Shown one piece after another: positions 1-64,000 of a stretch of DNA of 64,000 bases (positions are counted from its first letter, which is position 1; every line of letters begins with the position of its first letter). Source of the DNA: Sphingobacteriales bacterium (GTDB lineage: Bacteria; Bacteroidota; Bacteroidia; Chitinophagales; LD1). Below the pieces are notes generated by a model. That model saw nothing but the letters and a program-made list of their open reading frames with translations. It was not told the origin of the DNA and did no database searches. A program made the translations under genes and the position numbers. The DNA lies in assembly GCA_018262795.1 (NCBI GenBank), contig JADFDM010000002.1, forward strand, positions 186,001 through 250,000, in the 5' to 3' direction.

Positions 1-545
1 GATAGAGACAAACGAACATCCCGGGCTTTAGCCCTGATAGTGCTCAAAGTCATGGCTAAAGCCGATACGATAGGTTGCGTTTCTCTCCGCCATAAATGAC
101 GGAGTTAATTATTCCCTATCGGTCGAAGTTTCAAGGGTCGAAACATCCAGCAGGTGAAGCCCCGATCTGACAAAAAACAATGAACCACTAAGCACACCAG
201 GAATGCACGATGAACACAAGAGAAACTCATCGTGCGCTTTGTGCATCCCCCCTTTGTGACCTTTGTGGTAAAAGCATTGGGGCGTTATGAGTTAACCGTC
301 TGTTGGCAAAGACCTATCATCTATGCTTTAGGAGGATGAAGCGCGCCATCGTAATTCGATATGTTCGACATTCAGTAGTCGGTATTCGATTAACTCCGGC
401 CTTTAGGCTGGAGATAGAGCCAAACGACCACCTCGGGCTTTAGCCCTGATGGCGCTCAAAGTCATGGCTAAAGCCAATACGATAGGTTGCGTTTCTCTCC
501 GCCATAAATGACGGAGTTAATTATTCCCTATGGGGAGAAGTTTCA
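1..545. repeat. Palindrome-rich direct repeat, two copies (1-134 and 413-545)
   Basis: Two nearly identical copies of about 134 bp lie 412 bp apart; the first is cut by the window start. Each contains several short inverted repeats: GGGCTTTAGCCC, GGCTAAAGCC, and CTCCG/CGGAG around CCATAAATGA. A further small palindrome, CTCCGGCCTTTAGGCTGGAG, precedes copy 2. The 270 bp between them hold no convincing gene, but 185-275 resemble the repeats that flank the egtBD genes near 41.6 and 44.3 kb. This looks like dispersed non-coding repeat sequence of REP or MITE type. Function is unknown. Confidence 0.75.
185..275. repeat. Dispersed repeat related to the egt-flanking repeats
   Basis: The segment contains CACTAAG, GATGAACACAAG, TCATCGTG, CTTTGTGCATCC and CTTTGTGACCTTTGTGGT in the same order as the repeats at 41521-41667 and 44199-44345, though it is more diverged. 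It is a third copy of the same dispersed element in this window. No coding potential was seen. Confidence 0.6.
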
Positions 546-561
546 ATAAATGATTCAAAAA

Positions 562-601
562 AAGAAAAAAGAAAAGCGACACGGAATGAATCGTGTCGCT
601 T
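562..601 (-). terminator. Rho-independent terminator of the 652-1053 gene
   Basis: A perfect 10-bp stem (AAGCGACACG/CGTGTCGCTT, 574-583 with 592-601) with an 8-nt loop is followed on the minus strand by a long T-rich tract. It lies about 50 bp after the stop of the minus-strand gene ending at 652. Confidence 0.85.
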
Positions 602-651
602 TCAGTTGTTTTTTAGGGGACGAAAGGAATCACTCCAATCGCCCCGTTTTC

Positions 652-1053
652 TTATTCCTGCTTTACACTCAAATTTGCTGAAGTGAGGTAAGCGCCTTTA
701 TCGTTATAAACTTTTACGCGGTACGTGCCGGGATTGTAAAAAGTAACTTTCTTCCAGGCAAAACTCCAATCGGGTTCTACAAACTGAGGCAGTTTTGAAA
801 TTTCAGATTCTTTGCCGTTATCATCCACAAAAAATATTCGGTACTCTACTCCTTCCGTGTTGAGTTTTTCATCTCCTTTTACCAATATCTTAACCGGATT
901 GCCCTCTTTTCCGGTACTAATACTGTTCGATGCGTTTTGCGCGGTTCCCTCCGTGCTTACTTCTTTACAAAAAGTAAGTGAGTATTGCGAAAAACCAATT
1001 TGACCCATTGCCATAAAAACGATTGCAAAAATTCCCTTTTTCATATAGTTCAA
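652..1053 (-). CDS. Small secreted protein, function unknown
   Basis: I do not recognise the family. The 133-residue product starts with a Lys-Lys pair and a hydrophobic stretch ending near GFSQ, a typical Bacteroidota signal peptide, so the mature protein of about 110 residues should be exported. The rest is hydrophilic and rich in beta-type sequence: a YRIFFVDDNGKE segment, then NPGTYRVKVYNDKGAYLTSANLSV, which resembles the final strands of an Ig-like or PKD-like domain. A second in-frame ATG three codons in (1044) gives a more usual MKKG start. A strong terminator follows. The upstream region has only a partial promoter box. Secretion is well supported; the role is unknown. Confidence 0.7.
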   Translation of the reverse strand: MNYMKKGIFAIVFMAMGQIGFSQYSLTFCKEVSTEGTAQNASNSISTGKEGNPVKILVKGDEKLNTEGVEYRIFFVDDNGKESEISKLPQFVEPDWSFAWKKVTFYNPGTYRVKVYNDKGAYLTSANLSVKQE

Positions 1054-1319
1054 TTTAGTGACGAAATTAATTGTGTGTGCGCCTTCCCGTAGGTCGGCTT
1101 TTAGCCTTCATCGTGTAGATAACCAATTAATTTCCTGATTTTGCTACACCCTGCTTGCTTCAAGTATATACGTGCATGGCAGAAAAAGTTTCACCTCCTT
1201 TAGCGGCTTTATTCCTGCGTTCTGATTATAAAGCAGTTAGTCAAGAAAGTTTGCGTTACTTTTTTTACAAAACAGTGACAAAGGGTTCATTTTATTCGCG
1301 CCTTAAACTACCCATACAC

Positions 1320-2402
1320 ATGCGCACCTCCGTTTACCTTGTCCTCCTTACCTTGCTTTTTACAGTATTAAACAACCCCATCACCGCCTCCTCCTCCGAA
1401 GCATCATCTGCCGCTGATAGCAGCGCTATACATTTTGCGCAGGAGGGGCATTTGAAAAACGTCCGCCAGTTATCTTTTGGCGGAGAAAATGCCGAAGCCT
1501 ATTGGAACTTTAGCGATACCCGCCTCACTTATCAGTACACGAATAAATCGAAAGGGGTGCTGTGCGATCAAATCTACCTGATGAATATTGCAGATACTAC
1601 CTCCTCACTTATCAGTACCGGCAAAGGGAGAACTACCTGTTCATTTTTCTTGCCGGGTGATTCACAAATTCTATATGCCTCCACTCATTTAAAAATGGAT
1701 AGCTGCCCACCGGAGCCGGGGCATGAACACGGAAAGTATCTGTGGCCGCTTTATCCCGAATACGAAATCTTTATTGCCGACCTGAAAGGGAATATTGTAA
1801 AACAACTCACTCACAATCATTACTATGACGCAGAGGCCGTAGTTTCTCCAAAGGGCGATAAAATTCTTTTTACCTCTGACCGCAGTGGCGACTTGGAACT
1901 TTATACCATGAACTTAGATGGCAGCGATGTAAAGCAAATTACCAATGAATTGGGCTACGATGGTGGAGGCAACTTTTCGCCCGATGGTTCTCAAATTGTT
2001 TGGCGGGCATCGCAGTTCACCAGCGATTCGGATAGAGCTGAATATAAAAGCTACCTGAAAAAGCATTTAGTTTCACCCTTAAAAATGGAATTGTTTATTG
2101 CCAATGTGGACGGCAGCAATCGCAGGCAACTCACCAATTTAGGAGGGGCTAACTGGGCTCCGTTTTTTCATCCTTCCGGCAAGAAAATAATTTTCTCTTC
2201 CAATCACGTGACCAAGGCCATCCCTTTCAATATGTATATGATCAACACAGATGGCACCGGCTTAGAGCAGATTACTTTTGACAAAGTGTTCGATTCTTTC
2301 CCCATGTTTTCAAATGATGGAAAGAAACTGGCATGGAGCAGTAATCGAAATAACGGGGGCACGAGAGAAACAAATATTTTCATTGCCGATTGGGTGGAGT
2401 AG
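1320..2402 (+). CDS. Secreted TolB-like (PD40) beta-propeller protein
   Basis: A 360-residue exported protein made of WD40-like PD40 blades. Repeated motifs are visible: SPKGDKILFTSDRSGD, MNLDGSDVKQIT, FSPDGSQIVW, ANVDGSNRRQLT, HPSGKKIIFSSN, NTDGTGLEQIT and SNDGKKLAWSSN. These are typical of TolB-family propellers. The ATG at 1320 is preferred to a frame opening at 1155, because it directly begins a signal peptide (MRTSVYLVLLTLL...), while the 55 upstream residues look non-coding. In Bacteroidota such proteins are often periplasmic or surface scaffolds, or the propeller half of peptidases, but no peptidase domain is attached here. No tol/pal genes are adjacent, so a Tol role is not implied. 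Confidence 0.85.
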   Translation: MRTSVYLVLLTLLFTVLNNPITASSSEASSAADSSAIHFAQEGHLKNVRQLSFGGENAEAYWNFSDTRLTYQYTNKSKGVLCDQIYLMNIADTTSSLISTGKGRTTCSFFLPGDSQILYASTHLKMDSCPPEPGHEHGKYLWPLYPEYEIFIADLKGNIVKQLTHNHYYDAEAVVSPKGDKILFTSDRSGDLELYTMNLDGSDVKQITNELGYDGGGNFSPDGSQIVWRASQFTSDSDRAEYKSYLKKHLVSPLKMELFIANVDGSNRRQLTNLGGANWAPFFHPSGKKIIFSSNHVTKAIPFNMYMINTDGTGLEQITFDKVFDSFPMFSNDGKKLAWSSNRNNGGTRETNIFIADWVE

Positions 2403-2770
2403 CTAACAATTTTTTCTGCGTATGCTCCTCCCATCGTTGCTTTCTCTTTCTTGCTTCCCCTCTTTTTACTCATACTAACTCAGCGGTTCACATCGCTCAA
2501 TCCCCTATCGCTTTCTTATACTTTTGCTGCTATAAGTAGCAGCAGCCGACTTTTGGGGTTTAAAATCTTAGTTAAAATTCTCTGCTTATGAATTGTTTGC
2601 GAAGGGCTTTTTGTTTTAGTTGCGAACAAACCTATCTTCACGCGGCACAACCCATCAGCATTCGAGATTTATGTGCCAAATCTTACACCATTATTTACCA
2701 ATACCGATGTACTAAATAATGAATATTGAGCAGCCATTCACCAATAACGATTAACGGATAACTAACAACT
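2403..2770. other. Intergenic region, 368 bp
   Basis: No open frame with coding character, RNA gene or strong terminator was recognised. The last 80 bp are AT-rich and lead into the DoxX-family gene. Confidence 0.5.
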
Positions 2771-4186
2771 ATGACAGTATATACCATCTTCGGAATGATA
2801 GGTGCCATTGCTTTCGCGCTCACATTGCTGCGCTATTTCATTTCTAAACCCTCTAACCTGCCAATAACATTCCTCCAATATTTTGTAGGGGCCTTGTTTA
2901 TCTTCTCCGGCTTTGTGAAGGCAGTAGATCCGCTGGGCACCAGTTACAAAATGCACGAATACTTTGAGGCCTTTGGAGCAGAAGGGCTACCCGGATTGTG
3001 GGAATGGATTTCACAGTTCTCTACGCTTTTCTCCATAGTCATGATCGCCTTAGAGTTATTTATCGGTCTGATGTTATTGATTGGTTGGAAGCCGCGCTTC
3101 ACCACCACCATTATTTGGTGGCTCACTTTGTTCTTTACACTGCTCACCGGCTATACCTTCCTATCCGGATATGGTATTACCAAACCCTTCTTATTACTTA
3201 GCGCGCTTTCACTTTTATTATTTGCTTTAGTTCCACTCTTTCATCTTCAGGCAAAGCGAAATAAGATGACTTGGATTGCTTTAGGGCTGCTGTTAGTACT
3301 TTTTCTTCTCACCCAATTCACCGGTCTTTTCTTTACCACCAAATTTACTGATACAGGAATGAAAGTAACCGACTGCGGTTGCTTTGGTGATTTCATAAAA
3401 CTGAAACCCTGGGAAACGTTCTACAAGGACGTGATATTAGATGTCATGATTCTGATATTGGTGCTGGGCGTTAAGCACGTTCGCCCCTTATTTAGTGAAA
3501 CCGGTCGCACCGGAATAGCCTTCATCTTTGGAGTCGCTTCGGTAGTGTTTTGTCTTTACAACACCTACATGGATTTGCCGATGATTGATTTCCGCCCTTA
3601 CAAAATAGGGAACGATATTGTGGAACTTCGCAAAGAGAAGCAACCGGCTAAGATGGAAATGGTGTTTGTGTACAAGAATAAAAGTACCGGTGAAGTGAAG
3701 GACTATTCGGTGAGTGATCTGAACGGACTAAATTATGACGAATGGGAATTTGTAGAGCGGAAAGATAAAGTGCTTGATCCGGGAATTCCCGCCAAAATCA
3801 ACAACCTGCGGATTGAAAATAATGAAGGGGAGGATATCACCGATGAGTTACTGGCCGATGATAATTACAGCATGATGGTGGTGGCGCACAATTTGAAAGA
3901 AACGCATACCGATGCTTTTAAACAACTCAATGAAATAGCCAAGGGCTGCGATAAGGCGGGAATAAAATTTTATGCAGTGGTGCTGAATGATGGGCATGTG
4001 GATGAATTCCGCCACGAGTATCAAACACCCTATCCGTTTTACAGTGCTGATGAAACTCCGCTTAAAACTATTTTGCGCTCTAACCCCGGGTTGGTATTGT
4101 TGAAACATGGTGTGGTGGTAAATAAATGGCATTACCGCCATCTGCCTACTTTTGAGCAGTTAAACAAAGAGTATTTCAAAAAGTAA
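2771..4186 (+). CDS. DoxX/MauE-like membrane protein with C-terminal thioredoxin-like domain
   Basis: A 471-residue protein. About 320 N-terminal residues form several membrane helices with a DoxX-type segment (FSGFVKAVDPLGTSYK) followed by paired helices. A conserved DCGCFGD motif near residue 203 resembles the cysteine motif of MauE/DoxX-related proteins that handle redox partners. The C-terminal 150 residues are soluble and look thioredoxin-like in pattern but have no CxxC active site. The architecture matches a Bacteroidota family annotated as 'BT_3928 family' (from memory). The substrate is unknown; a part in disulfide or respiratory redox chemistry is inference. The permease gene starts 18 bp downstream, so co-transcription is likely. 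Confidence 0.75.
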   Translation: MTVYTIFGMIGAIAFALTLLRYFISKPSNLPITFLQYFVGALFIFSGFVKAVDPLGTSYKMHEYFEAFGAEGLPGLWEWISQFSTLFSIVMIALELFIGLMLLIGWKPRFTTTIIWWLTLFFTLLTGYTFLSGYGITKPFLLLSALSLLLFALVPLFHLQAKRNKMTWIALGLLLVLFLLTQFTGLFFTTKFTDTGMKVTDCGCFGDFIKLKPWETFYKDVILDVMILILVLGVKHVRPLFSETGRTGIAFIFGVASVVFCLYNTYMDLPMIDFRPYKIGNDIVELRKEKQPAKMEMVFVYKNKSTGEVKDYSVSDLNGLNYDEWEFVERKDKVLDPGIPAKINNLRIENNEGEDITDELLADDNYSMMVVAHNLKETHTDAFKQLNEIAKGCDKAGIKFYAVVLNDGHVDEFRHEYQTPYPFYSADETPLKTILRSNPGLVLLKHGVVVNKWHYRHLPTFEQLNKEYFKK

Positions 4187-4204
4187 ACCGCTCGCTGCCT
4201 CTCT

Positions 4205-5287
4205 ATGAACATTCTGAAATTCATCATCAAGCGACTCTTCAGCGGACTTCTGGTAATGTTCGGAGTAGTAGTGGTTATTTTCGTACTGTTTAATGTGCTA
4301 CCGGTCAACTCTGCCCGAATGACTTTAGGGCAGCGAGCCGATACCGCTTCCATAGCCGCTATTGAAAAAGAGTTTAGGCTTGACCTTCCGTGGTATTACC
4401 GCATGATGCTTTACTTCAACGATGTTTCTCCTATTTCGCTCAACAACCAGCAGGACGAAGACGCTCCCTCCCATCTAAAACCGGAAGAAGTAAACTTTAC
4501 TCAGTTGTTTCATGTAGGAGCCGTTTCAGTGGTCATAAAAGCACCGTACTTGGGCAAGTCTCTGCAAACTCGCAGAAAGGTGAGCGAAGTGCTGAGTGAA
4601 AAAATATATCCCACCTTTATGTTGGCCATCACCGCCATGTTTATGGCTTCTGTCATAGGTATTGTGCTGGGAGTAATTGCCGCCATCAAACAATACACTG
4701 TTTGGGACAACTCCATTTTAGTGCTTTCCACCTTTGGTATATCACAACCCTCCTATTTCTCCGGCATTATTCTGGCGATGGTATTCGGCTATTACCTCAG
4801 CGACTGGACCGGGCTAAATGTGCGCGGCTCCCTCACCGATATTGATTTTAATGGCGATGTGGTTACCCTCTGGAAAAACCTATGGCTACCTATGGTTGCT
4901 CTCGGAGTTCGTCCTATCGCCATCATCACTCAGCTTACTCGAAGTGCCATGCTCGATGTGATGAGTCAGGATTACATCCGCACCGCTCGCGCAAAGGGGC
5001 TTAGTTATTACAGTGTAGTATTTAAGCATGGGTTGCGCAATGCCATGAACCCCGTAGTGACCTCTATTTCGGGTTGGCTGGCGGCTTTGCTCACTGGTGC
5101 CTTCTTCATTGAAAAGGTATTTGACTACAAAGGTCTCGGTTTGCAAACCATTGAGTCTTTACTCGCATTTGATTTTCCGGTAGTGATGGGTTCCGTGTTG
5201 TTCGTTGCCTTTGTGTTTGTAGTGATGAACATCTTCACCGATATTCTTTACTCTTTGCTCGATCCTCGCGTAACTGTGAATCACTGA
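4205..5287 (+). CDS. ABC transporter permease, OppB/DppB type
   Basis: A 360-residue inner-membrane permease of the peptide/nickel importer family. The N-terminus has the typical first helix (FIIKRLFSGLLVMFGVVVVI) and the early LP/N pattern of DppB. The cytoplasmic EAA loop appears as QDYIRTARAKGLS followed by VVFKHGLRNAMNPVVT, which contacts the ATPase. The C-terminus IFTDILYSLLDPRV is canonical. The companion permease and ATPases are not adjacent; an OppA-like binding protein is encoded at 9840-11456 on the other strand. The next gene, shikimate kinase, begins 3 bp after the stop, so the two are probably co-transcribed. Substrate specificity cannot be told from sequence. Confidence 0.92.
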   Translation: MNILKFIIKRLFSGLLVMFGVVVVIFVLFNVLPVNSARMTLGQRADTASIAAIEKEFRLDLPWYYRMMLYFNDVSPISLNNQQDEDAPSHLKPEEVNFTQLFHVGAVSVVIKAPYLGKSLQTRRKVSEVLSEKIYPTFMLAITAMFMASVIGIVLGVIAAIKQYTVWDNSILVLSTFGISQPSYFSGIILAMVFGYYLSDWTGLNVRGSLTDIDFNGDVVTLWKNLWLPMVALGVRPIAIITQLTRSAMLDVMSQDYIRTARAKGLSYYSVVFKHGLRNAMNPVVTSISGWLAALLTGAFFIEKVFDYKGLGLQTIESLLAFDFPVVMGSVLFVAFVFVVMNIFTDILYSLLDPRVTVNH

Positions 5288-5290
5288 GGA

Positions 5291-5809
5291 ATGCTTTCTA
5301 CTGTTTTTCTTGTTGGCTTTATGGGAGCTGGGAAAACCAGCATCGGCAAACGGTTAGCCCCCCGGCTTCAACTTGATTTTATTGATTTGGATGACGAAGT
5401 GGCTATGCGCTATGGAGTAGAAAAAGTGCAATGGTTGATAGAAGAGAAAGGCATTGGGGAGTTCCGAAATGCGGAAACAGAAACACTGAAAAGTCTTGCT
5501 GTTGCAGGTAAACTAATCGCTACCGGTGGAGGTACCCCCTGCTTTTCGGATAACATGGAATGGATGAAAGCGCAAGGATTGGTAGTGTATATAAGTATAG
5601 ATGAAAAGACCTTACTGCATCGTTTACTACAAACCCGTCTCGAAGAACGCCCTTTGCTAAGGGGAATGGATGAAAATGCGCTACGCGATTTTATTCATCA
5701 AACACTGGAGGCGCGCCTTCCATTTTACGAACAGGCATCGCTCACTTATTATCCATTAAAACAAAAACCTGAAGAATTAGTAGAGATGATTCGCTCAACA
5801 ATTTCATAA
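5291..5809 (+). CDS. aroK: Shikimate kinase
   Basis: A 172-residue cytoplasmic enzyme that phosphorylates shikimate at O3 with ATP in the chorismate pathway. The Walker A loop is GFMGAGKTS near residues 9-17. The shikimate-binding DLDDEV follows. The FRNAETETL segment matches FR.xE, TGGGTP matches the glycine-rich substrate loop, and EERPLL with the arginine of the lid domain is near residue 120. Length is normal for AroK. It starts 3 bp after the permease gene. Confidence 0.95.
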   Translation: MLSTVFLVGFMGAGKTSIGKRLAPRLQLDFIDLDDEVAMRYGVEKVQWLIEEKGIGEFRNAETETLKSLAVAGKLIATGGGTPCFSDNMEWMKAQGLVVYISIDEKTLLHRLLQTRLEERPLLRGMDENALRDFIHQTLEARLPFYEQASLTYYPLKQKPEELVEMIRSTIS

Positions 5810-5961
5810 TTCAGAATGAGTTAGGTATTGCAATACAGGAATAGAACTCAACCAAAGAAAATTATTCTTCTAATTAGAAATCGTCTTATAAAAAGACTTG
5901 CCCAAGGTCTCTTTTCCAACAATCATTTCTAATTATATTGGCGCACTTAAACCAACTACTA

Positions 5962-6444
5962 ATGAAACAACTTAAATGGATTTTACCTCTCGCTTTTTTA
6001 GCCATCCTGTTAGGAGGCTGCCCTTACAGCAGCGATGTACCTATTGATTCTCCCTCTGTAAAAGTAGATGAGCGACTGTTGGGAAAATGGGAGCCGAAAA
6101 CTTCAGAAAGTGAATATACCGTCACCAAGTCTGATGATTACACTTTTCACATCTCAAAAAAATCGAAAAAGTCAGATGACAACACTACTTACACTGCTTA
6201 TCTGAGTAATGTGGGAGGGGACCAGTTTCTAAACCTACGGGAAGATGGGCAAAGTTCAAAGTCTTACTTCTTCTATAAATTAAAGTTAAGCCCTACGGGG
6301 ATGAAAGCCACGCTGATTCCCGTAACAGAAAATATTGATGAGAAATTTGAAACCTCGGCTGAGTTGAAGGCATTCATTGAAAAGAATAAAAACCTAAGTT
6401 TCTTTTTCGATAAAACCGAAGACGATTACATAAAATCGGAATAA
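5962..6444 (+). CDS. Lipoprotein, function unknown
   Basis: A 160-residue protein. The chosen ATG at 5962 gives a short basic start, a hydrophobic core and the lipobox LLGG-C, so it should be a lipoprotein. A TTG eight codons upstream is less likely. The mature part begins with a Ser/Pro-rich linker, then LLGKWEPK and several short beta strands ending with a Lys/Glu-rich helix. LLGKW followed by beta strands recalls lipocalin-like 'LxGxW' lipoproteins of Bacteroidota, but this is only a fold-level guess. It converges with the WYL gene, whose terminator lies between them. Confidence 0.75.
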   Translation: MKQLKWILPLAFLAILLGGCPYSSDVPIDSPSVKVDERLLGKWEPKTSESEYTVTKSDDYTFHISKKSKKSDDNTTYTAYLSNVGGDQFLNLREDGQSSKSYFFYKLKLSPTGMKATLIPVTENIDEKFETSAELKAFIEKNKNLSFFFDKTEDDYIKSE

Positions 6445-6457
6445 AGGAACCGCCTAT

Positions 6458-6484
6458 AAATAAAAAATCCCGCTAAGAGCGGGA
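6458..6484 (-). terminator. Terminator of the WYL-domain gene
   Basis: A 7-bp stem TCCCGCT/AGCGGGA (6468-6474 with 6478-6484) and 3-nt loop are followed on the minus strand by TTTTTTA. It lies 32 bp after the stop of the minus-strand gene at 6516 and in the opposite orientation to the lipoprotein gene ending at 6444. Confidence 0.75.
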
Positions 6485-6515
6485 CCCTCTCTCACGAGGT
6501 TAGTGTGTCTTTAAT

Positions 6516-6884
6516 TTAAGATTCATCTGCGTATTCATCGCTAAATGGGGCAGAGTCATCTTGAAAGTCGTTCACATTAAAATCCGGTCTTTTAATGAAT
6601 TCCTCTTGCGTTAGTTTAATCAGATTTAAACGATCTAAGCGAAAGGAGCGATATTCATTTCGTAGGTGACAGAAGGCGACTAAATGCCGCTTGCGGTCTT
6701 TGTAAACAATGGCCATCGGTTCGATGTTTCGGTGGGTTACTCCTTTCTCCCGTGAATCGTATTCTATACTGCTGAGTTTGCAGTTATCAATGGCGTTGTT
6801 GATGGTGCTCAGTAGGTTGGGGGAGTAATGCATTTGTTTTCTCTGCATTGAAGAATTCCTATTGTAAGTAGAGTTCTCGGTCAT
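6516..6884 (-). CDS. Stand-alone WYL-domain protein
   Basis: The 122-residue product is essentially one WYL domain. The core runs from LLSTINNAID to LIKLTQEEF, with NIEPMAIVYKDRKRHLVAFCHLRNEYRSFRLDRL matching the usual pattern EP..l.y.....YLvA.C.lR...R.FrldRi. WYL domains bind nucleic acid or small ligands and normally sit behind an HTH domain in bacterial transcription regulators. Here no HTH is present, and the N-terminus of about 20 residues is Asn/Ser-rich. The C-terminus is a short acidic tail. A partner supplying DNA binding, or a role as a ligand sensor, is possible. No CRISPR, phage-defence or DNA-damage genes are adjacent. Confidence 0.8.
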   Translation of the reverse strand: MTENSTYNRNSSMQRKQMHYSPNLLSTINNAIDNCKLSSIEYDSREKGVTHRNIEPMAIVYKDRKRHLVAFCHLRNEYRSFRLDRLNLIKLTQEEFIKRPDFNVNDFQDDSAPFSDEYADES

Positions 6885-7048
6885 GAGTTAAAGATTGTAG
6901 GTGTGACACGAAGATATGTTTTCACACATATCGAACAAAATTTTACCGCTATTTATTTTACGAAGTTTCCGCTAAAGCCTTTAGAGTGGTTGATTAAAAC
7001 CGTATTTACAAGTTCCAGTTTCCTTATGCTACTATACATTCAAATAAA

Positions 7049-9679
7049 TCATAACTGCGAAAGAGCTTGCTCTAACAAAGAAATCTTTTTCTCCGCATCC
7101 TCCTTTTTGCGCTGCTCACTTTCTACCACTTGAGGGGGAGCAGAAGCCACAAAGCGCTCATTCGATAATTTTTTATTGACCGATACCAAAAAACCGCGAG
7201 TGTATTCCAACTCTTTTTGGAGCTTCACCTTTTCTGCCTCTATATCTGTTTCTTCACCGGTTATCACATAAAACTGATATCCTCCGGCTATGAAGGTCTT
7301 GGCATTTGCTTCTTCGGTATCGGTTTCCTTCAACTTACTCAAGCGGGCCAGTTTAATTATTTTTTCTCCAAATGCATTGAACGGAATATCACTTTTCCCG
7401 GAAAAGAATACCGCTACCGTTTCCTGATTTTTCATTCCGGCTTTGGCTCGTATTTCCCGAATGTTGGAGATAATTTGAAATGCTAATGTTGCTTCCTCAA
7501 TCAACTGTTTATTCACTTCTCCCGCTTGCGGATAGGTAGCGATACAGATACTATTCCCCTCGTTGGCTGGATTTAATTCATGCCATATTTCTTCCGTGAT
7601 AAAAGGCATAAATGGATGAAGTAATCGCACCAATGAATCAAATATCAGAATCGTCTTTTCGTACGTGTAACGGTCTATCGGTTGCAGATAGTCAGGCTTT
7701 ATCAACTCGAGGTACCAAGAGCAGAAATCATCCCAAATTAATTTATAAAGAGTCATGAGCACCTCACTCAGGCGGTAATCCTTGTAAGAATCATTTAACT
7801 CCTCTATTACTTTATTTAGTTTATTCTGCATCCACTCGATGGCTACTTTATTTCCCACGTTAGTGCCTGCCTTGATTTCCCATCCTTTTACTAATCGCAA
7901 GGCGTTCCATAGTTTATTGCTGAAATTACGCCCCTGCTCGCAGAGCTTTTCATCAAACAGAATATCATTTCCCGCAGGAGAACAGAGCAACATTCCCATT
8001 CGCACCCCATCGGCTCCATACTGAGCAATCAACTCTAAAGGGTCGGGAGAATTGCCCAAGCTCTTACTCATTTTTCTGCGCAGTTTGTCGCGAACAATTC
8101 CTGTGAAATAAACATTTCGGAAAGGCTTCTCCCCCCTCCATTCATATCCGGCCATAATCATTCGCATGACCCAGAAGAACATAATTTCGGGAGCCGTAAC
8201 TAAATCATTAGTGGGATAGTAATAGTTGATCTCTTTGTTGTTGGGATCCTTAAATCCATCAAACACACTGATGGGCCAAAGCCAAGAGGAAAACCAAGTG
8301 TCCACCACATCTTCATCTTGCTTCAGATGCTTCACTGAAGTGCCGGGATTGCTCTTCTTGTATTGCTCCCAGGCTTCTGCTTCAGTTCTGGCAATAGCTG
8401 CCAAGTTTCCCTGCTCATCGTACCAAGCGGGAATGCGCTGCCCCCACCATAATTGACGGCTGATACACCAATCGCGCACATTATCTATCCAATGCTTGTA
8501 GGTGTTTTTAAGATTGGATGGGAAGAATATTATCCCATCGTTCATGACATCCTGCAACACCTGTGGATTTTTTTCAAAGAACTTTTTCATGTCCACAAAC
8601 CATTGCATAGATAAGCGCGGCTCTACCACAGCATTCGTGCGCTCACTTCTGCCCACCTTGTTCAGAATATTTTCTGTTTTCAGAATCAATCCATCAGCTT
8701 GAAGTTTTTCAAATGCCAGCTTGCGAGCCTTAAAGCGATCTTCCCCGATAAATACCTGAGCCGCTGCCGACACAGTGCCATCTTCATTAAAACAATCAAT
8801 CACTTCCAGATTAAACTTTGTTCCGATAGCATAATCGTTGGCATCGTGAGCAGGAGTTATTTTTAGTGCTCCTGTTCCAAATTCTATATCTACATATTCA
8901 TCGGCAATCACCGGTACTTCCCGGTTTACCAAAGGCACTATGACTGTTTTTCCGACTAATCTCGTGTAGCGTTCATCTTTGGGATTTACACATACTGCCA
9001 CATCTCCCATAATAGTTTCAGGACGAACGGTGGCCACTACCATGTAATCCTCACTATCTTTCACTCGATATTTCACGTAATACAACTGACTGTTTTCCTC
9101 TGAGTAGAGCACCTCTTCATTGCTCAATGTAGTTTTAGCCTGCGGATCCCAGTTAATCATTCGAAGCCCTCGGTAAATCAATCCTTTTTTGTGTAGGTCA
9201 ATAAATACATCTACCACTGCTTCACTCATTGATTCTTCCATGGTGAAACGAGTGCGTGCCCAATCGCAACTCGCCCCTAATTTCTTGAGTTGCTCCAAAA
9301 TTATACCTCCGTACTTCTCCTTCCATTCCCAAGCATACTTCATAAACTCATCGCGACTCAACTCACTTTTTTTAATCCCCCTCTCTCGCAACATTCCCAC
9401 CACTTTGGCTTCGGTTGCAATGGAGGCATGGTCGGTGCCGGGCACCCAGCAAGCATTCTTGCCTTCCATACGCGCCTTGCGAACGAGAACATCTTGAATA
9501 GTATTATTGAGCATGTGCCCCATGTGCAACACTCCTGTTACATTGGGAGGAGGAATCACAATAGTAAATGGCTCTCTATCATCCGGCTCCGAATGGAAAT
9601 AATTTTTCTGTAGCCAATAGGCGTACCATTTATCTTCTGTTTGTAAAGGGTCGTATATTTTTGGTAATTCCATATTCAC
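7049..9679 (-). CDS. valS: Valyl-tRNA synthetase
   Basis: An 876-residue class Ia synthetase that charges tRNA-Val. The HIGH signature is HMGH at residues 52-55 (VTGVLHMGHMLNN), and KMSKS is present near residue 536 (RRKMSKSLGNSPDPL). Between them lies the CP1 editing domain (GTGALKITPAHDANDY). The anticodon-binding domain and the C-terminal coiled coil (EAEKVKLQKELEYTRGFL) complete a normal full-length enzyme. A second ATG two codons in is an alternative start. It lies downstream of the OppA-like gene on the same strand, with a hairpin between them. Confidence 0.98.
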   Translation of the reverse strand: MNMELPKIYDPLQTEDKWYAYWLQKNYFHSEPDDREPFTIVIPPPNVTGVLHMGHMLNNTIQDVLVRKARMEGKNACWVPGTDHASIATEAKVVGMLRERGIKKSELSRDEFMKYAWEWKEKYGGIILEQLKKLGASCDWARTRFTMEESMSEAVVDVFIDLHKKGLIYRGLRMINWDPQAKTTLSNEEVLYSEENSQLYYVKYRVKDSEDYMVVATVRPETIMGDVAVCVNPKDERYTRLVGKTVIVPLVNREVPVIADEYVDIEFGTGALKITPAHDANDYAIGTKFNLEVIDCFNEDGTVSAAAQVFIGEDRFKARKLAFEKLQADGLILKTENILNKVGRSERTNAVVEPRLSMQWFVDMKKFFEKNPQVLQDVMNDGIIFFPSNLKNTYKHWIDNVRDWCISRQLWWGQRIPAWYDEQGNLAAIARTEAEAWEQYKKSNPGTSVKHLKQDEDVVDTWFSSWLWPISVFDGFKDPNNKEINYYYPTNDLVTAPEIMFFWVMRMIMAGYEWRGEKPFRNVYFTGIVRDKLRRKMSKSLGNSPDPLELIAQYGADGVRMGMLLCSPAGNDILFDEKLCEQGRNFSNKLWNALRLVKGWEIKAGTNVGNKVAIEWMQNKLNKVIEELNDSYKDYRLSEVLMTLYKLIWDDFCSWYLELIKPDYLQPIDRYTYEKTILIFDSLVRLLHPFMPFITEEIWHELNPANEGNSICIATYPQAGEVNKQLIEEATLAFQIISNIREIRAKAGMKNQETVAVFFSGKSDIPFNAFGEKIIKLARLSKLKETDTEEANAKTFIAGGYQFYVITGEETDIEAEKVKLQKELEYTRGFLVSVNKKLSNERFVASAPPQVVESEQRKKEDAEKKISLLEQALSQL

Positions 9680-9705
9680 ACTGTTTTAAAGTTCGCGAAA
9701 ATAAG

Positions 9706-9730
9706 AAGCCCTCTGAAATTCAGAGGGCTT
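9706..9730 (-). terminator. 12-bp perfect inverted repeat, probable terminator
   Basis: AAGCCCTCTGAA (9706-9717) pairs with TTCAGAGGGCTT (9719-9730) around a single unpaired base. On the minus strand it is followed by a modest T-rich stretch (CTTATTTTC). It lies 110 bp after the OppA-like gene and 27 bp before valS, so it may end the former or act in the valS leader. The U-tract is weak. Confidence 0.55.
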
Positions 9731-9839
9731 AGGTATGTTCAATTTGAAATCACATTAACCTCTGAAGGAGTAAAAACCTACTGACGGATGTGACTATGAT
9801 TATTTGATTCATGTATCAAGTATAAGGAATTTGTGTCCA

Positions 9840-11456
9840 TTATTTAAACCGAACTCGTTTTAGATTTAAAAGGTTCAAGGCATTCGGGGTCAGTCCTTCC
9901 ACATTTTTTTGAGAGAAGCGCAACACCTCATCATAATACAAAGGCACCACCGGAGCTTCTTCAATGATAATTCTATCCATTTGATGATAGAGTTCATATC
10001 GTTTGGCATCATCGTTCTCGGCTAAAGCCGTCTCATACAAACTATCAAAGTTCGTGTTGGCAAAGCGAGTGTAATTAGGCGGAGCGCTGTTTTTGCTATA
10101 GAATACCGCAAAGTAATTTTCCGCATCGGGATAGTCGGCCAGCCAACTACCGCGAAAAAATTGCACTTTTCCCAAGCTCATCCATTCTCGAAGAATGGCC
10201 GGTTGTGTAATTTCAACTTTCACTTTTAATCCAATCTGTTCTAATTGCTTGCTGATAAAAAGCCCAAACTCCTTGTAAGTTTCATTTGTATATAATTTCA
10301 GTTCGGGCAAGCTCTTCCCATTTTCAAATCCTGCTTCTTTGAGCAATGCTTTAGACTTTGCAGGGTCATAAGTATATCCCTTCACATCTTCGGTAAATGA
10401 AGGAAGCCCATAGGGAGTAAAGCCGTTTTCTGCCGGGCGGCCCACCCCATTCCGCAGGTACTTCAGCATTTCCTTTCTATCAAATCCATAGTTGATAGCC
10501 TGTCGCAACTTTTTATTGAGAAAGGGGTTTGTTTTTTCATTTTCACCTTTCAGAAAAAAACCGAGATATTCTGTGTTGAGATAGGATGTTTTAAGTAAGT
10601 TGAATTTATCTCTCAATTCAGGTTTCATATTTCCATCTTCGTCCAGTACTTCGTCAATATAGCTTTGGTCAATGCTATTGATAAAATCAAGTTCTTTTTG
10701 TTTGAAGGCGAGATATTCTGTTTTCTTATTGTCAATAAACGAAACCTTAATTCCATCTAAGTAAGGCAATGAATTGCCGGTATCATCTTTTTCAAAATAG
10801 TCCGTATTCTTAGTCAGAATTAAAGCGGTACCTTCTTTCCAGTTTTTAAACATAAAAGGACCGGTTCCGACCGGGTGTGCTCTAAAATCTGCTCCGTATT
10901 TCTCTATTGCTTCGTGAGGAACAACCGAACAATACTGCATGGATAAAATACCCAACATGGGCCGAAACGGGCGAAGTAATTTCAACTGAAACGTAGAGTC
11001 ATCTATTGCAATAAAAGGATTCAAGGTATCTACATTGTTATTAAATATCCATGCCCCGGGAGAGGCGACCTTCTTATCTATGATACGATTGAAACTGTAA
11101 GCCACATCCGGTGCTGTTACCGTTCTTCCTTTGCCAGGAGAGAAACATTCATTCGCTTGGAAATGAACATCAGTACGAAGATGAAATGTGTAAAGTATGC
11201 CATCATCAGAAATCTCCCAACTTTTTGCAATGCAAGGTTGTACTCTTAATTGGTCGTCTAACTGCACTAACGAATTATAGATTTGATTACAAGCCCAGAT
11301 AGTGGATTGGTCTTTTGCAAATGCCGGGTCGAGCGAAGCGAGTCCCGATGACTGATTGTAACGGAAAAACTTTTTATTGTCAGTAGTGGAATGGCCGCAG
11401 CCTACAAGCAGAGTCACGAACACCACCATGATAAAAACCTGGATTAATTTTTTCAT
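9840..11456 (-). CDS. Peptide/nickel ABC transporter substrate-binding lipoprotein (OppA/DppA family)
   Basis: A 538-residue SBP family 5 lipoprotein. The signal peptide ends in the lipobox LLVG-C at about residue 20. The mature part has the family's opening LDPAFAKDQSTIWACNQIYNSLVQ, then AKSWEISDDGILYTFHLRTDVHFQ and the mid-protein LRQAINYGFDRKEML, and ends with PVVPLYYDEVLRFSQKNVEGL. It would capture peptides or similar cargo for an ABC importer. Its permease and ATPase genes are not adjacent; an OppB-like permease lies at 4205-5287 on the other strand. Substrate is unknown. Confidence 0.93.
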   Translation of the reverse strand: MKKLIQVFIMVVFVTLLVGCGHSTTDNKKFFRYNQSSGLASLDPAFAKDQSTIWACNQIYNSLVQLDDQLRVQPCIAKSWEISDDGILYTFHLRTDVHFQANECFSPGKGRTVTAPDVAYSFNRIIDKKVASPGAWIFNNNVDTLNPFIAIDDSTFQLKLLRPFRPMLGILSMQYCSVVPHEAIEKYGADFRAHPVGTGPFMFKNWKEGTALILTKNTDYFEKDDTGNSLPYLDGIKVSFIDNKKTEYLAFKQKELDFINSIDQSYIDEVLDEDGNMKPELRDKFNLLKTSYLNTEYLGFFLKGENEKTNPFLNKKLRQAINYGFDRKEMLKYLRNGVGRPAENGFTPYGLPSFTEDVKGYTYDPAKSKALLKEAGFENGKSLPELKLYTNETYKEFGLFISKQLEQIGLKVKVEITQPAILREWMSLGKVQFFRGSWLADYPDAENYFAVFYSKNSAPPNYTRFANTNFDSLYETALAENDDAKRYELYHQMDRIIIEEAPVVPLYYDEVLRFSQKNVEGLTPNALNLLNLKRVRFK

Positions 11457-11604
11457 GTCAGTTGATTAAAGCTCTAATCTAAACAGGGGGGCGAAAGAAA
11501 GCGGAACCTGCCGACACAAGTTTTAAACGTACAGATGGTGGTTGCGCTACTAAAAAATAATCTGCGGCTATTTCCGTTTATTAGCATCAAAATTTTGAAA
11601 CAGT

Positions 11605-12666
11605 TTGAAGCATAAGTTCCTTTTCGCGCTTTTTACTATTGCCTCACAGTGCTTGACTGCACAGATTGGTGGTGCTCACACCTACGAATTTCTGAGTCTT
11701 TCGCCCGATGCACGCATTACTTCTTTAGGTGGAATCAACGTTTCTATTTTAGATCATGACCTGAACACACAGTTGGCCAACCCCGCATCTCTCAACCGAA
11801 AAATGAATGGCCAAGCTGCGTTCAGCACGGCAATTTATCCGGGGGGTATCAATTTTGGAAATGTATGTTATGGGCGCAAATTTAAAGTGCCGGGCATATT
11901 TGGGTTTGGACTGCAATACATTGCTTACGGAAAATTTAAAGAAACTGATGAAGCGGCCAATGTGATTGGCAATTTTACCGCTGGCGAAATGAATTTATAT
12001 GCCGGCTATGCTTATCAGTTTGGCAAATTATTTTCCGTAGGGATAAACGGTAAATTTATTTATTCACAACTCGGTCATTACAGTTCGGTAGGTATGGCTA
12101 CTGATATTGGCTTTACTGTAGATGACCCCAAACATAATGTGACCGCTTCGATAGTAGCGGTGAATGTGGGAGGGCAATTTAAACCCTATCAGAAAGGAGT
12201 GCGCGAACCCATCCCCTTTGATTTGCAAGCCGGTCTTTCATTCGGATTCAAAGGAGTGCCCTTCCGTATTCATACTACTTTTCACCATCTTACCCAATGG
12301 GATATCCGCTACGATAACCCTGCTGACTATCAAAGTGATAACTTATTTACAGATACCACCAACAGCAAATCCAAAAAATATATTGGCGACAAGCTTTTCC
12401 GCCACGTCATTATCGGCATTGAGTTTAATATCAAACAGATTGTGCGATTAGACATTGCCTACAATCACTTGCGCCAGCAAGAACTTAGGCTGACAACCCG
12501 AAGAGGAGTGCCCGGTCTTTCATTTGGCTTAGGAGTTCGCATTCGTCAGTTCGACTTTAGCTATGCTTTTCAGCCGCTTGCTCAAGGGCAGGTGATGAAT
12601 CAACTTACCCTCACTATTTACACCAACGGTTTTGTAAAACGAAAGACGGTTTCTAAAGATAGCTGA
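11605..12666 (+). CDS. porQ: Type IX secretion system protein PorQ
   Basis: A 353-residue outer-membrane-type protein. After a signal peptide ending near CLTAQ it reads IGGAHTYEFLSLSPDARITSLGGINVSI, closely matching the PorQ opening. The rest is alternating beta-strand sequence of a PorP/PorV-like 14-strand barrel (for example NLYAGYAYQFGKLFSVGINGKFIYSQLG). In T9SS, PorQ is linked to the PorU/PorV/PorZ surface machinery. The only suitable start is TTG at 11605, since an in-frame TGA lies three codons upstream. The window also encodes T9SS cargo (18708-21494 and 44426-45814). No other por/gld genes are adjacent. Confidence 0.88.
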   Translation: MKHKFLFALFTIASQCLTAQIGGAHTYEFLSLSPDARITSLGGINVSILDHDLNTQLANPASLNRKMNGQAAFSTAIYPGGINFGNVCYGRKFKVPGIFGFGLQYIAYGKFKETDEAANVIGNFTAGEMNLYAGYAYQFGKLFSVGINGKFIYSQLGHYSSVGMATDIGFTVDDPKHNVTASIVAVNVGGQFKPYQKGVREPIPFDLQAGLSFGFKGVPFRIHTTFHHLTQWDIRYDNPADYQSDNLFTDTTNSKSKKYIGDKLFRHVIIGIEFNIKQIVRLDIAYNHLRQQELRLTTRRGVPGLSFGLGVRIRQFDFSYAFQPLAQGQVMNQLTLTIYTNGFVKRKTVSKDS

Positions 12667-12732
12667 TAAGTTTATGGCTTTATTCTCGCACCTAAATCAG
12701 ACCCACTGAAACGATCCGTTTAGTCAAGTGTT

Positions 12733-13251
12733 ATGCACAGAATTACCCTTCTTCTCTTGGTTGGTTTCAGCGCTCTTTTTTATTCCTGCAAAAAGAATAA
12801 TGAAATAATCTACGACTTTACTCAATACACCGAAACTGATTCTACCGGAAGTATTATTGGAGGTAATGATACCACTGATTGGGGTTATGATGGGTCGTGG
12901 AGCAGCGGTGAACTATCCCTCCTTTCATTCAAAGATTCGTTAGTAGCCGGAGATTCAACGACAGGCACAGTGGAAATATCGCCCGCTTTTCCTAACCCCG
13001 GCCATGGAATCGTTCTTATTGGGGTGAATACCGAAAAATCTTGTAAGATGAAAGCGGTAGTAGTGGATGAGGATTTTCACATTCTGTACCTTGACAATCG
13101 CTTGTTTACAGGCGGACCCATATTGACGGTGCATTATCTTGGCACATCTACTGCTTTTCACAGTGGCCATTATTATCGGATGTATTATGGATTTTACAAC
13201 TCGAAAGATTCGCTTTACTACAAAGGGCATGGAGATTTGTTGATTGAATAA
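12733..13251 (+). CDS. Lipoprotein, function unknown
   Basis: A 172-residue product with a signal peptide ending in the lipobox FYS-C-KK, so it should be lipidated. The mature part has a low-complexity Thr/Asp/Gly linker, then beta-rich sequence with LSLLSFKDSLVAGDSTTGTVEI. It also has SPAFPNPGHGIVLIGVNTEKSCKMKAVVVDEDFHIL cut by short turns; the 'FPNP' element is seen in T9SS-type sorting domains but here lies in the middle of the protein. I do not recognise a family. The stop codon lies at the left edge of the duplicated GIY-YIG segment, which runs in the opposite direction. Confidence 0.75.
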   Translation: MHRITLLLLVGFSALFYSCKKNNEIIYDFTQYTETDSTGSIIGGNDTTDWGYDGSWSSGELSLLSFKDSLVAGDSTTGTVEISPAFPNPGHGIVLIGVNTEKSCKMKAVVVDEDFHILYLDNRLFTGGPILTVHYLGTSTAFHSGHYYRMYYGFYNSKDSLYYKGHGDLLIE

Positions 13252-13397
13252 ACGAGTTTCCAGTCCGCAGCATTCTGAGTGGTATATCTTGTTTGCCCGG
13301 TATTGTGCTCGTTTAATCTCCGCTCCAAATTATCAGTATGCCCAACGTAATATTTGTTCGCGGTAGCTGAGTAGAGAATGTAAACATGGAAGTCCAT
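13218..13397 (-). pseudogene. Truncated GIY-YIG nuclease gene (duplicate copy)
   Basis: The N-terminal 50 residues are identical to the intact copy at 13482-13736, including VYILYSATANKYYVG and ERRLNEH. At 13246 the match stops and the frame runs into sequence antisense to the lipoprotein gene, giving an unrelated 8-residue tail. The catalytic Glu-containing C-terminal half is lost. It is one half of a 214-bp direct duplication (339-bp offset) that also carries the hairpin and the 3' part of a tRNA. Confidence 0.9.
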
Positions 13398-13459
13398 ACG
13401 CAAAAAAATCCCGCCATTGCGGGAAGTTGTAGCGAGGGGGGAGCTCGAATCCCCGACCT
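13246..13459. repeat. 214-bp direct repeat, left copy
   Basis: The segment is repeated at 13585-13798 with only two differences noted by eye (C/T in the GIY-YIG coding part, G/A in the hairpin). It holds the N-terminal GIY-YIG coding region, the terminator hairpin and the tRNA T-arm and acceptor 3' strand. The left breakpoint falls at the stop codon of the plus-strand lipoprotein gene. Confidence 0.92.
13402..13424 (-). terminator. Terminator hairpin after the tRNA fragment
   Basis: Perfect 6-bp stem (TCCCGC/GCGGGA, 4-nt loop) followed on the minus strand by TTTTTTT. It lies between the tRNA fragment (ends 13430) and the truncated GIY-YIG start at 13397, only a few bases before that ATG. Confidence 0.8.
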
Positions 13460-13495
13460 TCCCGCTATGCAGCGGGACGCTCTAACTCACTGAGC
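13430..13495 (-). pseudogene. 5'-truncated tRNA-like fragment
   Basis: Read on the minus strand, it has a D-arm (GCTCAGTGAGTTAGAGC), an anticodon-arm region TCCCGC-TGCATA-GCGGGA, then a T-arm and 3' acceptor strand identical to those of the tRNA-Met at 13769-13842. The 5' acceptor strand is replaced by the end of the GIY-YIG reading frame. The arm has 6 paired bases and a 6-nt loop, so no normal 7-nt anticodon loop forms. It is probably non-functional. The stop codon of the intact GIY-YIG gene lies inside its D-arm. Confidence 0.75.
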
Positions 13496-13736
13496 CGACT
13501 AACCACTCAATATATTTTCGGCTCTTTTTTGCCTTTATCTCTTTCTCTCTTTTCATGGCCTCTGATCGGGTATTATATCCCTCGGAATAAACGAGTTTCC
13601 AGTCCGCAGCATTCTGAGTGGTATATCTTGTTTGCCCGGTATTGTGCTCGTTTAATCTCCGCTCCAAATTATCAGTATGCCCAACGTAATATTTGTTTGC
13701 GGTAGCTGAGTAGAGAATGTAAACATGGAAGTCCAT
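13482..13736 (-). CDS. GIY-YIG domain nuclease (UvrC-N-like, single-domain)
   Basis: An 84-residue protein of the small GIY-YIG family. VYILYSATANKYYVGHT carries the GIY/YIG pair, ERRLNEHNTG the conserved Arg/His, and RSEAMKREKEIKAKKSRKYIEWL the C-terminal helix with the catalytic-type Glu. The ATG at 13736 is preferred; a TTG two codons earlier falls at the edge of the terminator T-run. It follows tRNA-Met and its terminator on the same strand. Its last codons (VGSVS and TAG) are read from tRNA-like sequence, so gene and tRNA fragment overlap. Biochemical role in this family is not established; it could be a small homing-type or repair-type nuclease. Confidence 0.9.
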   Translation of the reverse strand: MDFHVYILYSATANKYYVGHTDNLERRLNEHNTGQTRYTTQNAADWKLVYSEGYNTRSEAMKREKEIKAKKSRKYIEWLVGSVS

Positions 13737-13798
13737 ACGCAAAAAAATCCCGCCATTGCGAGAAGTTGTAGCGAGGGGGGAGCTCGAATCCCCGACCT
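13585..13798. repeat. 214-bp direct repeat, right copy
   Basis: Counterpart of 13246-13459. In this copy the GIY-YIG gene is complete beyond the repeat edge and the tRNA part continues into an intact tRNA-Met. Confidence 0.92.
13741..13763 (-). terminator. Terminator of tRNA-Met
   Basis: Stem TCTCGC/GCGGGA with 4-nt loop, followed on the minus strand by seven T. Compared with the other copy, one base differs but still pairs as G-U. It is 6 bp after the tRNA 3' end and 5 bp before the GIY-YIG ATG. Confidence 0.8.
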
Positions 13799-13842
13799 CA
13801 GCATTATGAGTGCTACGCTCTAACCAACTGAGCTACCTCGCC
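13769..13842 (-). tRNA. tRNA-Met (CAT)
   Basis: All arms of a 74-nt tRNA can be drawn. The acceptor is GGCGAGG with CCTCGCT (G-U at the end). The D-stem is GCTC/GAGC with a 9-nt loop, and the anticodon stem TAGCA/TGCTG holds loop CTCATAA (anticodon CAT). The variable region is AGGTC, the T-stem GGGGA/TCCCC with loop TTCGAGC, and the discriminator A. The 3' CCA is not encoded. It resembles elongator tRNA-Met, although a CAT anticodon alone does not exclude the tRNA-Ile2 type. It is the last unit of the array that starts at 14118. Confidence 0.92.
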
Positions 13843-14118
13843 ATCTATTTTATTTTAAAGAACTTACTGAGAACTCGATTCCCCGACCTTCCCGCTATGC
13901 AGCGGGACGCTCTAACCAACTGAGCTACCTCGCCATCTATTTTATTTTAAAGAACTTACTGAGAACTCGATTCCCCGACCTTCCCGCTATGCAGCGGGAC
14001 GCTCTAACCAACTGAGCTACCTCGCCATCTATTTTATTTTAAAGAACTTACTGAGAACTCGATTCCCCGACCTTCCCGCTATGCAGCGGGACGCTCTAAC
14101 CAACTGAGCTACCTCGCC
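13843..14118 (-). repeat. Tandem array of three identical 92-bp pseudo-tRNA units
   Basis: Three perfect 92-bp units (13843-13934, 13935-14026, 14027-14118) precede tRNA-Met on the same strand. Each unit, read on the minus strand, is about 64 nt of tRNA-like 5' sequence followed by a 28-nt AT-rich spacer. The tRNA-like part has the 5' acceptor strand GGCGAGG, the D-arm, and the odd arm TCCCGC-TGCATA-GCGGGA, and ends in half of a T-arm. No unit has the 3' acceptor strand, so none can fold as a complete tRNA. Perfect identity points to recent expansion or to an assembly effect. Confidence 0.9.
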
Positions 14119-14129
14119 AAAACGGACGG

Positions 14130-14160
14130 CAAATATATCCGATTAAGTGAAGTTTTAAAA
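14130..14160 (-). promoter_or_regulatory. Bacteroidota-type promoter of the pseudo-tRNA/tRNA-Met array
   Basis: On the minus strand the -7 box TATATTTG (14137-14130) exactly fits TAnnTTTG. A TTTT at 14160-14157 stands 19 bp upstream in the place of the -33 TTTG box. Transcription would start near 14123, about five bases before the first pseudo-tRNA at 14118. The element overlaps the end of the metallo-hydrolase gene. Confidence 0.6.
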
Positions 14161-14994
14161 TACATCGCTTAGTTTAAATACCTCTTTATGCCGCACTCCT
14201 TTTTCAGTTTGTTGAAGGCTGCAACATTCCTTGTTTCTATCGTGCTCAAAAAACAAATAATAGTCGTTGGCTATGGCTATTTCCAATGCTTTTCGTTTGT
14301 CCTCCAAGGTTAGTAAAGGCCGCGTGTCATAGGCCATTACATAAGGTAAGGGAATATGTGCCATACTCGGAAACAAATCCGCACAATACATCATCTTCTT
14401 TCCATTACACTCAATGATAGGGGTGAACATACTTTCGGTATGCCCTGAGGCTGTTCGTAGAGTAATGTTTGGATGAATTTCATTACTGTCATCTAACGCA
14501 AACTTCAATTGCCCGCTTTCTTGAATGGGCAAAATATTTTCTTTCAAAAAGGATGCTTTCTCTCTCGCATTTGGTTGGGTAGCCCACTCCCAGTGTTTGG
14601 CATTGCTCCAGTACGTGGCATTGGCAAAAGCTGGCAGAAGTTTATCGCCCTCTCTTTTGATAGCTCCTCCACAATGATCGAAATGTAGATGTGTTAGCAA
14701 TACATCTGTTACATCATCAAAATCAAATCCGAGTGCGAGTAGCGACTTTTGTAGCGATGCCTCTCCATGAGGTTCGTAATGACTGAAAAATTTGGCATCT
14801 TGCTTATCTCCTAAACCACAATCAACAAGGATAAGTTGCTTCCCATCTTCAATCAGGAGGCAACGCATTGCCCAAGTGCAAAGATTATTTTCATCCGGCT
14901 CATTCAAGTTTTTCCAAATAGTCTTTGGCACTACTCCAAACATAGCGCCTCCATCTAACTTAAAATACCCCGTATCAATCGTGTAAATCTTCAT
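14155..14994 (-). CDS. MBL-fold metallo-hydrolase
   Basis: A 279-residue metallo-beta-lactamase-fold enzyme. The zinc motif is THLHFDHCGG, with later metal ligands in RTASGHTESM and YCADLFPSMAH. The N-terminal pattern (KIYTIDTGYFKLDGGAMFGVVP, ILVDCGLGDK) is that of the quorum-quenching/AHL-lactonase-like subgroup, though the natural substrate is unknown. The start at 14994 overlaps the ribH stop in an ATGA arrangement, so translation is probably coupled. A longer frame from 15051 would lie inside ribH and is not preferred. Confidence 0.9.
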   Translation of the reverse strand: MKIYTIDTGYFKLDGGAMFGVVPKTIWKNLNEPDENNLCTWAMRCLLIEDGKQLILVDCGLGDKQDAKFFSHYEPHGEASLQKSLLALGFDFDDVTDVLLTHLHFDHCGGAIKREGDKLLPAFANATYWSNAKHWEWATQPNAREKASFLKENILPIQESGQLKFALDDSNEIHPNITLRTASGHTESMFTPIIECNGKKMMYCADLFPSMAHIPLPYVMAYDTRPLLTLEDKRKALEIAIANDYYLFFEHDRNKECCSLQQTEKGVRHKEVFKLSDVF

Positions 14995-15491
14995 TTCTTT
15001 TTGCTCAAATTGTCTTTCATTGTCAACATTTTCAATGCAGCAGCGGCACACTCTACCCCCTTATTTCCCAGTTTTCCACCTGAGCGATCTTTGGCCTGTT
15101 GCAAGGTATTGGTGGTAAGCAAACCAAACACGAAGGGAGCGCCCGTTTGTAAACTCAAATTCATCACTGCTTTCGATACTGCATGATTAATATAAATATC
15201 ATGATCCGTATCACCTTTGATCACACAACCAAGACAAATAACCGCATGGAGTTTCCTTGACTGCTGTAACCACTTGGCAGCTAAAGGAAGTTCAAAAGCT
15301 CCGGGTACAAACTCTGTGAAAATATTTTTCTCCTTTACTCCGTGCTTGCAGAGGGTTTCTATCGCGGCCGTCATTAGGGGAAGGGTAATTGCCTCATTAT
15401 ATTCCGACACTACCAGCCCCACTTTATACTTAGCTGCATTTGCTACCGTAAACTCCCGGTGACTCGATAAATTTTTATTCTTACTGGCCAT
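14991..15491 (-). CDS. ribH: 6,7-dimethyl-8-ribityllumazine synthase
   Basis: A 166-residue enzyme that condenses 3,4-dihydroxybutanone-4-phosphate with the ribitylaminopyrimidine to form lumazine. The motifs VPGAFELPLAAKWL, GCVIKGDTDHDIYI, FGLLTTNTLQQAKDR and GNKGVECA are those of RibH. The second has DTDHD where many homologues have ETPHF, and keeps the catalytic His. It overlaps the downstream metallo-hydrolase gene by 4 bp. The partner riboflavin synthase is at 22015-22614 and is not linked. Confidence 0.95.
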   Translation of the reverse strand: MASKNKNLSSHREFTVANAAKYKVGLVVSEYNEAITLPLMTAAIETLCKHGVKEKNIFTEFVPGAFELPLAAKWLQQSRKLHAVICLGCVIKGDTDHDIYINHAVSKAVMNLSLQTGAPFVFGLLTTNTLQQAKDRSGGKLGNKGVECAAAALKMLTMKDNLSKKK

Positions 15492-15511
15492 GAAATCTAT
15501 TTTGACAACTG

Positions 15512-15546
15512 CTAAAATAAAAAGAGGGAAAATTTAGTTTCCCTCT
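15512..15546 (-). terminator. Terminator of the TPR gene
   Basis: A 9-bp stem AGAGGGAAA/TTTCCCTCT (15523-15531 with 15538-15546) with 6-nt loop is followed on the minus strand by TTTTATTTT. It separates the TPR gene (ends 15556) from ribH. Confidence 0.8.
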
Positions 15547-15555
15547 CTTGGCGTT

Positions 15556-16248
15556 TTATTGTTCTGCACTTACTCGCGCAATATATTTTTCAATATCTCG
15601 TCCCTCGTCACTTTTAGGATAATTTTCCTTTACCTTCTCATAAAACTTTTTGGCATCGGCATATTTCTTCTGCTTTTCGTAAGCCAATCCTGTTTTGAAT
15701 AAAAAGTATGGTGTGTAGGTTTCATTGGCTGAAAAGGAAGCCGCCTTCTCATAATATTTCAGCCCATCATCGGTTTTGCCCAATTCCATGCTGGCATCGC
15801 CTAAAGCGCTTAGGCGAATGGCTCCGATAATTGGATCCTTTGTGCTAAACTTATTCAAATACTTTATGGCATCGTCATACTTTTTAAGGTTAAGACAACA
15901 GATACCTGCATAGTAGTTAGAAAGATTAGCAGCCTTAGTGTAGCTATACTTGCCGGCTATCTCTGTAAACCCTGCAAAGGGAGTGACTCCACCAATACCG
16001 GCTCGTCCGTTCAAGGCGAGTTCAAATGAATCTTTAGCAAACGACATCTCTGCCATATACATTGCTTTTTGTGCTTGTAGATCGCGCTCCGGCAACCACT
16101 TTACAAACACATAGATAAGTGCCACTGCCACCACCAAAATAATTCCACCTCCAATGAGCAGTGGTTGCTTCTTCTCTTCAATGAACATTTCAATTTTTGA
16201 CAGTTCTTCCTGTAGGTTATCTCCTAAATTGTCTTTTTCCTTAGCCAT
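15556..16248 (-). CDS. Membrane-anchored tetratricopeptide-repeat protein
   Basis: A 230-residue protein. It has a cytoplasmic N-terminal segment of about 28 residues, one membrane helix (PLLIGGGIILVVAVALIYVFV), then TPR-like helical pairs in the periplasm. Visible units include YYAGICCLNLKKYDDAIKYLNKF and LFKTGLAYEKQKKYADAKKFYEKVKENYPKSDEG. The layout is like YfgM/tol-associated anchors. Its partner is not known. It lies 44 bp downstream of pdhA on the same strand and ends at a good terminator. Confidence 0.85.
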   Translation of the reverse strand: MAKEKDNLGDNLQEELSKIEMFIEEKKQPLLIGGGIILVVAVALIYVFVKWLPERDLQAQKAMYMAEMSFAKDSFELALNGRAGIGGVTPFAGFTEIAGKYSYTKAANLSNYYAGICCLNLKKYDDAIKYLNKFSTKDPIIGAIRLSALGDASMELGKTDDGLKYYEKAASFSANETYTPYFLFKTGLAYEKQKKYADAKKFYEKVKENYPKSDEGRDIEKYIARVSAEQ

Positions 16249-16292
16249 GTTTGGTTTTAAATTTTAAGTAAAGTTTGGGTTTAGTGTTGATT

Positions 16293-17282
16293 TTATTCGG
16301 TCATAAAAGGATAATCCACCTCGGCATATATATCCTGATATAGTTCGCTATCGTCCGGGGCAGGTGACTCTTCGGCAAAGCGGACGCATTCGTCAATTTC
16401 CTTGTCTATTTTGGAATTAATTTGGTCAATCTGCTTTTGCGTAGCATATTTCTTCTCTAAAATTACGGCCAGCGTTGTTTCTATCGGATCGAGTTTTTTA
16501 TATTCTTCCACTTCTTCTTTGGTGCGATATTTCTGAGGGTCACTCATGGAATGCCCTTTGTAACGATAGGTACACATTTCGAGAAAAGTAGGCCCCTCTC
16601 CTTTCCGCGCTTTTGCTGTTGCTTTCAGCACTGCTTCATGTACGGTTTCACATTTCATGGCATCCACTGAAAAGGAGGGCATATCATAGGCCTCGCCCAA
16701 GGTAGAAATTTTGGTCACATTGGAGGTGCGGCCTACCGAAGTTCCCATGGCGTAGCCATTGTTCTCACAGGCAAAAATTACCGGAAGTTTCCATGTCATG
16801 GCCATGTTAAAGGTTTCATGCAAAGCTCCCTGGCGCGCGGCTCCATCTCCAAAAAAACAGATGGTCACATTGTCGCGATTGAAATAATGATCGGCAAAAG
16901 CGATACCTGCTCCTAAAGGGATTTGAGCGCCTACAATTCCATGCCCGCCATAGAAATTATGTTCTTTAGAGAAGAAGTGCATAGAGCCGCCCTTCCCCTT
17001 AGTGCAGCCGGTGGACTTGCCGTAAAGTTCAGCCATCGCAGCATTACAACTAATTCCTTTGGCAATGCCTAAGCCGTGATCGCGATAGGCGGTAATCAAA
17101 CGGTCATCCGGCCGCATGGCACTGATGGTGCCCGCAGCCACCGCTTCCTGCCCGATATACAAATGGCAAAAGCCACGTATTTTCTGTTGGCTGTAAAGCA
17201 TTCCTGCTCGCTCTTCGAACCTTCGAATACGAACCATCAACTCATACCACTGTAAATAGGTGTCTTTAGTTACTTTTGCCAC
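16293..17282 (-). CDS. pdhA: Pyruvate dehydrogenase E1 component, alpha subunit
   Basis: Thiamine-diphosphate-dependent dehydrogenase alpha chain that decarboxylates pyruvate for the lipoyl E2. The sequence IRGFCHLYIGQEAVAAG, YRDHGLGIAKG and GKGGSMHFF is typical. The ThDP motif GDGAARQGALHE runs to CENNGYAMGTS, and the phosphorylation-loop-like RYKGHSMSDPQKYR follows. I prefer GTG at 17282 (MAKVTKDTYLQWYE); a TTG at 17312 adds ten residues. No ATG is available. The beta subunit and E2 are not adjacent. recF starts divergently only about 35 bp away. Confidence 0.93.
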   Translation of the reverse strand: MAKVTKDTYLQWYELMVRIRRFEERAGMLYSQQKIRGFCHLYIGQEAVAAGTISAMRPDDRLITAYRDHGLGIAKGISCNAAMAELYGKSTGCTKGKGGSMHFFSKEHNFYGGHGIVGAQIPLGAGIAFADHYFNRDNVTICFFGDGAARQGALHETFNMAMTWKLPVIFACENNGYAMGTSVGRTSNVTKISTLGEAYDMPSFSVDAMKCETVHEAVLKATAKARKGEGPTFLEMCTYRYKGHSMSDPQKYRTKEEVEEYKKLDPIETTLAVILEKKYATQKQIDQINSKIDKEIDECVRFAEESPAPDDSELYQDIYAEVDYPFMTE

Positions 17283-17317
17283 AATCGGTTTACTTTTAAA
17301 AAAGGCGGTCAAAAATA

Positions 17318-18397
17318 GTGTTTCTCCGAAAACTTACACTTCTTAATTTCAAAAACCATGCACTACACCAAGTTGAGTTCACCGGAAAGATTAACTGCAT
17401 CATCGGAAACAACGGAGTAGGCAAGACTAACCTGCTCGATTCTATCTATTATCTGTGCCTCACCAAAAGTTATTTCAACGCGACTGATCAGCAAAATATC
17501 CTATTCGGCAGCGACTTTTTTAGGCTTGAAGGATACTTTGAAAAGCAAAGCGAATCGTTTGAGATCGTGTATAAATTAGCTTCGGGTAAAAAAAAGGAGC
17601 TGACTATCAACGACTCTCCGGTTTCCCGATTGAGTGAGCACATCGGCAATTTCCCGGCTATCATAATAGCTCCCGATGATAGTCAACTTATATTGGGCAA
17701 TAGTGACGAGCGCAGGCGCTTTTTGGACAATAGTATTTCGCAAGTCAATCGGCAATACTTGCTTTGGGTGATAGAATACAACAAAATATTAGCGCAACGC
17801 AATTTTGCGTTAAAACGTTTTGCTGAGGCCGGAAATTTTGACAGACATTTGATAGAGGCTTACAACCGACAGTTGGCCCCTTTGGGTGATGCGATCCATC
17901 AGGCCCGCAAAACGGCCATCGGTAAGTTGGTGAGCGCGTTTAATGATTTCTACAGTGTGATTAGCTTAGAGCGCGAGCAGGTAAGCATGGCTTATGTGAG
18001 TCAGCTAAATGATACTCCGCTCGATGTGTTGTTAGAGGAGAACATGAAGCGCGATGCGATGTTGCAGCGCACTGAATCGGGAATACACAAAGACGATATT
18101 GATTTCTTTATTGGCAGCAACAAGCTGAAGAAATTTGGCTCGCAGGGGCAGCAGAAAAGTTTTGTGATAGCGATTAAGCTGGCGCAATATCGTTTTATAC
18201 AGCAGGCGAAGAACTTGCCGCCCATGCTGTTGATTGACGATATTTTTGACAAGTTAGATAATGATCGAAGTCAGAAATTAGTGGAACTGATTGCGGGGGA
18301 TGATTTCGGGCAGGTTTTTCTAACCGATACCGATGATAGCCACATTCGCGAAACACTCGAAGGGAAGGATGGTATTTTTAGTGTTTTCAAGTTGTAA
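17318..18397 (+). CDS. recF: DNA replication/repair protein RecF
   Basis: A 359-residue SMC-like ATPase for gap repair with RecO and RecR. It has the N-terminal MFLRKLTLLNFKNH, Walker A IIGNNGVGKTNLLDSI near residue 30-45, signature SQGQQKSFVIAIKLAQY, and Walker B PMLLIDDIFDKLD followed by the D-loop. The start is GTG at 17318. dnaA and dnaN are not adjacent. Confidence 0.95.
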   Translation: MFLRKLTLLNFKNHALHQVEFTGKINCIIGNNGVGKTNLLDSIYYLCLTKSYFNATDQQNILFGSDFFRLEGYFEKQSESFEIVYKLASGKKKELTINDSPVSRLSEHIGNFPAIIIAPDDSQLILGNSDERRRFLDNSISQVNRQYLLWVIEYNKILAQRNFALKRFAEAGNFDRHLIEAYNRQLAPLGDAIHQARKTAIGKLVSAFNDFYSVISLEREQVSMAYVSQLNDTPLDVLLEENMKRDAMLQRTESGIHKDDIDFFIGSNKLKKFGSQGQQKSFVIAIKLAQYRFIQQAKNLPPMLLIDDIFDKLDNDRSQKLVELIAGDDFGQVFLTDTDDSHIRETLEGKDGIFSVFKL

Positions 18398-18707
18398 TAA
18401 ATACCCTATTGCGATAAGTGGTTGCGGGTAAATTTGTGATACCGCTGTTACAGCGAGTCAAGAAGGGGAATTAAAGCAGTCTCCACTACTATGGGCTTTA
18501 ACCAATCCTTTCAGAAGAATGGGGCTCCTCTGCCACCGGAATTCTCTTCCTCTGCGCAGAAAGCCAAACTCTTCTAACTTTAAAATCACCTCCCTCACAT
18601 CTTCTTGCTCTATCACATCATTTCTAAAATCGGCTAAAACATCAAGTTTCAAAACACCTTGCATTTATTATACACTGTTTTCACCTACAATTCTTTTCTT
18701 TGAACTA
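18398..18707. other. Intergenic region, 310 bp
   Basis: A 68-codon minus-strand frame (18458-18664) exists but has no recognisable domain and no clear promoter. I see no RNA gene or strong terminator after recF. The last 50 bp are AT-rich and lead to the ATG of the T9SS cargo gene. Confidence 0.4.
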
Positions 18708-21494
18708 ATGAAATTTACCTTCAGATTCCTTTTCATACTTAGCCTGCTGTCTGTTTTTAATTGCCAACTGACTTATGCCACGCATTACCGGGCGGGAGAA
18801 ATCCTTTATAAACTCATAGGCAACTTTCAATATCAGGCTACGGTGATTACCTATAGCAAGGTAAGCGGGGTGAGCATTCAGGCCGATCGCGACAGCGTAG
18901 AAATTTTCTGGGGCGATGGCACCTCTAAGGTTATTTTGCGGATAAACGGCCCCGATACAGATGGTAACGGAGTGCCCGATGGCGAGTATTTGGCCAATGA
19001 CATCAAAAAGAATGTGTACGTGGGCACGCACACTTATCCCGGTATTCCTCCTGCTCCTAAACGCTTCTACATTATCTCGTTTTACGATCAAAACCGCATT
19101 GATGGTATCAATAATATTGACGGAGGAAATTCTGTGAACATCCCTTTTTATCTCGAAGACACTTTAAAGTTTCCGACCGATCTTGCCAACATCGGCTTCA
19201 ACTCCTCTCCTATTCTGCTGAATCCTCCCATTGATTACGCCAATGTGAACGATACTTTTTACCATAACCCCAATGCCTACGACCCCGATGGAGATAGCCT
19301 CGACTTTCGTTTGATTCCCCCTTTGCAAGACCAAAGTATAGATGTGCCTTTATATCAGTATCCCGATCAGTATTGCCCTACCAACGACATTTTTACCATC
19401 AACAAACACACCGGTGAAATTATTTGGGCAGTGCCTTGCCAAAAGGGGATATTCAATATCGCCATCATGATCCATGAATATCGAAATGGCGTATGCCTTG
19501 GCACCATGATTCGCGATATGCAAATTATTGTGAACCAAGTTCCCAACCATCCTCCTCAAATTGCCGATGTGCCCGACACCTGCATCCGAGCAGGCGATAC
19601 TTTGCGCGTGAATGTGCGCGCTACAGACCCGGATGTGTCACAAATAGTTACGCTCACGGCCAATGGTGGCCCGTTTCAACTTTCTATATCTCCGGCACAG
19701 TTTTCCGCTACAGCAGGTAATCCTGCTACGGGTGTTTTTAATTGGAACACAGTGTGTGATCACATTCGCGGGCAACCTTATTTAGTAGTATTTAAGGCAG
19801 AAGATAACTACATGGTTCCCGGACCAAACGGCCCCACTTTGCTTCCCTTAGTAGATTTAGAAACTTGGCAGATACGGGTGATTGCACCTCCCGTAGAGAA
19901 CCTCACCGCTACCCCTACTTCCGGAGGTATTGTGCTGAACTGGCAGAACCCTTACAAGTGTTCCGGCTTTGCCAACTTCAGAGGATTTTCGGTGTGGCAA
20001 AAAACCGGTTGCGACAACTTTATTCCCGATTACTGCGAAACCGGATTGGGCGGCCGTGGGTACACCAAACTGACTACCAGCAATATTTTCACTTACACCT
20101 TCACCGACCCCACCACGGTGGTAGGGCAGCAATACACTTACAGAGTGGTGGCGCACTTCTCTAAACTTTCCCCGAACGGGCTGTTTCAGTTTGATGCCGT
20201 AGAGAGCGTGCCTTCCGAAGGTGTTTGCGTGTTCCGTCCGGTGGATGTGCCTGTGATACTAAACGTGGACGTGCAGCAAACGGATGCCACCAACGGCCAA
20301 ATATTTGTGCGTTGGACGAAGCCTTTAGCCGGAGGTAATAACTTAGACACGGTTCTGAATCCTCCACCCTACCGCTTTGATTTATATCGCGGGGAAGGAT
20401 TCAACTTCTCCAACCCGGTATTGATTCATACCAACACAGCCACTACTTATTCCGCTATTAGCGATACTACATACACGGATAATGTGCTCGATACTAAAAC
20501 CACTCCGTGGAGCTATCAAGTATTTTTCTTTTCGAACAATGATACAGTGGGGCATACCACTGTTGCATCATCCGTATTTCTGAAAGTAGCTTCGAGCGAT
20601 CAATCCTTAGCCCTCAGTTGGCAGGAAAATGTGCCGTGGACCAATGACAGCTTCTCGGTTTTTCGTTTCAATAAAATAAACAGTCAATTCGATTCGATAG
20701 GGATTGCCTATACCCATGCCTTCACCGACACGGGGTTGGTGAACGATTCTACCTATTGCTATTATATAAAGAGCTATGGCCATTACTCACTGGATCTATT
20801 TCCAAAGCCACTCCTCAATAAATCGCAAGAAGAATGCGCTATACCGGTGGATACCCTTCCGCCTTGTCCGCCTACGCTCACGGTCACTAACGATTGCGAC
20901 CAATACTCGGGGCAGGCTTGGCAAAACGCGCAATACATCAATCACCTCACATGGAGCAACCAGCAAGACACCTGCGCCAGTGACATAGTGCGATATTATG
21001 TGTACTATGGAAGCGATTCATCGGGCATGATGCTCTTAGATAGTCTTCCCGCTAAGGAGGACACCACCTATAAGCATGTCCTCTCCGATAATTTGGCGGG
21101 TTGCTATGCTGTGACTGCCATTGATCGCATCGGCAACGAAAGCCGATTCAGCAATGTGTTCTGCATTGACAACTGTCCATATTACGTGCTACCCAATGCT
21201 TTCACGCCAAACGGTGATGGGCAGAATGATTTGTTCCATCCCTTCAAACCTTACCGCTTTGTGCCTAAGATTGAAATGCGCATTTACAACCGTTGGGGCG
21301 AAGAAGTATTCCGCACCGAAGACCCTGAAATAAACTGGGATGGCAAAGACCAGAAAACAGGAAAACCACTGAGTGACGGAGTGTATTTATACGCAGGCTT
21401 CTATTACGAGCAACACATAGATGGCTTAGTAAAAAAACCGTTGAGCGGTGACAAGAAAGGAGGAGGATTTATTCACTTGATGAGAGGGAAGTAA
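18708..21494 (+). CDS. Large secreted multidomain protein with T9SS type B sorting domain
   Basis: A 928-residue exported protein. The chosen ATG at 18708 begins a clear signal peptide (MKFTFRFLFILSLL...) ending near LTYA; a longer frame from 18519 has non-coding character. The N-terminal part starts THYRAGEILYKLIG, common in Bacteroidota surface proteins. A cadherin/Ig-like region (PQIADVPDTCIRAGDTLRV) and two or three fibronectin type III-like units follow. The C-terminal 100 residues (YVLPNAFTPNGDGQNDLF, IYNRWGEEVF, WDGKDQKTGKPLSDGVYLY) are a gliding-motility-associated T9SS type B sorting domain. It is probably a surface or secreted adhesin-like protein. Confidence 0.92.
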   Translation: MKFTFRFLFILSLLSVFNCQLTYATHYRAGEILYKLIGNFQYQATVITYSKVSGVSIQADRDSVEIFWGDGTSKVILRINGPDTDGNGVPDGEYLANDIKKNVYVGTHTYPGIPPAPKRFYIISFYDQNRIDGINNIDGGNSVNIPFYLEDTLKFPTDLANIGFNSSPILLNPPIDYANVNDTFYHNPNAYDPDGDSLDFRLIPPLQDQSIDVPLYQYPDQYCPTNDIFTINKHTGEIIWAVPCQKGIFNIAIMIHEYRNGVCLGTMIRDMQIIVNQVPNHPPQIADVPDTCIRAGDTLRVNVRATDPDVSQIVTLTANGGPFQLSISPAQFSATAGNPATGVFNWNTVCDHIRGQPYLVVFKAEDNYMVPGPNGPTLLPLVDLETWQIRVIAPPVENLTATPTSGGIVLNWQNPYKCSGFANFRGFSVWQKTGCDNFIPDYCETGLGGRGYTKLTTSNIFTYTFTDPTTVVGQQYTYRVVAHFSKLSPNGLFQFDAVESVPSEGVCVFRPVDVPVILNVDVQQTDATNGQIFVRWTKPLAGGNNLDTVLNPPPYRFDLYRGEGFNFSNPVLIHTNTATTYSAISDTTYTDNVLDTKTTPWSYQVFFFSNNDTVGHTTVASSVFLKVASSDQSLALSWQENVPWTNDSFSVFRFNKINSQFDSIGIAYTHAFTDTGLVNDSTYCYYIKSYGHYSLDLFPKPLLNKSQEECAIPVDTLPPCPPTLTVTNDCDQYSGQAWQNAQYINHLTWSNQQDTCASDIVRYYVYYGSDSSGMMLLDSLPAKEDTTYKHVLSDNLAGCYAVTAIDRIGNESRFSNVFCIDNCPYYVLPNAFTPNGDGQNDLFHPFKPYRFVPKIEMRIYNRWGEEVFRTEDPEINWDGKDQKTGKPLSDGVYLYAGFYYEQHIDGLVKKPLSGDKKGGGFIHLMRGK

Positions 21495-21527
21495 GGGCAC
21501 TATGCTGATGAGTGGAGGTGCTGATAC

Positions 21528-21550
21528 GTTGATGTGCTGATGTGCTAATG
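21528..21550. repeat. Inverted repeat, left side of the four-helix-bundle gene
   Basis: GTTGATGTG followed by CTGATGTG and CTAATG. The reverse complement of 21997-22011 reads GTTGATGTGTTAATG, so the two sites are near-matching inverted repeats enclosing the gene at 21631-22002. Confidence 0.55.
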
Positions 21551-21630
21551 TGTGGAAAGGCGGATAAGTTGACAAGGAGAATGGGCGGATTGATTGCTAC
21601 GACTAATATCATTCAAAAACAGAGAACATC

Positions 21631-22002
21631 ATGCAGCAGGAAAGGGCAAAGGATAATCTGATTCTGAATCTCAGTTTTGATTTCGCGTTACAGATTATCC
21701 CTTACACTGAACTTCTGGAAAAGGAAAAGAAATATTCAATAGCTAATCAGTTACTGCGTTCTAACGCATCTATAGGATCAAATGTAAGAGAGGCGCAAAA
21801 CCCCGAGAGCAGAGCCGATTTTATTCACAAGTTTAAAGTTGCTGCGAAAGAAGCTGAAGAAACAGCGCATTGGCTGGAGTTATGTCAACAGAGTGACAAT
21901 TATCCCGACAGCACTTTACTTTTAGGAAAGCTCGAAGAAATACAGAAAGTGATAAACAAGATTATCAGCACCTCGAAACGAGGAACATCACCCATTCATT
22001 AA
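21631..22002 (+). CDS. Four-helix-bundle protein of the 23S rRNA intervening-sequence (S23) family
   Basis: A 123-residue, all-helical protein of the family first known as ORFs in 23S rRNA intervening sequences. Typical features are LILNLSFDFALQIIPYTELL, the RSNASIGSNVREAQNPESRADFIHKFKVAAKEA core, and the ETAHWLELC segment. Its biochemical role is unknown. The stop codon lies within the right inverted repeat and 12 bp before the ribE start, so the gene looks inserted in front of ribE. A second, broken copy is at 54906-55258. Confidence 0.9.
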   Translation: MQQERAKDNLILNLSFDFALQIIPYTELLEKEKKYSIANQLLRSNASIGSNVREAQNPESRADFIHKFKVAAKEAEETAHWLELCQQSDNYPDSTLLLGKLEEIQKVINKIISTSKRGTSPIH

Positions 22003-22011
22003 CACATCAAC
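21997..22011. repeat. Inverted repeat, right side of the four-helix-bundle gene
   Basis: CATTAACACATCAAC, complementary to the left element at 21528-21550 with a small gap. It overlaps the stop codon of the gene and ends 3 bp before the ribE ATG. Confidence 0.55.
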
Positions 22012-22014
22012 AAC

Positions 22015-22614
22015 ATGTTCACAGGAATTATAGAAACTACCGGCAAAATTGTAGAACTGATTCACGATAGCGGCAACTTGCACATCGTGGTAGAGTCGCC
22101 CATTTCAATGGAACTAAAAATAGACCAAAGCATTGCCCACAACGGAGTATGCCTTACGGTCACTGAAATAATTGGCAACACTCATCGCGTTACTGCGATT
22201 GATGAAACACTTCAAAAAACCAACATGGGCACACTGAGCGAAGCCGATGAAGTAAACTTGGAGCGTTGCACGAAAGTGGGCGACCGCTTAGATGGTCATA
22301 TTGTGCAAGGTCACGTAGATCAAACGGGGGAATGCGTATCGGTAGAAACGCAAGAAGGCAGTCAGGTGTACACCTTCCGGTATCATCCTTCGCGCGAAAA
22401 TATAGTGGTGGAAAAAGGCTCTATCTGCGTGAATGGAATTTCCCTCACCGCTTTTAATACCAAAGACAATTTATTTTCGGTGGCCATTATTCCTTATACC
22501 TATGAACACACCAACATTCGGCTGATAAAGCCCGGCCATAAAGTGAATCTTGAGTTTGATATTATCGGGAAGTATGTAGCGGCCTTGCTCACGAAAAGTC
22601 ATCCTTCCATTTAG
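22015..22614 (+). CDS. ribE: Riboflavin synthase, alpha chain
   Basis: A 199-residue enzyme that dismutates two lumazine molecules to riboflavin. It has the two tandem lumazine-binding barrels: MFTGIIETTGKI to NLERCTKVGDRLDGHIVQGHVDQTG, then the second from GSQVYTFRYHP to VNLEFDIIGKYVAAL. The N-terminal MFTGII is required for catalysis in the family. It lies 12 bp after the S23-family gene. Confidence 0.96.
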   Translation: MFTGIIETTGKIVELIHDSGNLHIVVESPISMELKIDQSIAHNGVCLTVTEIIGNTHRVTAIDETLQKTNMGTLSEADEVNLERCTKVGDRLDGHIVQGHVDQTGECVSVETQEGSQVYTFRYHPSRENIVVEKGSICVNGISLTAFNTKDNLFSVAIIPYTYEHTNIRLIKPGHKVNLEFDIIGKYVAALLTKSHPSI

Positions 22615-22661
22615 TGACACCCTCTAAAGAAACAATGATTCGGGGAGATGATTTTTCAGAT

Positions 22662-23279
22662 CTATTGTTTGAGAAGTTTCACGTACTCTACCACTGCATC
22701 TACTTGCTCGTCCGTCAACTTTTTGTAAGCAGGCATGGCATTCTTTCCGTGGCGAATCAGTTCCTTCTGTTCCTCCGCACTCAGTTGAGTGAGCGTCAGG
22801 TCTTTCGCCCCGCTGTTCAGCAATTTGCCGTCAGCACCATGACAAGTGATGCAGGTTTTGTTGTAAATCATTTTCCCCGCTTCTAAAGAAGACGTAGCGG
22901 TGGAGGTATCTATCTTTCCACCAGTAGCTGCCGCCTTGCTCATTTCTGCCAAGCCATAAGCCGCTATAATTAAAATAACCGACAGCGCAGCCATGCCCTT
23001 GTTGGCCTTTTTGAAACCGATAATTGCCAAAGGAATAGCGGCAAAAACGCAGAGAAGTTTGATGACAAAGAGCGCATTGAACACGGCCCCTATCACCATC
23101 ATCCACACCCCCGTGATTAAAAACAACGCACTCACAATCATTTCAGGAACCTTGGTCACCTTAGAGTATTTCGCCAGTTTTTCCGACTTGCCGGATTGCA
23201 GCAAAAACAGTTTTATCATGTAATGGATCAGGAATAAGGAGACCACCAATTTGTGGGTATGTAGTAAGGCTGTAAACAT
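22662..23279 (-). CDS. SirB-like membrane protein fused to cytochrome c domain
   Basis: A 205-residue protein. Residues 1-115 form four membrane helices in the manner of the SirB family (LLHTHKLVVSLFLIHYMIKLFLL, EMIVSALFLITGVWMM, IPLAIIGFKKANKG). A linker of Thr/Ser/Ala is followed by a class I cytochrome c domain with heme site CITCHGADG and the probable axial Met in KNAMPAYKKLTDEQVDAVVEYV. It could pass electrons between a quinol oxidoreductase and terminal oxidase at the membrane. I know of no established role. The OsmC gene lies upstream on the same strand. Confidence 0.8.
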   Translation of the reverse strand: MFTALLHTHKLVVSLFLIHYMIKLFLLQSGKSEKLAKYSKVTKVPEMIVSALFLITGVWMMVIGAVFNALFVIKLLCVFAAIPLAIIGFKKANKGMAALSVILIIAAYGLAEMSKAAATGGKIDTSTATSSLEAGKMIYNKTCITCHGADGKLLNSGAKDLTLTQLSAEEQKELIRHGKNAMPAYKKLTDEQVDAVVEYVKLLKQ

Positions 23280-23331
23280 CGCTGAGTTTTTAGTTTGTCA
23301 AAAATAAAATTTTAGGATAAGCGACCATGAT

Positions 23332-23748
23332 TTATAAATATTGAATCTCCACAGTCAGCACAGCAAACTTTCGAATCATGGCCGATACCCCGCAATATTT
23401 GTCTTGGGAAAGATGTACTGCTCTCTCCACTTTGGCGCGATCGTCTGAGTTACTCAAGCGAATAGAATAAGTAAGCGTAACTCGGTCGTATATTTTGGGG
23501 GTATCCTCCGTCAACTCGCCTTTCACCTTCATGCCGAAGTAGGTAAACTCTACGTGCATCTTCTTCAGCATATCCACCACATCAATACCGGTGCAGCCCG
23601 CCAGGGAAGAAAGAATAAGTGCTTTGGGGCGAAGTCCGGTAGAAGAGGTCTCCTCCTGATTGCCATCAATGCGGAAGGTCTTTCCATTTTGCAAGGCATC
23701 AAACTTCAAACCATCTACCCATTTTAGTTCTGTTTCGTGTGTCGCCAT
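23332..23748 (-). CDS. OsmC family peroxiredoxin-like protein
   Basis: A 138-residue OsmC/Ohr-fold protein of the YhfA-like group. Family marks are RPKALILSSLAGCTGIDVVDMLKKM, with the first catalytic Cys in AGC, and SQDKYCGVSAMI with the second. It begins right after the stop of the M1 peptidase gene on the same strand (gap of one base), so the two are probably in one transcript. A role in thiol-dependent reduction of organic peroxides is inferred from the family. Confidence 0.9.
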   Translation of the reverse strand: MATHETELKWVDGLKFDALQNGKTFRIDGNQEETSSTGLRPKALILSSLAGCTGIDVVDMLKKMHVEFTYFGMKVKGELTEDTPKIYDRVTLTYSIRLSNSDDRAKVERAVHLSQDKYCGVSAMIRKFAVLTVEIQYL

Positions 23749-23749
23749 T

Positions 23750-25441
23750 TTATTTTTGTTTTTCAGAAGTCAACTTCTTTACGGCAATATACATCCATTC
23801 ATTATTGACCTTAAAATCGGCTTCCTTATTCAAATGAATCTGTTGAGTTTGCCATTCATTGCTGGCGGAAATGGGGTGGTATTTATCGGCAGTGACAGTT
23901 ATAAATACGGGCATTTTAAAATCCTTTGCATCTGTGTTCCAACGATAGCGGAGCTGATACCATTTCCCTTTTGTTTTAATGAGTTGGTATTCAAAAACCG
24001 GAAGGTGAGAATAGCGAAGATACTGCTCAAACACGGGAGATAGATGCATCCCGGTTTTGGTGTTGAAGTAGTTCACCACATCCTGATAGCCAATATTCTT
24101 CATCTTAAAAGTAGTGTCGCACATCCCTTTAATCAGACTCCACCAGAGGGTATCGTTATTCACTACGTGGCGCAGCGTATTCAAAAACAACATGCCTTTG
24201 TTATACATATCGCCATCGCCTTCTTCATTCACCTCATACTTCCCTACTATAGGTGATTTGTTGCCCACGCTCGGCTTTTTGGCATTGATGTATCGCATAG
24301 CCATAGCGTTGCCATACATACATTCCACATAAATGGATTCGGTGTAAGTAGCAAAGCTCTCATGAATCCACATATCGGCCAAATCGCGACAACTCACTGA
24401 GTTGCCCCACCACTCGTGAGCGCTTTCGTGAATAATGATGTAATCAAAATCGAGACCGATGCGAGAGAAATCAATGCCCGCATAACCGGTTTTATATTGA
24501 TTGCCGTAGGCAATGGCGCTTTGATGCTCCATGCCGAGGTAAGGCGTTTCTACTAATGCGTAACCATCGCGCCAAAAGGGATATTTGCCCAAGTATTTCT
24601 CGTAACAGGTAAGCATGGGCTTTACCTGCGCAAATTGTTTCTGGGCTTTCTCTACATTATAAGGCAATACGTAATAATCGAGAGAAAGAGTGTCGCCATC
24701 CTGAGCAATATAGAAGTCGTGCCAATGTACATAATCGCCAATATTTAAGGTGGCGTTGTAGTTGTTAATGGGATAGCTGACATACCAATGAAAGGTGGTG
24801 GTGCTATCCGCGTGTTTCGTCTCCGGCTCTTCTTGCCCATTCGATACACAGCGCAAACCGTTGGGGATGGTGCAACTAATGCGCATACTATCCGGCTCAT
24901 CGCCCAGATAATCTTTGCAAGGCCACCACAAGCTGGCTCCCATCCCTTCGCAAGAAACGGCTACCCACAACTTTCCGTTGTTATCGTGCGTCCAAGTAAA
25001 GCCGCCATCCCAAGGTGGGCGCTTCGCAATAATAGGACTGCCGTAATAATTGATGATGATGGAGTTTGTTTCTCCTTTCGGCAATTCATTTGGCATTTCT
25101 ACAAACACGGCATTAAACTCTCTGCGATATCTCAGTTCTTGCCCACCCATCGTGATGTTGATGATCTTCATGTTTTCGTACAAATCAATCTGTAGGGTGG
25201 TAAAATTAGCAACCACCTTAAACCGGATAGTGTTGCTGCCCGTAATGCTGCGGTTCACAGTGTCAATCTTTACTTTCAAATCATAATAAGTCACATCATA
25301 GCAAGTGCGCTCGGGGCGCAATGCACCGCGCAGGCTGTCGGCTCTCGTGTATTCTCTGCTGTGCTCCATTAACGATTGACCTAAAGAGATGTTAAAGAAG
25401 GGGGAGAAAACCGCTATGAGAACAAAGAATTTACTTTTCAT
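23750..25441 (-). CDS. M1-family zinc aminopeptidase, exported
   Basis: A 563-residue gluzincin with a signal peptide ending near ISLGQ. The zinc site is HESAH at residues 338-342, with the third ligand Glu about residue 361 in MWIHESFATY. The substrate-binding GxMEN equivalent is LGMEHQSAIAYGN. The N-terminal domain (DVTYYDLKVKIDTVNRSITGSNTI) is the usual beta-saddle of M1 enzymes. It would trim N-terminal residues from peptides in the periplasm or at the surface. The OsmC gene follows directly. Confidence 0.94.
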   Translation of the reverse strand: MKSKFFVLIAVFSPFFNISLGQSLMEHSREYTRADSLRGALRPERTCYDVTYYDLKVKIDTVNRSITGSNTIRFKVVANFTTLQIDLYENMKIINITMGGQELRYRREFNAVFVEMPNELPKGETNSIIINYYGSPIIAKRPPWDGGFTWTHDNNGKLWVAVSCEGMGASLWWPCKDYLGDEPDSMRISCTIPNGLRCVSNGQEEPETKHADSTTTFHWYVSYPINNYNATLNIGDYVHWHDFYIAQDGDTLSLDYYVLPYNVEKAQKQFAQVKPMLTCYEKYLGKYPFWRDGYALVETPYLGMEHQSAIAYGNQYKTGYAGIDFSRIGLDFDYIIIHESAHEWWGNSVSCRDLADMWIHESFATYTESIYVECMYGNAMAMRYINAKKPSVGNKSPIVGKYEVNEEGDGDMYNKGMLFLNTLRHVVNNDTLWWSLIKGMCDTTFKMKNIGYQDVVNYFNTKTGMHLSPVFEQYLRYSHLPVFEYQLIKTKGKWYQLRYRWNTDAKDFKMPVFITVTADKYHPISASNEWQTQQIHLNKEADFKVNNEWMYIAVKKLTSEKQK

Positions 25442-25525
25442 GTTGTACTATTATGCTTCGGAAGCAGTGACGAAATTCAAATATTTTACCGACTTGTTCG
25501 TGATAACTGCAAATTGAAGACCCAG

Positions 25526-26758
25526 ATGTTGTCCACTATATTTTTTATCGGCTTATCACTTTTGATTTATGGGATCATCGAATATTATGGCTGGCAAGTT
25601 GTAAAAACAGTATTGCCTGAAAAATTTCGAAAGAAAGCCAAATGGTTTTATTGGGGAATTACTGTTATCCTGCTCGCCATTCTAATTTCGTATCGCCCAT
25701 TTTTATATCGGCATGTGCCCAGAACGACAGGCGAATTTTTAGCGGCTGCTTTCTTCATTCTGCTCATCAGCAAATTAACGGTGTTGCTGTTTTTGTTCCC
25801 CGAAGACCTCGTTCGGTTCATTCGCGTTCTCTTTCGAAAAGTTTCTTCATCTCCCAAAGTAAGCGAAGGAATTACAAGAAGTGAATTTTTGAGTAAAATG
25901 GCACTGTTGGCGGCTGCCATCCCTGCCGGCACCTTGATTTATGGCATAATGGTAAATGCCTATAATTATCAGTATCACAAAATCGCGCTGAAATTTCCGA
26001 ACCTACCCGATGCTTTTCACGGTTTTAAAATAGTGCAGCTCTCCGATATTCATTCGGGGAGCTTTACCAAAACCGAACCGCTGATAGAAGCGGTGAAAAA
26101 GATAAATGCGACCCAGCCCGATCTCATTCTTTTTACCGGAGACTTGGTGAATAATGTAGCCAGCGAGATGGAATCGTATATAGAGATATTCGGAAAGTTA
26201 ACAGCAAAACGGGGGGTGCTTTCGGTTACCGGCAATCACGATTATGGCGATTATGTAGAATGGGATTCGCCCGAAGCCAAGAAGGAAAACTTTGAACAAT
26301 TCAAAGCTACTCACAAAAATTTAGGATGGGATTTGTTGCTGAATGAAAACCGAATATTGGAGAAAGACGGTGAGCGGATAGCCATCATTGGAGTGGAAAA
26401 CTGGGGCAAAGGTCGCTTTGCCAAGTATGGAAAGTTTGAAGAAGCCTACAAAGGCTCCGAAAATATCCCTTTCAAAATAATGATGAGCCACGATCCCTCT
26501 TCCTGGGATTTGAAAATTCTTCCGAACTTTAAAGATATTGACTTAACGCTGAGTGGCCACACTCACGGAGCACAGTTTGGTATCGAAAGTAAATGGCTGC
26601 GCTGGAGCCCCTCGCAGTATTTATACAAGCAATGGGCCGGAGTTTATAAACAAGGCAAACAACTCATTTATGTAAATCGCGGCTTCGGCTTTCTCGGCTA
26701 TCCGGGGCGGGTGGGAATACTACCGGAAGTAACCGAGATTACTTTGCTGAAAGGCTGA
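25526..26758 (+). CDS. Membrane-anchored metallophosphoesterase
   Basis: A 410-residue protein with about four N-terminal membrane helices, then a calcineurin-like phosphoesterase domain. The metal-binding motifs appear in order: QLSDIHSG, FTGDLVNN, TGNHDYG, GVENWG and SGHTHGAQFG. The ATG at 25526 is preferred to a TTG at 25514. This family includes UDP-2,3-diacylglucosamine hydrolase-like and YkuE-like enzymes. The pattern here is of the YkuE/YaeI type, so the substrate is uncertain. It is upstream of pyrD with a 31-bp gap. Confidence 0.92.
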   Translation: MLSTIFFIGLSLLIYGIIEYYGWQVVKTVLPEKFRKKAKWFYWGITVILLAILISYRPFLYRHVPRTTGEFLAAAFFILLISKLTVLLFLFPEDLVRFIRVLFRKVSSSPKVSEGITRSEFLSKMALLAAAIPAGTLIYGIMVNAYNYQYHKIALKFPNLPDAFHGFKIVQLSDIHSGSFTKTEPLIEAVKKINATQPDLILFTGDLVNNVASEMESYIEIFGKLTAKRGVLSVTGNHDYGDYVEWDSPEAKKENFEQFKATHKNLGWDLLLNENRILEKDGERIAIIGVENWGKGRFAKYGKFEEAYKGSENIPFKIMMSHDPSSWDLKILPNFKDIDLTLSGHTHGAQFGIESKWLRWSPSQYLYKQWAGVYKQGKQLIYVNRGFGFLGYPGRVGILPEVTEITLLKG

Positions 26759-26789
26759 TGATTCAGTCGGGTTTTCTTTCTTTGCAGCG

Positions 26790-27821
26790 ATGAATCTTTA
26801 TCCGCTCGCCAAATCCTTCCTCTTTCAATTAGACCCCGAGGAAGCCCACCATTTTACCATTCACCAACTTCAATTAGCGGGAAAAATCCCCTCTCTGCTC
26901 AGGGTATTAGCCGGAGGCGAAGTGAAACACCCTTCGCTTCATCGCAATTTATGGGGTATTGATTTCCCAAACCCTATCGGCCTGGCAGCCGGCTTAGATA
27001 AAAACGGAGAAGCGATAGATGAGTTTGGGGCAATGGGCTTTGGCTTTGTCGAAATAGGCACCATTACTCCTCGCCCTCAACCGGGTAATGACAAACCGAG
27101 ATTGTTTCGTTTAGTAAAAGACAAGGCACTGATTAATCGCATGGGATTTAATAATGTGGGAGCCGAAGTGGCCGCAGAGAAACTAAAGCGCAGAAAAAGT
27201 AGTGTAGTAGTGGGGGCTAATATTGGTAAGAACAAAATAACTCCCAACGAGGAAGCCGTTCGCGATTATGTATTCTGCTTTAAAACTTTGTTTGATTATG
27301 CCGACTACTTCGCAGTGAATGTAAGTTCGCCCAACACGCCCGGCCTCCGCGAGCTACAAGATAAAGATTCATTGAGCACTATCCTCAATACTTTGCAAGA
27401 AATCAATCATTCAAAAGAAAAAACAAAACCTATCCTGCTGAAGATTGCACCTGATTTAACGAACGAACAGATAAGTGAAGTAATAAGCGTGGTACAGCAA
27501 ACAAAAATACAGGGCATCATAGCTACCAATACTACCATCGCCAGAGAAGGGATTAGTTACGGCACTAAAGAGGTGGAAGATTTCGGTGCAGGAGGTTTAA
27601 GTGGAATGCCATTGACGCAACGAGCAACAGAAGTAATCCGCTACATCAAAACAAATTCTGACATACCGGTGATAGGTGTGGGAGGAATCATGAGTGTGCA
27701 GGATGCCTTAGATAAACTGAATGCGGGAGCCGACTTAATTCAACTCTACACCGGATTTATTTATGCGGGGCCGCAACTCATTCGCAACATCAACCAAACG
27801 CTGATAAAACAGTCGGTTTAA
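26790..27821 (+). CDS. pyrD: Dihydroorotate dehydrogenase (quinone), class 2
   Basis: A 343-residue FMN enzyme that oxidises dihydroorotate to orotate in pyrimidine synthesis and passes electrons to quinone. The N-terminal membrane-associated helix region (MNLYPLAKSFLFQLDPEEAHHFT) marks class 2. Family motifs are GIDFPNPIGLAAGLDKNGE, EIGTITPRPQPGN, NVSSPNTPGLRELQ and IGVGGIMSVQDALDKL with IQLYTGFIY. It overlaps the DUF4159 gene by 4 bp at the stops (convergent). Confidence 0.97.
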   Translation: MNLYPLAKSFLFQLDPEEAHHFTIHQLQLAGKIPSLLRVLAGGEVKHPSLHRNLWGIDFPNPIGLAAGLDKNGEAIDEFGAMGFGFVEIGTITPRPQPGNDKPRLFRLVKDKALINRMGFNNVGAEVAAEKLKRRKSSVVVGANIGKNKITPNEEAVRDYVFCFKTLFDYADYFAVNVSSPNTPGLRELQDKDSLSTILNTLQEINHSKEKTKPILLKIAPDLTNEQISEVISVVQQTKIQGIIATNTTIAREGISYGTKEVEDFGAGGLSGMPLTQRATEVIRYIKTNSDIPVIGVGGIMSVQDALDKLNAGADLIQLYTGFIYAGPQLIRNINQTLIKQSV

Positions 27822-28474
27822 TGATCGAACACATAGCGAATAATGTTCGCCCCCATTTTCAAAGCTTTGAGGCGAACTTCTTCTGGGTCTTTGTGTACGT
27901 CCTGATCTTCCCACCCATCCCCTAAATCAGTTTCGTAAGTATAGAGCACTACTAATCTCCCCTCATGAAAAATTCCAAATGCCTGTGGCGGCTTGCCGTT
28001 GTGTTCATGAATTTTAGGAAGCCCGTTGGGGAAATCATATTTCTGATGGAAGATAGGATGCGAAAAAGGAATCTCTACCAGCTTAGTGCCGGGGAATATT
28101 TTTTCCAACTGCGGACGAATAAACTTATCCATTCCATAATTATCATCGGCATGTAAGAATCCTCCCCCTACTAAATAAGCACGCAGATTATCTAATTCCT
28201 GTTCGTTGAACACCACATTGCCGTGACCAGTCATGTGTACAAAAGGGTAGTTGAATAAATCCTGACTGCCCACTTCCACCGTTGGGGGATCGGGGTCTAA
28301 GTTCATTCCCAAATTTTGATTGCAGAACTTTACCAAGTTGGGCAACGAAGTAGGGTTGGCGTACCAGTCGCCCCCACCATTGTATTTCAGCAGGGCAATC
28401 TTCAAAGGTTTATCCACCGGGGTAAACGAAACCACAAAAACATAAGCCAATATCAAAATCAATATCCGTTTCAT
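27818..28474 (-). CDS. Exported DUF4159 protein
   Basis: A 218-residue protein with a signal peptide from MKRILILILAYVFVVS. The conserved region starts KIALLKYNGGGDWYANPTSLPNL. VEVGSQDLFNYPFVHMTGHG, YLVGGGFLHADDNYG and FSHPIFHQKYDFPNGLPKIHEH follow. These are hallmarks of DUF4159, a class I glutamine-amidotransferase-like fold of unknown function in Bacteroidota. A longer frame from 28492 starts inside rsmE and is less likely. Confidence 0.85.
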   Translation of the reverse strand: MKRILILILAYVFVVSFTPVDKPLKIALLKYNGGGDWYANPTSLPNLVKFCNQNLGMNLDPDPPTVEVGSQDLFNYPFVHMTGHGNVVFNEQELDNLRAYLVGGGFLHADDNYGMDKFIRPQLEKIFPGTKLVEIPFSHPIFHQKYDFPNGLPKIHEHNGKPPQAFGIFHEGRLVVLYTYETDLGDGWEDQDVHKDPEEVRLKALKMGANIIRYVFDH

Positions 28475-28481
28475 TAGTCTT

Positions 28482-29189
28482 CTATCTTTCATTTACCAGA
28501 TTAAAAACTGTCGCTGCATATATTCCGGCTGTTTCCAAACGTAAGCGACTTTTGCCTAAACTCACCATCTCGTATTCGTTTTTTTCAGCTGTTAACACCT
28601 CTTCTTTTGTAAAGTCGCCTTCGGGGCCAATCATAATGGCAGCATCAAATCCACCGTGATAAGCATCTTGCAGGTGAATGGTCTCTTCATTACAGTAAGC
28701 AATGTATTTTCTTGTTCCAGAATTGACTGCCGATATAAATTCTTGAAAACTCATCATCACATTCAGCTTGGGCAAGGTATAGTGCTTGCTTTGCTTGCAA
28801 GCACTCAGTAAAATCTTATTCACTCTTTCGGGGTTAAATGTTTTGCGCTCAGAATGGGCACACCGTAAAGGGGTGATTTCGGCAATTCCTATCTCCGTTG
28901 CCTTTTCGGCAAACCATTCAAAGCGCTCTGAATTTTTGGGAAGCGCTATAGCAATATGCAGCTTTGGTTTATTGGCATCTTCTTTTTCTACCAAGCGAAT
29001 GATGCGCACCACTGCCGTGTTTTTTGCAATAGATTCAATGCGCGCATCAAACAAATTGCCTTTGCCGTCAAACACGTATAACTCCTCTCCCACTTTTTTG
29101 CGAAGCACCTTTATCAAATGATGCGATTCGTTTTCATCTAACTCGCAAAATTCATTGTAAACCGCTTGCGCGGAATAGAAAATATTCAT
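28482..29189 (-). CDS. rsmE: 16S rRNA (uracil1498-N3)-methyltransferase
   Basis: A 235-residue SPOUT enzyme that methylates U1498 of 16S rRNA. The N-terminal PUA-like domain carries DENESHHLIKVLRKKVGE. The C-terminal knot has IALPKNSERFEWFAEKATEIGI, PLRCAHSERK, AIMIGPEGDFTKEEV and the final SLGKSRLRLETAGIYAATV. Length and motifs are normal. Within an apparent minus-strand run with the aspartate kinase upstream and DUF4159 downstream. Confidence 0.95.
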   Translation of the reverse strand: MNIFYSAQAVYNEFCELDENESHHLIKVLRKKVGEELYVFDGKGNLFDARIESIAKNTAVVRIIRLVEKEDANKPKLHIAIALPKNSERFEWFAEKATEIGIAEITPLRCAHSERKTFNPERVNKILLSACKQSKHYTLPKLNVMMSFQEFISAVNSGTRKYIAYCNEETIHLQDAYHGGFDAAIMIGPEGDFTKEEVLTAEKNEYEMVSLGKSRLRLETAGIYAATVFNLVNER

Positions 29190-29385
29190 CTACTCACGAA
29201 ATTAAAAATCTGTGAAGGATAAAGCGGAAAAACAGAAAGAGGGAAACTATTTCGGCAAAGGTTCATTGGCGTGGGTGCTCAGCGAAATGCCTACCGTAAT
29301 TTAGAAAGATAGATTTCGCTGTTCATGGACTTATCTCTACGGTTTGCCGAAAAGCAAGCGAATTGCAGGTGCATTTGAAACTACC

Positions 29386-30651
29386 TCACTCCCTCATCAA
29401 CACCTGCATGGTAGTGCGCGAAAGCTGCCGAAGGAGGATATCTTTCCCGTGGGTGAGTTTGTCAATAATTCCTTGATTGTAATGGCGGATGGTGAGCAAC
29501 GAAAGATGATCGTTTCGGGTAATACTGAAATCATCCATCAACTGATTCATCGCGTTTTCAATCTTTTCCTTTTTAAAATCCACAGCTATCGAAAAACTGA
29601 TGGCGGCATTCTGCATCATGTTAATGCGCAGTCGGTTTTCGGCAAAGGTTCCGAATACCTTGCTCAGGTGATCTTCGGCAATAAACGAGAAATCTTTGGC
29701 AGAGAATGAGAGCAGCACCTGCCCGCGTTTGAAAATGACAATAGGCGGCAGAAAGTTGATATTGGCATTGGCACTTATCACCGACCCGCGCTTACCTGAA
29801 TGAACAAATGAGCGCACCTCCAAGGGTATATTCTTATTCTGTATGGGCTTAATAGTTTTGGGATGAATCACGCTGGCTCCGTAATAGGTCATTTCAATCG
29901 CTTCGTGATAAGTGATTTCACTCAACAACTGCGCATCGGGAAATTCCTTGGGGTCGGCATTCATTATTCCTTCCACATCTTTCCAAACCGTCATGCGCTC
30001 TGCATTTAAGGAATAGGCAAAAATAGAGGCGGTATAGTCTGACCCCTCTCGACCCAGAGTAGTGGCAAAGCCTTCGGGCGTACAGCCTACAAAACCTTGT
30101 GTAATCACAAAGCCGGTTTGCACCAATTCGTTCACTTTTTCCTGAATGGCATCTTCCGTTTTCTTGAAATCAACTTTCCCTTCGGTATAAGCATTGTCGG
30201 TAAACAGTACTTGCTTTACATTGAGCAGTGTATTTTGTAAACCGATGGAATTGGCATAGTCGCTCACAATAGTGGTAGAGATATATTCCCCAATAGATAC
30301 CACTTGGTCGTAGATGTAATTGTAATTGCGCGAAGTGTTTTCGGTGAGAAACTTGGCGGCTCCGTTTATGAGTAGCCGAATATCTGCCACTGCTTTATCA
30401 AAGCCTCCGTTGTGATAAAGCTCTCGCATTACTGCCAAATGCTTTTCAAAAACCGTTTCAAGCGTTTGCTGCCACGCTTCATTTCCACCATAATACAGAT
30501 TCACTACCTTCTCTAAATCATTTGTAGTTTTCCCCATAGCCGATATCACCACCACTTTTTCGTTGAAGTTATTTTCGTTTAAAATGCCGGTCACATTTTT
30601 CACGGCTGCGGCATCCTTTACGGATGCTCCTCCAAATTTGTAAATCTGCAT
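29386..30651 (-). CDS. Aspartate kinase
   Basis: A 421-residue enzyme that phosphorylates aspartate for lysine, threonine, methionine and diaminopimelate synthesis. The N-terminal MQIYKFGGASVKDAA is the kinase signature. TTLGREGSDYTASIFA, WKDVEGIMNADPKEFPDA and YHEAIEMTYYGASVIHP follow. The last 120 residues form the ACT regulatory region. It appears monofunctional, with no homoserine dehydrogenase fused. I leave the symbol empty because lysC versus thrA type cannot be settled here. Confidence 0.95.
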   Translation of the reverse strand: MQIYKFGGASVKDAAAVKNVTGILNENNFNEKVVVISAMGKTTNDLEKVVNLYYGGNEAWQQTLETVFEKHLAVMRELYHNGGFDKAVADIRLLINGAAKFLTENTSRNYNYIYDQVVSIGEYISTTIVSDYANSIGLQNTLLNVKQVLFTDNAYTEGKVDFKKTEDAIQEKVNELVQTGFVITQGFVGCTPEGFATTLGREGSDYTASIFAYSLNAERMTVWKDVEGIMNADPKEFPDAQLLSEITYHEAIEMTYYGASVIHPKTIKPIQNKNIPLEVRSFVHSGKRGSVISANANINFLPPIVIFKRGQVLLSFSAKDFSFIAEDHLSKVFGTFAENRLRINMMQNAAISFSIAVDFKKEKIENAMNQLMDDFSITRNDHLSLLTIRHYNQGIIDKLTHGKDILLRQLSRTTMQVLMRE

Positions 30652-30695
30652 GGGGAATTGTTATTGTTTAATTGTTATTCGTGAATGGAGCATTG

Positions 30696-31190
30696 CTAAT
30701 TGTTTCCAATAGTTCTCAGGTAAGTGGCAATTTCATCTTTACTCATGCGGCAATTAATCCACTCGGGATCTAACTCGGCTCCCAGTGATTTATAAAATTC
30801 AATGGCCGGAGCGTTCCATTCCAGTACTTGCCAGCGAATTTGCTCTACACCCATCCGCGCAGTTTCCTTCAGCACTTCATTGATCAGTTTCCTCCCTACA
30901 CCATATCGCCTGTAAGTTTCGGTCACTACCAAATCATCCAAATAAACCAATTTTCCTTTCCATGTAGAGTAGGCGATAAAGTAAAGTGCAATGCCCACGA
31001 TGTGGTTCGTCTTTACATCTTCTGCAACAAATACCCGATAGATGGAATTTTCTCCAAAACCATCTTCCATCAGTTTCTTCTCGGTGTTTACCACCGCCTC
31101 AGGAGCGCGCTCAAATTGCGCTAACTCTTTAATTAGTCCAAAAATTCCCGGAACATCTTCGCGATTACCCTGTCGAATAATAAAACTCAC
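30696..31190 (-). CDS. GNAT family N-acetyltransferase, spermidine/diamine acetyltransferase-like
   Basis: A 164-residue GNAT protein. IRQGNREDVPGIFGLIKELAQFERAPEAVV, the STWKGKLVYLDDLVVTETYRRYGVGRKLI acetyl-CoA loop, and WQVLEWNAPAIEFYKSLGAE match the diamine acetyltransferase (SSAT-like) group. The start chosen is GTG at 31190; a frame open further upstream would run antisense to fbp. The substrate is likely a polyamine or amino acid, but is not proven. It is divergent from fbp (94-bp gap). Confidence 0.85.
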   Translation of the reverse strand: MSFIIRQGNREDVPGIFGLIKELAQFERAPEAVVNTEKKLMEDGFGENSIYRVFVAEDVKTNHIVGIALYFIAYSTWKGKLVYLDDLVVTETYRRYGVGRKLINEVLKETARMGVEQIRWQVLEWNAPAIEFYKSLGAELDPEWINCRMSKDEIATYLRTIGNN

Positions 31191-31284
31191 GTTTTTGTTT
31201 TTAGAGGCGCAAAGATATTCAGGGGAACAGATTTTTAAAGCCGATAGCTGAATTGATATATTTACCGCGGAAATTTGCATAGAA

Positions 31285-32253
31285 ATGAAGAAGGGAACCA
31301 AGCTACCGGAGTTTTTGACAAACAGTGGAAATTTAGAATTGGCCAAGTTGCTGATATCGCTGGCCGAGGGCTGCAAACAAATAGGGCGCTTTGTAAACAA
31401 TGCCGCCATCACCGGTATTACCGGAAGCACCGGCACTACGAATGTGCAGGGAGAAGCGGTGCAAAAGTTAGATGAACTTTCCAATAATATACTGATGGAT
31501 TACCTGCGAGCCAGTGAAACCTGTGCCGGCTATCTGTCTGAGGAAACGGAAGGTATTTTTACCCTGAACCCTCAGGGCAAATACACAGTGGCAGTGGATC
31601 CATTAGACGGCTCTTCTAACATTGATGTGGTAGCTCCCATTGGCACCATCTTCTCCATCAACGAACGAATTTCGGGGCATGGCGAGGTGAATGAAAAAGA
31701 TTTTCTTCAAACCGGTCGCGCGACTAAAGCTGCTGGTTATGTGGTGTATGGCAGTTCTACCATCTTGGTACTTACCTTAGGCCAAGGGGTATTTGGGTTC
31801 ACTTTAGGCACCGATGACTTGGAATTTTATTTGTCACATCCGGATATAAAGACACCGGCACATGGCAAAATATATTCTATCAATCAGGGCAATGGGGTGA
31901 AGTTTGACGAGCCGGTAAAAAATTTTCTCACTTACTGTACCACGATTGATAATGAAACTTCACGACCTTATTCGTTGCGCTATATTGGCTCGATGGTTGG
32001 CGACCTTCACCGGAACTTATTAAAGGGGGGAATTTTTATTTATCCTGCTAACAAAGGAACTACCAAAGGGAAACTGAGATTGCTGTATGAGTGCATTCCT
32101 ATGTCATTTATTATTGAGCAAGCGGGCGGACAGGCGACTGATGGTTGCCAGCATATATTAGACATTAAACCGGAGGAACTACACGAAAGATCAGCCATTT
32201 ACATCGGCTCGCGCGACATGGTCAACAAAGCCATGGAATTTCTGAAGTGCTGA
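31285..32253 (+). CDS. fbp: Fructose-1,6-bisphosphatase, class 1
   Basis: A 322-residue enzyme of gluconeogenesis. The metal and substrate motifs are VAVDPLDGSSNIDV, the AAGYVVYGSSTILVLT segment, RYIGSMVGDLHRNLLKGGIFIYP, KGKLRLLYECIPMSFIIEQAGG and the final ERSAIYIGSRDMV. Length is normal. A box resembling TAnnTTTG (TATATTTA, 31257-31264) lies 20 bp upstream, one mismatch from consensus. Confidence 0.96.
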   Translation: MKKGTKLPEFLTNSGNLELAKLLISLAEGCKQIGRFVNNAAITGITGSTGTTNVQGEAVQKLDELSNNILMDYLRASETCAGYLSEETEGIFTLNPQGKYTVAVDPLDGSSNIDVVAPIGTIFSINERISGHGEVNEKDFLQTGRATKAAGYVVYGSSTILVLTLGQGVFGFTLGTDDLEFYLSHPDIKTPAHGKIYSINQGNGVKFDEPVKNFLTYCTTIDNETSRPYSLRYIGSMVGDLHRNLLKGGIFIYPANKGTTKGKLRLLYECIPMSFIIEQAGGQATDGCQHILDIKPEELHERSAIYIGSRDMVNKAMEFLKC

Positions 32254-32429
32254 ACTGCCGCTTAGCCCCTTTCGGGATTTGGAAGGCTTGGTAGTTTGAG
32301 TGTAATATTCAAAAGACAGCATTACCACTCACCGTTTCAATGATCACTTCAAAGGAGAAAGAGATTCAACTTGCCTATTAACCAAAACAATGGTTTTTAT
32401 ATCCGTACCCGGCTGTAATAATTCGTTTC

Positions 32430-35400
32430 CTACTTCTCACTTACCTGGATAACTCCTCCTCCATTATACGAATGATATTCGCCATTATACATGGCATCGG
32501 CCATTACCGGCCCCATGACAAACGTGCCCTGAGAAACTGCTCTCACAGCGTAGTAATAGGTTTGCGAACTCTTCCCTAAATCTACAAACAGGTTGATACG
32601 GTCATCGCGCACATCCATTTGAGCAGGATAGCTTTCATTTTTAATCCAGTTCATACCCGGTATCTCTTTAGTTCGCGGATTCTCAATCTCGAAACCGGCA
32701 GGCAGCAAGTCAGTAATTACAATATTATCAATGGCATTACTGTAAGCATTTTCAAGAGTAAGGCCAATTATTATCAGGTCGTTTTGCTTAAAGCTATTCC
32801 CTGCTAATTGGCGACCATAACGATCGTAGAAACGTTTGCGAACACGGATATAACTATCTTCTTCTTTAAATGAACCGTCCCTCGAAATCCCTTCGGCTTG
32901 CCAGAAATAATACAGTTTACCACTTCCGGTGGTACTAATTTCTACGGTGGCTCCACCTAATTGCTTAGCGGTAAGTCGGAGGGTGCTTCCATCATTTTCT
33001 GCAATCTGCTTTCCATTCACTTTCACCACCACTTTCAGATTTGTTTTTGTGGCTTCACGAGCAATTTTACCCAAGGCGATAAAACTAAATGCCCGCTCTT
33101 GGGTACTGAGCCAAGTGCGCGATTTAATAGCCTGGCTCAAGTGTTTTGCCATAACCCCCACCTGTGAATTATCGGGATCTACCTCCAGAATGGCATTCAA
33201 TGCCACCGCTTCATCTCTTATATCACTGTAGAAACTCCCTCCTGTTTCGCGATTCGAAGATTCGCCTGTAAAAGAATTGGGGAGCAGCTCTTTGAATTTG
33301 CTCTTATCCCCGGCAATGGCAAACGCAGCACTCAGCAGATATTTACTATCCAGCGCGAGTAACTGCGAATTTCCCTTGTAATAGTTCATGTTACTAATTT
33401 GCGGTTTACCTGCCATCGCCAATACATACAGCGAATACGCCACTTCCTTAGGCGCTATCTTTTTTTGCTGAGTTCGATTATAGAAATAGCTAATGGTCTC
33501 TCTATTTTTTAAGCGATTAATCAGATAAGAATAGATGTTGTCCAAGAGGCTGTTATCCACCTCAAATCCTGCTTTACGCGCTTCTTGCAAAAAGTGAGCA
33601 GCATATACGGTAGTCCACCAGTTTTCTGAACTTTCATTATCCCAAAGTGTAATAGCTCCGTTGTATAGTTGGCGCATCTTTATTTTTCTGATTGCTTCCT
33701 GCACATGGTAAATAGCATTTGTCTTCGCTGTTTTATCCATGTTCATCAATTCGCTCAAATCGCCAAAGTAGAGTTGAGGAAATGCTGCGCTAATCGTTTG
33801 CTCGGTACATCCGTAGGGGTATTGCACTAACTTATATAACTGATCACCCAGTTCGAGCACCGGGTTTTTACTAATTATAAGTTGATAGTCCGCACTGGAG
33901 GGTATAAAGGAACTCATGCCAAAGTCTATCACTTTTGAACTGCCGGCTTGTATAGCACCCGCTTCTGTTTTCTTTTGGAGTGAAGCCGCAGGCCGGATCG
34001 TAATGTCTGTTTCATCCACAAACTTTTCATGGAGGCCGTTCACCTCCACCGTTACCTTTGCTTCGTCAATTTTCGGTTCTGCTACTAATCGAAACTGTAC
34101 TTTGGCTTCACTATTAGCATTTAAAGGAATTGTTTGCGAGTTACTTCCCAGCACTTTTAAAGGGCCATTTAGTTTTACGGTTACAATAGCAGAGGTATTA
34201 TTCTTAGTTGTGTTGCTCACTGTCACCGGCATCAACACAGTATCTTTTGGAGAAAGGAATCGAGGCAATGCGGTACTCACCACAATAGGATCGGCCACCG
34301 TCATTTTAAATTCGTTACTACCAAAAGAAGCATCTTTATAAGCCACCGCCATCAAGCGCAGTTGGCCACTGAATTGAGGAATGTCAAATTCAAAATCAGC
34401 CGTTCCATTCCCGCTGGCATCGGTAATACCACTCCAGTAGGAAACGAGCTTTACTCGCTTATTCTGCATCGGATTTACCCGCTTGCTCAAATCAAAACCA
34501 TCGCCACCGGTAGAAGAAATTTTACCTTTTAACTCCGGAAAAAGTAAGGGGTATAGGTCGAATGAATTCACCTCTAAAGCCCGCTTCCCATAAAAGAAAC
34601 CATAAGGGTCGGGAGTCTGGTAATTGGTTACCTGAAGAATTCCTTCATCTACGGCTGCTAAAGTGATTTTGCAATTTGGCGCAGCTTTTACTCGCACTCG
34701 CTGATGAGTTCGGCTGCGAACATTGTTTTCGGCAATAATCTCCACCGGAATTTTACGGCTTTTCTCTTCTACCGTAATAGATTTGAAACCATGTGCCACG
34801 GTAAGCGGCATATCGCTTTCTTCGTGTGGCTTAATTAGTGTAGCAGTGATATAAGCATTTGGCAAGTATTCGGATTGGATGTTCAGTTCTAAAGAGGCCG
34901 AACGATTATCCACCTTCACATATCGGTAATCTACCACTTTATCGGTTTCAATGCTTACCAGCATCTTGCCATTGAACGGAGTTTTGAAAAGCACATGCGC
35001 CTTTTCATTGGTATAGTAACCTTTCTTATCTACCTCAATATCAATATTCCCTTCGTTGTTCACTTCAAAGTTGCCGCCATAACTGCTACCCCAAGAGCCA
35101 TAGCTATAAAAACTTTGTTGCACGTAACTGTTTATGCCGGGAGCACCTACTCGTATTTCATATTCACCCGGTGTGCGAGGAATAAAATTGAACACCGTAT
35201 TATCTCCGCTTACCGATACTTCTTGATCTACGATGGTTTTATCCTCTTTCTTTGACTCGTAGCGGAAGTATTCATTGTAGCGCGAAAGATAGGTGTGGTA
35301 TTCGTGTTTAATGACCTGCACATGCGCTTTGGTACTGATAGGCTTTTCTTCTTTATTTAAGGCAATAATTGGGAACGTTACATTCTGATTGAGACGGCAG

Positions 35401-37847
35401 TAATAGTAGCCGCCAGAAGCTACACCATAAAAAACATCTTGTGTGTAAAGGTCAATTGAAGATTTGCGATTTACCGGACGGCCCGTTTCATCAAACACGG
35501 TGGTAAAGAAATCTATTTGCATCAGTCCGCGATTTTTGTAATCCGCAGGAGCCGTGTAATTCTCTTTAGCTTTTCCGTTTTCATCGGTAGTGCCTTCATT
35601 CACCACATTCTCATAGTAAGTGCTGCGATCCGCTAAGTTGAAATCGTAGTTCTTGTATTTTTCAGGATAGAAACTCTTTTCCTTAGTCTGCGTTTCTACC
35701 TCGTAGTTTCTGTTTGCCGCAGGTGGTCCAAAAAAGTTTACAGCATAGATAGAGAGCGTGGTGCTTTCCTCCGGTTTCAGCGACTTCTTATCCAAAGAAG
35801 TGGTCACCTTAATGCGATCGGGCATAAACTCTTCGACCAGAACGCTCTTACTGGCTATCAATATATCATTAGAGCTGTACACCTCAAAGGTATAGCTTCC
35901 CGTAACAGCCGAGGGCGACAACTCAATCTGTGTTTCAAGAGAGCCTTGATTGTTGAGCGCTTTTTTCAAAGTTTTTAATTCCTTCCCATTCGGGAGCAAC
36001 AATTTCATCTTTAGAGGAATTTCCCCCGGGCGATTCCATTTCCAGTCACGAGCAATCACACTAAAATTTATCTTCTCACCCGGGCGGTAAATATCTCTTT
36101 CAGAATAAACGAAGGCATCTATATTGGTAGAGTTGTTGCGCTTGCCGCCCACATCAAAGCGCGAAGTTTCCACTCGGGTGCCGCTAAAAGGTAGGTAGTT
36201 GAAATCGTTTCCGAGAGTAGCGGTAATCATAGCAGAGCGGAAACCTTTGTAGTCCTTCCTATTTAATGAAATTTTTGCCACTCCATCATTATCAGTCGTC
36301 CCTTTTCCAATCAACTGATTATTGAGTCCATACACCGAAACATTAACGCCTTTCATTGCCTCTGCTTTTTGAATAGAGTTGGCGAAGACATAAATACCAT
36401 TCTTGGCTTCTTTAGCAATCAGCCCTATATCGCTCAAGGAAATAAATCGTGAGTCGCTTAACCAATACTCATCCATAGAGCGAATCTTGATGTGATAGAT
36501 CCCTTTGAAATCTTTCAGTTTATCTTCAATATTAAATTTGAAAAGGCGATTGTTACCAGAGCGTGGAAGTGTTTTGGTGTCAATTTCCTTCTCATAAATT
36601 ACATCTCCCAATACCACATCATTGCGCGAATCATAATAATCATCTCCATCATCATAATAATACCCTTCATCATCATTGTCAGCATAACTCTCCTGCGGGT
36701 AATAGCCATTACTATTACTTGCCAATAAATTGTTTTCATAGATTTTTGAAATAATCACTTTCACCCGCTTCACCGAAGTAATATTTATTTCGATGTTCTT
36801 ATTTCCTTTTCCACTCAGATAAACTCCTTTTGTATTTACAAAGCTGATGGATGGTTCCAACTGACCGAAAGCGATTGGCGAACTAAAATCCTCTTTTAAA
36901 GTGCCGCCTATCTTTCCCTTTAACCCCTGCCGAATGGTTAGCGTATATGCCTTCGAAGCATCAAAATCTTCACTGGTAATCACCATTCCTTCAGCAGAAA
37001 CTTCAGTTTTAAATTTCACCTTAGGTTCAAAACTGATGTACCGATCCAACTGGTCGGCAGCAGGCGACTGACTCATATACACTTTTACGGACCCTTGCGT
37101 ACCGTCATGGTTCGCCTCCACATTCTGAACCAATACCGTAAAGGGAGAAGTAATAACGAGGCTGCTTTCCAAATCAGTAGGGGTAGCACTATTTCCACCT
37201 TCCGGTTTCAACCCTTTCTTTACCACTACATTTACTTTTAAGTCGCGGTCTTCCATTTTAATATTCATCAAGCTGAGTGAAATTTTTTGATCAGCCGCTG
37301 CGTTCTGAATATTAAAACTGCGTGCTACGCCATCTATTGAAACACTCAAAAGGCTTTTTATTTTAACGGGCGAAACTTTATAGTTGAAATACAGATCCAC
37401 TTGCGGGAATGCAGTACCAGCGTTTCCTTCTCCAACATTCCATGTAGCTAGAGCATTCTCTAATTTCAACGGAGCCGTATGAAATTTTGCTATTTCGCAT
37501 TTTCCTAAACTGTAATGTGGATGGTGTTGCAGTAATTTATCAGTAACAGTTACATTGAAATCTGTGGCGGGGGGCAATTCATTTTCGGGAGAGAAAACAA
37601 GTTCATTCGAATTTTGCCAGCGGAACCTTCCCGGAATAGACGGCTCAAAGCGAATGTATTCGGTAGTGTCCCACTCATCGAGAAGTGAGTCGGGAGCTAA
37701 ATTTTTATCAAAAGTAAAAGTGAGATTCCCCAAACTCGGCACTTCACCGATAGCGTTGGTGTCAGTAAGATTTACTTTATTCTTATTGTTACAGGCTGCA
37801 ACCAATAGAAGAATAAGCACAGGGCAGAGGCGGATAAAATGACGCAT
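32430..37847 (-). CDS. Giant alpha-2-macroglobulin-like lipoprotein
   Basis: An 1805-residue protein. The N-terminus MRHFIRLCPVLILLLVAA-C is a lipobox. Many macroglobulin (MG) beta domains follow, with a bait-like region and the A2M sequence SYWSGITDASGNGTADFEFDIPQ cut here only by its order in the chain. The thioester site YGCTEQ places Cys near residue 1347, so the internal Cys-Gln thioester is retained. The helical thioester domain and C-terminal receptor-like domain follow. Bacterial A2Ms trap attacking proteases in the envelope. The penicillin-binding protein PbpC, often paired with A2M in proteobacteria, is not adjacent. Confidence 0.93.
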   Translation of the reverse strand: MRHFIRLCPVLILLLVAACNNKNKVNLTDTNAIGEVPSLGNLTFTFDKNLAPDSLLDEWDTTEYIRFEPSIPGRFRWQNSNELVFSPENELPPATDFNVTVTDKLLQHHPHYSLGKCEIAKFHTAPLKLENALATWNVGEGNAGTAFPQVDLYFNYKVSPVKIKSLLSVSIDGVARSFNIQNAAADQKISLSLMNIKMEDRDLKVNVVVKKGLKPEGGNSATPTDLESSLVITSPFTVLVQNVEANHDGTQGSVKVYMSQSPAADQLDRYISFEPKVKFKTEVSAEGMVITSEDFDASKAYTLTIRQGLKGKIGGTLKEDFSSPIAFGQLEPSISFVNTKGVYLSGKGNKNIEINITSVKRVKVIISKIYENNLLASNSNGYYPQESYADNDDEGYYYDDGDDYYDSRNDVVLGDVIYEKEIDTKTLPRSGNNRLFKFNIEDKLKDFKGIYHIKIRSMDEYWLSDSRFISLSDIGLIAKEAKNGIYVFANSIQKAEAMKGVNVSVYGLNNQLIGKGTTDNDGVAKISLNRKDYKGFRSAMITATLGNDFNYLPFSGTRVETSRFDVGGKRNNSTNIDAFVYSERDIYRPGEKINFSVIARDWKWNRPGEIPLKMKLLLPNGKELKTLKKALNNQGSLETQIELSPSAVTGSYTFEVYSSNDILIASKSVLVEEFMPDRIKVTTSLDKKSLKPEESTTLSIYAVNFFGPPAANRNYEVETQTKEKSFYPEKYKNYDFNLADRSTYYENVVNEGTTDENGKAKENYTAPADYKNRGLMQIDFFTTVFDETGRPVNRKSSIDLYTQDVFYGVASGGYYYCRLNQNVTFPIIALNKEEKPISTKAHVQVIKHEYHTYLSRYNEYFRYESKKEDKTIVDQEVSVSGDNTVFNFIPRTPGEYEIRVGAPGINSYVQQSFYSYGSWGSSYGGNFEVNNEGNIDIEVDKKGYYTNEKAHVLFKTPFNGKMLVSIETDKVVDYRYVKVDNRSASLELNIQSEYLPNAYITATLIKPHEESDMPLTVAHGFKSITVEEKSRKIPVEIIAENNVRSRTHQRVRVKAAPNCKITLAAVDEGILQVTNYQTPDPYGFFYGKRALEVNSFDLYPLLFPELKGKISSTGGDGFDLSKRVNPMQNKRVKLVSYWSGITDASGNGTADFEFDIPQFSGQLRLMAVAYKDASFGSNEFKMTVADPIVVSTALPRFLSPKDTVLMPVTVSNTTKNNTSAIVTVKLNGPLKVLGSNSQTIPLNANSEAKVQFRLVAEPKIDEAKVTVEVNGLHEKFVDETDITIRPAASLQKKTEAGAIQAGSSKVIDFGMSSFIPSSADYQLIISKNPVLELGDQLYKLVQYPYGCTEQTISAAFPQLYFGDLSELMNMDKTAKTNAIYHVQEAIRKIKMRQLYNGAITLWDNESSENWWTTVYAAHFLQEARKAGFEVDNSLLDNIYSYLINRLKNRETISYFYNRTQQKKIAPKEVAYSLYVLAMAGKPQISNMNYYKGNSQLLALDSKYLLSAAFAIAGDKSKFKELLPNSFTGESSNRETGGSFYSDIRDEAVALNAILEVDPDNSQVGVMAKHLSQAIKSRTWLSTQERAFSFIALGKIAREATKTNLKVVVKVNGKQIAENDGSTLRLTAKQLGGATVEISTTGSGKLYYFWQAEGISRDGSFKEEDSYIRVRKRFYDRYGRQLAGNSFKQNDLIIIGLTLENAYSNAIDNIVITDLLPAGFEIENPRTKEIPGMNWIKNESYPAQMDVRDDRINLFVDLGKSSQTYYYAVRAVSQGTFVMGPVMADAMYNGEYHSYNGGGVIQVSEK

Positions 37848-37955
37848 GGTAGGAAGATGAAAAGGATTAGCAATGTATAGACTACGATAGCAATATATGA
37901 ATATTGCGCGGGTACAGAAAATAATTTTTGCGCTTAGTTTTTCAGCTCACTTTCA

Positions 37956-39314
37956 TCAGTGGTAATTTTTCTCCAAGTGATGATAGAAGGAGCGATTGCT
38001 CACTACCCTTGCTGCCAAGAATGAAATAACTCCTGCCATCATCAAGTAAAAAATAGCGGAGTGGCGGTCGGTCATTTCTAACACTAAAACGGAAGAGGTG
38101 AAAGGGGAGCGGGAAACCCCTGTTAGGAAACCTATCATGCTGACTAAAATAAGTACCTTAGAATCCATATCAATCGAAAATAACTCCTGTAAAGTATAAC
38201 CCAATGCCGCACCGGCCGAGAGGGAAGTTGAAAACACTCCGCCTGCAATTCCTGAAGCATAAGAAACAATCATTCCGGCTGCTCGCAGAGGAAACAGAAA
38301 CCAAGGCATTTCATTATGGTTATAAAAAAGTATCTCTCCCATAATGCCCCTTCCCGAACCGATGGCATTCGATTTTCCAAGGAAGATCAGAGTAGCCAAC
38401 AATAAGCCGCAGAAGATCACAAACAATGCTTTCTGCCGGAAGGTGGTGAAGCGAGTTTTTGCTTTAATCAACATCAGCATGACCTCAGCAGTTAAAGCTC
38501 CGCTGATGCTGGCAATAGTGCTGAAAATAATTACATAAGGAACCAGATGAAAATTAAAGGTTCCCACGTTCGGGTAACCCAGGTAAAGGTAAGGGCCTAA
38601 AATCATCTGAGCCGTGATTCCGGCAAACACCACCGCAAACAGCAGCGAAGATCGGAAGTATTTTATGTGGGTACTCGATAGTTCTTCAATCACAAATACA
38701 ATTCCTCCCAGCGGAGTATTGAAAGCTGCCGCCAGTCCGGCTGCCCCCCCGGCTATCAGCATTCGCTCCCGGCTGATACGCGGCCATTTTTTAGGCAGAA
38801 ATTTGTGTATGAGATAAAACACCGAAGCACTCAACTGAATGGTAGGCCCCTCGCGGCCAATCACGGCACCGCCAAAAGCTGCCGTGAGGCTACTGGTTAT
38901 TTTGACAATGAAAACACGAACGCCAAACAAAAAATTTAATTTTTTGTCATCCTTGATATTTTCAGGAGTAAGCGCTGCCATCAATTGTGGAATACCAGAA
39001 CCGGAAGCCGCTTTCGCAAAGCGATCTACCATAAACCAACCAATAAAGAGAAGTAGGGGCGATAACAGAAAAAACCACAAGGGGCTGTGATTAATGATTG
39101 AATCACTAATCCGTTCAATCGCATAAAAAACCTTAGAGTAAGTAACCGCTACCAGTGCCGAAACAACAGCTCCTATCCAAAAAGGAATTGAATGAAGGCT
39201 CGCAACGCGCCAGTTGTCAATAGGAATTTTGTCGGTTAACCGTATCCACCGTTCGTAGAGTTTTTTGGAAATTTTATTGAAATGATCTCGGAAAGATAAG
39301 AGCCAATCACGCAT
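37956..39314 (-). CDS. ClC-family chloride channel/transporter
   Basis: A 452-residue membrane protein with about ten or more helices. The selectivity motifs are SGSGIPQLMAAL, VIGREGPTIQLSASV, and FNTPLGGIVFVIEELS. The GxxxP-type late motif GFLTGVSRSPFTSSVLVLEMT is also present. No CBS domains follow. The ATG at 39314 is preferred to a frame from 39368. The Glu in GREGP is the gating glutamate, so either channel or exchanger is possible. Confidence 0.93.
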   Translation of the reverse strand: MRDWLLSFRDHFNKISKKLYERWIRLTDKIPIDNWRVASLHSIPFWIGAVVSALVAVTYSKVFYAIERISDSIINHSPLWFFLLSPLLLFIGWFMVDRFAKAASGSGIPQLMAALTPENIKDDKKLNFLFGVRVFIVKITSSLTAAFGGAVIGREGPTIQLSASVFYLIHKFLPKKWPRISRERMLIAGGAAGLAAAFNTPLGGIVFVIEELSSTHIKYFRSSLLFAVVFAGITAQMILGPYLYLGYPNVGTFNFHLVPYVIIFSTIASISGALTAEVMLMLIKAKTRFTTFRQKALFVIFCGLLLATLIFLGKSNAIGSGRGIMGEILFYNHNEMPWFLFPLRAAGMIVSYASGIAGGVFSTSLSAGAALGYTLQELFSIDMDSKVLILVSMIGFLTGVSRSPFTSSVLVLEMTDRHSAIFYLMMAGVISFLAARVVSNRSFYHHLEKNYH

Positions 39315-39514
39315 CGTGCAACACAAACAATTTTTTTTTGGGCAATGCACAAATAGAAGATTTTCCACTCAAAGCAGAAAGTTATTTTTATAAAAAAATT
39401 AATTTTTCTCTCTTATATCGAATATCTGCATTCTAAGAATTGATAGCTTTTCTTCGATTTTATTTTTTTCAATAAAGGTTCGCGCCTTGGTTTATTTTCG
39501 CGCAAATTTCTGAA

Positions 39515-40057
39515 ATGAACAACTGGTTGATTGCTTTCTTAATTCCTCTTTTGCTGACTTCTTGTATGGCTAACAAAAAGAGGGATGCCGATAAAATTGA
39601 TAAGCAGGAAAAGGCGATGGTGGAGGAGGCAAAGCAGGGTAAGGTGGACTCCGTAGCTATTGAAAAATTACTCGCTGCGTATGAAACATTTGCCGATAAA
39701 TACCCCGGTGACACCACGGCTGCCAACTTTCTATTTAAAGCAGCCGACTTTTATCGCTATATGGGTAAACCGCTCAAGAGTGTGGGTGTTTATGAGAAGA
39801 TTTACAACAACTACCCCAACTTTGAAAAACGGCCTTACGCTTTGTTTTTACAGGGATTTATTTTTGAAAATGAAATAAACAATAAGGACGCAGCCAAGAT
39901 CAAATACGAGGAGTTTCTAAAACAGTATCCCGACCATCCCATTGCAAAGGATGTAAAAATGACCTTGGAAAATTTGGGCAAAACACCCGAAGAGTTGATG
40001 GCAGAGTTTGAAGCGAATCAACTTCAAGATTCTTTAGAAACAGCTAAAGCGAAATAG
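39515..40057 (+). CDS. TPR-type lipoprotein (outer-membrane assembly or YbgF-like)
   Basis: A 180-residue protein with a signal peptide and lipobox (LLTS-C). After a charged segment, helical pairs of TPR type appear: AYETFADKYPGDTTAANFLFKAADFYRYMGK and SVGVYEKIYNNYPNFEKRPYALFLQGFIFE, DAAKIKYEEFLKQYPDHPIAKDV. The pattern resembles BamD/YbgF-like lipoproteins of Bacteroidota; which partner it serves is unknown. Its stop abuts that of folP on the other strand. Confidence 0.82.
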   Translation: MNNWLIAFLIPLLLTSCMANKKRDADKIDKQEKAMVEEAKQGKVDSVAIEKLLAAYETFADKYPGDTTAANFLFKAADFYRYMGKPLKSVGVYEKIYNNYPNFEKRPYALFLQGFIFENEINNKDAAKIKYEEFLKQYPDHPIAKDVKMTLENLGKTPEELMAEFEANQLQDSLETAKAK

Positions 40058-40882
40058 TTAGGGGAAAGTAGCCTGCACAATCTTCACCACTTCTACCGCT
40101 TCTTTTACATCGTGCACCCGCAACAGATTTACCCCATTCAATAAGGCAATAGTTTGAGCGGATGTAGTTCCATTAAGCGCTTTATCAGGGGTTACTCCCA
40201 GCACCATGCCTATCATTGACTTTCGCGAAAGCCCGGCCATCACAGGGAGATTAAATTCATGAAACAGGCGTAGGTTGCGCAGCAGCATGAAATTGTGCAC
40301 TACATTTTTCCCAAAACCAAAGCCGGGGTCTATGACAATATTCATAATTCCCGCCTTTCGGCAGGTAGCAATTCTCTCCGTAAAAAAATCCATAACCTCA
40401 TTCAGCACATTGAGATATTCAGGTTGAATTTGCATATCGGCAGGCATTCCCTTCATGTGCATAGCAATAAAAACCGCTCGGTGCTTTGCTACCGTTTCCA
40501 ACATCGCTTCATCTAATCTTCCGGCAGAAATATCATTCACAATGGTAGCTCCGGCCAAACAAGCCTCCTCTGCTACTTTTGCGCGAATGGTGTCAATGGA
40601 TAGCAGCGCCTCAGGAAAATGCTTTCGTATGGCGATGATTGCGGGCAGCACTCGCTTCAATTCATCTTCTTCGTTAATAAGTACCGCCCCCGGCCGCGAA
40701 CTCATCCCGCCAAGGTCCAACATCGAAGCCCCCTCTTCTAACATCCTTTCGGCCTGTTGTAATAAGGATGTTTCGTCATTGATTTTTCCGCCATCATAAA
40801 ACGAATCGGGACTTAAATTCATAATACCCATGACCACCGGTACCGAAATATCTATAAGTTGTCCTCCACAGTTAATTGTCAT
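40058..40882 (-). CDS. folP: Dihydropteroate synthase
   Basis: A 274-residue TIM-barrel enzyme that joins pABA to 6-hydroxymethyl-dihydropterin pyrophosphate in folate synthesis. Motifs: GIMNLSPDSFYDGG near the N-terminus, DLGGMSSRPGA (usually DIGGESTRPGA, here with Met), IVNDISAGRLD, DPGFGFGKN, GLSRKSMIG and LRVHDVKE at the end. The MSSRPGA variation is conservative around the catalytic Arg. Divergent from DUF1599 with a 60-bp gap. Confidence 0.95.
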   Translation of the reverse strand: MTINCGGQLIDISVPVVMGIMNLSPDSFYDGGKINDETSLLQQAERMLEEGASMLDLGGMSSRPGAVLINEEDELKRVLPAIIAIRKHFPEALLSIDTIRAKVAEEACLAGATIVNDISAGRLDEAMLETVAKHRAVFIAMHMKGMPADMQIQPEYLNVLNEVMDFFTERIATCRKAGIMNIVIDPGFGFGKNVVHNFMLLRNLRLFHEFNLPVMAGLSRKSMIGMVLGVTPDKALNGTTSAQTIALLNGVNLLRVHDVKEAVEVVKIVQATFP

Positions 40883-40942
40883 GTTGGTAATCTGTTTTAA
40901 TTGAACTATCGAAATTATGATACTTATCTATTTTTGAAACCA

Positions 40943-41491
40943 ATGGATAAAAATACACTCGAACAGTTTGATGAACAGATAGCTCGTTGCCGTGATATAT
41001 TCTGTAAAAAAACGCAGGACTATGGTACTTCATGGCGAGTGTTGCGCCCTAAGTCGCTCACCGACCAACTTTTCATAAAGGCACAGCGAATACAAACATT
41101 AGAAGAAAAGAAATCGCAGATGGTGGAGGATAGCATCGAAGGTGAATTTATCGGGCTGATTAACTACGCCATCATAGGCATTATTCAATTAGATCTGATG
41201 GAGGATAAGTGCTTAGAATTGGAGGCGAAGGAAGCGGTAGCACTATACGATCGGCAGGTGGCCGAAATTAAATCGTTGATGGCGGCTAAGAATCACGATT
41301 ATGGAGAGGCTTGGCGCGATATGCGTGTAAGTTCTTTCACTGATCTGATATTGATGAAGTTGTTGCGCATCAAACAGATTGAAGATAATGAAGGGAAAAC
41401 TATTATCAGTGAAGGTATTGATGCCGGGTATCGCGATATTGTGAACTACTCCATATTCGCATTGATAAAATTGAGTGAAGAGAAGAAATAG
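40943..41491 (+). CDS. DUF1599 domain protein
   Basis: A 182-residue soluble protein consisting of two copies of the DUF1599 unit. The first has RDIFCKKTQDYGTSWRVLRPKSLTDQLFIKAQRIQTLE, the second SLMAAKNHDYGEAWRDMRVSSFTDLILMKLLRIKQIE. The repeated D-Y-G-x-x-W element marks the internal duplication. Function is unknown. ATG at 40943 is chosen over TTG at 40901. In several Bacteroidota DUF1599 genes neighbour folP, as here (from memory). Confidence 0.88.
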   Translation: MDKNTLEQFDEQIARCRDIFCKKTQDYGTSWRVLRPKSLTDQLFIKAQRIQTLEEKKSQMVEDSIEGEFIGLINYAIIGIIQLDLMEDKCLELEAKEAVALYDRQVAEIKSLMAAKNHDYGEAWRDMRVSSFTDLILMKLLRIKQIEDNEGKTIISEGIDAGYRDIVNYSIFALIKLSEEKK

Positions 41492-41520
41492 CTTATGAGA
41501 AACATGAGCTAAGTAGTAGT

Positions 41521-41667
41521 GGAGAAGGAAAGCTATCGCTTCTTTCTCATAGTATAAAAATACTACCTACTAAGAATAAAGAGTATTCGGGTTTATGATA
41601 AATACAAAGAAAATTCATAGTGCCCTTTGTGTATCCACCTTTGTGATCCTTGTGGTGAAATCAGAAA
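41521..41667 (+). repeat. Direct repeat left of the egt cassette
   Basis: About 147 bp, matching 44199-44345 at roughly 85 percent by eye. Shared blocks include CTATCG, AAAAATACTACC, TAAGAGTATTC in one and AAAGAGTATTC in the other, and CTTTGTGTATCCACC followed by TTTGTGATCCTTGTGGTG. The remaining part of 41492-41814 holds no gene. I see no convincing promoter for egtB beyond an AT-rich stretch at 41710-41780. Confidence 0.8.
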
Positions 41668-41814
41668 TAAGAGTCAGAAAGAGGATTCCTTCTCAGCTAA
41701 ACTTTTAGGATGTTTTGTATATATGATGCAACTATCGCCATCTTTCTGAAATATTTAATTTAGCAGTCCACAGATGATTTAGCTATTAAGTCATAGACCT
41801 AAATTACAAGCACA

Positions 41815-43134
41815 ATGACATTACAAATAACACTCCCGAAAGAAAAGACGGTGAGCCTTTCTCGGGAAGAGATGCAACATTTATATCGGAAAGTTCGCAA
41901 ACAAACCGAATGGCTATGTGCTCCGTTAGAGATTGAGGATTATATCCCACAGCCGTCTATGGATGTCAGTCCGCCCCGTTGGAACTTAGCTCACACCACT
42001 TGGTTTTTCGAGCAGTTTGTTTTGTTGGGTTTTCAAGAAGGGTATGAAGAATATCAACCACTCTATAATTTTCTTTTCAATTCCTATTACCAATCGGTTG
42101 GGGAGCGTTGGGAACGCAGCAGGCGTGGACAGCTATCACGACCTACCGTGAAAGAGGTGTATGCCTTTCGACATGTGATAGACGAGAAAGTGTTGCATTT
42201 TATCCATCGGGCAGATGAGAGCCAATGGGAAAAAGCAGAGAAGATTATTATGCTGGGCATTCAACACGAGCAGCAGCATCAGGAATTGCTACTCACCGAC
42301 CTGAAATATATTTTGGCATTGAATCCTCTACATCCGATTTATAATTCAAACAATGCGGATCAAAAACTTCAGCTTTCAGAGAAGCATACAAATGGTTTTG
42401 TGGATGTAAAAGGAGGCAATTTCAATGTTGGCTACTACCAAGGTGGTGGCTTTTACTATGACAATGAGCAGCCAGCTCATGAAGTGTATATCAATGACTT
42501 CAAAATTGGCAAAGGGTTAGTGACTAACCGGGAGTACATGGAGTTTATAAACGATGGCGGATACGAAAGTTTCCGCTATTGGCTGAGTGATGGATGGGAA
42601 TGGGTGAAGCAATACAAAATCAAATCACCCCTGTATTGGGAAAAGATAGATGGCGAATGGCACGAAATGACACTCAACGGTTTCAAGCCTGTGAATTTGA
42701 ATGCTCCGGTGGCACATGTGAGCTATTATGAGGCAGAGGCGTATGCCGCATGGGTTGGAAAGCGCCTACCCACTGAGTTTGAATGGGAAGTGGCGGCTCG
42801 TCAATTTCAACCCGATAAAAGTGTAGGTAATTTTCAGGAGGATAAAAATTTTCAGCCTGTGCCTTTGACAAATAGTGCCGAAGCGCAGCCCATCTATCAA
42901 ATGTTAGGCGATGTGTGGGAATGGACAGGCAGCGCCTACCTTCCTTACCCCGGCTACCGGCAGGTGGAAGGCGCTTTGGGCGAATACAACGGTAAATTTA
43001 TGGTTAACCAGATGGTGCTGCGAGGTGGCTCCTGCGTCACTCCGCGCGACCATATCCGCTACTCTTACCGCAATTTTTTTCAAGCCGATAAACAATGGCA
43101 GTTTACAGGAATTAGGCTGGCAGATAATAAATAA
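41815..43134 (+). CDS. egtB: Ergothioneine biosynthesis protein EgtB (sulfoxide synthase)
   Basis: A 439-residue non-heme iron enzyme that joins trimethylhistidine (hercynine) with a thiol donor and oxygen. The N-terminal DinB-like domain has the iron ligands: His60 in NLAHTTWF and the HEQQHQE motif at 151-157. The C-terminal FGE-sulfatase domain has VKGGNFNVGYYQGG, PTEFEWEVAARQF, DVWEWTGSAYLPYPGYR and MVLRGGSCVTPRDHIRYSYRNFF. Thiol donor (gamma-glutamylcysteine or cysteine) cannot be told by eye. egtD follows 24 bp later, so one operon is likely. Confidence 0.95.
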   Translation: MTLQITLPKEKTVSLSREEMQHLYRKVRKQTEWLCAPLEIEDYIPQPSMDVSPPRWNLAHTTWFFEQFVLLGFQEGYEEYQPLYNFLFNSYYQSVGERWERSRRGQLSRPTVKEVYAFRHVIDEKVLHFIHRADESQWEKAEKIIMLGIQHEQQHQELLLTDLKYILALNPLHPIYNSNNADQKLQLSEKHTNGFVDVKGGNFNVGYYQGGGFYYDNEQPAHEVYINDFKIGKGLVTNREYMEFINDGGYESFRYWLSDGWEWVKQYKIKSPLYWEKIDGEWHEMTLNGFKPVNLNAPVAHVSYYEAEAYAAWVGKRLPTEFEWEVAARQFQPDKSVGNFQEDKNFQPVPLTNSAEAQPIYQMLGDVWEWTGSAYLPYPGYRQVEGALGEYNGKFMVNQMVLRGGSCVTPRDHIRYSYRNFFQADKQWQFTGIRLADNK

Positions 43135-43158
43135 CATGCACCTCAAGCAAAATACTTT

Positions 43159-44121
43159 ATGACTGAAACCTTGAATAGTATAAAGCTCTCTTTCATAGAA
43201 GACTTGCGTATTGGGCTTCATCACAGTCCTAAGTTTCTCCCGTCCAAATACATTTATGATGATGAAGGAAGCCGCATCTTTGAGGAGATTATGCAATTAG
43301 ACGAGTATTACCCAACCCGCTGCGAGCATGATATTTTAGAGAGTCAAAAGGATAAATTTTACCAATTAGTGCAAGGGCATCCATTCAATTTGGTAGAGCT
43401 TGGTGCAGGCAATGGAGAAAAGACCGCCATTCTGCTGCATTACTTTCTTACTAAAGGCTGCCACTTTTCTTACCATCCTATTGACATTTCTCTACTGGCT
43501 ATAGAAAGCATTGAAACGAAATTTAGAAGGGAACTGCCTAAGCTCGAAATTCAAGGCATCAACACCGATTATTTTGAGGGATTGAAGTGGCTGAAACGCC
43601 AATCTACTCAGCGCTCAATGGTGCTTTTTATGGGAGCCAATATTGGCAATCTGAATCCCGAAAGGATGAAAAAGTTTCTTACCGGTCTTTATAACAGTCT
43701 TCACAAGGACGACTTGGTGGTAATAGGTTTTGATTTACTCAAAGATTACCACATCATAGAGCGGGCATACAACGACAGCAAGGGAGTAACCGGGAGGTTT
43801 CAACTCAACTTGCTCCATAGAATCAACAGGGAACTTGGCGGAACTTTTAATCTCGATTACTTCAACTACTACACTACCTTCAATCCATTTTCCAGAGGTA
43901 TTGAAAGTTTTATCGTCAGTTTGAAAGAACAAGAAGTGTACATCGCAGCATTGGACGAGGCCATTTCATTTTATGCGTATGAACCGCTCCATACTGAATA
44001 TTCATTCAAGTTTCGAGTGCCGGAAATAGAGCGATTCGCAGTAGAAAATGGATTCTCTGTGGTTCATCATCTCTTTGACCGTAAAAAATATTTTGTTGAT
44101 ACTATTTGGCAGGTGAAGTAA
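43159..44121 (+). CDS. egtD: L-histidine N-alpha-methyltransferase EgtD
   Basis: A 320-residue SAM enzyme that trimethylates histidine to hercynine. The family opening is FLPSKYIYDDEGSRIFEEI, then EYYPTR, the SAM loop VELGAGNG at 79-86, and LFMGANIGNLNPE. The YEPLHTEYSFKF segment holds the Glu and Ser equivalent to the histidine-binding residues of mycobacterial EgtD. It is the second gene of the cassette. No EgtC amidase or EgtE lyase is adjacent. Confidence 0.95.
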   Translation: MTETLNSIKLSFIEDLRIGLHHSPKFLPSKYIYDDEGSRIFEEIMQLDEYYPTRCEHDILESQKDKFYQLVQGHPFNLVELGAGNGEKTAILLHYFLTKGCHFSYHPIDISLLAIESIETKFRRELPKLEIQGINTDYFEGLKWLKRQSTQRSMVLFMGANIGNLNPERMKKFLTGLYNSLHKDDLVVIGFDLLKDYHIIERAYNDSKGVTGRFQLNLLHRINRELGGTFNLDYFNYYTTFNPFSRGIESFIVSLKEQEVYIAALDEAISFYAYEPLHTEYSFKFRVPEIERFAVENGFSVVHHLFDRKKYFVDTIWQVK

Positions 44122-44198
44122 TACATTCGCTTTGACTATCAATCGTCATTGATATTCAGAACACTGCTTTCTAAACATAATGTTACGTTTCGTGTGAA

Positions 44199-44345
44199 GG
44201 AGAAAAACTATCGTTTTTTTCTAATGACATTAAAAATACTACCCACTAAGAACACTAAGAGTATTCAGGGGTTATGATGAATACAAGGCAAATTCATCGT
44301 GGCCTTTGTGTATCCACCTTTGTGATCCTTGTGGTGAAATCAGAG
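44199..44345 (+). repeat. Direct repeat right of the egt cassette
   Basis: Same element and orientation as 41521-41667, 2678 bp apart, and so brackets the egtBD genes. It contains CACTAAGAACACTAAGAGTATTC and ends GATCCTTGTGGTGAAATCAG, written here in two parts because it is not continuous with the first block. The rest of 44122-44425 shows no gene. Confidence 0.8.
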
Positions 44346-44425
44346 ACAAGAATCAAGAAGAAAGAAACGAGAAGCAAAAAGAGATAGAGTTTAAAAACCT
44401 AAGCAAATGCTGTGTGTTTCCCTTT

Positions 44426-45814
44426 CTATTCCTTCACAAATTTTGCGAGGCCTTGTTCGGCACCGTCATAAAGACGCACGAAATATACTCCGGGAGAAAG
44501 GGCGGAAATATCAATGGCAGATGGAGCATTGGAAATGGAGTATTGAATTACCTTCTGCCCTACTGCATCGTATATGTTTACAGTAGCCTGTGCACTATTG
44601 CCAGTGAAAGGTATTACCAAGCTGTTGTTGGCCGGGTTAGGATACACGGAAAGGGGGGCAAAATGAGGGTTTGCATTTTCGATACCGGCAGTGGCGCATT
44701 GCCCGCTTGCTATCACCTGCACCGGGCTTAATTTATTACTCGTTGAACCATCTCCCAATTGTCCATTTCCATTAAAACCGCAGGCCCAGAAGCTGCCATC
44801 ATTTTTCAAAAAGAGCGTGTGAATAGCTCCGGCTGCGATAGCGGTCATGTTAGATAGTCCGCTCACCTGCACCGGGTAGTGCCTTTCGGAAGTAGTGCCA
44901 TCACCCAATTCTCCATCTCCATTATATCCGCAAGCCCACACGCTGCCATTATTCTTCAGAAAAAAAGATTGATAAAACCCTGCTGCAATACCGATGATGT
45001 TAGATACCCCGTTTACTTGCACCGCTGTATGTCTTTTTGTAGAACTTCCATCGCCCAACTGACCAAAAGCATTATATCCGCAAGCCCACACGCTGCCATC
45101 ATTTTTCAGAAACATGGAGTGACTACCGCCTGCTGCGATGGCGGTAATGTCGGATAACCCGATGACCCGAACCGGACTGTACTTCACGGTGTCGGTACCA
45201 TCGCCCAGTTGCCCGGCATCATTCCAACCGCAAGCCCACACACTGCCATCGCTTTTCAAAAAGAGCGAATATTCTTTGCCGCCTGCTATCGCGATAATGT
45301 CGGCTACTCCGCTCACCTGAACTGCTGTATTTCTATTGGTTGTAGAGCCATCCCCCAACTGCCCTTTCTGATTGCCTCCGCAAGCCCATACGCTGCCATC
45401 ATTTTTCAGAAAAAGAGAATGATTATATCCCGCTGCAATGGCCGTGATATTGGACAGCCCGCTCACCTGCACCGCAGTGCTTTTATTACTGTTTGCGCCA
45501 TCGCCCAATTGTCCCAAACTATCTCCGCCACAAGCCCACACGCTGCCATCATTTTTCAGAAAGAGAGTATGGTCGTGACCGGCAGAAATGGCAGTGATAT
45601 CGGAGAGACCATTCACCTGTACCGGGCTGTGCCTTTCGATAGTGCTTCCGTCTCCTAATTGCCCAAACTCGTTCCATCCAAAAGCCATTGGAGAACCGGG
45701 GCTGCTGCACAAAAAATAGTTTGAACTGGAAGAACTTCCTGAAGCGATAACTTGGGCGTTGGAGCCTGCGTTTATTCCGAATAATGCTAGGGTGATAAGT
45801 AGAAGGTTTTTCAT
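44426..45814 (-). CDS. Secreted RCC1-repeat propeller with T9SS type A sorting domain
   Basis: A 462-residue exported protein. After a signal peptide (LLLITLALFGINAGSNA) there are seven RCC1 units of about 50 residues, each with LFLKNDGSVWACG and GQLGDG motifs; the first is degenerate (AFGWNEFGQLGDG). Seven blades fit one closed propeller. The C-terminal 80 residues start LSVYPNPANNSLVIPF and continue SPGVYFVRLYDG, a T9SS type A (Por secretion) sorting domain. It is likely secreted or attached to the surface. Ligand unknown. Confidence 0.93.
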   Translation of the reverse strand: MKNLLLITLALFGINAGSNAQVIASGSSSSSNYFLCSSPGSPMAFGWNEFGQLGDGSTIERHSPVQVNGLSDITAISAGHDHTLFLKNDGSVWACGGDSLGQLGDGANSNKSTAVQVSGLSNITAIAAGYNHSLFLKNDGSVWACGGNQKGQLGDGSTTNRNTAVQVSGVADIIAIAGGKEYSLFLKSDGSVWACGWNDAGQLGDGTDTVKYSPVRVIGLSDITAIAAGGSHSMFLKNDGSVWACGYNAFGQLGDGSSTKRHTAVQVNGVSNIIGIAAGFYQSFFLKNNGSVWACGYNGDGELGDGTTSERHYPVQVSGLSNMTAIAAGAIHTLFLKNDGSFWACGFNGNGQLGDGSTSNKLSPVQVIASGQCATAGIENANPHFAPLSVYPNPANNSLVIPFTGNSAQATVNIYDAVGQKVIQYSISNAPSAIDISALSPGVYFVRLYDGAEQGLAKFVKE

Positions 45815-45911
45815 TGCATTTTGTTTTACTGTTGTTTTTTTTGTTAGTTGAAAGGTAGAAATTTTCTCTATTTCAATCCTCCTCCGCTAATTAGAATGGG
45901 GGAAGCGGTTA

Positions 45912-45919
45912 CAAATATA
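45912..45919 (-). promoter_or_regulatory. Candidate -7 box for the RCC1 gene
   Basis: TATATTTG on the minus strand exactly fits TAnnTTTG, 98 bp before the ATG at 45814. No TTTG box is found at 19-21 bp upstream, so support is only partial. A small CCGC/GCGG hairpin at 45928-45938 lies just upstream. Confidence 0.35.
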
Positions 45920-46005
45920 TTTATTCCGCTTTGCGGTAGCAGTTCCTGCGAAAAAGCCACACAAACTGAAAACTGTAAACTAAAATCACGGTGGTTAGTT
46001 TGGGC

Positions 46006-47013
46006 CTATTTAGGAATAATGATTTTGTAGAATTTACTGGAATAGCCGGCCCACACGCCCAGGCCGTTGGTGATGTTGGTTTTGATGCGCACGGGCGAGG
46101 AGAAGGGGCTGTCGCCTCCGTCATTTTCGAGGGTGTAGTAAAAGTCGTAGGATTTGCTGTCAATATTGCTCCATTTTACGCTCACGGTGTCGCCTTTCCA
46201 AAAATATGAATACGTGTTGATGTCGAAATCTTTGCTCTGTTTTTGGCCGCGCTCTAAGGGCAGCCCGATGCTCAAGCCCACAAAAAGTTTATCGTCATAA
46301 ACAGATTGGGACAGTGGTTTGTAGTAGGGTTCTTGATTGCGTTTGGTCCAATAGCGAGCGAAGTTGCCAAAGGTGTCGGGCACGGAAAGGTAGGCGTAAA
46401 CGGCCACCATAGAGTCGCGGTATGCGGGGTTGGGGTGTTCGTGAATGGAAAGGGAATCAAGCCCAATGGCAGTGGGAATGAAGGTGCTGGAAGTAGCGTG
46501 AATGGAATCGCCCGAAGAGACGATAGGAGGCGCGAGAATATCGAGCTGGTAGGTGACCTGCTCTTTCCCTTTGAAGTTGCAGTTTCCACCTGTCAAATAG
46601 TTGATAATGTCGGGAACTGTGTAAACGCACACATCGGGAATTTGGCCGGAGTCAACAGTGGTGAAGCCAAAAGCGCTCAATACTACAGCAGCTTGGCTGG
46701 GCGGTAGGTTTAAATTTTGAAGACACAGTTCATTCAAGTCGGTGGTACTGCCATCGCTACCGGTCACCTTCACCTGCGCGCCATGAATAAAATAACTGCC
46801 GAGGTCGTTGAGGTTTACATTGTCGAAAAATCGAGCACTTTTAGTGAGAATGACAATGGGGGGGCCATCGCGTTCAATGGTGCCTTCGACCACCACTTGA
46901 TCGGCTGTGGCGGGTATATCTATATCAATGATTTTGCTGCAAGAAGAAGTAGTGAACAGCAGGAGGGTGGCGGCTGCTATAAATACTGACGGTAGTAGTG
47001 TGCTGATTTTCAT
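46006..47013 (-). CDS. DUF4249 lipoprotein
   Basis: A 335-residue protein with a lipobox (TTSS-C) after a hydrophobic signal. The start KIIDIDIPATADQVVVEGTI and the FFDNVNLNDLGSYFIHGAQVKVTGSDGST region are typical of DUF4249. It directly follows the TonB receptor gene (3 bp gap) on the same strand, as this pair usually does in Bacteroidota. It may be a surface-exposed partner of the receptor; cargo is unknown. Confidence 0.9.
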   Translation of the reverse strand: MKISTLLPSVFIAAATLLLFTTSSCSKIIDIDIPATADQVVVEGTIERDGPPIVILTKSARFFDNVNLNDLGSYFIHGAQVKVTGSDGSTTDLNELCLQNLNLPPSQAAVVLSAFGFTTVDSGQIPDVCVYTVPDIINYLTGGNCNFKGKEQVTYQLDILAPPIVSSGDSIHATSSTFIPTAIGLDSLSIHEHPNPAYRDSMVAVYAYLSVPDTFGNFARYWTKRNQEPYYKPLSQSVYDDKLFVGLSIGLPLERGQKQSKDFDINTYSYFWKGDTVSVKWSNIDSKSYDFYYTLENDGGDSPFSSPVRIKTNITNGLGVWAGYSSKFYKIIIPK

Positions 47014-47016
47014 TTG

Positions 47017-49419
47017 TCAGAATTTAAAATTCCAGGTAAGGGATGGTAAAATGGGGAACAACGATACTTGCTTGGCGCGGAATTTCAGATCGCCTTTTTC
47101 GGGATCTTCTGAGTTCTGCTCACCTCCTATGCTCCCTTTGGGATCAATGTAAAGGAAGAAAGGATTCATGCGGTTATATACGTTGTAGATAGAGCAAGTT
47201 ATGTCGGAGTAGAAATGAATCTTCCGCTTTTTCTTGGGAATGATGATGTAGGTGAAGCCGAAGTCTAAGCGATGGTAAGGCTGCATTTTGTACCAATTGC
47301 GCTCCCCGTACACAAAGTGCACTTCGCCCTCATTGAGGAAAAATGAAACGGGAAGCGTGGTGCGCTGACCGGTAGCGAACACAAAGGTGGCCGATACTTT
47401 CCAGTGCTTATTGATTTCATACATGTTTACGATACTGAGGTCGTGGCGCCTGTCATAGCGAGCCAAGAAAGTTTTGCCTCCGTTGATGTCGGGAAACTTA
47501 CGCCAGGTCCATGCTAAGGTATAGCCGATCCATCCGGTCCATTTGCCTTTTGCCTTTTTGATAAAAAACTCAGCACCGGTGCTGTAACCATTGCCATAGG
47601 CAAATAAATCTTCCACATCTACAGTAATATTGCCAACTGCGCTTCCGCCATATTCTATTTGGTTCCAAAGCCTTTTGTAATACACCTCTACCGATGTTTC
47701 AATCATATCGTCTTTGAAATTGCGGAAGTAGCCGACCGAAGCCTGCACCCCTATTTGGGGTTTCACCGCCTTGGTGCTGGGCACCCACAGATCTACCGGA
47801 AGGGTGGTGGTGGAACTGGAGACTAAGTGGATGTATTGCTTATTCATGGTGACCCCTACTTTGATAGAGGAGGTTTTATCCACCTTAAAGCGCATGGCCA
47901 AGCGAGGTTCAAGGCCCCAGTAGGTAGCAATGTTTGCACCGGGCTTGTAGTTGAGCGTGTCCATAGCGCGACCATCTTTAAAATCAATTTTGCTGAACGG
48001 CCCCATGAAGTTGAACAAGGAACCGCGCAGGCCGATATTGATTTTGAGCCAGTCGGTGGCTTCAAAGTCATCCAGAAAGTAAACAGAAGTTTCATGTGCA
48101 AACTTCTTTGCTTGATTGGTGGTTTTAAAGTCCACATTCCCAGCATTGCCGCTGGCCTGATAGGGAGTGAACACGTGAAAATTATATTGCCAGCCAAACT
48201 TCATCATGTGGCCCAACAAAGGCGAGTAATCGAAATCCATTTTGGCGGTGGCTTCGCGCACGCTGCTGTTTAGCCCAAAGGTGATGTCTTGAAAAGAGGT
48301 ATTTGCCTTGAATCCAAAGTCATTGTAAATAAACATGGTGTTCAGGAATAGCTTATCGCTGAAAAGGTGATTCCAACGCAGCGTGGCCGTGGTATTTCCC
48401 CATGGAAAATCGAGTTTAAAGTTGCCGCCCGGATCTTGAAACTTAAACACATCTCTCCCAAAATAGCCGCTCAAGTAAAGTCGGTCGCGATCCGATATTC
48501 GATAATTTATTTTGGCGTTGATGTCGTAGAAGTAGTATTCATTACCGGCAAACTCTCCGTCACCGATGTGGGGAAGAATAGGCCTTAGGATAAGATCAAT
48601 GTAGGTTCTGCGGGCAGAAACAATAAAGGAACATCGGTCTTTTTTGATAGGCCCTTGAATGGTGAGCCGCGATGAAATTAGACCCAAGCCGCCTTCTACG
48701 TTCCACTTTTTCATGTTGCCTTCTTTCATTTGCACATCTACCACTGAAGATATTCGCCCGCCATAGTCAGCCGGCATTCCGCCTTTAATCACGGTCGTAT
48801 TTTTAATGGCATCAGAATTAAAAACTGAAAAAAAACCAAATAAGTGACCGGTGTTGTAAACTACGGCTCCGTCTAATAGAACCAAGTTCTGATCGGGACC
48901 ACCTCCACGAACATAAAAGCCGGAGTTGCCTTCACCGGCTGCCTGTATGCCCGGTAGTAACTGAATCGTTTTAAGTATATCTACTTCGCCTAACAGAGCG
49001 GGGAGTGCTTTTGCTTGCTCAATGGGAATTTCTTGCTTGCCCATATCAGTGCTCTCCACATTTTTATCCTTCCTTTCACCCGTGATTACGACTTCTTGCA
49101 CATCGGTGACAGAAGAACCCATTTCGATGTTTAGCCGAATGTCTTTGTTGAGGGTTATTTTCTTTTCCTGAGTAGTAAAACCCATGTATGAAATACGAAG
49201 TGTATAAGAACCGCTGGGCATGGTCAAGGAGTAGAATCCGTAATCGTTGGTGCTGGTACCTTTGCCTAACTCTACAATATAAACAGCGGCTCCCATCAAA
49301 CTTTCTCCGTTGCCACCATCCTTAATATACCCGCTCACAGTGAATTTTGAGGAGTTGCCTTGGGCGCTTGCCGCATTAAAAAAGAACACAGCAAATAAAG
49401 CAGCAAGCAGGGTTTTCAT
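47017..49419 (-). CDS. TonB-dependent receptor with N-terminal carboxypeptidase-like domain
   Basis: An 800-residue outer-membrane receptor. A signal peptide is followed by a CarboxypepD_reg-like Ig domain (FTVSGYIKDGGNGESLMGAAVYI). The plug contains QEVVITGERKD, then DILKTIQLLPGIQAAGEGNSGFYVRGGGPDQNLVLLDGAVVYN in standard order. The rest is a 22-strand barrel ending with an aromatic Phe. ATG at 49419 is chosen over a frame from 49467. It lacks a SusD partner and instead pairs with DUF4249. Confidence 0.94.
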   Translation of the reverse strand: MKTLLAALFAVFFFNAASAQGNSSKFTVSGYIKDGGNGESLMGAAVYIVELGKGTSTNDYGFYSLTMPSGSYTLRISYMGFTTQEKKITLNKDIRLNIEMGSSVTDVQEVVITGERKDKNVESTDMGKQEIPIEQAKALPALLGEVDILKTIQLLPGIQAAGEGNSGFYVRGGGPDQNLVLLDGAVVYNTGHLFGFFSVFNSDAIKNTTVIKGGMPADYGGRISSVVDVQMKEGNMKKWNVEGGLGLISSRLTIQGPIKKDRCSFIVSARRTYIDLILRPILPHIGDGEFAGNEYYFYDINAKINYRISDRDRLYLSGYFGRDVFKFQDPGGNFKLDFPWGNTTATLRWNHLFSDKLFLNTMFIYNDFGFKANTSFQDITFGLNSSVREATAKMDFDYSPLLGHMMKFGWQYNFHVFTPYQASGNAGNVDFKTTNQAKKFAHETSVYFLDDFEATDWLKINIGLRGSLFNFMGPFSKIDFKDGRAMDTLNYKPGANIATYWGLEPRLAMRFKVDKTSSIKVGVTMNKQYIHLVSSSTTTLPVDLWVPSTKAVKPQIGVQASVGYFRNFKDDMIETSVEVYYKRLWNQIEYGGSAVGNITVDVEDLFAYGNGYSTGAEFFIKKAKGKWTGWIGYTLAWTWRKFPDINGGKTFLARYDRRHDLSIVNMYEINKHWKVSATFVFATGQRTTLPVSFFLNEGEVHFVYGERNWYKMQPYHRLDFGFTYIIIPKKKRKIHFYSDITCSIYNVYNRMNPFFLYIDPKGSIGGEQNSEDPEKGDLKFRAKQVSLFPILPSLTWNFKF

Positions 49420-49449
49420 GGAAATAGAGGATGGATTTTTAATGGCACG

Positions 49450-49457
49450 CAAAAATA
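49450..49457 (-). promoter_or_regulatory. Candidate -7 box for the TonB receptor operon
   Basis: TATTTTTG on the minus strand exactly fits TAnnTTTG, 31 bp before the ATG at 49419. No clear TTTG is seen at the -33 position. Confidence 0.35.
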
Positions 49458-49603
49458 AAAACTTCAACCGCGAAGCGGGATTTTAGCGGAGTAAATTATT
49501 GAGGGGAATAGGTTATAGTATAAGGGATCCTTTGTTCGCTAATGAGTCAAAGCAGGCTATTGTAAATACGTGAGAAAAAAATCTATTCCTCTGACAAAAC
49601 TTC

Positions 49604-49633
49604 TTTGTTGCAAAAGTTAATATTTTAGATTTG
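49604..49633 (+). promoter_or_regulatory. Bacteroidota-type promoter before the first tandem paralogue
   Basis: TTTG at 49604-49607 and TAGATTTG at 49626-49633 are 18 bp apart and fit the -33/-7 pair of Bacteroidota housekeeping promoters (spacing slightly short). The ATG at 49680 is 46 bp downstream. Confidence 0.5.
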
Positions 49634-49679
49634 TCCCACTCCCCCTGAACTTTTGCTCATTTTATTTTGTAGGATTACT

Positions 49680-51248
49680 ATGAAAGAGCTGGAACAACAA
49701 AAAGATACCCACCCAGAAACAATAGAGAATATCAAGCAAGGTGATCTTTTGACTATTCAGAAGTTTATCCTGCTATTAAATGATTTTCACTACCGTGAGT
49801 TTGCAAGTAACCTAAAACGGGATCGTGCATTGCTCCCTTTAAAACTAGCAGCGGCTATCCGCCAACAACTTCCCATGTTCGATACGCCCGACCGCTTATG
49901 TGCGAAAGTTTACGAAGGATCTGAAGCGGATGCAAAAAAGAAATTCCATCAACTCTCTGCCTACACTTTCCGGCTATCCTTTTACTTGGCCTGTAATTAT
50001 CCCGATTACCTATCTACAAACATTCAGCGGATTGAACAATTAGTAAATAATGGAAGTGCTGCACAAGCCTTGTTGCTGGCAGAGGCTATGCTGGAAATTG
50101 CCGAACGTATTGGTGATTTTCGTTCACAGATTTGGTGCACTAATTTTCTGATAGCAGATGCCAACCTGCATCGCGATACCTTGCAAGCAATAAACTATTA
50201 TAAGCAACTGCATCAGGTAATGGAAAATGAAAGCCTCGCAGTTCAGCTTCAGAATCGCTGCGTGACAGATGCTACTAACGAGATGGTTCCTACCAATACA
50301 GAGGGGTATGAGAAAGGATTAGATTATTACCGTCAGTATTTGGATCACGAATCATTACCGGTGCGCATTCATGCTATGTATGCTTATGTTTCGTGGGTCA
50401 ATCGGTATAACACTAACTATTTTCAAAAGAAAGAGGATCTGGAGGTGTTGCTGACGCTGGAGAAACTTTTTCAACTTCACCCGTATCTCGTTTTCCCTTT
50501 CCTATCAAATTTGAGAGGAAATATCGGATTCATTCGCTTGCACCACGCTCCACAGACTTTCGAGGGAAAGGAGAAGCAAAAGTATTATATCGAATTGGAG
50601 GACTATTACGACAAAGTGAATTTCACCAGTCGCTTTGTCAATGGGGGGCATATCTATCTGCTGGCAGTGGAATGTTCCCGTTTATTGGGGCTGTACCATT
50701 CTCTTGTTCATCGCTCCGACTATGAGAAACTAATTACTGCAAAAGATAAAGAATCGGTGGCGAAGTGTTTGGCAAAGTGCCAACAGATGATGGAGTTGAA
50801 GGTAGAGCGAAAAAGCAATGAGATATTTCGAGTCAATTTGCAAATGCTATATGGCGGTTTTCTACTTTTATGTGGCGATCAACAAAACATTAAAAGCGCT
50901 ATCAGCGAGTTAGAGTCGCTCCTGATTTCATATCAGCAGATGAGTTTGCGAACCTCCACTGACAGCACTTTTATGGTGTTGATGATTGCTTACTTTTCAG
51001 CAGCCGATTATGAGGGATGTGCCCACACATTTATGAGGTACAACAAGATAAAAAAGAAGAAAACCATTTATGAAAGCAATGACGAAAAAATAAATGTCTA
51101 TTACTTTCTTTCGCAGTGGTTAAGCACCCAACGGAAGCAATATCTCAACAAGCTAAAAAGCGAACTTTCGAGGAATGGAGAGGGGAAGGTTACTTCCGGC
51201 TTTACGGAGTTGCTACACCACTTTGGGATAGACCTATGGGCGGAATAA
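49680..51248 (+). CDS. Unrecognised helical protein, tandem paralogue 1
   Basis: A 522-residue cytoplasmic protein. No signal peptide or membrane helix is seen. It is rich in Leu, Gln, Lys and Tyr and appears almost all helical, with TPR-like stretches such as AAQALLLAEAMLEIAERIGDF. The N-terminal 100 residues (LTIQKFILLLNDFHYREF, LKLAAAIRQQLPMF, KKFHQLSAYTFRLSFYL) and the C-terminus (YESNDEKINVYYFLSQWL) are shared with the next gene. ATG at 49680 is chosen over a frame from 49653. I do not recognise the family and give no function. Confidence 0.85.
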   Translation: MKELEQQKDTHPETIENIKQGDLLTIQKFILLLNDFHYREFASNLKRDRALLPLKLAAAIRQQLPMFDTPDRLCAKVYEGSEADAKKKFHQLSAYTFRLSFYLACNYPDYLSTNIQRIEQLVNNGSAAQALLLAEAMLEIAERIGDFRSQIWCTNFLIADANLHRDTLQAINYYKQLHQVMENESLAVQLQNRCVTDATNEMVPTNTEGYEKGLDYYRQYLDHESLPVRIHAMYAYVSWVNRYNTNYFQKKEDLEVLLTLEKLFQLHPYLVFPFLSNLRGNIGFIRLHHAPQTFEGKEKQKYYIELEDYYDKVNFTSRFVNGGHIYLLAVECSRLLGLYHSLVHRSDYEKLITAKDKESVAKCLAKCQQMMELKVERKSNEIFRVNLQMLYGGFLLLCGDQQNIKSAISELESLLISYQQMSLRTSTDSTFMVLMIAYFSAADYEGCAHTFMRYNKIKKKKTIYESNDEKINVYYFLSQWLSTQRKQYLNKLKSELSRNGEGKVTSGFTELLHHFGIDLWAE

Positions 51249-51324
51249 AAAAGCGAATCTCCCGAAATTTAGAAGTTACTTTCATTTTTGACTTTTACAA
51301 CATTTTTCCTCAATTACGCACGCA

Positions 51325-52842
51325 GTGAAAAAAGGCAAATCCGTTTCAGATATTCTTACGATTCAGAAGTTAGTATTTCTGCTGTCAGACTTTCATTATG
51401 AGCAGTTTTGTGATTTTTTGAGTAAGAACAACGCCAATCTATCATTAAAACTTTGCAAAGCCATCCGAGAGAAATTACCGGAATTCAACACCGGTGATGA
51501 ATTATGCAAAGCCGTTTATGGCAAGTTGAATGATGCTCACCGAAAGAAATTTAATCAGTTAACTTCTCACACTTTCCGCTTATCGGAATTTCTGAACCGC
51601 CATTACACTTATTACCTCCATCACAATATTGACAGGATACAGCAATTGGTCAGTCAGGCTCATTGGCAACAGGCGGTTTCCCTTGGAGAAATTCTATTAG
51701 CCATCTCTGAAAGAGTAGAGGATTTCAAATGTCAATTAGTCACGCTCAGGTTTTTAGCAGCTTTTTCATTTGCGCATGAAAGTTCTACACAGGGATTAAA
51801 GTATGACATAAGAATTGCGAAGGCTTCGGAGATGGAATCTCTTATCGTGCATCTCCAATCGGAGTTAAGGAAGGCGATTTATACCGAGTATCCTAAAGAT
51901 GGAGAAAAGCAAATTGAGACTTTTAAAAACAATTTTAAAAAATACCATTCGCACGATGTTTACGTGATTCGAATATTAAGTCTTTTTGCTTCCATTAAAA
52001 TAACCCATAAGTTCGATACCCCGTCTTTCACAAGCGAACACTGTTTGAACTTAATAAAAGATTTAAGACGAGAGCTTCATAATCATCCCCACATTATTCT
52101 TCCTTATATGAGTGACATAAAGGGCAATCTTTATTTTATGATGCTCAATTCTGCGATGTATCCGGCCGTATCGAAAGAAAGAGATGAATTGATGGAGGAA
52201 CTGAAAGATTATTACGGCACCCTAAACATGCTTAAGAAAACTTTAAGTCCCGGGCAACTATTTATATTAGCGGCAGAGAGTACCCGACTTTTTTCTACCT
52301 ACCATCATTCGGTTTGCCGTCACGATTACGCTTCTATCATTTCGAAAAAGGATCGAGAAGCAATAGATGAACTTCTTACTGACTTTCAAAATTTTCTTCG
52401 ACTTCCCGAAGATGCAATGGCCTCTGAGCATAGCATCAGAGCACTGCGAATGCTTTATGGCTCTATGCTTATTATATCAGGAGGGGAGCACATCCATCAG
52501 GGAGTTTTTGAATTAGAATCAATGCTGACGGCATACCAACAGATTAATCTCGGTGCGGCTACCGATAGTATATTTATGGCCTTGATGGTGGGATACTTTT
52601 CCTTAGGTAATTACGAAAAGTGCGAACAAACTTTCAAGCGATATGCTAAAGTCAAAAACAAGAAATTAGTTTACGAAGGCAACGATCTGAAAATACATGT
52701 TTACTATTATCTTGCTCAATATCTCGGCACCGGTCGCCAGCAATACATCGAAAAACTCCGGCAGGTATTGGCGAACTATGGGAGCGATAACGCTCCTACC
52801 ACCGTGATGCAGTTATTGGCTTATCACCAAATTAAGCTTTAG
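51325..52842 (+). CDS. Unrecognised helical protein, tandem paralogue 2
   Basis: A 505-residue paralogue of the preceding protein, from which it is separated by 76 bp. Shared elements, in order, are DILTIQKLVFLLSDFHYEQF, LKLCKAIREKLPEFNTGDELC, FRLSEFLNRHYTYYL, QAVSLGEILLAISERVEDF and YEGNDLKIHVYYYLAQYL. Divergence is high in the middle. Start is GTG at 51325. The downstream neighbour, nuoF, is on the other strand. Function is unknown. Confidence 0.85.
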   Translation: MKKGKSVSDILTIQKLVFLLSDFHYEQFCDFLSKNNANLSLKLCKAIREKLPEFNTGDELCKAVYGKLNDAHRKKFNQLTSHTFRLSEFLNRHYTYYLHHNIDRIQQLVSQAHWQQAVSLGEILLAISERVEDFKCQLVTLRFLAAFSFAHESSTQGLKYDIRIAKASEMESLIVHLQSELRKAIYTEYPKDGEKQIETFKNNFKKYHSHDVYVIRILSLFASIKITHKFDTPSFTSEHCLNLIKDLRRELHNHPHIILPYMSDIKGNLYFMMLNSAMYPAVSKERDELMEELKDYYGTLNMLKKTLSPGQLFILAAESTRLFSTYHHSVCRHDYASIISKKDREAIDELLTDFQNFLRLPEDAMASEHSIRALRMLYGSMLIISGGEHIHQGVFELESMLTAYQQINLGAATDSIFMALMVGYFSLGNYEKCEQTFKRYAKVKNKKLVYEGNDLKIHVYYYLAQYLGTGRQQYIEKLRQVLANYGSDNAPTTVMQLLAYHQIKL

Positions 52843-52888
52843 CCTTTTGTTTTTGAATTTTAAGTAGAGGGGCTCTCCTGTAACGAGG

Positions 52889-54262
52889 CTACACTCTCAC
52901 TGCTTCATCCTTCATAAGATGCTTAACTTTTTCCCACGGTTCAGCTTCAAAGTGTTTGCGATCTTTTATTCTTTCAGGATAGCGCACGTGATATTCAAAT
53001 TCATGGCGGAAGTGACGGATAGCAGCAGCCACCGGCCAAGCAGCCGCATCGCCCAACGGGCAGATGGTGTTGCCTTCAATTCTACGCTGAACATCCCACA
53101 GCAGGTCAATATCTTCCATGTTGCCGTAGCCGTGTTCTAATCGCCAAGTCACTTTCTCTAACCAGCCGGTCCCTTCGCGGCAGGGCGAACACTGTCCGCA
53201 ACTTTCGTGATGATAAAAGCGAGAGAAATTCCAAGTATTGCGCACAATGCACTGGCGATCGTCATACACTATAAAACCTCCGGAGCCGATCATGCTGCCG
53301 GTCACAAAACCTCCATCACTCATACTTTCGTAAGTCATCAGGCGGGTTTCCCCTTTCGCGGTTTTAAACAACAAGTTAGCAGGAAGAATGGGCACCGAAC
53401 TACCTCCCGGCACGCAGGCCTTCAATGGGCGATCTGTTTGCATCCCTCCGCAGTATTCATCGCTCGAAAAAAACTCTTCTACTGTTACTCCTAATTCAAT
53501 CTCATATACTCCCGGATTTTTAATGTTCCCTGAAGCAGAAATCAATTTGGTACCGGTGGATTTTCCAATTCCGATTTTGGCAAATTCATCGCCTCCATTT
53601 AGCAAAATCCAAGGCACATCCATTATGGTTTCTACATTGTTCACCACCGTAGGGTTTCCATATAAACCCACCACTGCCGGAAAGGGAGGTTTGATACGCG
53701 GGTTGCCCCGCTTCCCCTCGAGCGATTCAATCAACCCGGTTTCTTCTCCACAGATATAAGCTCCGGCTCCGCAGGTTACATACAAATCGAGATCATAACC
53801 GCTGCCTTTAATGTTTTTACCGAGCCAACCCTGAGCATAAGCCTCGCTAATGGCTTTTTCAAGTATCCGGTATATCCACATGTATTCTCCTCGGATATAG
53901 ATATAACTGAGATGCGCTTCGAGAGCAAAACTGGAAATTATCATCCCTTCAATAAGAAGATGAGGAAGCTTTTCCATTAGGTAGCGATCCTTGAAAGTTC
54001 CCGGCTCGCTTTCATCAGCATTGCAAATAAGATAGCGCGGTCGGCCGCTTTTTTTATCAATAAAACTCCATTTCAGTCCGGTGGGGAAACCCGCTCCTCC
54101 CCTGCCGCGAAGACCACTTTTCTTTACTTCCTCTACAATATCCATAGGAGCCATCTTCAACGCCTTCTCTGCCGAAGCATAGCCGCCATGTTGGCGATAC
54201 ACTTCATAGGTAGCTATCCCGGGAACGTTGACGTGTTCTAAAAGTATTTTTTTGCCTGCCAT
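52889..54262 (-). CDS. nuoF: NADH-quinone oxidoreductase subunit F
   Basis: A 457-residue flavoprotein that takes electrons from NADH. It has the NAD/FMN loops RGRGGAGFPTGLKWSFI and NADESEPGTFKDR, GAGAYICGEETGLIESLEGKRG, and the 4Fe-4S cluster cysteines in ESCGQCSPCREGTGW with the last Cys in GNTICPLGD. It starts 10 bp after nuoE and is the last gene of the local cluster. Confidence 0.97.
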   Translation of the reverse strand: MAGKKILLEHVNVPGIATYEVYRQHGGYASAEKALKMAPMDIVEEVKKSGLRGRGGAGFPTGLKWSFIDKKSGRPRYLICNADESEPGTFKDRYLMEKLPHLLIEGMIISSFALEAHLSYIYIRGEYMWIYRILEKAISEAYAQGWLGKNIKGSGYDLDLYVTCGAGAYICGEETGLIESLEGKRGNPRIKPPFPAVVGLYGNPTVVNNVETIMDVPWILLNGGDEFAKIGIGKSTGTKLISASGNIKNPGVYEIELGVTVEEFFSSDEYCGGMQTDRPLKACVPGGSSVPILPANLLFKTAKGETRLMTYESMSDGGFVTGSMIGSGGFIVYDDRQCIVRNTWNFSRFYHHESCGQCSPCREGTGWLEKVTWRLEHGYGNMEDIDLLWDVQRRIEGNTICPLGDAAAWPVAAAIRHFRHEFEYHVRYPERIKDRKHFEAEPWEKVKHLMKDEAVRV

Positions 54263-54272
54263 GATTTCTTCT

Positions 54273-54824
54273 TTATGAATTCAAAATTTTGGAAGAATCC
54301 AACTCTACCTTTCCCGCTTTGCAATCTTCAATTAGTTGGTCTATTTTTTCGGGAGTGAGAAACTCATGGTAGTAATCGCCTAACTGCATCATGGGGGCAT
54401 AACCGCAAGCACCTAAGCACTCCACCCCTTTCACGCTAAACAAACCATCGGCACTAACTTCGCCCTTTTTCTTTACCCCAATTTTCTTCATCGTGTATTC
54501 CATCAGGTCTTCGACTCCACGGGTAACGCAACAACTGGTGTGGCAAAACTCGAACATATACTTGCCTACCGGCTTTTGATTATACATGCTATAGAAGGAA
54601 ACCACTTCATATACTTCAATAGGGCGAAGATTCAGTATCTCTGCTACTTTATCCATAGCTTCCACCGTCAGCCAATTATCATTTTCATCCTGCACCTCAT
54701 GAAGAATGGTGAGGATAGCACTTTTTTGTTTTCCCTGCGGGAAGCGCGACTTCAATACCTCAATGCGGGCAAGTGTCTTATCACTAATTTTTACCGGAAT
54801 GTTTGATTTTACGTTTAAACTCAT
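54273..54824 (-). CDS. nuoE: NADH-quinone oxidoreductase subunit E
   Basis: A 183-residue thioredoxin-like subunit with a 2Fe-2S cluster. The four Cys are visible in CHTSCC (C-x4-C) and CLGACGYAP (C-x3-C). ATG at 54824 is preferred over a frame from 54854. It is separated from nuoD by a broken S23-family gene. Confidence 0.95.
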   Translation of the reverse strand: MSLNVKSNIPVKISDKTLARIEVLKSRFPQGKQKSAILTILHEVQDENDNWLTVEAMDKVAEILNLRPIEVYEVVSFYSMYNQKPVGKYMFEFCHTSCCVTRGVEDLMEYTMKKIGVKKKGEVSADGLFSVKGVECLGACGYAPMMQLGDYYHEFLTPEKIDQLIEDCKAGKVELDSSKILNS

Positions 54825-54905
54825 CTCGTATTTAATTTTAGCGGATAGCAACAAGCTCTAAGCTGCAAGAATACCTCTTCACTCGGAAATTACCGCTGGT
54901 AGCTT

Positions 54906-55258
54906 TCATTTATTCATTTTGTTTTGTAATGCCATCAACATCTTCTGCATTTCATAATTCAATTCTATTGCCTCCTCCATTAACTCCTTTCCACGATATT
55001 TCAATTCAGATGAAAGCATTAGTTGTGTTTCCAATTCAAAGGAAGACCCTAAAGCTATTCCCAGAAACTGCCTTCATTCTCCCCCGTGTTTCTACCACTA
55101 CCTTCAGCAATATTAGATGGTATTGAAACTGTTGCCCGATTTATCTGACTTGTTAAGCCAAACTTTTCTTCAACGGGAAATTTCTTCGTAATTCTAAAGA
55201 CCATTTTAGCTAAGTCAAAATTTTTTTGCCAAACAATTAACTTTTTAAAGTCTTTCAT
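54906..55258 (-). pseudogene. Frameshifted four-helix-bundle (S23 family) gene inside the nuo cluster
   Basis: The ATG at 55258 opens MKDFKKLIVWQKNFDLAKMV, then LTSQINRATVSIPSNIAEGSGRN, a classic S23-family N-terminus. The frame then ends soon after the Glu-rich GENEG segment. In the +1 frame the family sequence resumes at once with QFLGIALGSSFELETQLML and continues ELKYRGKELMEEAIELNYEMQ to a stop at 54906. One missing base just before CAGTTTCTG would restore a normal protein of about 118 residues. It could be a true mutation or an assembly error. It lies between nuoD and nuoE. Confidence 0.9.
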
Positions 55259-55290
55259 CTTGTAGTTCGTTTCTTGAAGATAGTCGCTTT

Positions 55291-56532
55291 TTACGCATCC
55301 AACTCTCCCGCTATCACGTTCAACGAACTCATAATCACAATTGCATCGCTCAGATAGGCCCCTTTTATCATTTCTGTAAATGCTTGGTAATAGATAAAAC
55401 ACGGTCTGCGGAAATGCAAACGGTACGGAACTCGACTGCCATCGCTGATCAGATAAAAACCTAATTCCCCATTGCCCCCCTCGACCGCATGATAAACTTC
55501 GCCCTTGGGTACCGGAATTTCTCCCATCACAATTTTAAAATGGTAGATAAGCGCCTCCATACTGGTATATACTTCCTCTTTGGGTGGCAGATAATAATCA
55601 GGAACATCCGCATGATAGGAGCCTTCCGGCATCTTATCTAAGGCTTGACGTATGATGCGCAGCGATTGCCACATCTCCTCATTGCGCACACAGAAACGAT
55701 CATAGGTATCACCACTCTTTCCTACCGGAATATCAAACTCAAAATCTTCGTAACTGCTATAAGGAGTAGCTACTCGCACATCGTAATCTACCCCTGCTGC
55801 GCGTAGATTGGGGCCGGTCATTCCATACGCCATCGCCCGTTCAGCGCTAATGGAACCTACATTGATGCAGCGATCCATGAAAATACGATTGCGAGCGACC
55901 AAATCAATAAACTCTTGCAAGGCCGGAGGGTATTCTTTCAGGAAAGCATCTAACTTAAGGAAAGCAGTATCGCTCCATTCCCGCTCAAATCCGCCCATCC
56001 GCCCCATATTGGTAGTAAGGCGGGCACCGCAGATTTCCTCAAATATTTCATAAATTTTTTCTCGTGCCTGAAAGATGTATAGAAAGCCGGTAAAGGCGCC
56101 ACTATCCACTGCCAAGATAGAGTTGCAGATTAAATGATCGGCTATTCGGGCCAATTCCATCACAATCACTCGCAGATATTGGGCGCGTTTGGGAACTTCA
56201 ATCCCCAATAGTTTCTCTACCGTTAACCACCATCCCATATTATTAATGGGCGAAGAACAATAATTCATCCGATCGGTAAGCGGTGTAATCTGGTAGAAAG
56301 GGCGGTTCTCTGCAATTTTTTCAAAGGCGCGGTGGATATAACCAAGAGTCTGCTCCGCATCCACAATTTTTTCACCGTCCATCAACAGCACGTTCTGAAA
56401 AATTCCGTGAGTAGCTGGATGCGTAGGGCCAAGATTCAATATAGAAAGTTCGCTGCCGTCTTCGTTCTCACGCTGCTTTATCAGCTCGGCATATTTATCT
56501 TCAACAGATCGGGGTGTTATTATGTTGCTCAT
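55291..56532 (-). CDS. nuoD: NADH-quinone oxidoreductase subunit D
   Basis: A 413-residue subunit of the connecting module, related to the large subunit of NiFe hydrogenases. Motifs are LNLGPTHPATHGIFQ, GYIHRAFEKIAENRPFYQ, and the C-terminal AVEGGNGELGFYLISDGSRVPYRLHFR followed by PCFIYYQAFTEMIKGAYLSDAI. Normal length. nuoC ends 83 bp upstream of its start, which is a longer gap than elsewhere in the cluster. Confidence 0.96.
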   Translation of the reverse strand: MSNIITPRSVEDKYAELIKQRENEDGSELSILNLGPTHPATHGIFQNVLLMDGEKIVDAEQTLGYIHRAFEKIAENRPFYQITPLTDRMNYCSSPINNMGWWLTVEKLLGIEVPKRAQYLRVIVMELARIADHLICNSILAVDSGAFTGFLYIFQAREKIYEIFEEICGARLTTNMGRMGGFEREWSDTAFLKLDAFLKEYPPALQEFIDLVARNRIFMDRCINVGSISAERAMAYGMTGPNLRAAGVDYDVRVATPYSSYEDFEFDIPVGKSGDTYDRFCVRNEEMWQSLRIIRQALDKMPEGSYHADVPDYYLPPKEEVYTSMEALIYHFKIVMGEIPVPKGEVYHAVEGGNGELGFYLISDGSRVPYRLHFRRPCFIYYQAFTEMIKGAYLSDAIVIMSSLNVIAGELDA

Positions 56533-56615
56533 GGTGAGTAGTCTTTTATCTTTCAGCAGTTCACTTTTTATTTTTATAATCCATTAGGGCCACCGCTTAT
56601 TGTATGCCCTACCTT

Positions 56616-57143
56616 CTAATTTTTAGTTTCTAAAGCCTTTCCTTCTCTGCCAAAGTAACGATCATCTTTATCAGTTCTTTCTTGATCTTCTAATGGAAAT
56701 TCCTTGCGCAGAGGGAAAGATACCATCTCATCCATATTGAGTATCCGCTTCAAATCAGGATGTCCCTTAAAGATGATTCCGTAAAAATCATAGGTTTCGC
56801 GCTCCTGCCAGTTAGCTCCATCAAAAAGTCGGGTGGCACTTTCTACTTCCGGATTCTCTCCGTTTAAAAAAGTCTTAAAGCGAATTCGCACATTTGCTAC
56901 CCAATTATGCAAATGGTACACCACCGCCAGTTGTCGCTCTATATCATTGTCAGGATAATGGACTCCGCACACATCCGTTAAAAAAGTAAAAGCCAAGGCT
57001 TCGTCTTCTTTCAAAAACTGCATGACATCTATTGCCTTCTCTCGGTCAGCTTCAAAAGTGAGCATCCCCCAAGGTTCTTCGAAGGCTGTCACAGACTCTC
57101 CAAATTTCTCTACTAATTTTTCCTTTATCGTTTCATTTGTCAT
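56616..57143 (-). CDS. nuoC: NADH-quinone oxidoreductase subunit C
   Basis: A 175-residue subunit with LTDVCGVHYPDNDIERQLAVVYHLHNWVANVRIR, SATRLFDGANWQERETYDFYGIIFKGHPDLKRILNMDE and the final PLRKEFPLEDQERTDKDD. ATG at 57143 (MTNET) or 57149 (MAMTNE) are both possible. Separate from nuoD, not fused. Confidence 0.94.
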   Translation of the reverse strand: MTNETIKEKLVEKFGESVTAFEEPWGMLTFEADREKAIDVMQFLKEDEALAFTFLTDVCGVHYPDNDIERQLAVVYHLHNWVANVRIRFKTFLNGENPEVESATRLFDGANWQERETYDFYGIIFKGHPDLKRILNMDEMVSFPLRKEFPLEDQERTDKDDRYFGREGKALETKN

Positions 57144-57186
57144 TGCCATTATATTTACTTTCAGTAAGTGGGAGCGATAAAGCAGA

Positions 57187-57738
57187 TTAATTCACATTAA
57201 TTCCGTACGAGGCTAAGAGCGCTTTGTATTCCGGAGTATCTCTTCGTCTGAAAGACTCTGTTTGCACTAATTCTTGCAACTTCATAATTCCTTCTAAGAT
57301 TTGCTCGGGGCGTGGAGGGCAACCCGATACATATACATCTACCGGCATTATCTTATCAATTCCCTGCAACACCGAGTAGGAATCAAATATACCGCCTGAA
57401 GAGGCACAAGCTCCCACAGCAATGACCCAACGCGGTTCCGACATTTGCTCATATACGTGGCGCAAAACGGGTCCCATTTTTTTGGCTATGGTTCCCATCA
57501 CTAAAAGCATATCGGCCTGACGAGGCGAAAAGCTCAAGCGCTCAGTGCCAAAACGAGCAAAATCATAGGTCGAGGCCATCGTAGCCATATAAGCAATACC
57601 GCAGCAGGAAGTAGCAAAAGGCAAAGGCCATAAAGAGTATGAACGCGCTAAACCAACTACATCGCTAAACTTTGTTGCAAAAAAACCTTCCCCTTGTATG
57701 CCCGCTGGGGCTTCTACCATTTTTATATTATTTGCCAT
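57187..57738 (-). CDS. nuoB: NADH-quinone oxidoreductase subunit B
   Basis: A 183-residue subunit that binds cluster N2 next to the quinone site. The Cys pair is in ATSCCGIAYMA, with further Cys in GACASSGGIFDSY and YVSGCPPRPEQILEG. ATG at 57738 (MANNIKMVEAPAG) is preferred to a frame from 57768. Confidence 0.96.
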   Translation of the reverse strand: MANNIKMVEAPAGIQGEGFFATKFSDVVGLARSYSLWPLPFATSCCGIAYMATMASTYDFARFGTERLSFSPRQADMLLVMGTIAKKMGPVLRHVYEQMSEPRWVIAVGACASSGGIFDSYSVLQGIDKIMPVDVYVSGCPPRPEQILEGIMKLQELVQTESFRRRDTPEYKALLASYGINVN

Positions 57739-57787
57739 CACTAAAACACATTTAAAATCTGAAATCACAAAGCCGGATAGGAGATTA

Positions 57788-58153
57788 TTATTCCCACTCT
57801 AAGGCTCCTTTCTTAATTACATAATAAAAACCAACCAACAACAGTCCCATAAACAGCAGCATTTTCCAAAAAGCCTCCATCCCTAAATCACGGAAGTTAA
57901 CCGCCCACGGATACATAAAAATAACTTCTACATCGAACAGCACAAACAGAATGGCTACCACAAAATACTTGACCGAGAAAGGAATGCGTGCATTGCCGTG
58001 CTGTTCTACTCCACACTCGAAACTTTCGTTTTTATTTTTGGAGTGGCGCTTAGGACCGAGATAGTTAGAAATAAGTAGCACAAAAGCGACAAATCCTGCG
58101 GCAAAAACAAACTGAATCAGTATGGGCAGGTAATCAATGCTGGTAGAAGTCAT
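57788..58153 (-). CDS. nuoA: NADH-quinone oxidoreductase subunit A
   Basis: A 121-residue subunit with three membrane helices. The conserved loop is KNESFECGVEQHGNARIPFSVKYFVVAILFVLFDVEVIFMYPWAV. ATG at 58153 is chosen because the frame from 58219 adds an unlikely leader. First gene of the cluster; the gap to the LysM gene upstream on the same strand is 125 bp. Confidence 0.95.
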   Translation of the reverse strand: MTSTSIDYLPILIQFVFAAGFVAFVLLISNYLGPKRHSKNKNESFECGVEQHGNARIPFSVKYFVVAILFVLFDVEVIFMYPWAVNFRDLGMEAFWKMLLFMGLLLVGFYYVIKKGALEWE

Positions 58154-58207
58154 AAATAAGCTCTTTTCAGGCGAGGGCAAAAATAAAATTCCCTCGGGTA
58201 TTGGACA

Positions 58208-58215
58208 CAAATTTA
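58208..58215 (-). promoter_or_regulatory. Candidate -7 box for nuoA
   Basis: TAAATTTG on the minus strand exactly fits TAnnTTTG, 55 bp before the nuoA ATG. No TTTG is found at the expected -33 distance, so support is partial. Confidence 0.35.
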
Positions 58216-58278
58216 TCAATAAATTATCGGACGTGATTTATCGGGTGTAGATACTTGAGAGTTTACAGAAACAGAAAA

Positions 58279-59181
58279 CTATTTACTCGAAAAGGAAGCC
58301 ACTTCCACCAAAAACTTATCGTCCATCACTCCTAATTGTTTAGCGGCTGAGTTAGAAAGTTTCAGGATCACTTCGCGAGTAGAGTCATCGGACGGTAATT
58401 TCCCCATCACTTTAACAAAAATGGTTTTCTGGTTCATCAGATTTGTTACCCTGATAATGCTTCCCGTTTCCGCCTCATTGTAAAATGCCAGAAATTGATT
58501 GCCGGAAGTTACATCTGACAGATAATTCGCTGCACCGCGATTCTTCTTGATTTTGTACCCATGTGTAGCGTAATTAGTAAATACACTTGAATATTCTGTA
58601 GGATCAACAGATGTTGTGCGCAGGGTTTCGGTTCTTGCTAAAGGCATTTCCTTAGGCTTCTCATATATTTCCTGTTGCTCAAACATTACCTCTGCCTTGG
58701 GATTTTCTTTTCGAATGCGAATATCTTCCTCCCGATAAGGAGTATCGGGAGTGGAAGGGACTGATACCGTCTTATAAATTTTTTTTGAATCAGTTTTGGC
58801 AACAATTAGCTTCTGCCCTATCCTCAAATTCAAATCTGTTAAGTTATTCCACTGTTTAATTTCAGCTACGGATACTCCATATCTCTTACAAAGTGCATAA
58901 AGTGTTTCTCCTTTTGTGACTGTATGCACATTAGCCGTTGCTGTCACAGAAGCTGTTGGTCTTGTATTGCTTGAAGTCGGAATCGAAAGTCGCTGCCCTA
59001 TCTGAATCCCTGTATTCCCCTTTAATGCAGGGTTTGCTTTCAGTAAATCGCTCAAGGAAAGTGAATACGAGTGAGCGATAGAATACAGTGTTTCACCGGG
59101 TTTCACCAGGTGTGTTCTGCTCTGTGCATTTAGGCACAAAACCGACAATCCAAAATATATCACTAACCAAACTTTCCGCAT
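58279..59181 (-). CDS. Exported LysM protein with RlpA-like C-terminal domain
   Basis: A 300-residue protein with a signal peptide ending near CLNAQS. Two LysM modules follow: THLVKPGETLYSIAHSYSLSLSDLLKANP and VHTVTKGETLYALCKRYGVSVAEIKQWN, each with the GETLY signature. The C-terminal part (GAANYLSDVTSGNQFLAFYNEAETGSIIRVTN to REVILKLSNSAAKQLG) fits a double-psi beta-barrel similar to RlpA. It probably binds peptidoglycan. It lies upstream of nuoA in the same orientation and may be unrelated in function. Confidence 0.85.
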   Translation of the reverse strand: MRKVWLVIYFGLSVLCLNAQSRTHLVKPGETLYSIAHSYSLSLSDLLKANPALKGNTGIQIGQRLSIPTSSNTRPTASVTATANVHTVTKGETLYALCKRYGVSVAEIKQWNNLTDLNLRIGQKLIVAKTDSKKIYKTVSVPSTPDTPYREEDIRIRKENPKAEVMFEQQEIYEKPKEMPLARTETLRTTSVDPTEYSSVFTNYATHGYKIKKNRGAANYLSDVTSGNQFLAFYNEAETGSIIRVTNLMNQKTIFVKVMGKLPSDDSTREVILKLSNSAAKQLGVMDDKFLVEVASFSSK

Positions 59182-59232
59182 AGCCGTTCTTTATACTAAT
59201 ATTATGCAAAGCTATTGCCACATTTGCCGTCT

Positions 59233-60573
59233 ATGAACTTAACTCGCCACATACTAACAACAACAGCACTTGTTTTGTGCAGTATTATAAACATCTACGC
59301 ACAAGAAAAAATTGTGTACGCGTTCAAAATTCATCAGGAAATAGGACCTGCTATGAGTCGGCTAACTCAAAATGCTATTGCAGAAGCCGAAAAAATGAAA
59401 GCTGATTACATCTTAGTTGACCTTGATACTTATGGCGGCATGGTAGAGGATGGAGACAAAATACGCACCGCCCTCTTAAAAACTAAAATTCCAACCATTG
59501 TTTTTGTACAAAACAATGCCGCATCGGCAGGAGCGTTAATTTCCATCGCCTGCGATAGTATATACATGACTCCCGGCTCTACTATTGGAGCGGCCAGCGT
59601 GGTAAACGCACAGGGAGAACTAATGCCTGAAAAATATCAGAGCTACATGCGTAAAAAAATGCGAGCCACTGCCGAAGAAACGGGACGCGACCCTTTAATA
59701 GCAGAGGGAATGACCGATGAGAATTTGGAGATAGACTCTATAAAACCCAAAGGGAAAATTGTTACCTTTTCGGTGAAGGAGGCTATTCGCTACGGGTATT
59801 GCAATGGCGAAGTGGAAAGCATAGCGCAAATACTGCCAAAACTTAGCGGAGGCACTTACCAATTGGTAGAGCATCACAGCAGTGCGTCAGAAAGTATCGC
59901 TCTTTGGTTGATTAATCCTGCCATTTCCGGGGTATTGTTGTTGCTTATCTTCGGAGGCATTTATTTTGAATTTAAAGCCCCGGGCACTTTCTTCCCTATC
60001 GGAGTTTCTATCATAGCCGCCTTACTTTATTTCGCACCGCTTTATGTAGAAGGGCTTGCCGCCAATTGGGAAATTTTAGTTTTTATAGTCGGCATTATCC
60101 TTATTCTTCTTGAAATATTTGTCGTCCCGGGTTTCGGAATTACCGGAATTTCAGGGATAGTTCTCACCATTGGAGGACTCACCTTAGCATTAGTTCGCAA
60201 CATTAATTTTGACTTCACCTTTGTGCCCCAAGGCTCTGTCGCGTTTTCATTTTTGCTGGTAACCGTAGCTATGGCTACCCCTCTGATTTTTCTCATTGCT
60301 TTCGGACAAAAGATTTTCTCCTCTGCTCTTTTTCGAAAAATGAGTGTAGTTGCCGAAATGACAAAATCAGAAGGTTTTTCTATTAAGGATAATAAACTAC
60401 ACGAATTGATAGGCGAAAGCGGAGTGGCGGTAACTAACTTGAGACCGGCAGGCAAGATTGAAATTGCCGAAGAACGCTATGACGCTATTGCAGATGGAGG
60501 ATTTATTCAGTCGGGAAGCAATATAAAAGTAGTGGCCGTGCGATCGGCTTATCTGGTAGTTGACAAAAAATAA
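59233..60573 (+). CDS. NfeD-family membrane protein with ClpP-like serine protease domain
   Basis: A 446-residue protein of the long NfeD type. After a signal peptide, the N-terminal domain is ClpP-like, with IVFVQNNAASAGALISIACDSIYM around the nucleophile Ser and GSTIGAAS afterwards. Next come about five membrane helices. The cytoplasmic NfeD beta-barrel (LIGESGVAVTNLRPAGKIEIAEERYDAIADGGFI) closes the chain. Archaeal homologues cleave stomatin partners; no stomatin gene is adjacent here. ATG at 59233 is chosen. kdsB starts 4 bp after the stop. Confidence 0.93.
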   Translation: MNLTRHILTTTALVLCSIINIYAQEKIVYAFKIHQEIGPAMSRLTQNAIAEAEKMKADYILVDLDTYGGMVEDGDKIRTALLKTKIPTIVFVQNNAASAGALISIACDSIYMTPGSTIGAASVVNAQGELMPEKYQSYMRKKMRATAEETGRDPLIAEGMTDENLEIDSIKPKGKIVTFSVKEAIRYGYCNGEVESIAQILPKLSGGTYQLVEHHSSASESIALWLINPAISGVLLLLIFGGIYFEFKAPGTFFPIGVSIIAALLYFAPLYVEGLAANWEILVFIVGIILILLEIFVVPGFGITGISGIVLTIGGLTLALVRNINFDFTFVPQGSVAFSFLLVTVAMATPLIFLIAFGQKIFSSALFRKMSVVAEMTKSEGFSIKDNKLHELIGESGVAVTNLRPAGKIEIAEERYDAIADGGFIQSGSNIKVVAVRSAYLVVDKK

Positions 60574-60577
60574 GAAA

Positions 60578-61366
60578 ATGGAAATTATAGGTATTATTCC
60601 TTCCCGGTACAACTCTACTCGCTTCCCCGGCAAACCTTTAGTGGATATTGGTGGCAAAACAATGATACAACGAGTATATGAACAAGCCATCCAAGCTAAA
60701 TCACTTTCGGACGTAATAATAGCCACAGATGATGAAAGAATTTTTAAGGAAGTAGAAAGATTTGGCGGAAAGGTTCAAATGACTTCTGAGCACTGTAAAA
60801 ACGGAACGGAACGGTGTGCTGAAGTCATTGCTTCCAATTTTAGAAATTCAGCTATAATCGTCAATATTCAGGGCGATGAGCCTTTTATTAATCCGCAACA
60901 GATAGACCTGTTAGCCGATTGCTTTACAGATGAAAAAACAGAGATCGCTACCTTGATAAAAGAACATCCGCTTAATGAGGAGTTGCAAAATCAGACTCGT
61001 GTGAAGGTGGTGGTGAACAAGCTGATGAAAGCCATGTATTTTAGTCGGCAACTCATTCCGTTTACAAGCGAACACCACCATTTTACGGTTCATGGTTTTC
61101 AAAAATCTCCCAGTAGTACTCTGCCTCCCACCCATTCGTCAAAATATTCCACTGTGTATTACAAGCACATAGGAATTTATGCTTACCGGAAATCTGTATT
61201 GCTTGATATAGTGAAGTTGCCTCCCGGAATATTGGAAATGGCAGAAAATTTAGAACAACTTCGCTGGTTAGAAAATGGCTTCGCCATTACCTGTGCGCTA
61301 ACGAATCACGATAGCATATCGGTAGATGTTCCCGAAGATTTAGCCGCTTTAAAAAAGTTCCTTTAA
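60578..61366 (+). CDS. kdsB: 3-deoxy-manno-octulosonate cytidylyltransferase
   Basis: A 262-residue enzyme that activates Kdo as CMP-Kdo for lipopolysaccharide. MEIIGIIPSRYNSTRFPGKPLVDIGGKTMIQRVYEQA in the N-terminus is the nucleotide-binding start. VNIQGDEPFINPQQID, YYKHIGIYAYRKSVLLDIVKLP and EQLRWLENGFAI follow. ATG at 60578 is chosen over a frame that starts inside nfeD. DUF721 follows about 60 bp later. Confidence 0.96.
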   Translation: MEIIGIIPSRYNSTRFPGKPLVDIGGKTMIQRVYEQAIQAKSLSDVIIATDDERIFKEVERFGGKVQMTSEHCKNGTERCAEVIASNFRNSAIIVNIQGDEPFINPQQIDLLADCFTDEKTEIATLIKEHPLNEELQNQTRVKVVVNKLMKAMYFSRQLIPFTSEHHHFTVHGFQKSPSSTLPPTHSSKYSTVYYKHIGIYAYRKSVLLDIVKLPPGILEMAENLEQLRWLENGFAITCALTNHDSISVDVPEDLAALKKFL

Positions 61367-61426
61367 CTCCGGTTAATTTTGTTTTCATTGCGGCTGGCGA
61401 TTGCGCTAAATCTCTATATTGACCTT

Positions 61427-61717
61427 ATGCGACACAAGAACAACATTACATTGAAAGACGCACTCAGTGAAATGGTGAAAGACCTGAAACTGAAAAGCGG
61501 TATTGATGAAGTGCGGATACAGGAACACTGGAGTCGGCTGATGGGCGCTCCCATATCAAAATATACGAAACAAATTTCCTTCAAAAACGGTAAGCTATAC
61601 GTAAAGGTGGAATCTGCTCCGCTGAAACAGGAATTAAGTTTTTCAAAGGAGAAAATAAAAGAACTGTTTAATAAAGAACTGGGGGAGGAACTGATTAGAG
61701 AGGTAATAATTTTTTAG
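61427..61717 (+). CDS. DUF721 (DciA-like) protein
   Basis: A 96-residue protein of the DUF721 family. LKDALSEMVKDLKLKSGIDEVRIQEHWSRLMGAPISKYTKQISFKNGKLYVKVESAPLKQELSF shows the family's helical start and W.......I...T....F..G.L.V.V..S.L..EL pattern. DciA members load replicative helicase in some bacteria, but short DUF721 proteins are not all proven to do so. ATG at 61427 is chosen over one at 61379. Confidence 0.85.
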   Translation: MRHKNNITLKDALSEMVKDLKLKSGIDEVRIQEHWSRLMGAPISKYTKQISFKNGKLYVKVESAPLKQELSFSKEKIKELFNKELGEELIREVIIF

Positions 61718-61803
61718 AAGCAATCGCAACAATGGTAATCCACATTGGGCTGTGAACACCCCAAAGAAAAGCCAAACGCAAAACACATATCTTGCAGGCA
61801 TTG

Positions 61804-63378
61804 ATGACAGGAATTAGGTTGGTAGTTTTAATATTTTTTTTTCTATTCTGCTCCGTGCAGAATTTGTTTTCTCAGTCTGCCGGTAATTCTGTACCGGTTC
61901 AGAAAAATTCTTATTCTTTCAGCCAACAGCACGGAAACAGTATCGAATTAAAACTGATGCTGGTGAATGCAACGCTTGAACTGAACGAGGCAATGCTCGA
62001 AGGAGTGAGAGCCAGCATTGACACTTTGAATCTTCCCGAAAATACCCAAGCCCCCAAGAATAGTGATATGCAAACTACGCTGTTGCAAATGAAGCGCGCT
62101 CGCGACAAAGTGTTGCTGATGCCTTACTTGTTGCATGTACAGGATAGCCTGTCAAATGAAGTCACACTACTTAAATCGGAACAAAAAACTTTGGAAGGCA
62201 TGGTGGGAAGCACCACAAAGGTTCAACCCGTGGTGGTGAAAAGTCAGATACTGGCTGCCGGGAAAGACTCCGTCAAATTAGAAACCAGTTACAATCCTGA
62301 GAATGGAGAAAAGGAAACCGTTATTCAAAATCTAAAAACCAACGAGGTGATTGTGATGAATGATGGCATGAGTAAGTCTGAACGTAAGAAAAGTGAAAAA
62401 AAACTTAGAAAGTATAAGGACATATTACCGAAAGATACTGTTCTGGTATATGACATTGGCTCTTCACTAACTCCTGAACCGGAAGCAAAATCACAAACCA
62501 GCATAGACTATTCCACAAAAAACATTGACACCGCAACGATCAATCGAATTAAAGAGGATACCACCTCTGTTATTATTATCAGAAGCCCCGAAAGCAATGA
62601 TTCAATTGTTATAAAACCAAGAAAAACAAAATCACATCGCAATGAGCCGATTGCTTCGAAGGTTATTGTGGAAAATCCAGAAGAAAACGCATCTGACAAA
62701 AAAGCTGAAGCGGATTCTTTAGATAGAATCAAGGCGGAGTTTTTCCTTAAACGCGCGCTAAGGAGTATTGATACAAAAGATTTTAAACAGGCGAACACCT
62801 ATCTGCGAAAGGCTGTCACCATTTATCCCAATTACTATGACGCTTGGTACGCAATGGCCGAAATGGACGAAAACAACCAAATGGAAAGCAAAGCACTAAA
62901 GGAATATAAAAGATGCACTGAAATTGATAGCTCTCGACCTATCTTGTTTTATAAAATCGGAAGCATTTACACAAAAACGAACCGCAAAAAGGAAGCGTTT
63001 GAGAATTTTGACAAAGCCGTAAAACTAAACCCCTCTTATATTGATGCCTTGATGCAACGCGCTTCAATTTTGACGGAATGGAATAAAATAAACGAAGCCA
63101 TATTAGACTACGACCAAGTAACTAAAACCGATAAAACTTATTACAAAGCTTACAAGGCAAGAGGAATGGCCAAGATGAGTTTCAAGTTTTATAATGAAGC
63201 GGCAGATGACTTTACCCGCTTTTTGATTTTTGAGCCGGAAGATGCCGAATCATATTATTACCGTGGGGTGTGCCGCATCGGCAACAACGAATTATTAGAT
63301 GGTTGCTTAGATCTTTCTACCGCCTTAGAAAAAGGATACACTGCTGCTGAAAAAGCGATCAGAGAAAGTTGCGAATAA
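61804..63378 (+). CDS. Exported tetratricopeptide-repeat protein
   Basis: A 524-residue protein. The ATG at 61804 begins a signal peptide (IRLVVLIFFFLFCSVQNLFS). The middle is long, charged and probably disordered or coiled (KSERKKSEKKLRKYKD; KPRKTKSHRNEP). The C-terminal 200 residues hold at least four TPR units, for example FKQANTYLRKAVTIYPNYYDAWYAMAEMDE, PILFYKIGSIYTKTNRKKEAFENFDKAVKLNPSYIDA and AILDYDQVTKTDKTYYKAY. A scaffold in the envelope is likely; partner unknown. Confidence 0.88.
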   Translation: MTGIRLVVLIFFFLFCSVQNLFSQSAGNSVPVQKNSYSFSQQHGNSIELKLMLVNATLELNEAMLEGVRASIDTLNLPENTQAPKNSDMQTTLLQMKRARDKVLLMPYLLHVQDSLSNEVTLLKSEQKTLEGMVGSTTKVQPVVVKSQILAAGKDSVKLETSYNPENGEKETVIQNLKTNEVIVMNDGMSKSERKKSEKKLRKYKDILPKDTVLVYDIGSSLTPEPEAKSQTSIDYSTKNIDTATINRIKEDTTSVIIIRSPESNDSIVIKPRKTKSHRNEPIASKVIVENPEENASDKKAEADSLDRIKAEFFLKRALRSIDTKDFKQANTYLRKAVTIYPNYYDAWYAMAEMDENNQMESKALKEYKRCTEIDSSRPILFYKIGSIYTKTNRKKEAFENFDKAVKLNPSYIDALMQRASILTEWNKINEAILDYDQVTKTDKTYYKAYKARGMAKMSFKFYNEAADDFTRFLIFEPEDAESYYYRGVCRIGNNELLDGCLDLSTALEKGYTAAEKAIRESCE

Positions 63379-63420
63379 ATTCATCTGAAACCCATTTTGC
63401 TATATTGCGTCAATAGTTGA

Positions 63421-64000
63421 ATGATGAGGAAGAGTAAGGGGCTGATTATTGTAGTATGCGTATTCGTTTTGTCTGCTTGTGAACGAAAACAAACAGCCCT
63501 TACCGATCCCGGAAAACCGGTGAGAACACTGACTTCCTATTTTGATTCAAAATACCTACTCTACAAACTCCCAAATGATTTTTATACAGACCAAAAACTG
63601 AACAACAGTTTTGACGGTGACTTTACTACCGGCAACTATAGAGGGTTAAAAATCGAATATGAACCACTCGGCTATTCCTCGGATTACAATCTACAGTACA
63701 CCCATGTGTACAGTGCTGAATGTGGGTATCACACCGCAGACACCGTATGGAAATATGCCGAAGTTTGTTTTCCCAACACCTGCCTCACTAAAGACAAAGC
63801 GTATGCAAAAGTAAAAGTGAGTAACACCACTGATCAAACGAAGCAAATATCATTTCGCCTGTTCTATCAAAACACTTCCTACTGGCAGCGGACAGATGAT
63901 TCTATTAACTTTAGCAAGTCTGACTTTTTAGATAATTATTACGGTGCTTCGGGAACGGTTTCCGTTTCGATACGTCCACATTCCGACACCGTGCTCCAAC
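63421..64000 (+). CDS. Lipoprotein, partial (cut by the window end)
   Basis: From ATG at 63421 the frame is open to the last base (193 codons). A second ATG follows at 63424. The start MRKSKGLIIVVCVFVLSA-C is a lipobox, then ERKQTALTDPGKPV. The mature part is rich in Tyr, Asn and Asp with beta-type sequence (VKVSNTTDQTKQISFRLFYQNTSYWQR), perhaps an Ig-like surface domain. I do not recognise the family. The C-terminus lies outside the window. Confidence 0.8.
   Translation, partial: MMRKSKGLIIVVCVFVLSACERKQTALTDPGKPVRTLTSYFDSKYLLYKLPNDFYTDQKLNNSFDGDFTTGNYRGLKIEYEPLGYSSDYNLQYTHVYSAECGYHTADTVWKYAEVCFPNTCLTKDKAYAKVKVSNTTDQTKQISFRLFYQNTSYWQRTDDSINFSKSDFLDNYYGASGTVSVSIRPHSDTVLQ

Follow-up and report, generated by a model that had tools for sequence, protein, structure and literature searches.

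The locus lies on the minus strand of the window, that is, of the whole stretch of 64,000 nucleotides of Sphingobacteriales bacterium DNA that was analysed. Its layout is a promoter, left half-tRNA units, an intact tRNA, a terminator, a GIY-YIG gene, a right unit and a second terminator. The features are listed from the promoter onwards.

14130-14137, minus strand: promoter box TATATTTG, TAnnTTTG-type (sequence; the box also precedes the intact tRNA-Met in L112)
14027-14118, minus strand: half-tRNA unit 1, a 'left' unit, with the tRNA-Met 5' part, a hairpin, a partial T arm and a linker (sequence, TRF, Rfam)
14074-14091, minus strand: 18-nt hairpin TCCCGCTGCATAGCGGGA of unit 1
13935-14026, minus strand: half-tRNA unit 2 (TRF, Rfam)
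13982-13999, minus strand: 18-nt hairpin of unit 2, identical to that of unit 1
13843-13934, minus strand: half-tRNA unit 3 (TRF, Rfam)
13890-13907, minus strand: 18-nt hairpin of unit 3, identical to that of unit 1
13853-13863, also 13945-13955 and 14037-14047, minus strand: boxA-like motif GTTCTTTAAAA in the linker (sequence)
13768-13842, minus strand: intact elongator tRNA-Met (CAT) (ARAGORN; Rfam tRNA, 67 bits)
13741-13763, minus strand: terminator (hairpin plus U-run) that separates tRNA-Met from the nuclease gene (sequence)
13482-13736, minus strand: GIY-YIG nuclease ORF, whose 3' end enters the right tRNA remnant (Pfam PF01541, E=1.5e-19)
13430-13500, minus strand: 'right' unit, with a degenerate tRNA 5' part, the same 18-nt hairpin and an exact tRNA-Met 3' half
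13460-13477, minus strand: 18-nt hairpin of the right unit, the same as in the left units
13402-13424, minus strand: second terminator, a duplicate of the first (sequence)
13246-13397, minus strand: second GIY-YIG gene copy, truncated

The array itself (13843-14118) consists of three identical 92-bp units directly 5' of the intact tRNA-Met. TRF reports a repeat at 13815-14119 with a period of 92, 3.3 copies and a 100% match, and a separate repeat search agrees. Each unit starts with GGCGAGGTAGCTCAGTTGGTTAGAGCG, which represents tRNA positions 1-27, followed by the hairpin TCCCGCTGCATAGCGGGA, by AGGTCGGGGAATCGAGTTCTC, which is a damaged T arm, and by the linker with GTTCTTTAAAA, which we take to be a boxA-like antitermination motif. 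GTTCTT motifs resembling GTTCTTTAAAA are found in the linkers of L079, L086, L089, L099 and L135. The hairpin (18 nt, a 7-bp stem with a GCAT loop) takes the position of the anticodon arm and is the sole strong element when the units are folded, and the 3' acceptor strand is absent from all three. With the Rfam tRNA model, each unit scored 21.7 bits over model positions 8-63, below the cut-off of 29, and ARAGORN called the real tRNA-Met only. The units, sub-threshold and without a 3' acceptor strand, are therefore not functional tRNAs. The hairpin was also considered as a terminator, which was rejected because no U-run lies 3' of it, and a Leu_leader match at the relaxed Rfam threshold (23.2 bits against a cut-off of 50) was taken as chance. 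At gathering level, Rfam gave no match in the locus except the real tRNA-Met.

The preliminary description had recognised the three identical minus-strand units between a TAnnTTTG-type promoter and an intact tRNA-Met, as well as their tRNA 5' part, the GC hairpin in place of the anticodon arm and the missing 3' acceptor strand. TRF, ARAGORN, Rfam and folding bear out this anatomy of the units; what had been missed is the presence of this hairpin in the remnant at 13430-13500, and of two GIY-YIG copies in the locus. The RNase P-like junction that had been ascribed to the units is not supported, as a unit with no 3' acceptor strand has no acceptor stem. The sole normal RNase P site should thus be the last junction, before the real tRNA. 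Judged by its sequence and by its place in L112, the TATATTTG box is the native tRNA-Met promoter, now 5' of half-tRNA unit 1, and the elongator tRNA-Met of this locus is apparently single-copy. The array copy number at this locus rests on one assembly. An assembly artefact, which had been named as a possible refutation, is unlikely as a general explanation, since such arrays are present in independent assemblies (L026, L089, L143, L155 and L138). Elsewhere in the window, 150-bp tandem repeats with about 76% identity occupy 44748-45112 and 45381-45669, and these are probably part of a gene for a repeat-domain protein.

On the other side of the tRNA, the nuclease gene encodes a protein of 86 residues with almost nothing beyond the catalytic domain. 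Pfam finds GIY-YIG, the weaker T5orf172 and nothing else, and Y8, Y19, G21, R29, H33 and E66 of the GIY-YIG domain are invariant across an alignment of 26 sequences. Both the PF01541 domain and the catalytic residues of a GIY-YIG nuclease are thus in place. The loss in the right unit is the opposite of that in the left units, with the 5' part degenerate and the 3' half exact. The 3' half, the terminator and the truncated GIY-YIG copy are identical to the intact copy at 212 of 214 nt. At position 28 this tRNA-Met has a T, which is the first hairpin base of the left units, where the 22 relatives compared have a C. The shared T28 agrees with a conversion event involving the tRNA and a left unit; being a single nucleotide, it could also be a chance mutation.

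The hairpin recurs elsewhere in this genome. Its 16-nt core, CCCGCTGCATAGCGGG, has exactly six copies, all within tRNA remnants: four at the tRNA-Met array locus and two in tandem pseudo-tRNA-Gly units. The latter, at L007 (C16, 1922-2375), are two identical units of 227 bp situated between tRNA-Gly (TCC) and tRNA-Thr, 3' of the intact tRNA-Gly and upstream of an elongation factor Tu-like gene, and they bear the identical hairpin within different tRNA flanks. One hairpin at both tRNA-Met and tRNA-Gly suggests some spread of the hairpin itself. At L014 (C11, 1976-2490), the initiator tRNA-Met is followed by two 3'-half copies with the hairpin TCCGCCACAGGCGGA, and these flank a divergent GIY-YIG gene, the second locus of such a gene in the genome. 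Four 111-bp units stand 5' of tRNA-Gly (GCC) at L162 (C12:380900-382700), with the hairpin TCCCGAAAGTAATCGGGA in the D arm and the motif GTTCTTTAAA; a nuclease copy was looked for at this locus and none was found. The hairpin sequence varies among loci of one genome.

A search with the nuclease as the query returned 80 loci, mostly from Bacteroidota and a few from other phyla. An intact ARAGORN tRNA lies on the same strand within 600 bp upstream in 56 of the 80, and most other relatives show fragments of tRNA, which lie at contig ends or in Ns or are 3' halves. The tRNAs concerned are those for Ala, Met, Val, Leu, Cys, Asp, Arg, Asn, Gly and Lys, and a tRNA 3' half is situated 3' of the nuclease gene. 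Forty right units were located by the tRNA 3' end alone, with the hairpin playing no part in the search, and in 34 of them the junction bears a hairpin of about 7 bp, as a rule immediately past the anticodon arm. It lies in the T arm in some lineages (Asp, Cys and one Arg locus) and in the D arm for Gly. G-U pairs are scarce in the stems of these right-unit hairpins. Left units with tRNA 5' halves and the hairpin were found 5' of the tRNA at 14 loci, some of them arrayed (three units at L026, four at L089), and two hairpins per unit occur in L089, L043, L056 and L106. The order at L143 is three left units, tRNA-Ala, nuclease, right unit, nuclease and right unit, which makes it nearly a twin of the tRNA-Met array locus.

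The tree of the GIY-YIG relatives, which is built on a short alignment and leaves many forks unresolved, contains clades for the Met, Val, Leu, Cys and Asp loci and a large Ala group. The tRNA identity changes 16 times on it, against 34 (30-35) for shuffled labels. Nuclease lineage thus tracks the target tRNA type, as is characteristic of a homing element. In the phage and plasmid collections there were no close relatives, all matches being below 60% identity (about 30-45%), and the viral contigs contained none. Carriage by a phage or plasmid is therefore not indicated. Among the hairpin-marked arrays, many lack a GIY-YIG gene in their vicinity, for example those at L138, L151 and L155 and the Gly loci of this genome itself. 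The array at L138 has right units only, 3' of the tRNA and its terminator; elsewhere, left-only arrays precede intact tRNAs.

Two further patterns were observed among these loci. Hairpin-bearing half-tRNA units are found at a Thr-Tyr-Gly-Thr tRNA cluster in L136, L137, L141, L147, L154, L155 and L161. This cluster is a hot spot of such units across many of the order's genomes, and no GIY-YIG gene was found close to it. In L039, L064 and L068, the leading tRNA-Ala just upstream of the nuclease has an abrupt start at its anticodon or close to it, as though the left end of the element lay at the cut site, in a location outside tRNA genes.

Comparison of orthologous sites shows where the array has been placed. 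Among loci that have an upstream MBL-fold gene in common, the half-tRNA insertion is present at the tRNA-Met array locus and at L104 and L106, and is absent from L112, L110, L114, L122 and L129, where a single intact tRNA-Met lies 3' of the promoter. In L112, the promoter TATATTTGCCGCTCGTTTT abuts the intact tRNA; in the array locus, a near-identical string abuts half-tRNA unit 1, and the spacing from the TATATTTG box to the tRNA-like 5' end is equal in the two. Unit 1 therefore stands where the 5' half of the native tRNA would be, with the working tRNA displaced inwards by 276 bp. Occupied and empty alleles, a mark of homing elements, thus exist at orthologous sites, in a comparison between species that uses the upstream flank only, downstream synteny not being preserved. 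The presence of the insertion is sporadic, even within a genus; vertical inheritance with loss could also produce such a pattern.

To survey the hairpin more widely, the pattern GAGCNTCCCGN{4,9}CGGGARGGTC was used. It matched in 50 of 398 order-level genomes and 23 of 395 phylum-level genomes, and a reversed control pattern gave no match in the same two sets. Covariation was assessed at the positions that the pattern leaves free. Among the 78 distinct hairpins of the order search, the first inner pair followed Watson-Crick rules in 77 (against a mean of 35.9 and a maximum of 51 over 10,000 shuffles), and the second was paired in 60 of 72 (shuffle mean 26.6, maximum 41). Pairing at the third inner pair was not far above chance in these hairpins. 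The excess of pairing over chance at the free positions identifies the module as a hairpin with a short loop and arms some 7 bp long, kept by compensatory changes. Selection is not proven by pairing alone, as repair that perfects palindromes could be another source of it. An identical hairpin was found on two contigs of the genome G021.

The observed anatomy, its recurrence, the covariation, the nuclease clades, the sites with and without the insertion and the intact catalytic signature lead us to lean towards reading the array as one side of a compact element that targets tRNA genes and is centred on a free-standing GIY-YIG nuclease, and as the residue of a homing-type element. The nuclease gene sits at its target, and the anticodon region has given way to the hairpin in both flanking halves; this region would be the cut site. 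For cleavage, homing, the repair route, the role of the hairpin and transcription, we infer the following. The nuclease would act on a tRNA gene that has no insertion, cutting it within the anticodon arm or beside it. The tRNA halves flanking the cut would serve as homology arms for the copying-in of the element, which would bring a complete replacement tRNA. The 5' half would stay with the promoter, from which the locus would be transcribed, and the 3' half with the terminator, with the complete tRNA and the nuclease gene between them. The hairpin would mark the cut site in both halves, so that a second cutting is prevented. If the inner tRNA were later cut, its broken 5' half could be repaired against the left unit on the sister chromosome, which would add one unit of 5' half, hairpin and linker, that is, a 92-bp left repeat. 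Repair of its 3' half against the right unit would in turn add a unit of 3' half, nuclease and hairpin. Breaks repaired against half copies would thus line up identical units head to tail on each side; at this locus these would be the three left units and the second copy of the nuclease gene.

Several observations weigh against the homing reading. Arrays exist without a nearby GIY-YIG gene, which means that they persist, or arise, without a local nuclease. Left and right units number 3:1 here, so the counts are not given by homing alone. The intact inner tRNA should itself be cut, and its escape is not accounted for; nor does homing at tRNA-Met explain the same hairpin at the tRNA-Gly (TCC) locus. 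As for the role of the hairpin, it may be a mark of spent targets, an RNA that stops the half-tRNA from misfolding with its intact counterpart, or a mobile hairpin recognised as DNA. The few G-U pairs in right-unit hairpins lean toward a role in DNA.

Plain tandem duplication would dispense with homing altogether: a hairpin-bearing tRNA pseudogene would have formed a single time, and slippage, or unequal crossing-over between tRNA repeats, would have raised its copy number, with the nuclease a bystander. Recent passive duplication would fit three units that do not differ at any base and a right-side duplicate that agrees at 212/214 nt, and arrays without a local nuclease are known. The earlier suggestion that the units are by-products of unequal exchange is close as regards copy number. 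However, duplication leaves unexplained why a covarying hairpin recurs at one position within the halves of many kinds of tRNA, and why 56 of 80 nuclease relatives lie just downstream of tRNA genes in clades that follow tRNA identity. We consider it rather unlikely. We would judge equally improbable that the hairpin is the mobile unit, a REP-like palindrome that the GIY-YIG protein, acting in trans, inserts into duplicated tRNA genes, with the arrays as landing sites. Such mobility would suit the identical 18-mer in tRNA-Met and tRNA-Gly remnants with different flanks, the shared hairpin in G021, the double-hairpin units (L089, L043, L056, L106), the nuclease-less arrays and the shortage of G-U pairs, which is expected of a DNA palindrome. 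Against it, all six exact CCCGCTGCATAGCGGG copies lie within tRNA remnants, unlike dispersed REPs, Pfam finds no Y1/HUH domain, and hairpin sequences differ among the loci of one genome. A slightly better, still rather unlikely prospect is that the minimal nuclease and the covarying hairpin act jointly as a new mobile system of Bacteroidota. The hairpin, as a DNA cruciform or as RNA, would then be recognised and pass from one tRNA gene to others of another identity, reaching nuclease-less copies in trans as well, and would build half-tRNA arrays at essential tRNA genes.

A functional array transcribed with tRNA-Met, whether as a processing spacer, a decoy or a producer of half-tRNAs, had been raised in the preliminary description, which spoke of a short-RNA family made from a tRNA gene. 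The native promoter 5' of the array, the boxA-like motif in each linker and the left-only arrays before intact tRNAs would agree with this. Nevertheless, with the anticodon arm and the 3' acceptor strand missing there is no tRNA fold, and a decoy for anticodon nucleases was rejected since the anticodon arm is the very part replaced. The sporadic presence even within a genus and the right-only array 3' of a tRNA and its terminator (L138) speak against it as well. The units appear instead as one side of a recurrent GIY-YIG nuclease/tRNA-gene element, and we think a functional array very improbable.

Mobile DNA has a preference for landing at tRNA genes. Hairpin-marked half-tRNA arrays were not found described in the open-access full text searched. 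In the 2006 survey of GIY-YIG proteins, the passages that mention tRNA do not treat linkage to tRNA genes (PMC1564403). What the literature searched does not describe is a chromosomal system of about 0.5 kb, without integrase or intron, that brings its own replacement tRNA and leaves the used target halves marked with a hairpin. If the homing reading is true, it would account for unannotated tRNA fragments and small 'GIY-YIG family proteins' beside Bacteroidota tRNA genes. It would also make it possible to test directly how essential single-copy genes are exploited, and tandem arrays generated, by selfish nucleases.

Among known systems, islands and prophages integrate at tRNA 3' ends by means of a tyrosine integrase. 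They resemble the present element in the displaced tRNA fragment at the far end and the intact tRNA that is kept, whereas here there is no integrase, the element measures about 0.5 kb, the break lies in the anticodon arm and 5' halves are left too. Group I introns with homing endonucleases sit in the anticodon loops of tRNA genes, and likewise combine an insertion in the anticodon region, an encoded nuclease and preserved function of the host tRNA. However, Rfam matched no intron model here at either the gathering or the relaxed threshold, and function is kept by a separate complete tRNA instead of by splicing. REP elements with RAYT transposases also pair short imperfect palindromes with a small nuclease-like gene. 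Here the protein is a GIY-YIG nuclease and not a Y1 tyrosine transposase, Pfam finding no Y1 (HUH) domain, and the hairpins lie inside tRNA halves instead of being dispersed between genes, as seen for the six CCCGCTGCATAGCGGG copies. The closest known relative in kind is SegB of T-even phages, a GIY-YIG homing endonuclease whose free-standing gene neighbours tRNA genes (PMC13096335). In phage T6, SegB sets a worked-out precedent: there, tRNAs are amplified in tandem by a GIY-YIG nuclease via microhomology between tRNA and segB (PMC13096335). In both cases a GIY-YIG nuclease gene adjoins tRNA genes, the homology here being membership of the GIY-YIG domain; in the present element the nuclease 3' end overlaps a copy of the tRNA 5' part. 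The present element differs from SegB in that it is chromosomal in Bacteroidota and not in a phage, that its protein of 86 residues is almost the catalytic domain alone, and that its units are half tRNAs, not whole ones, with a standard hairpin at the presumed cut site. Set beside these systems, the element is best read as a tRNA-linked free-standing GIY-YIG homing endonuclease with unusual parts.
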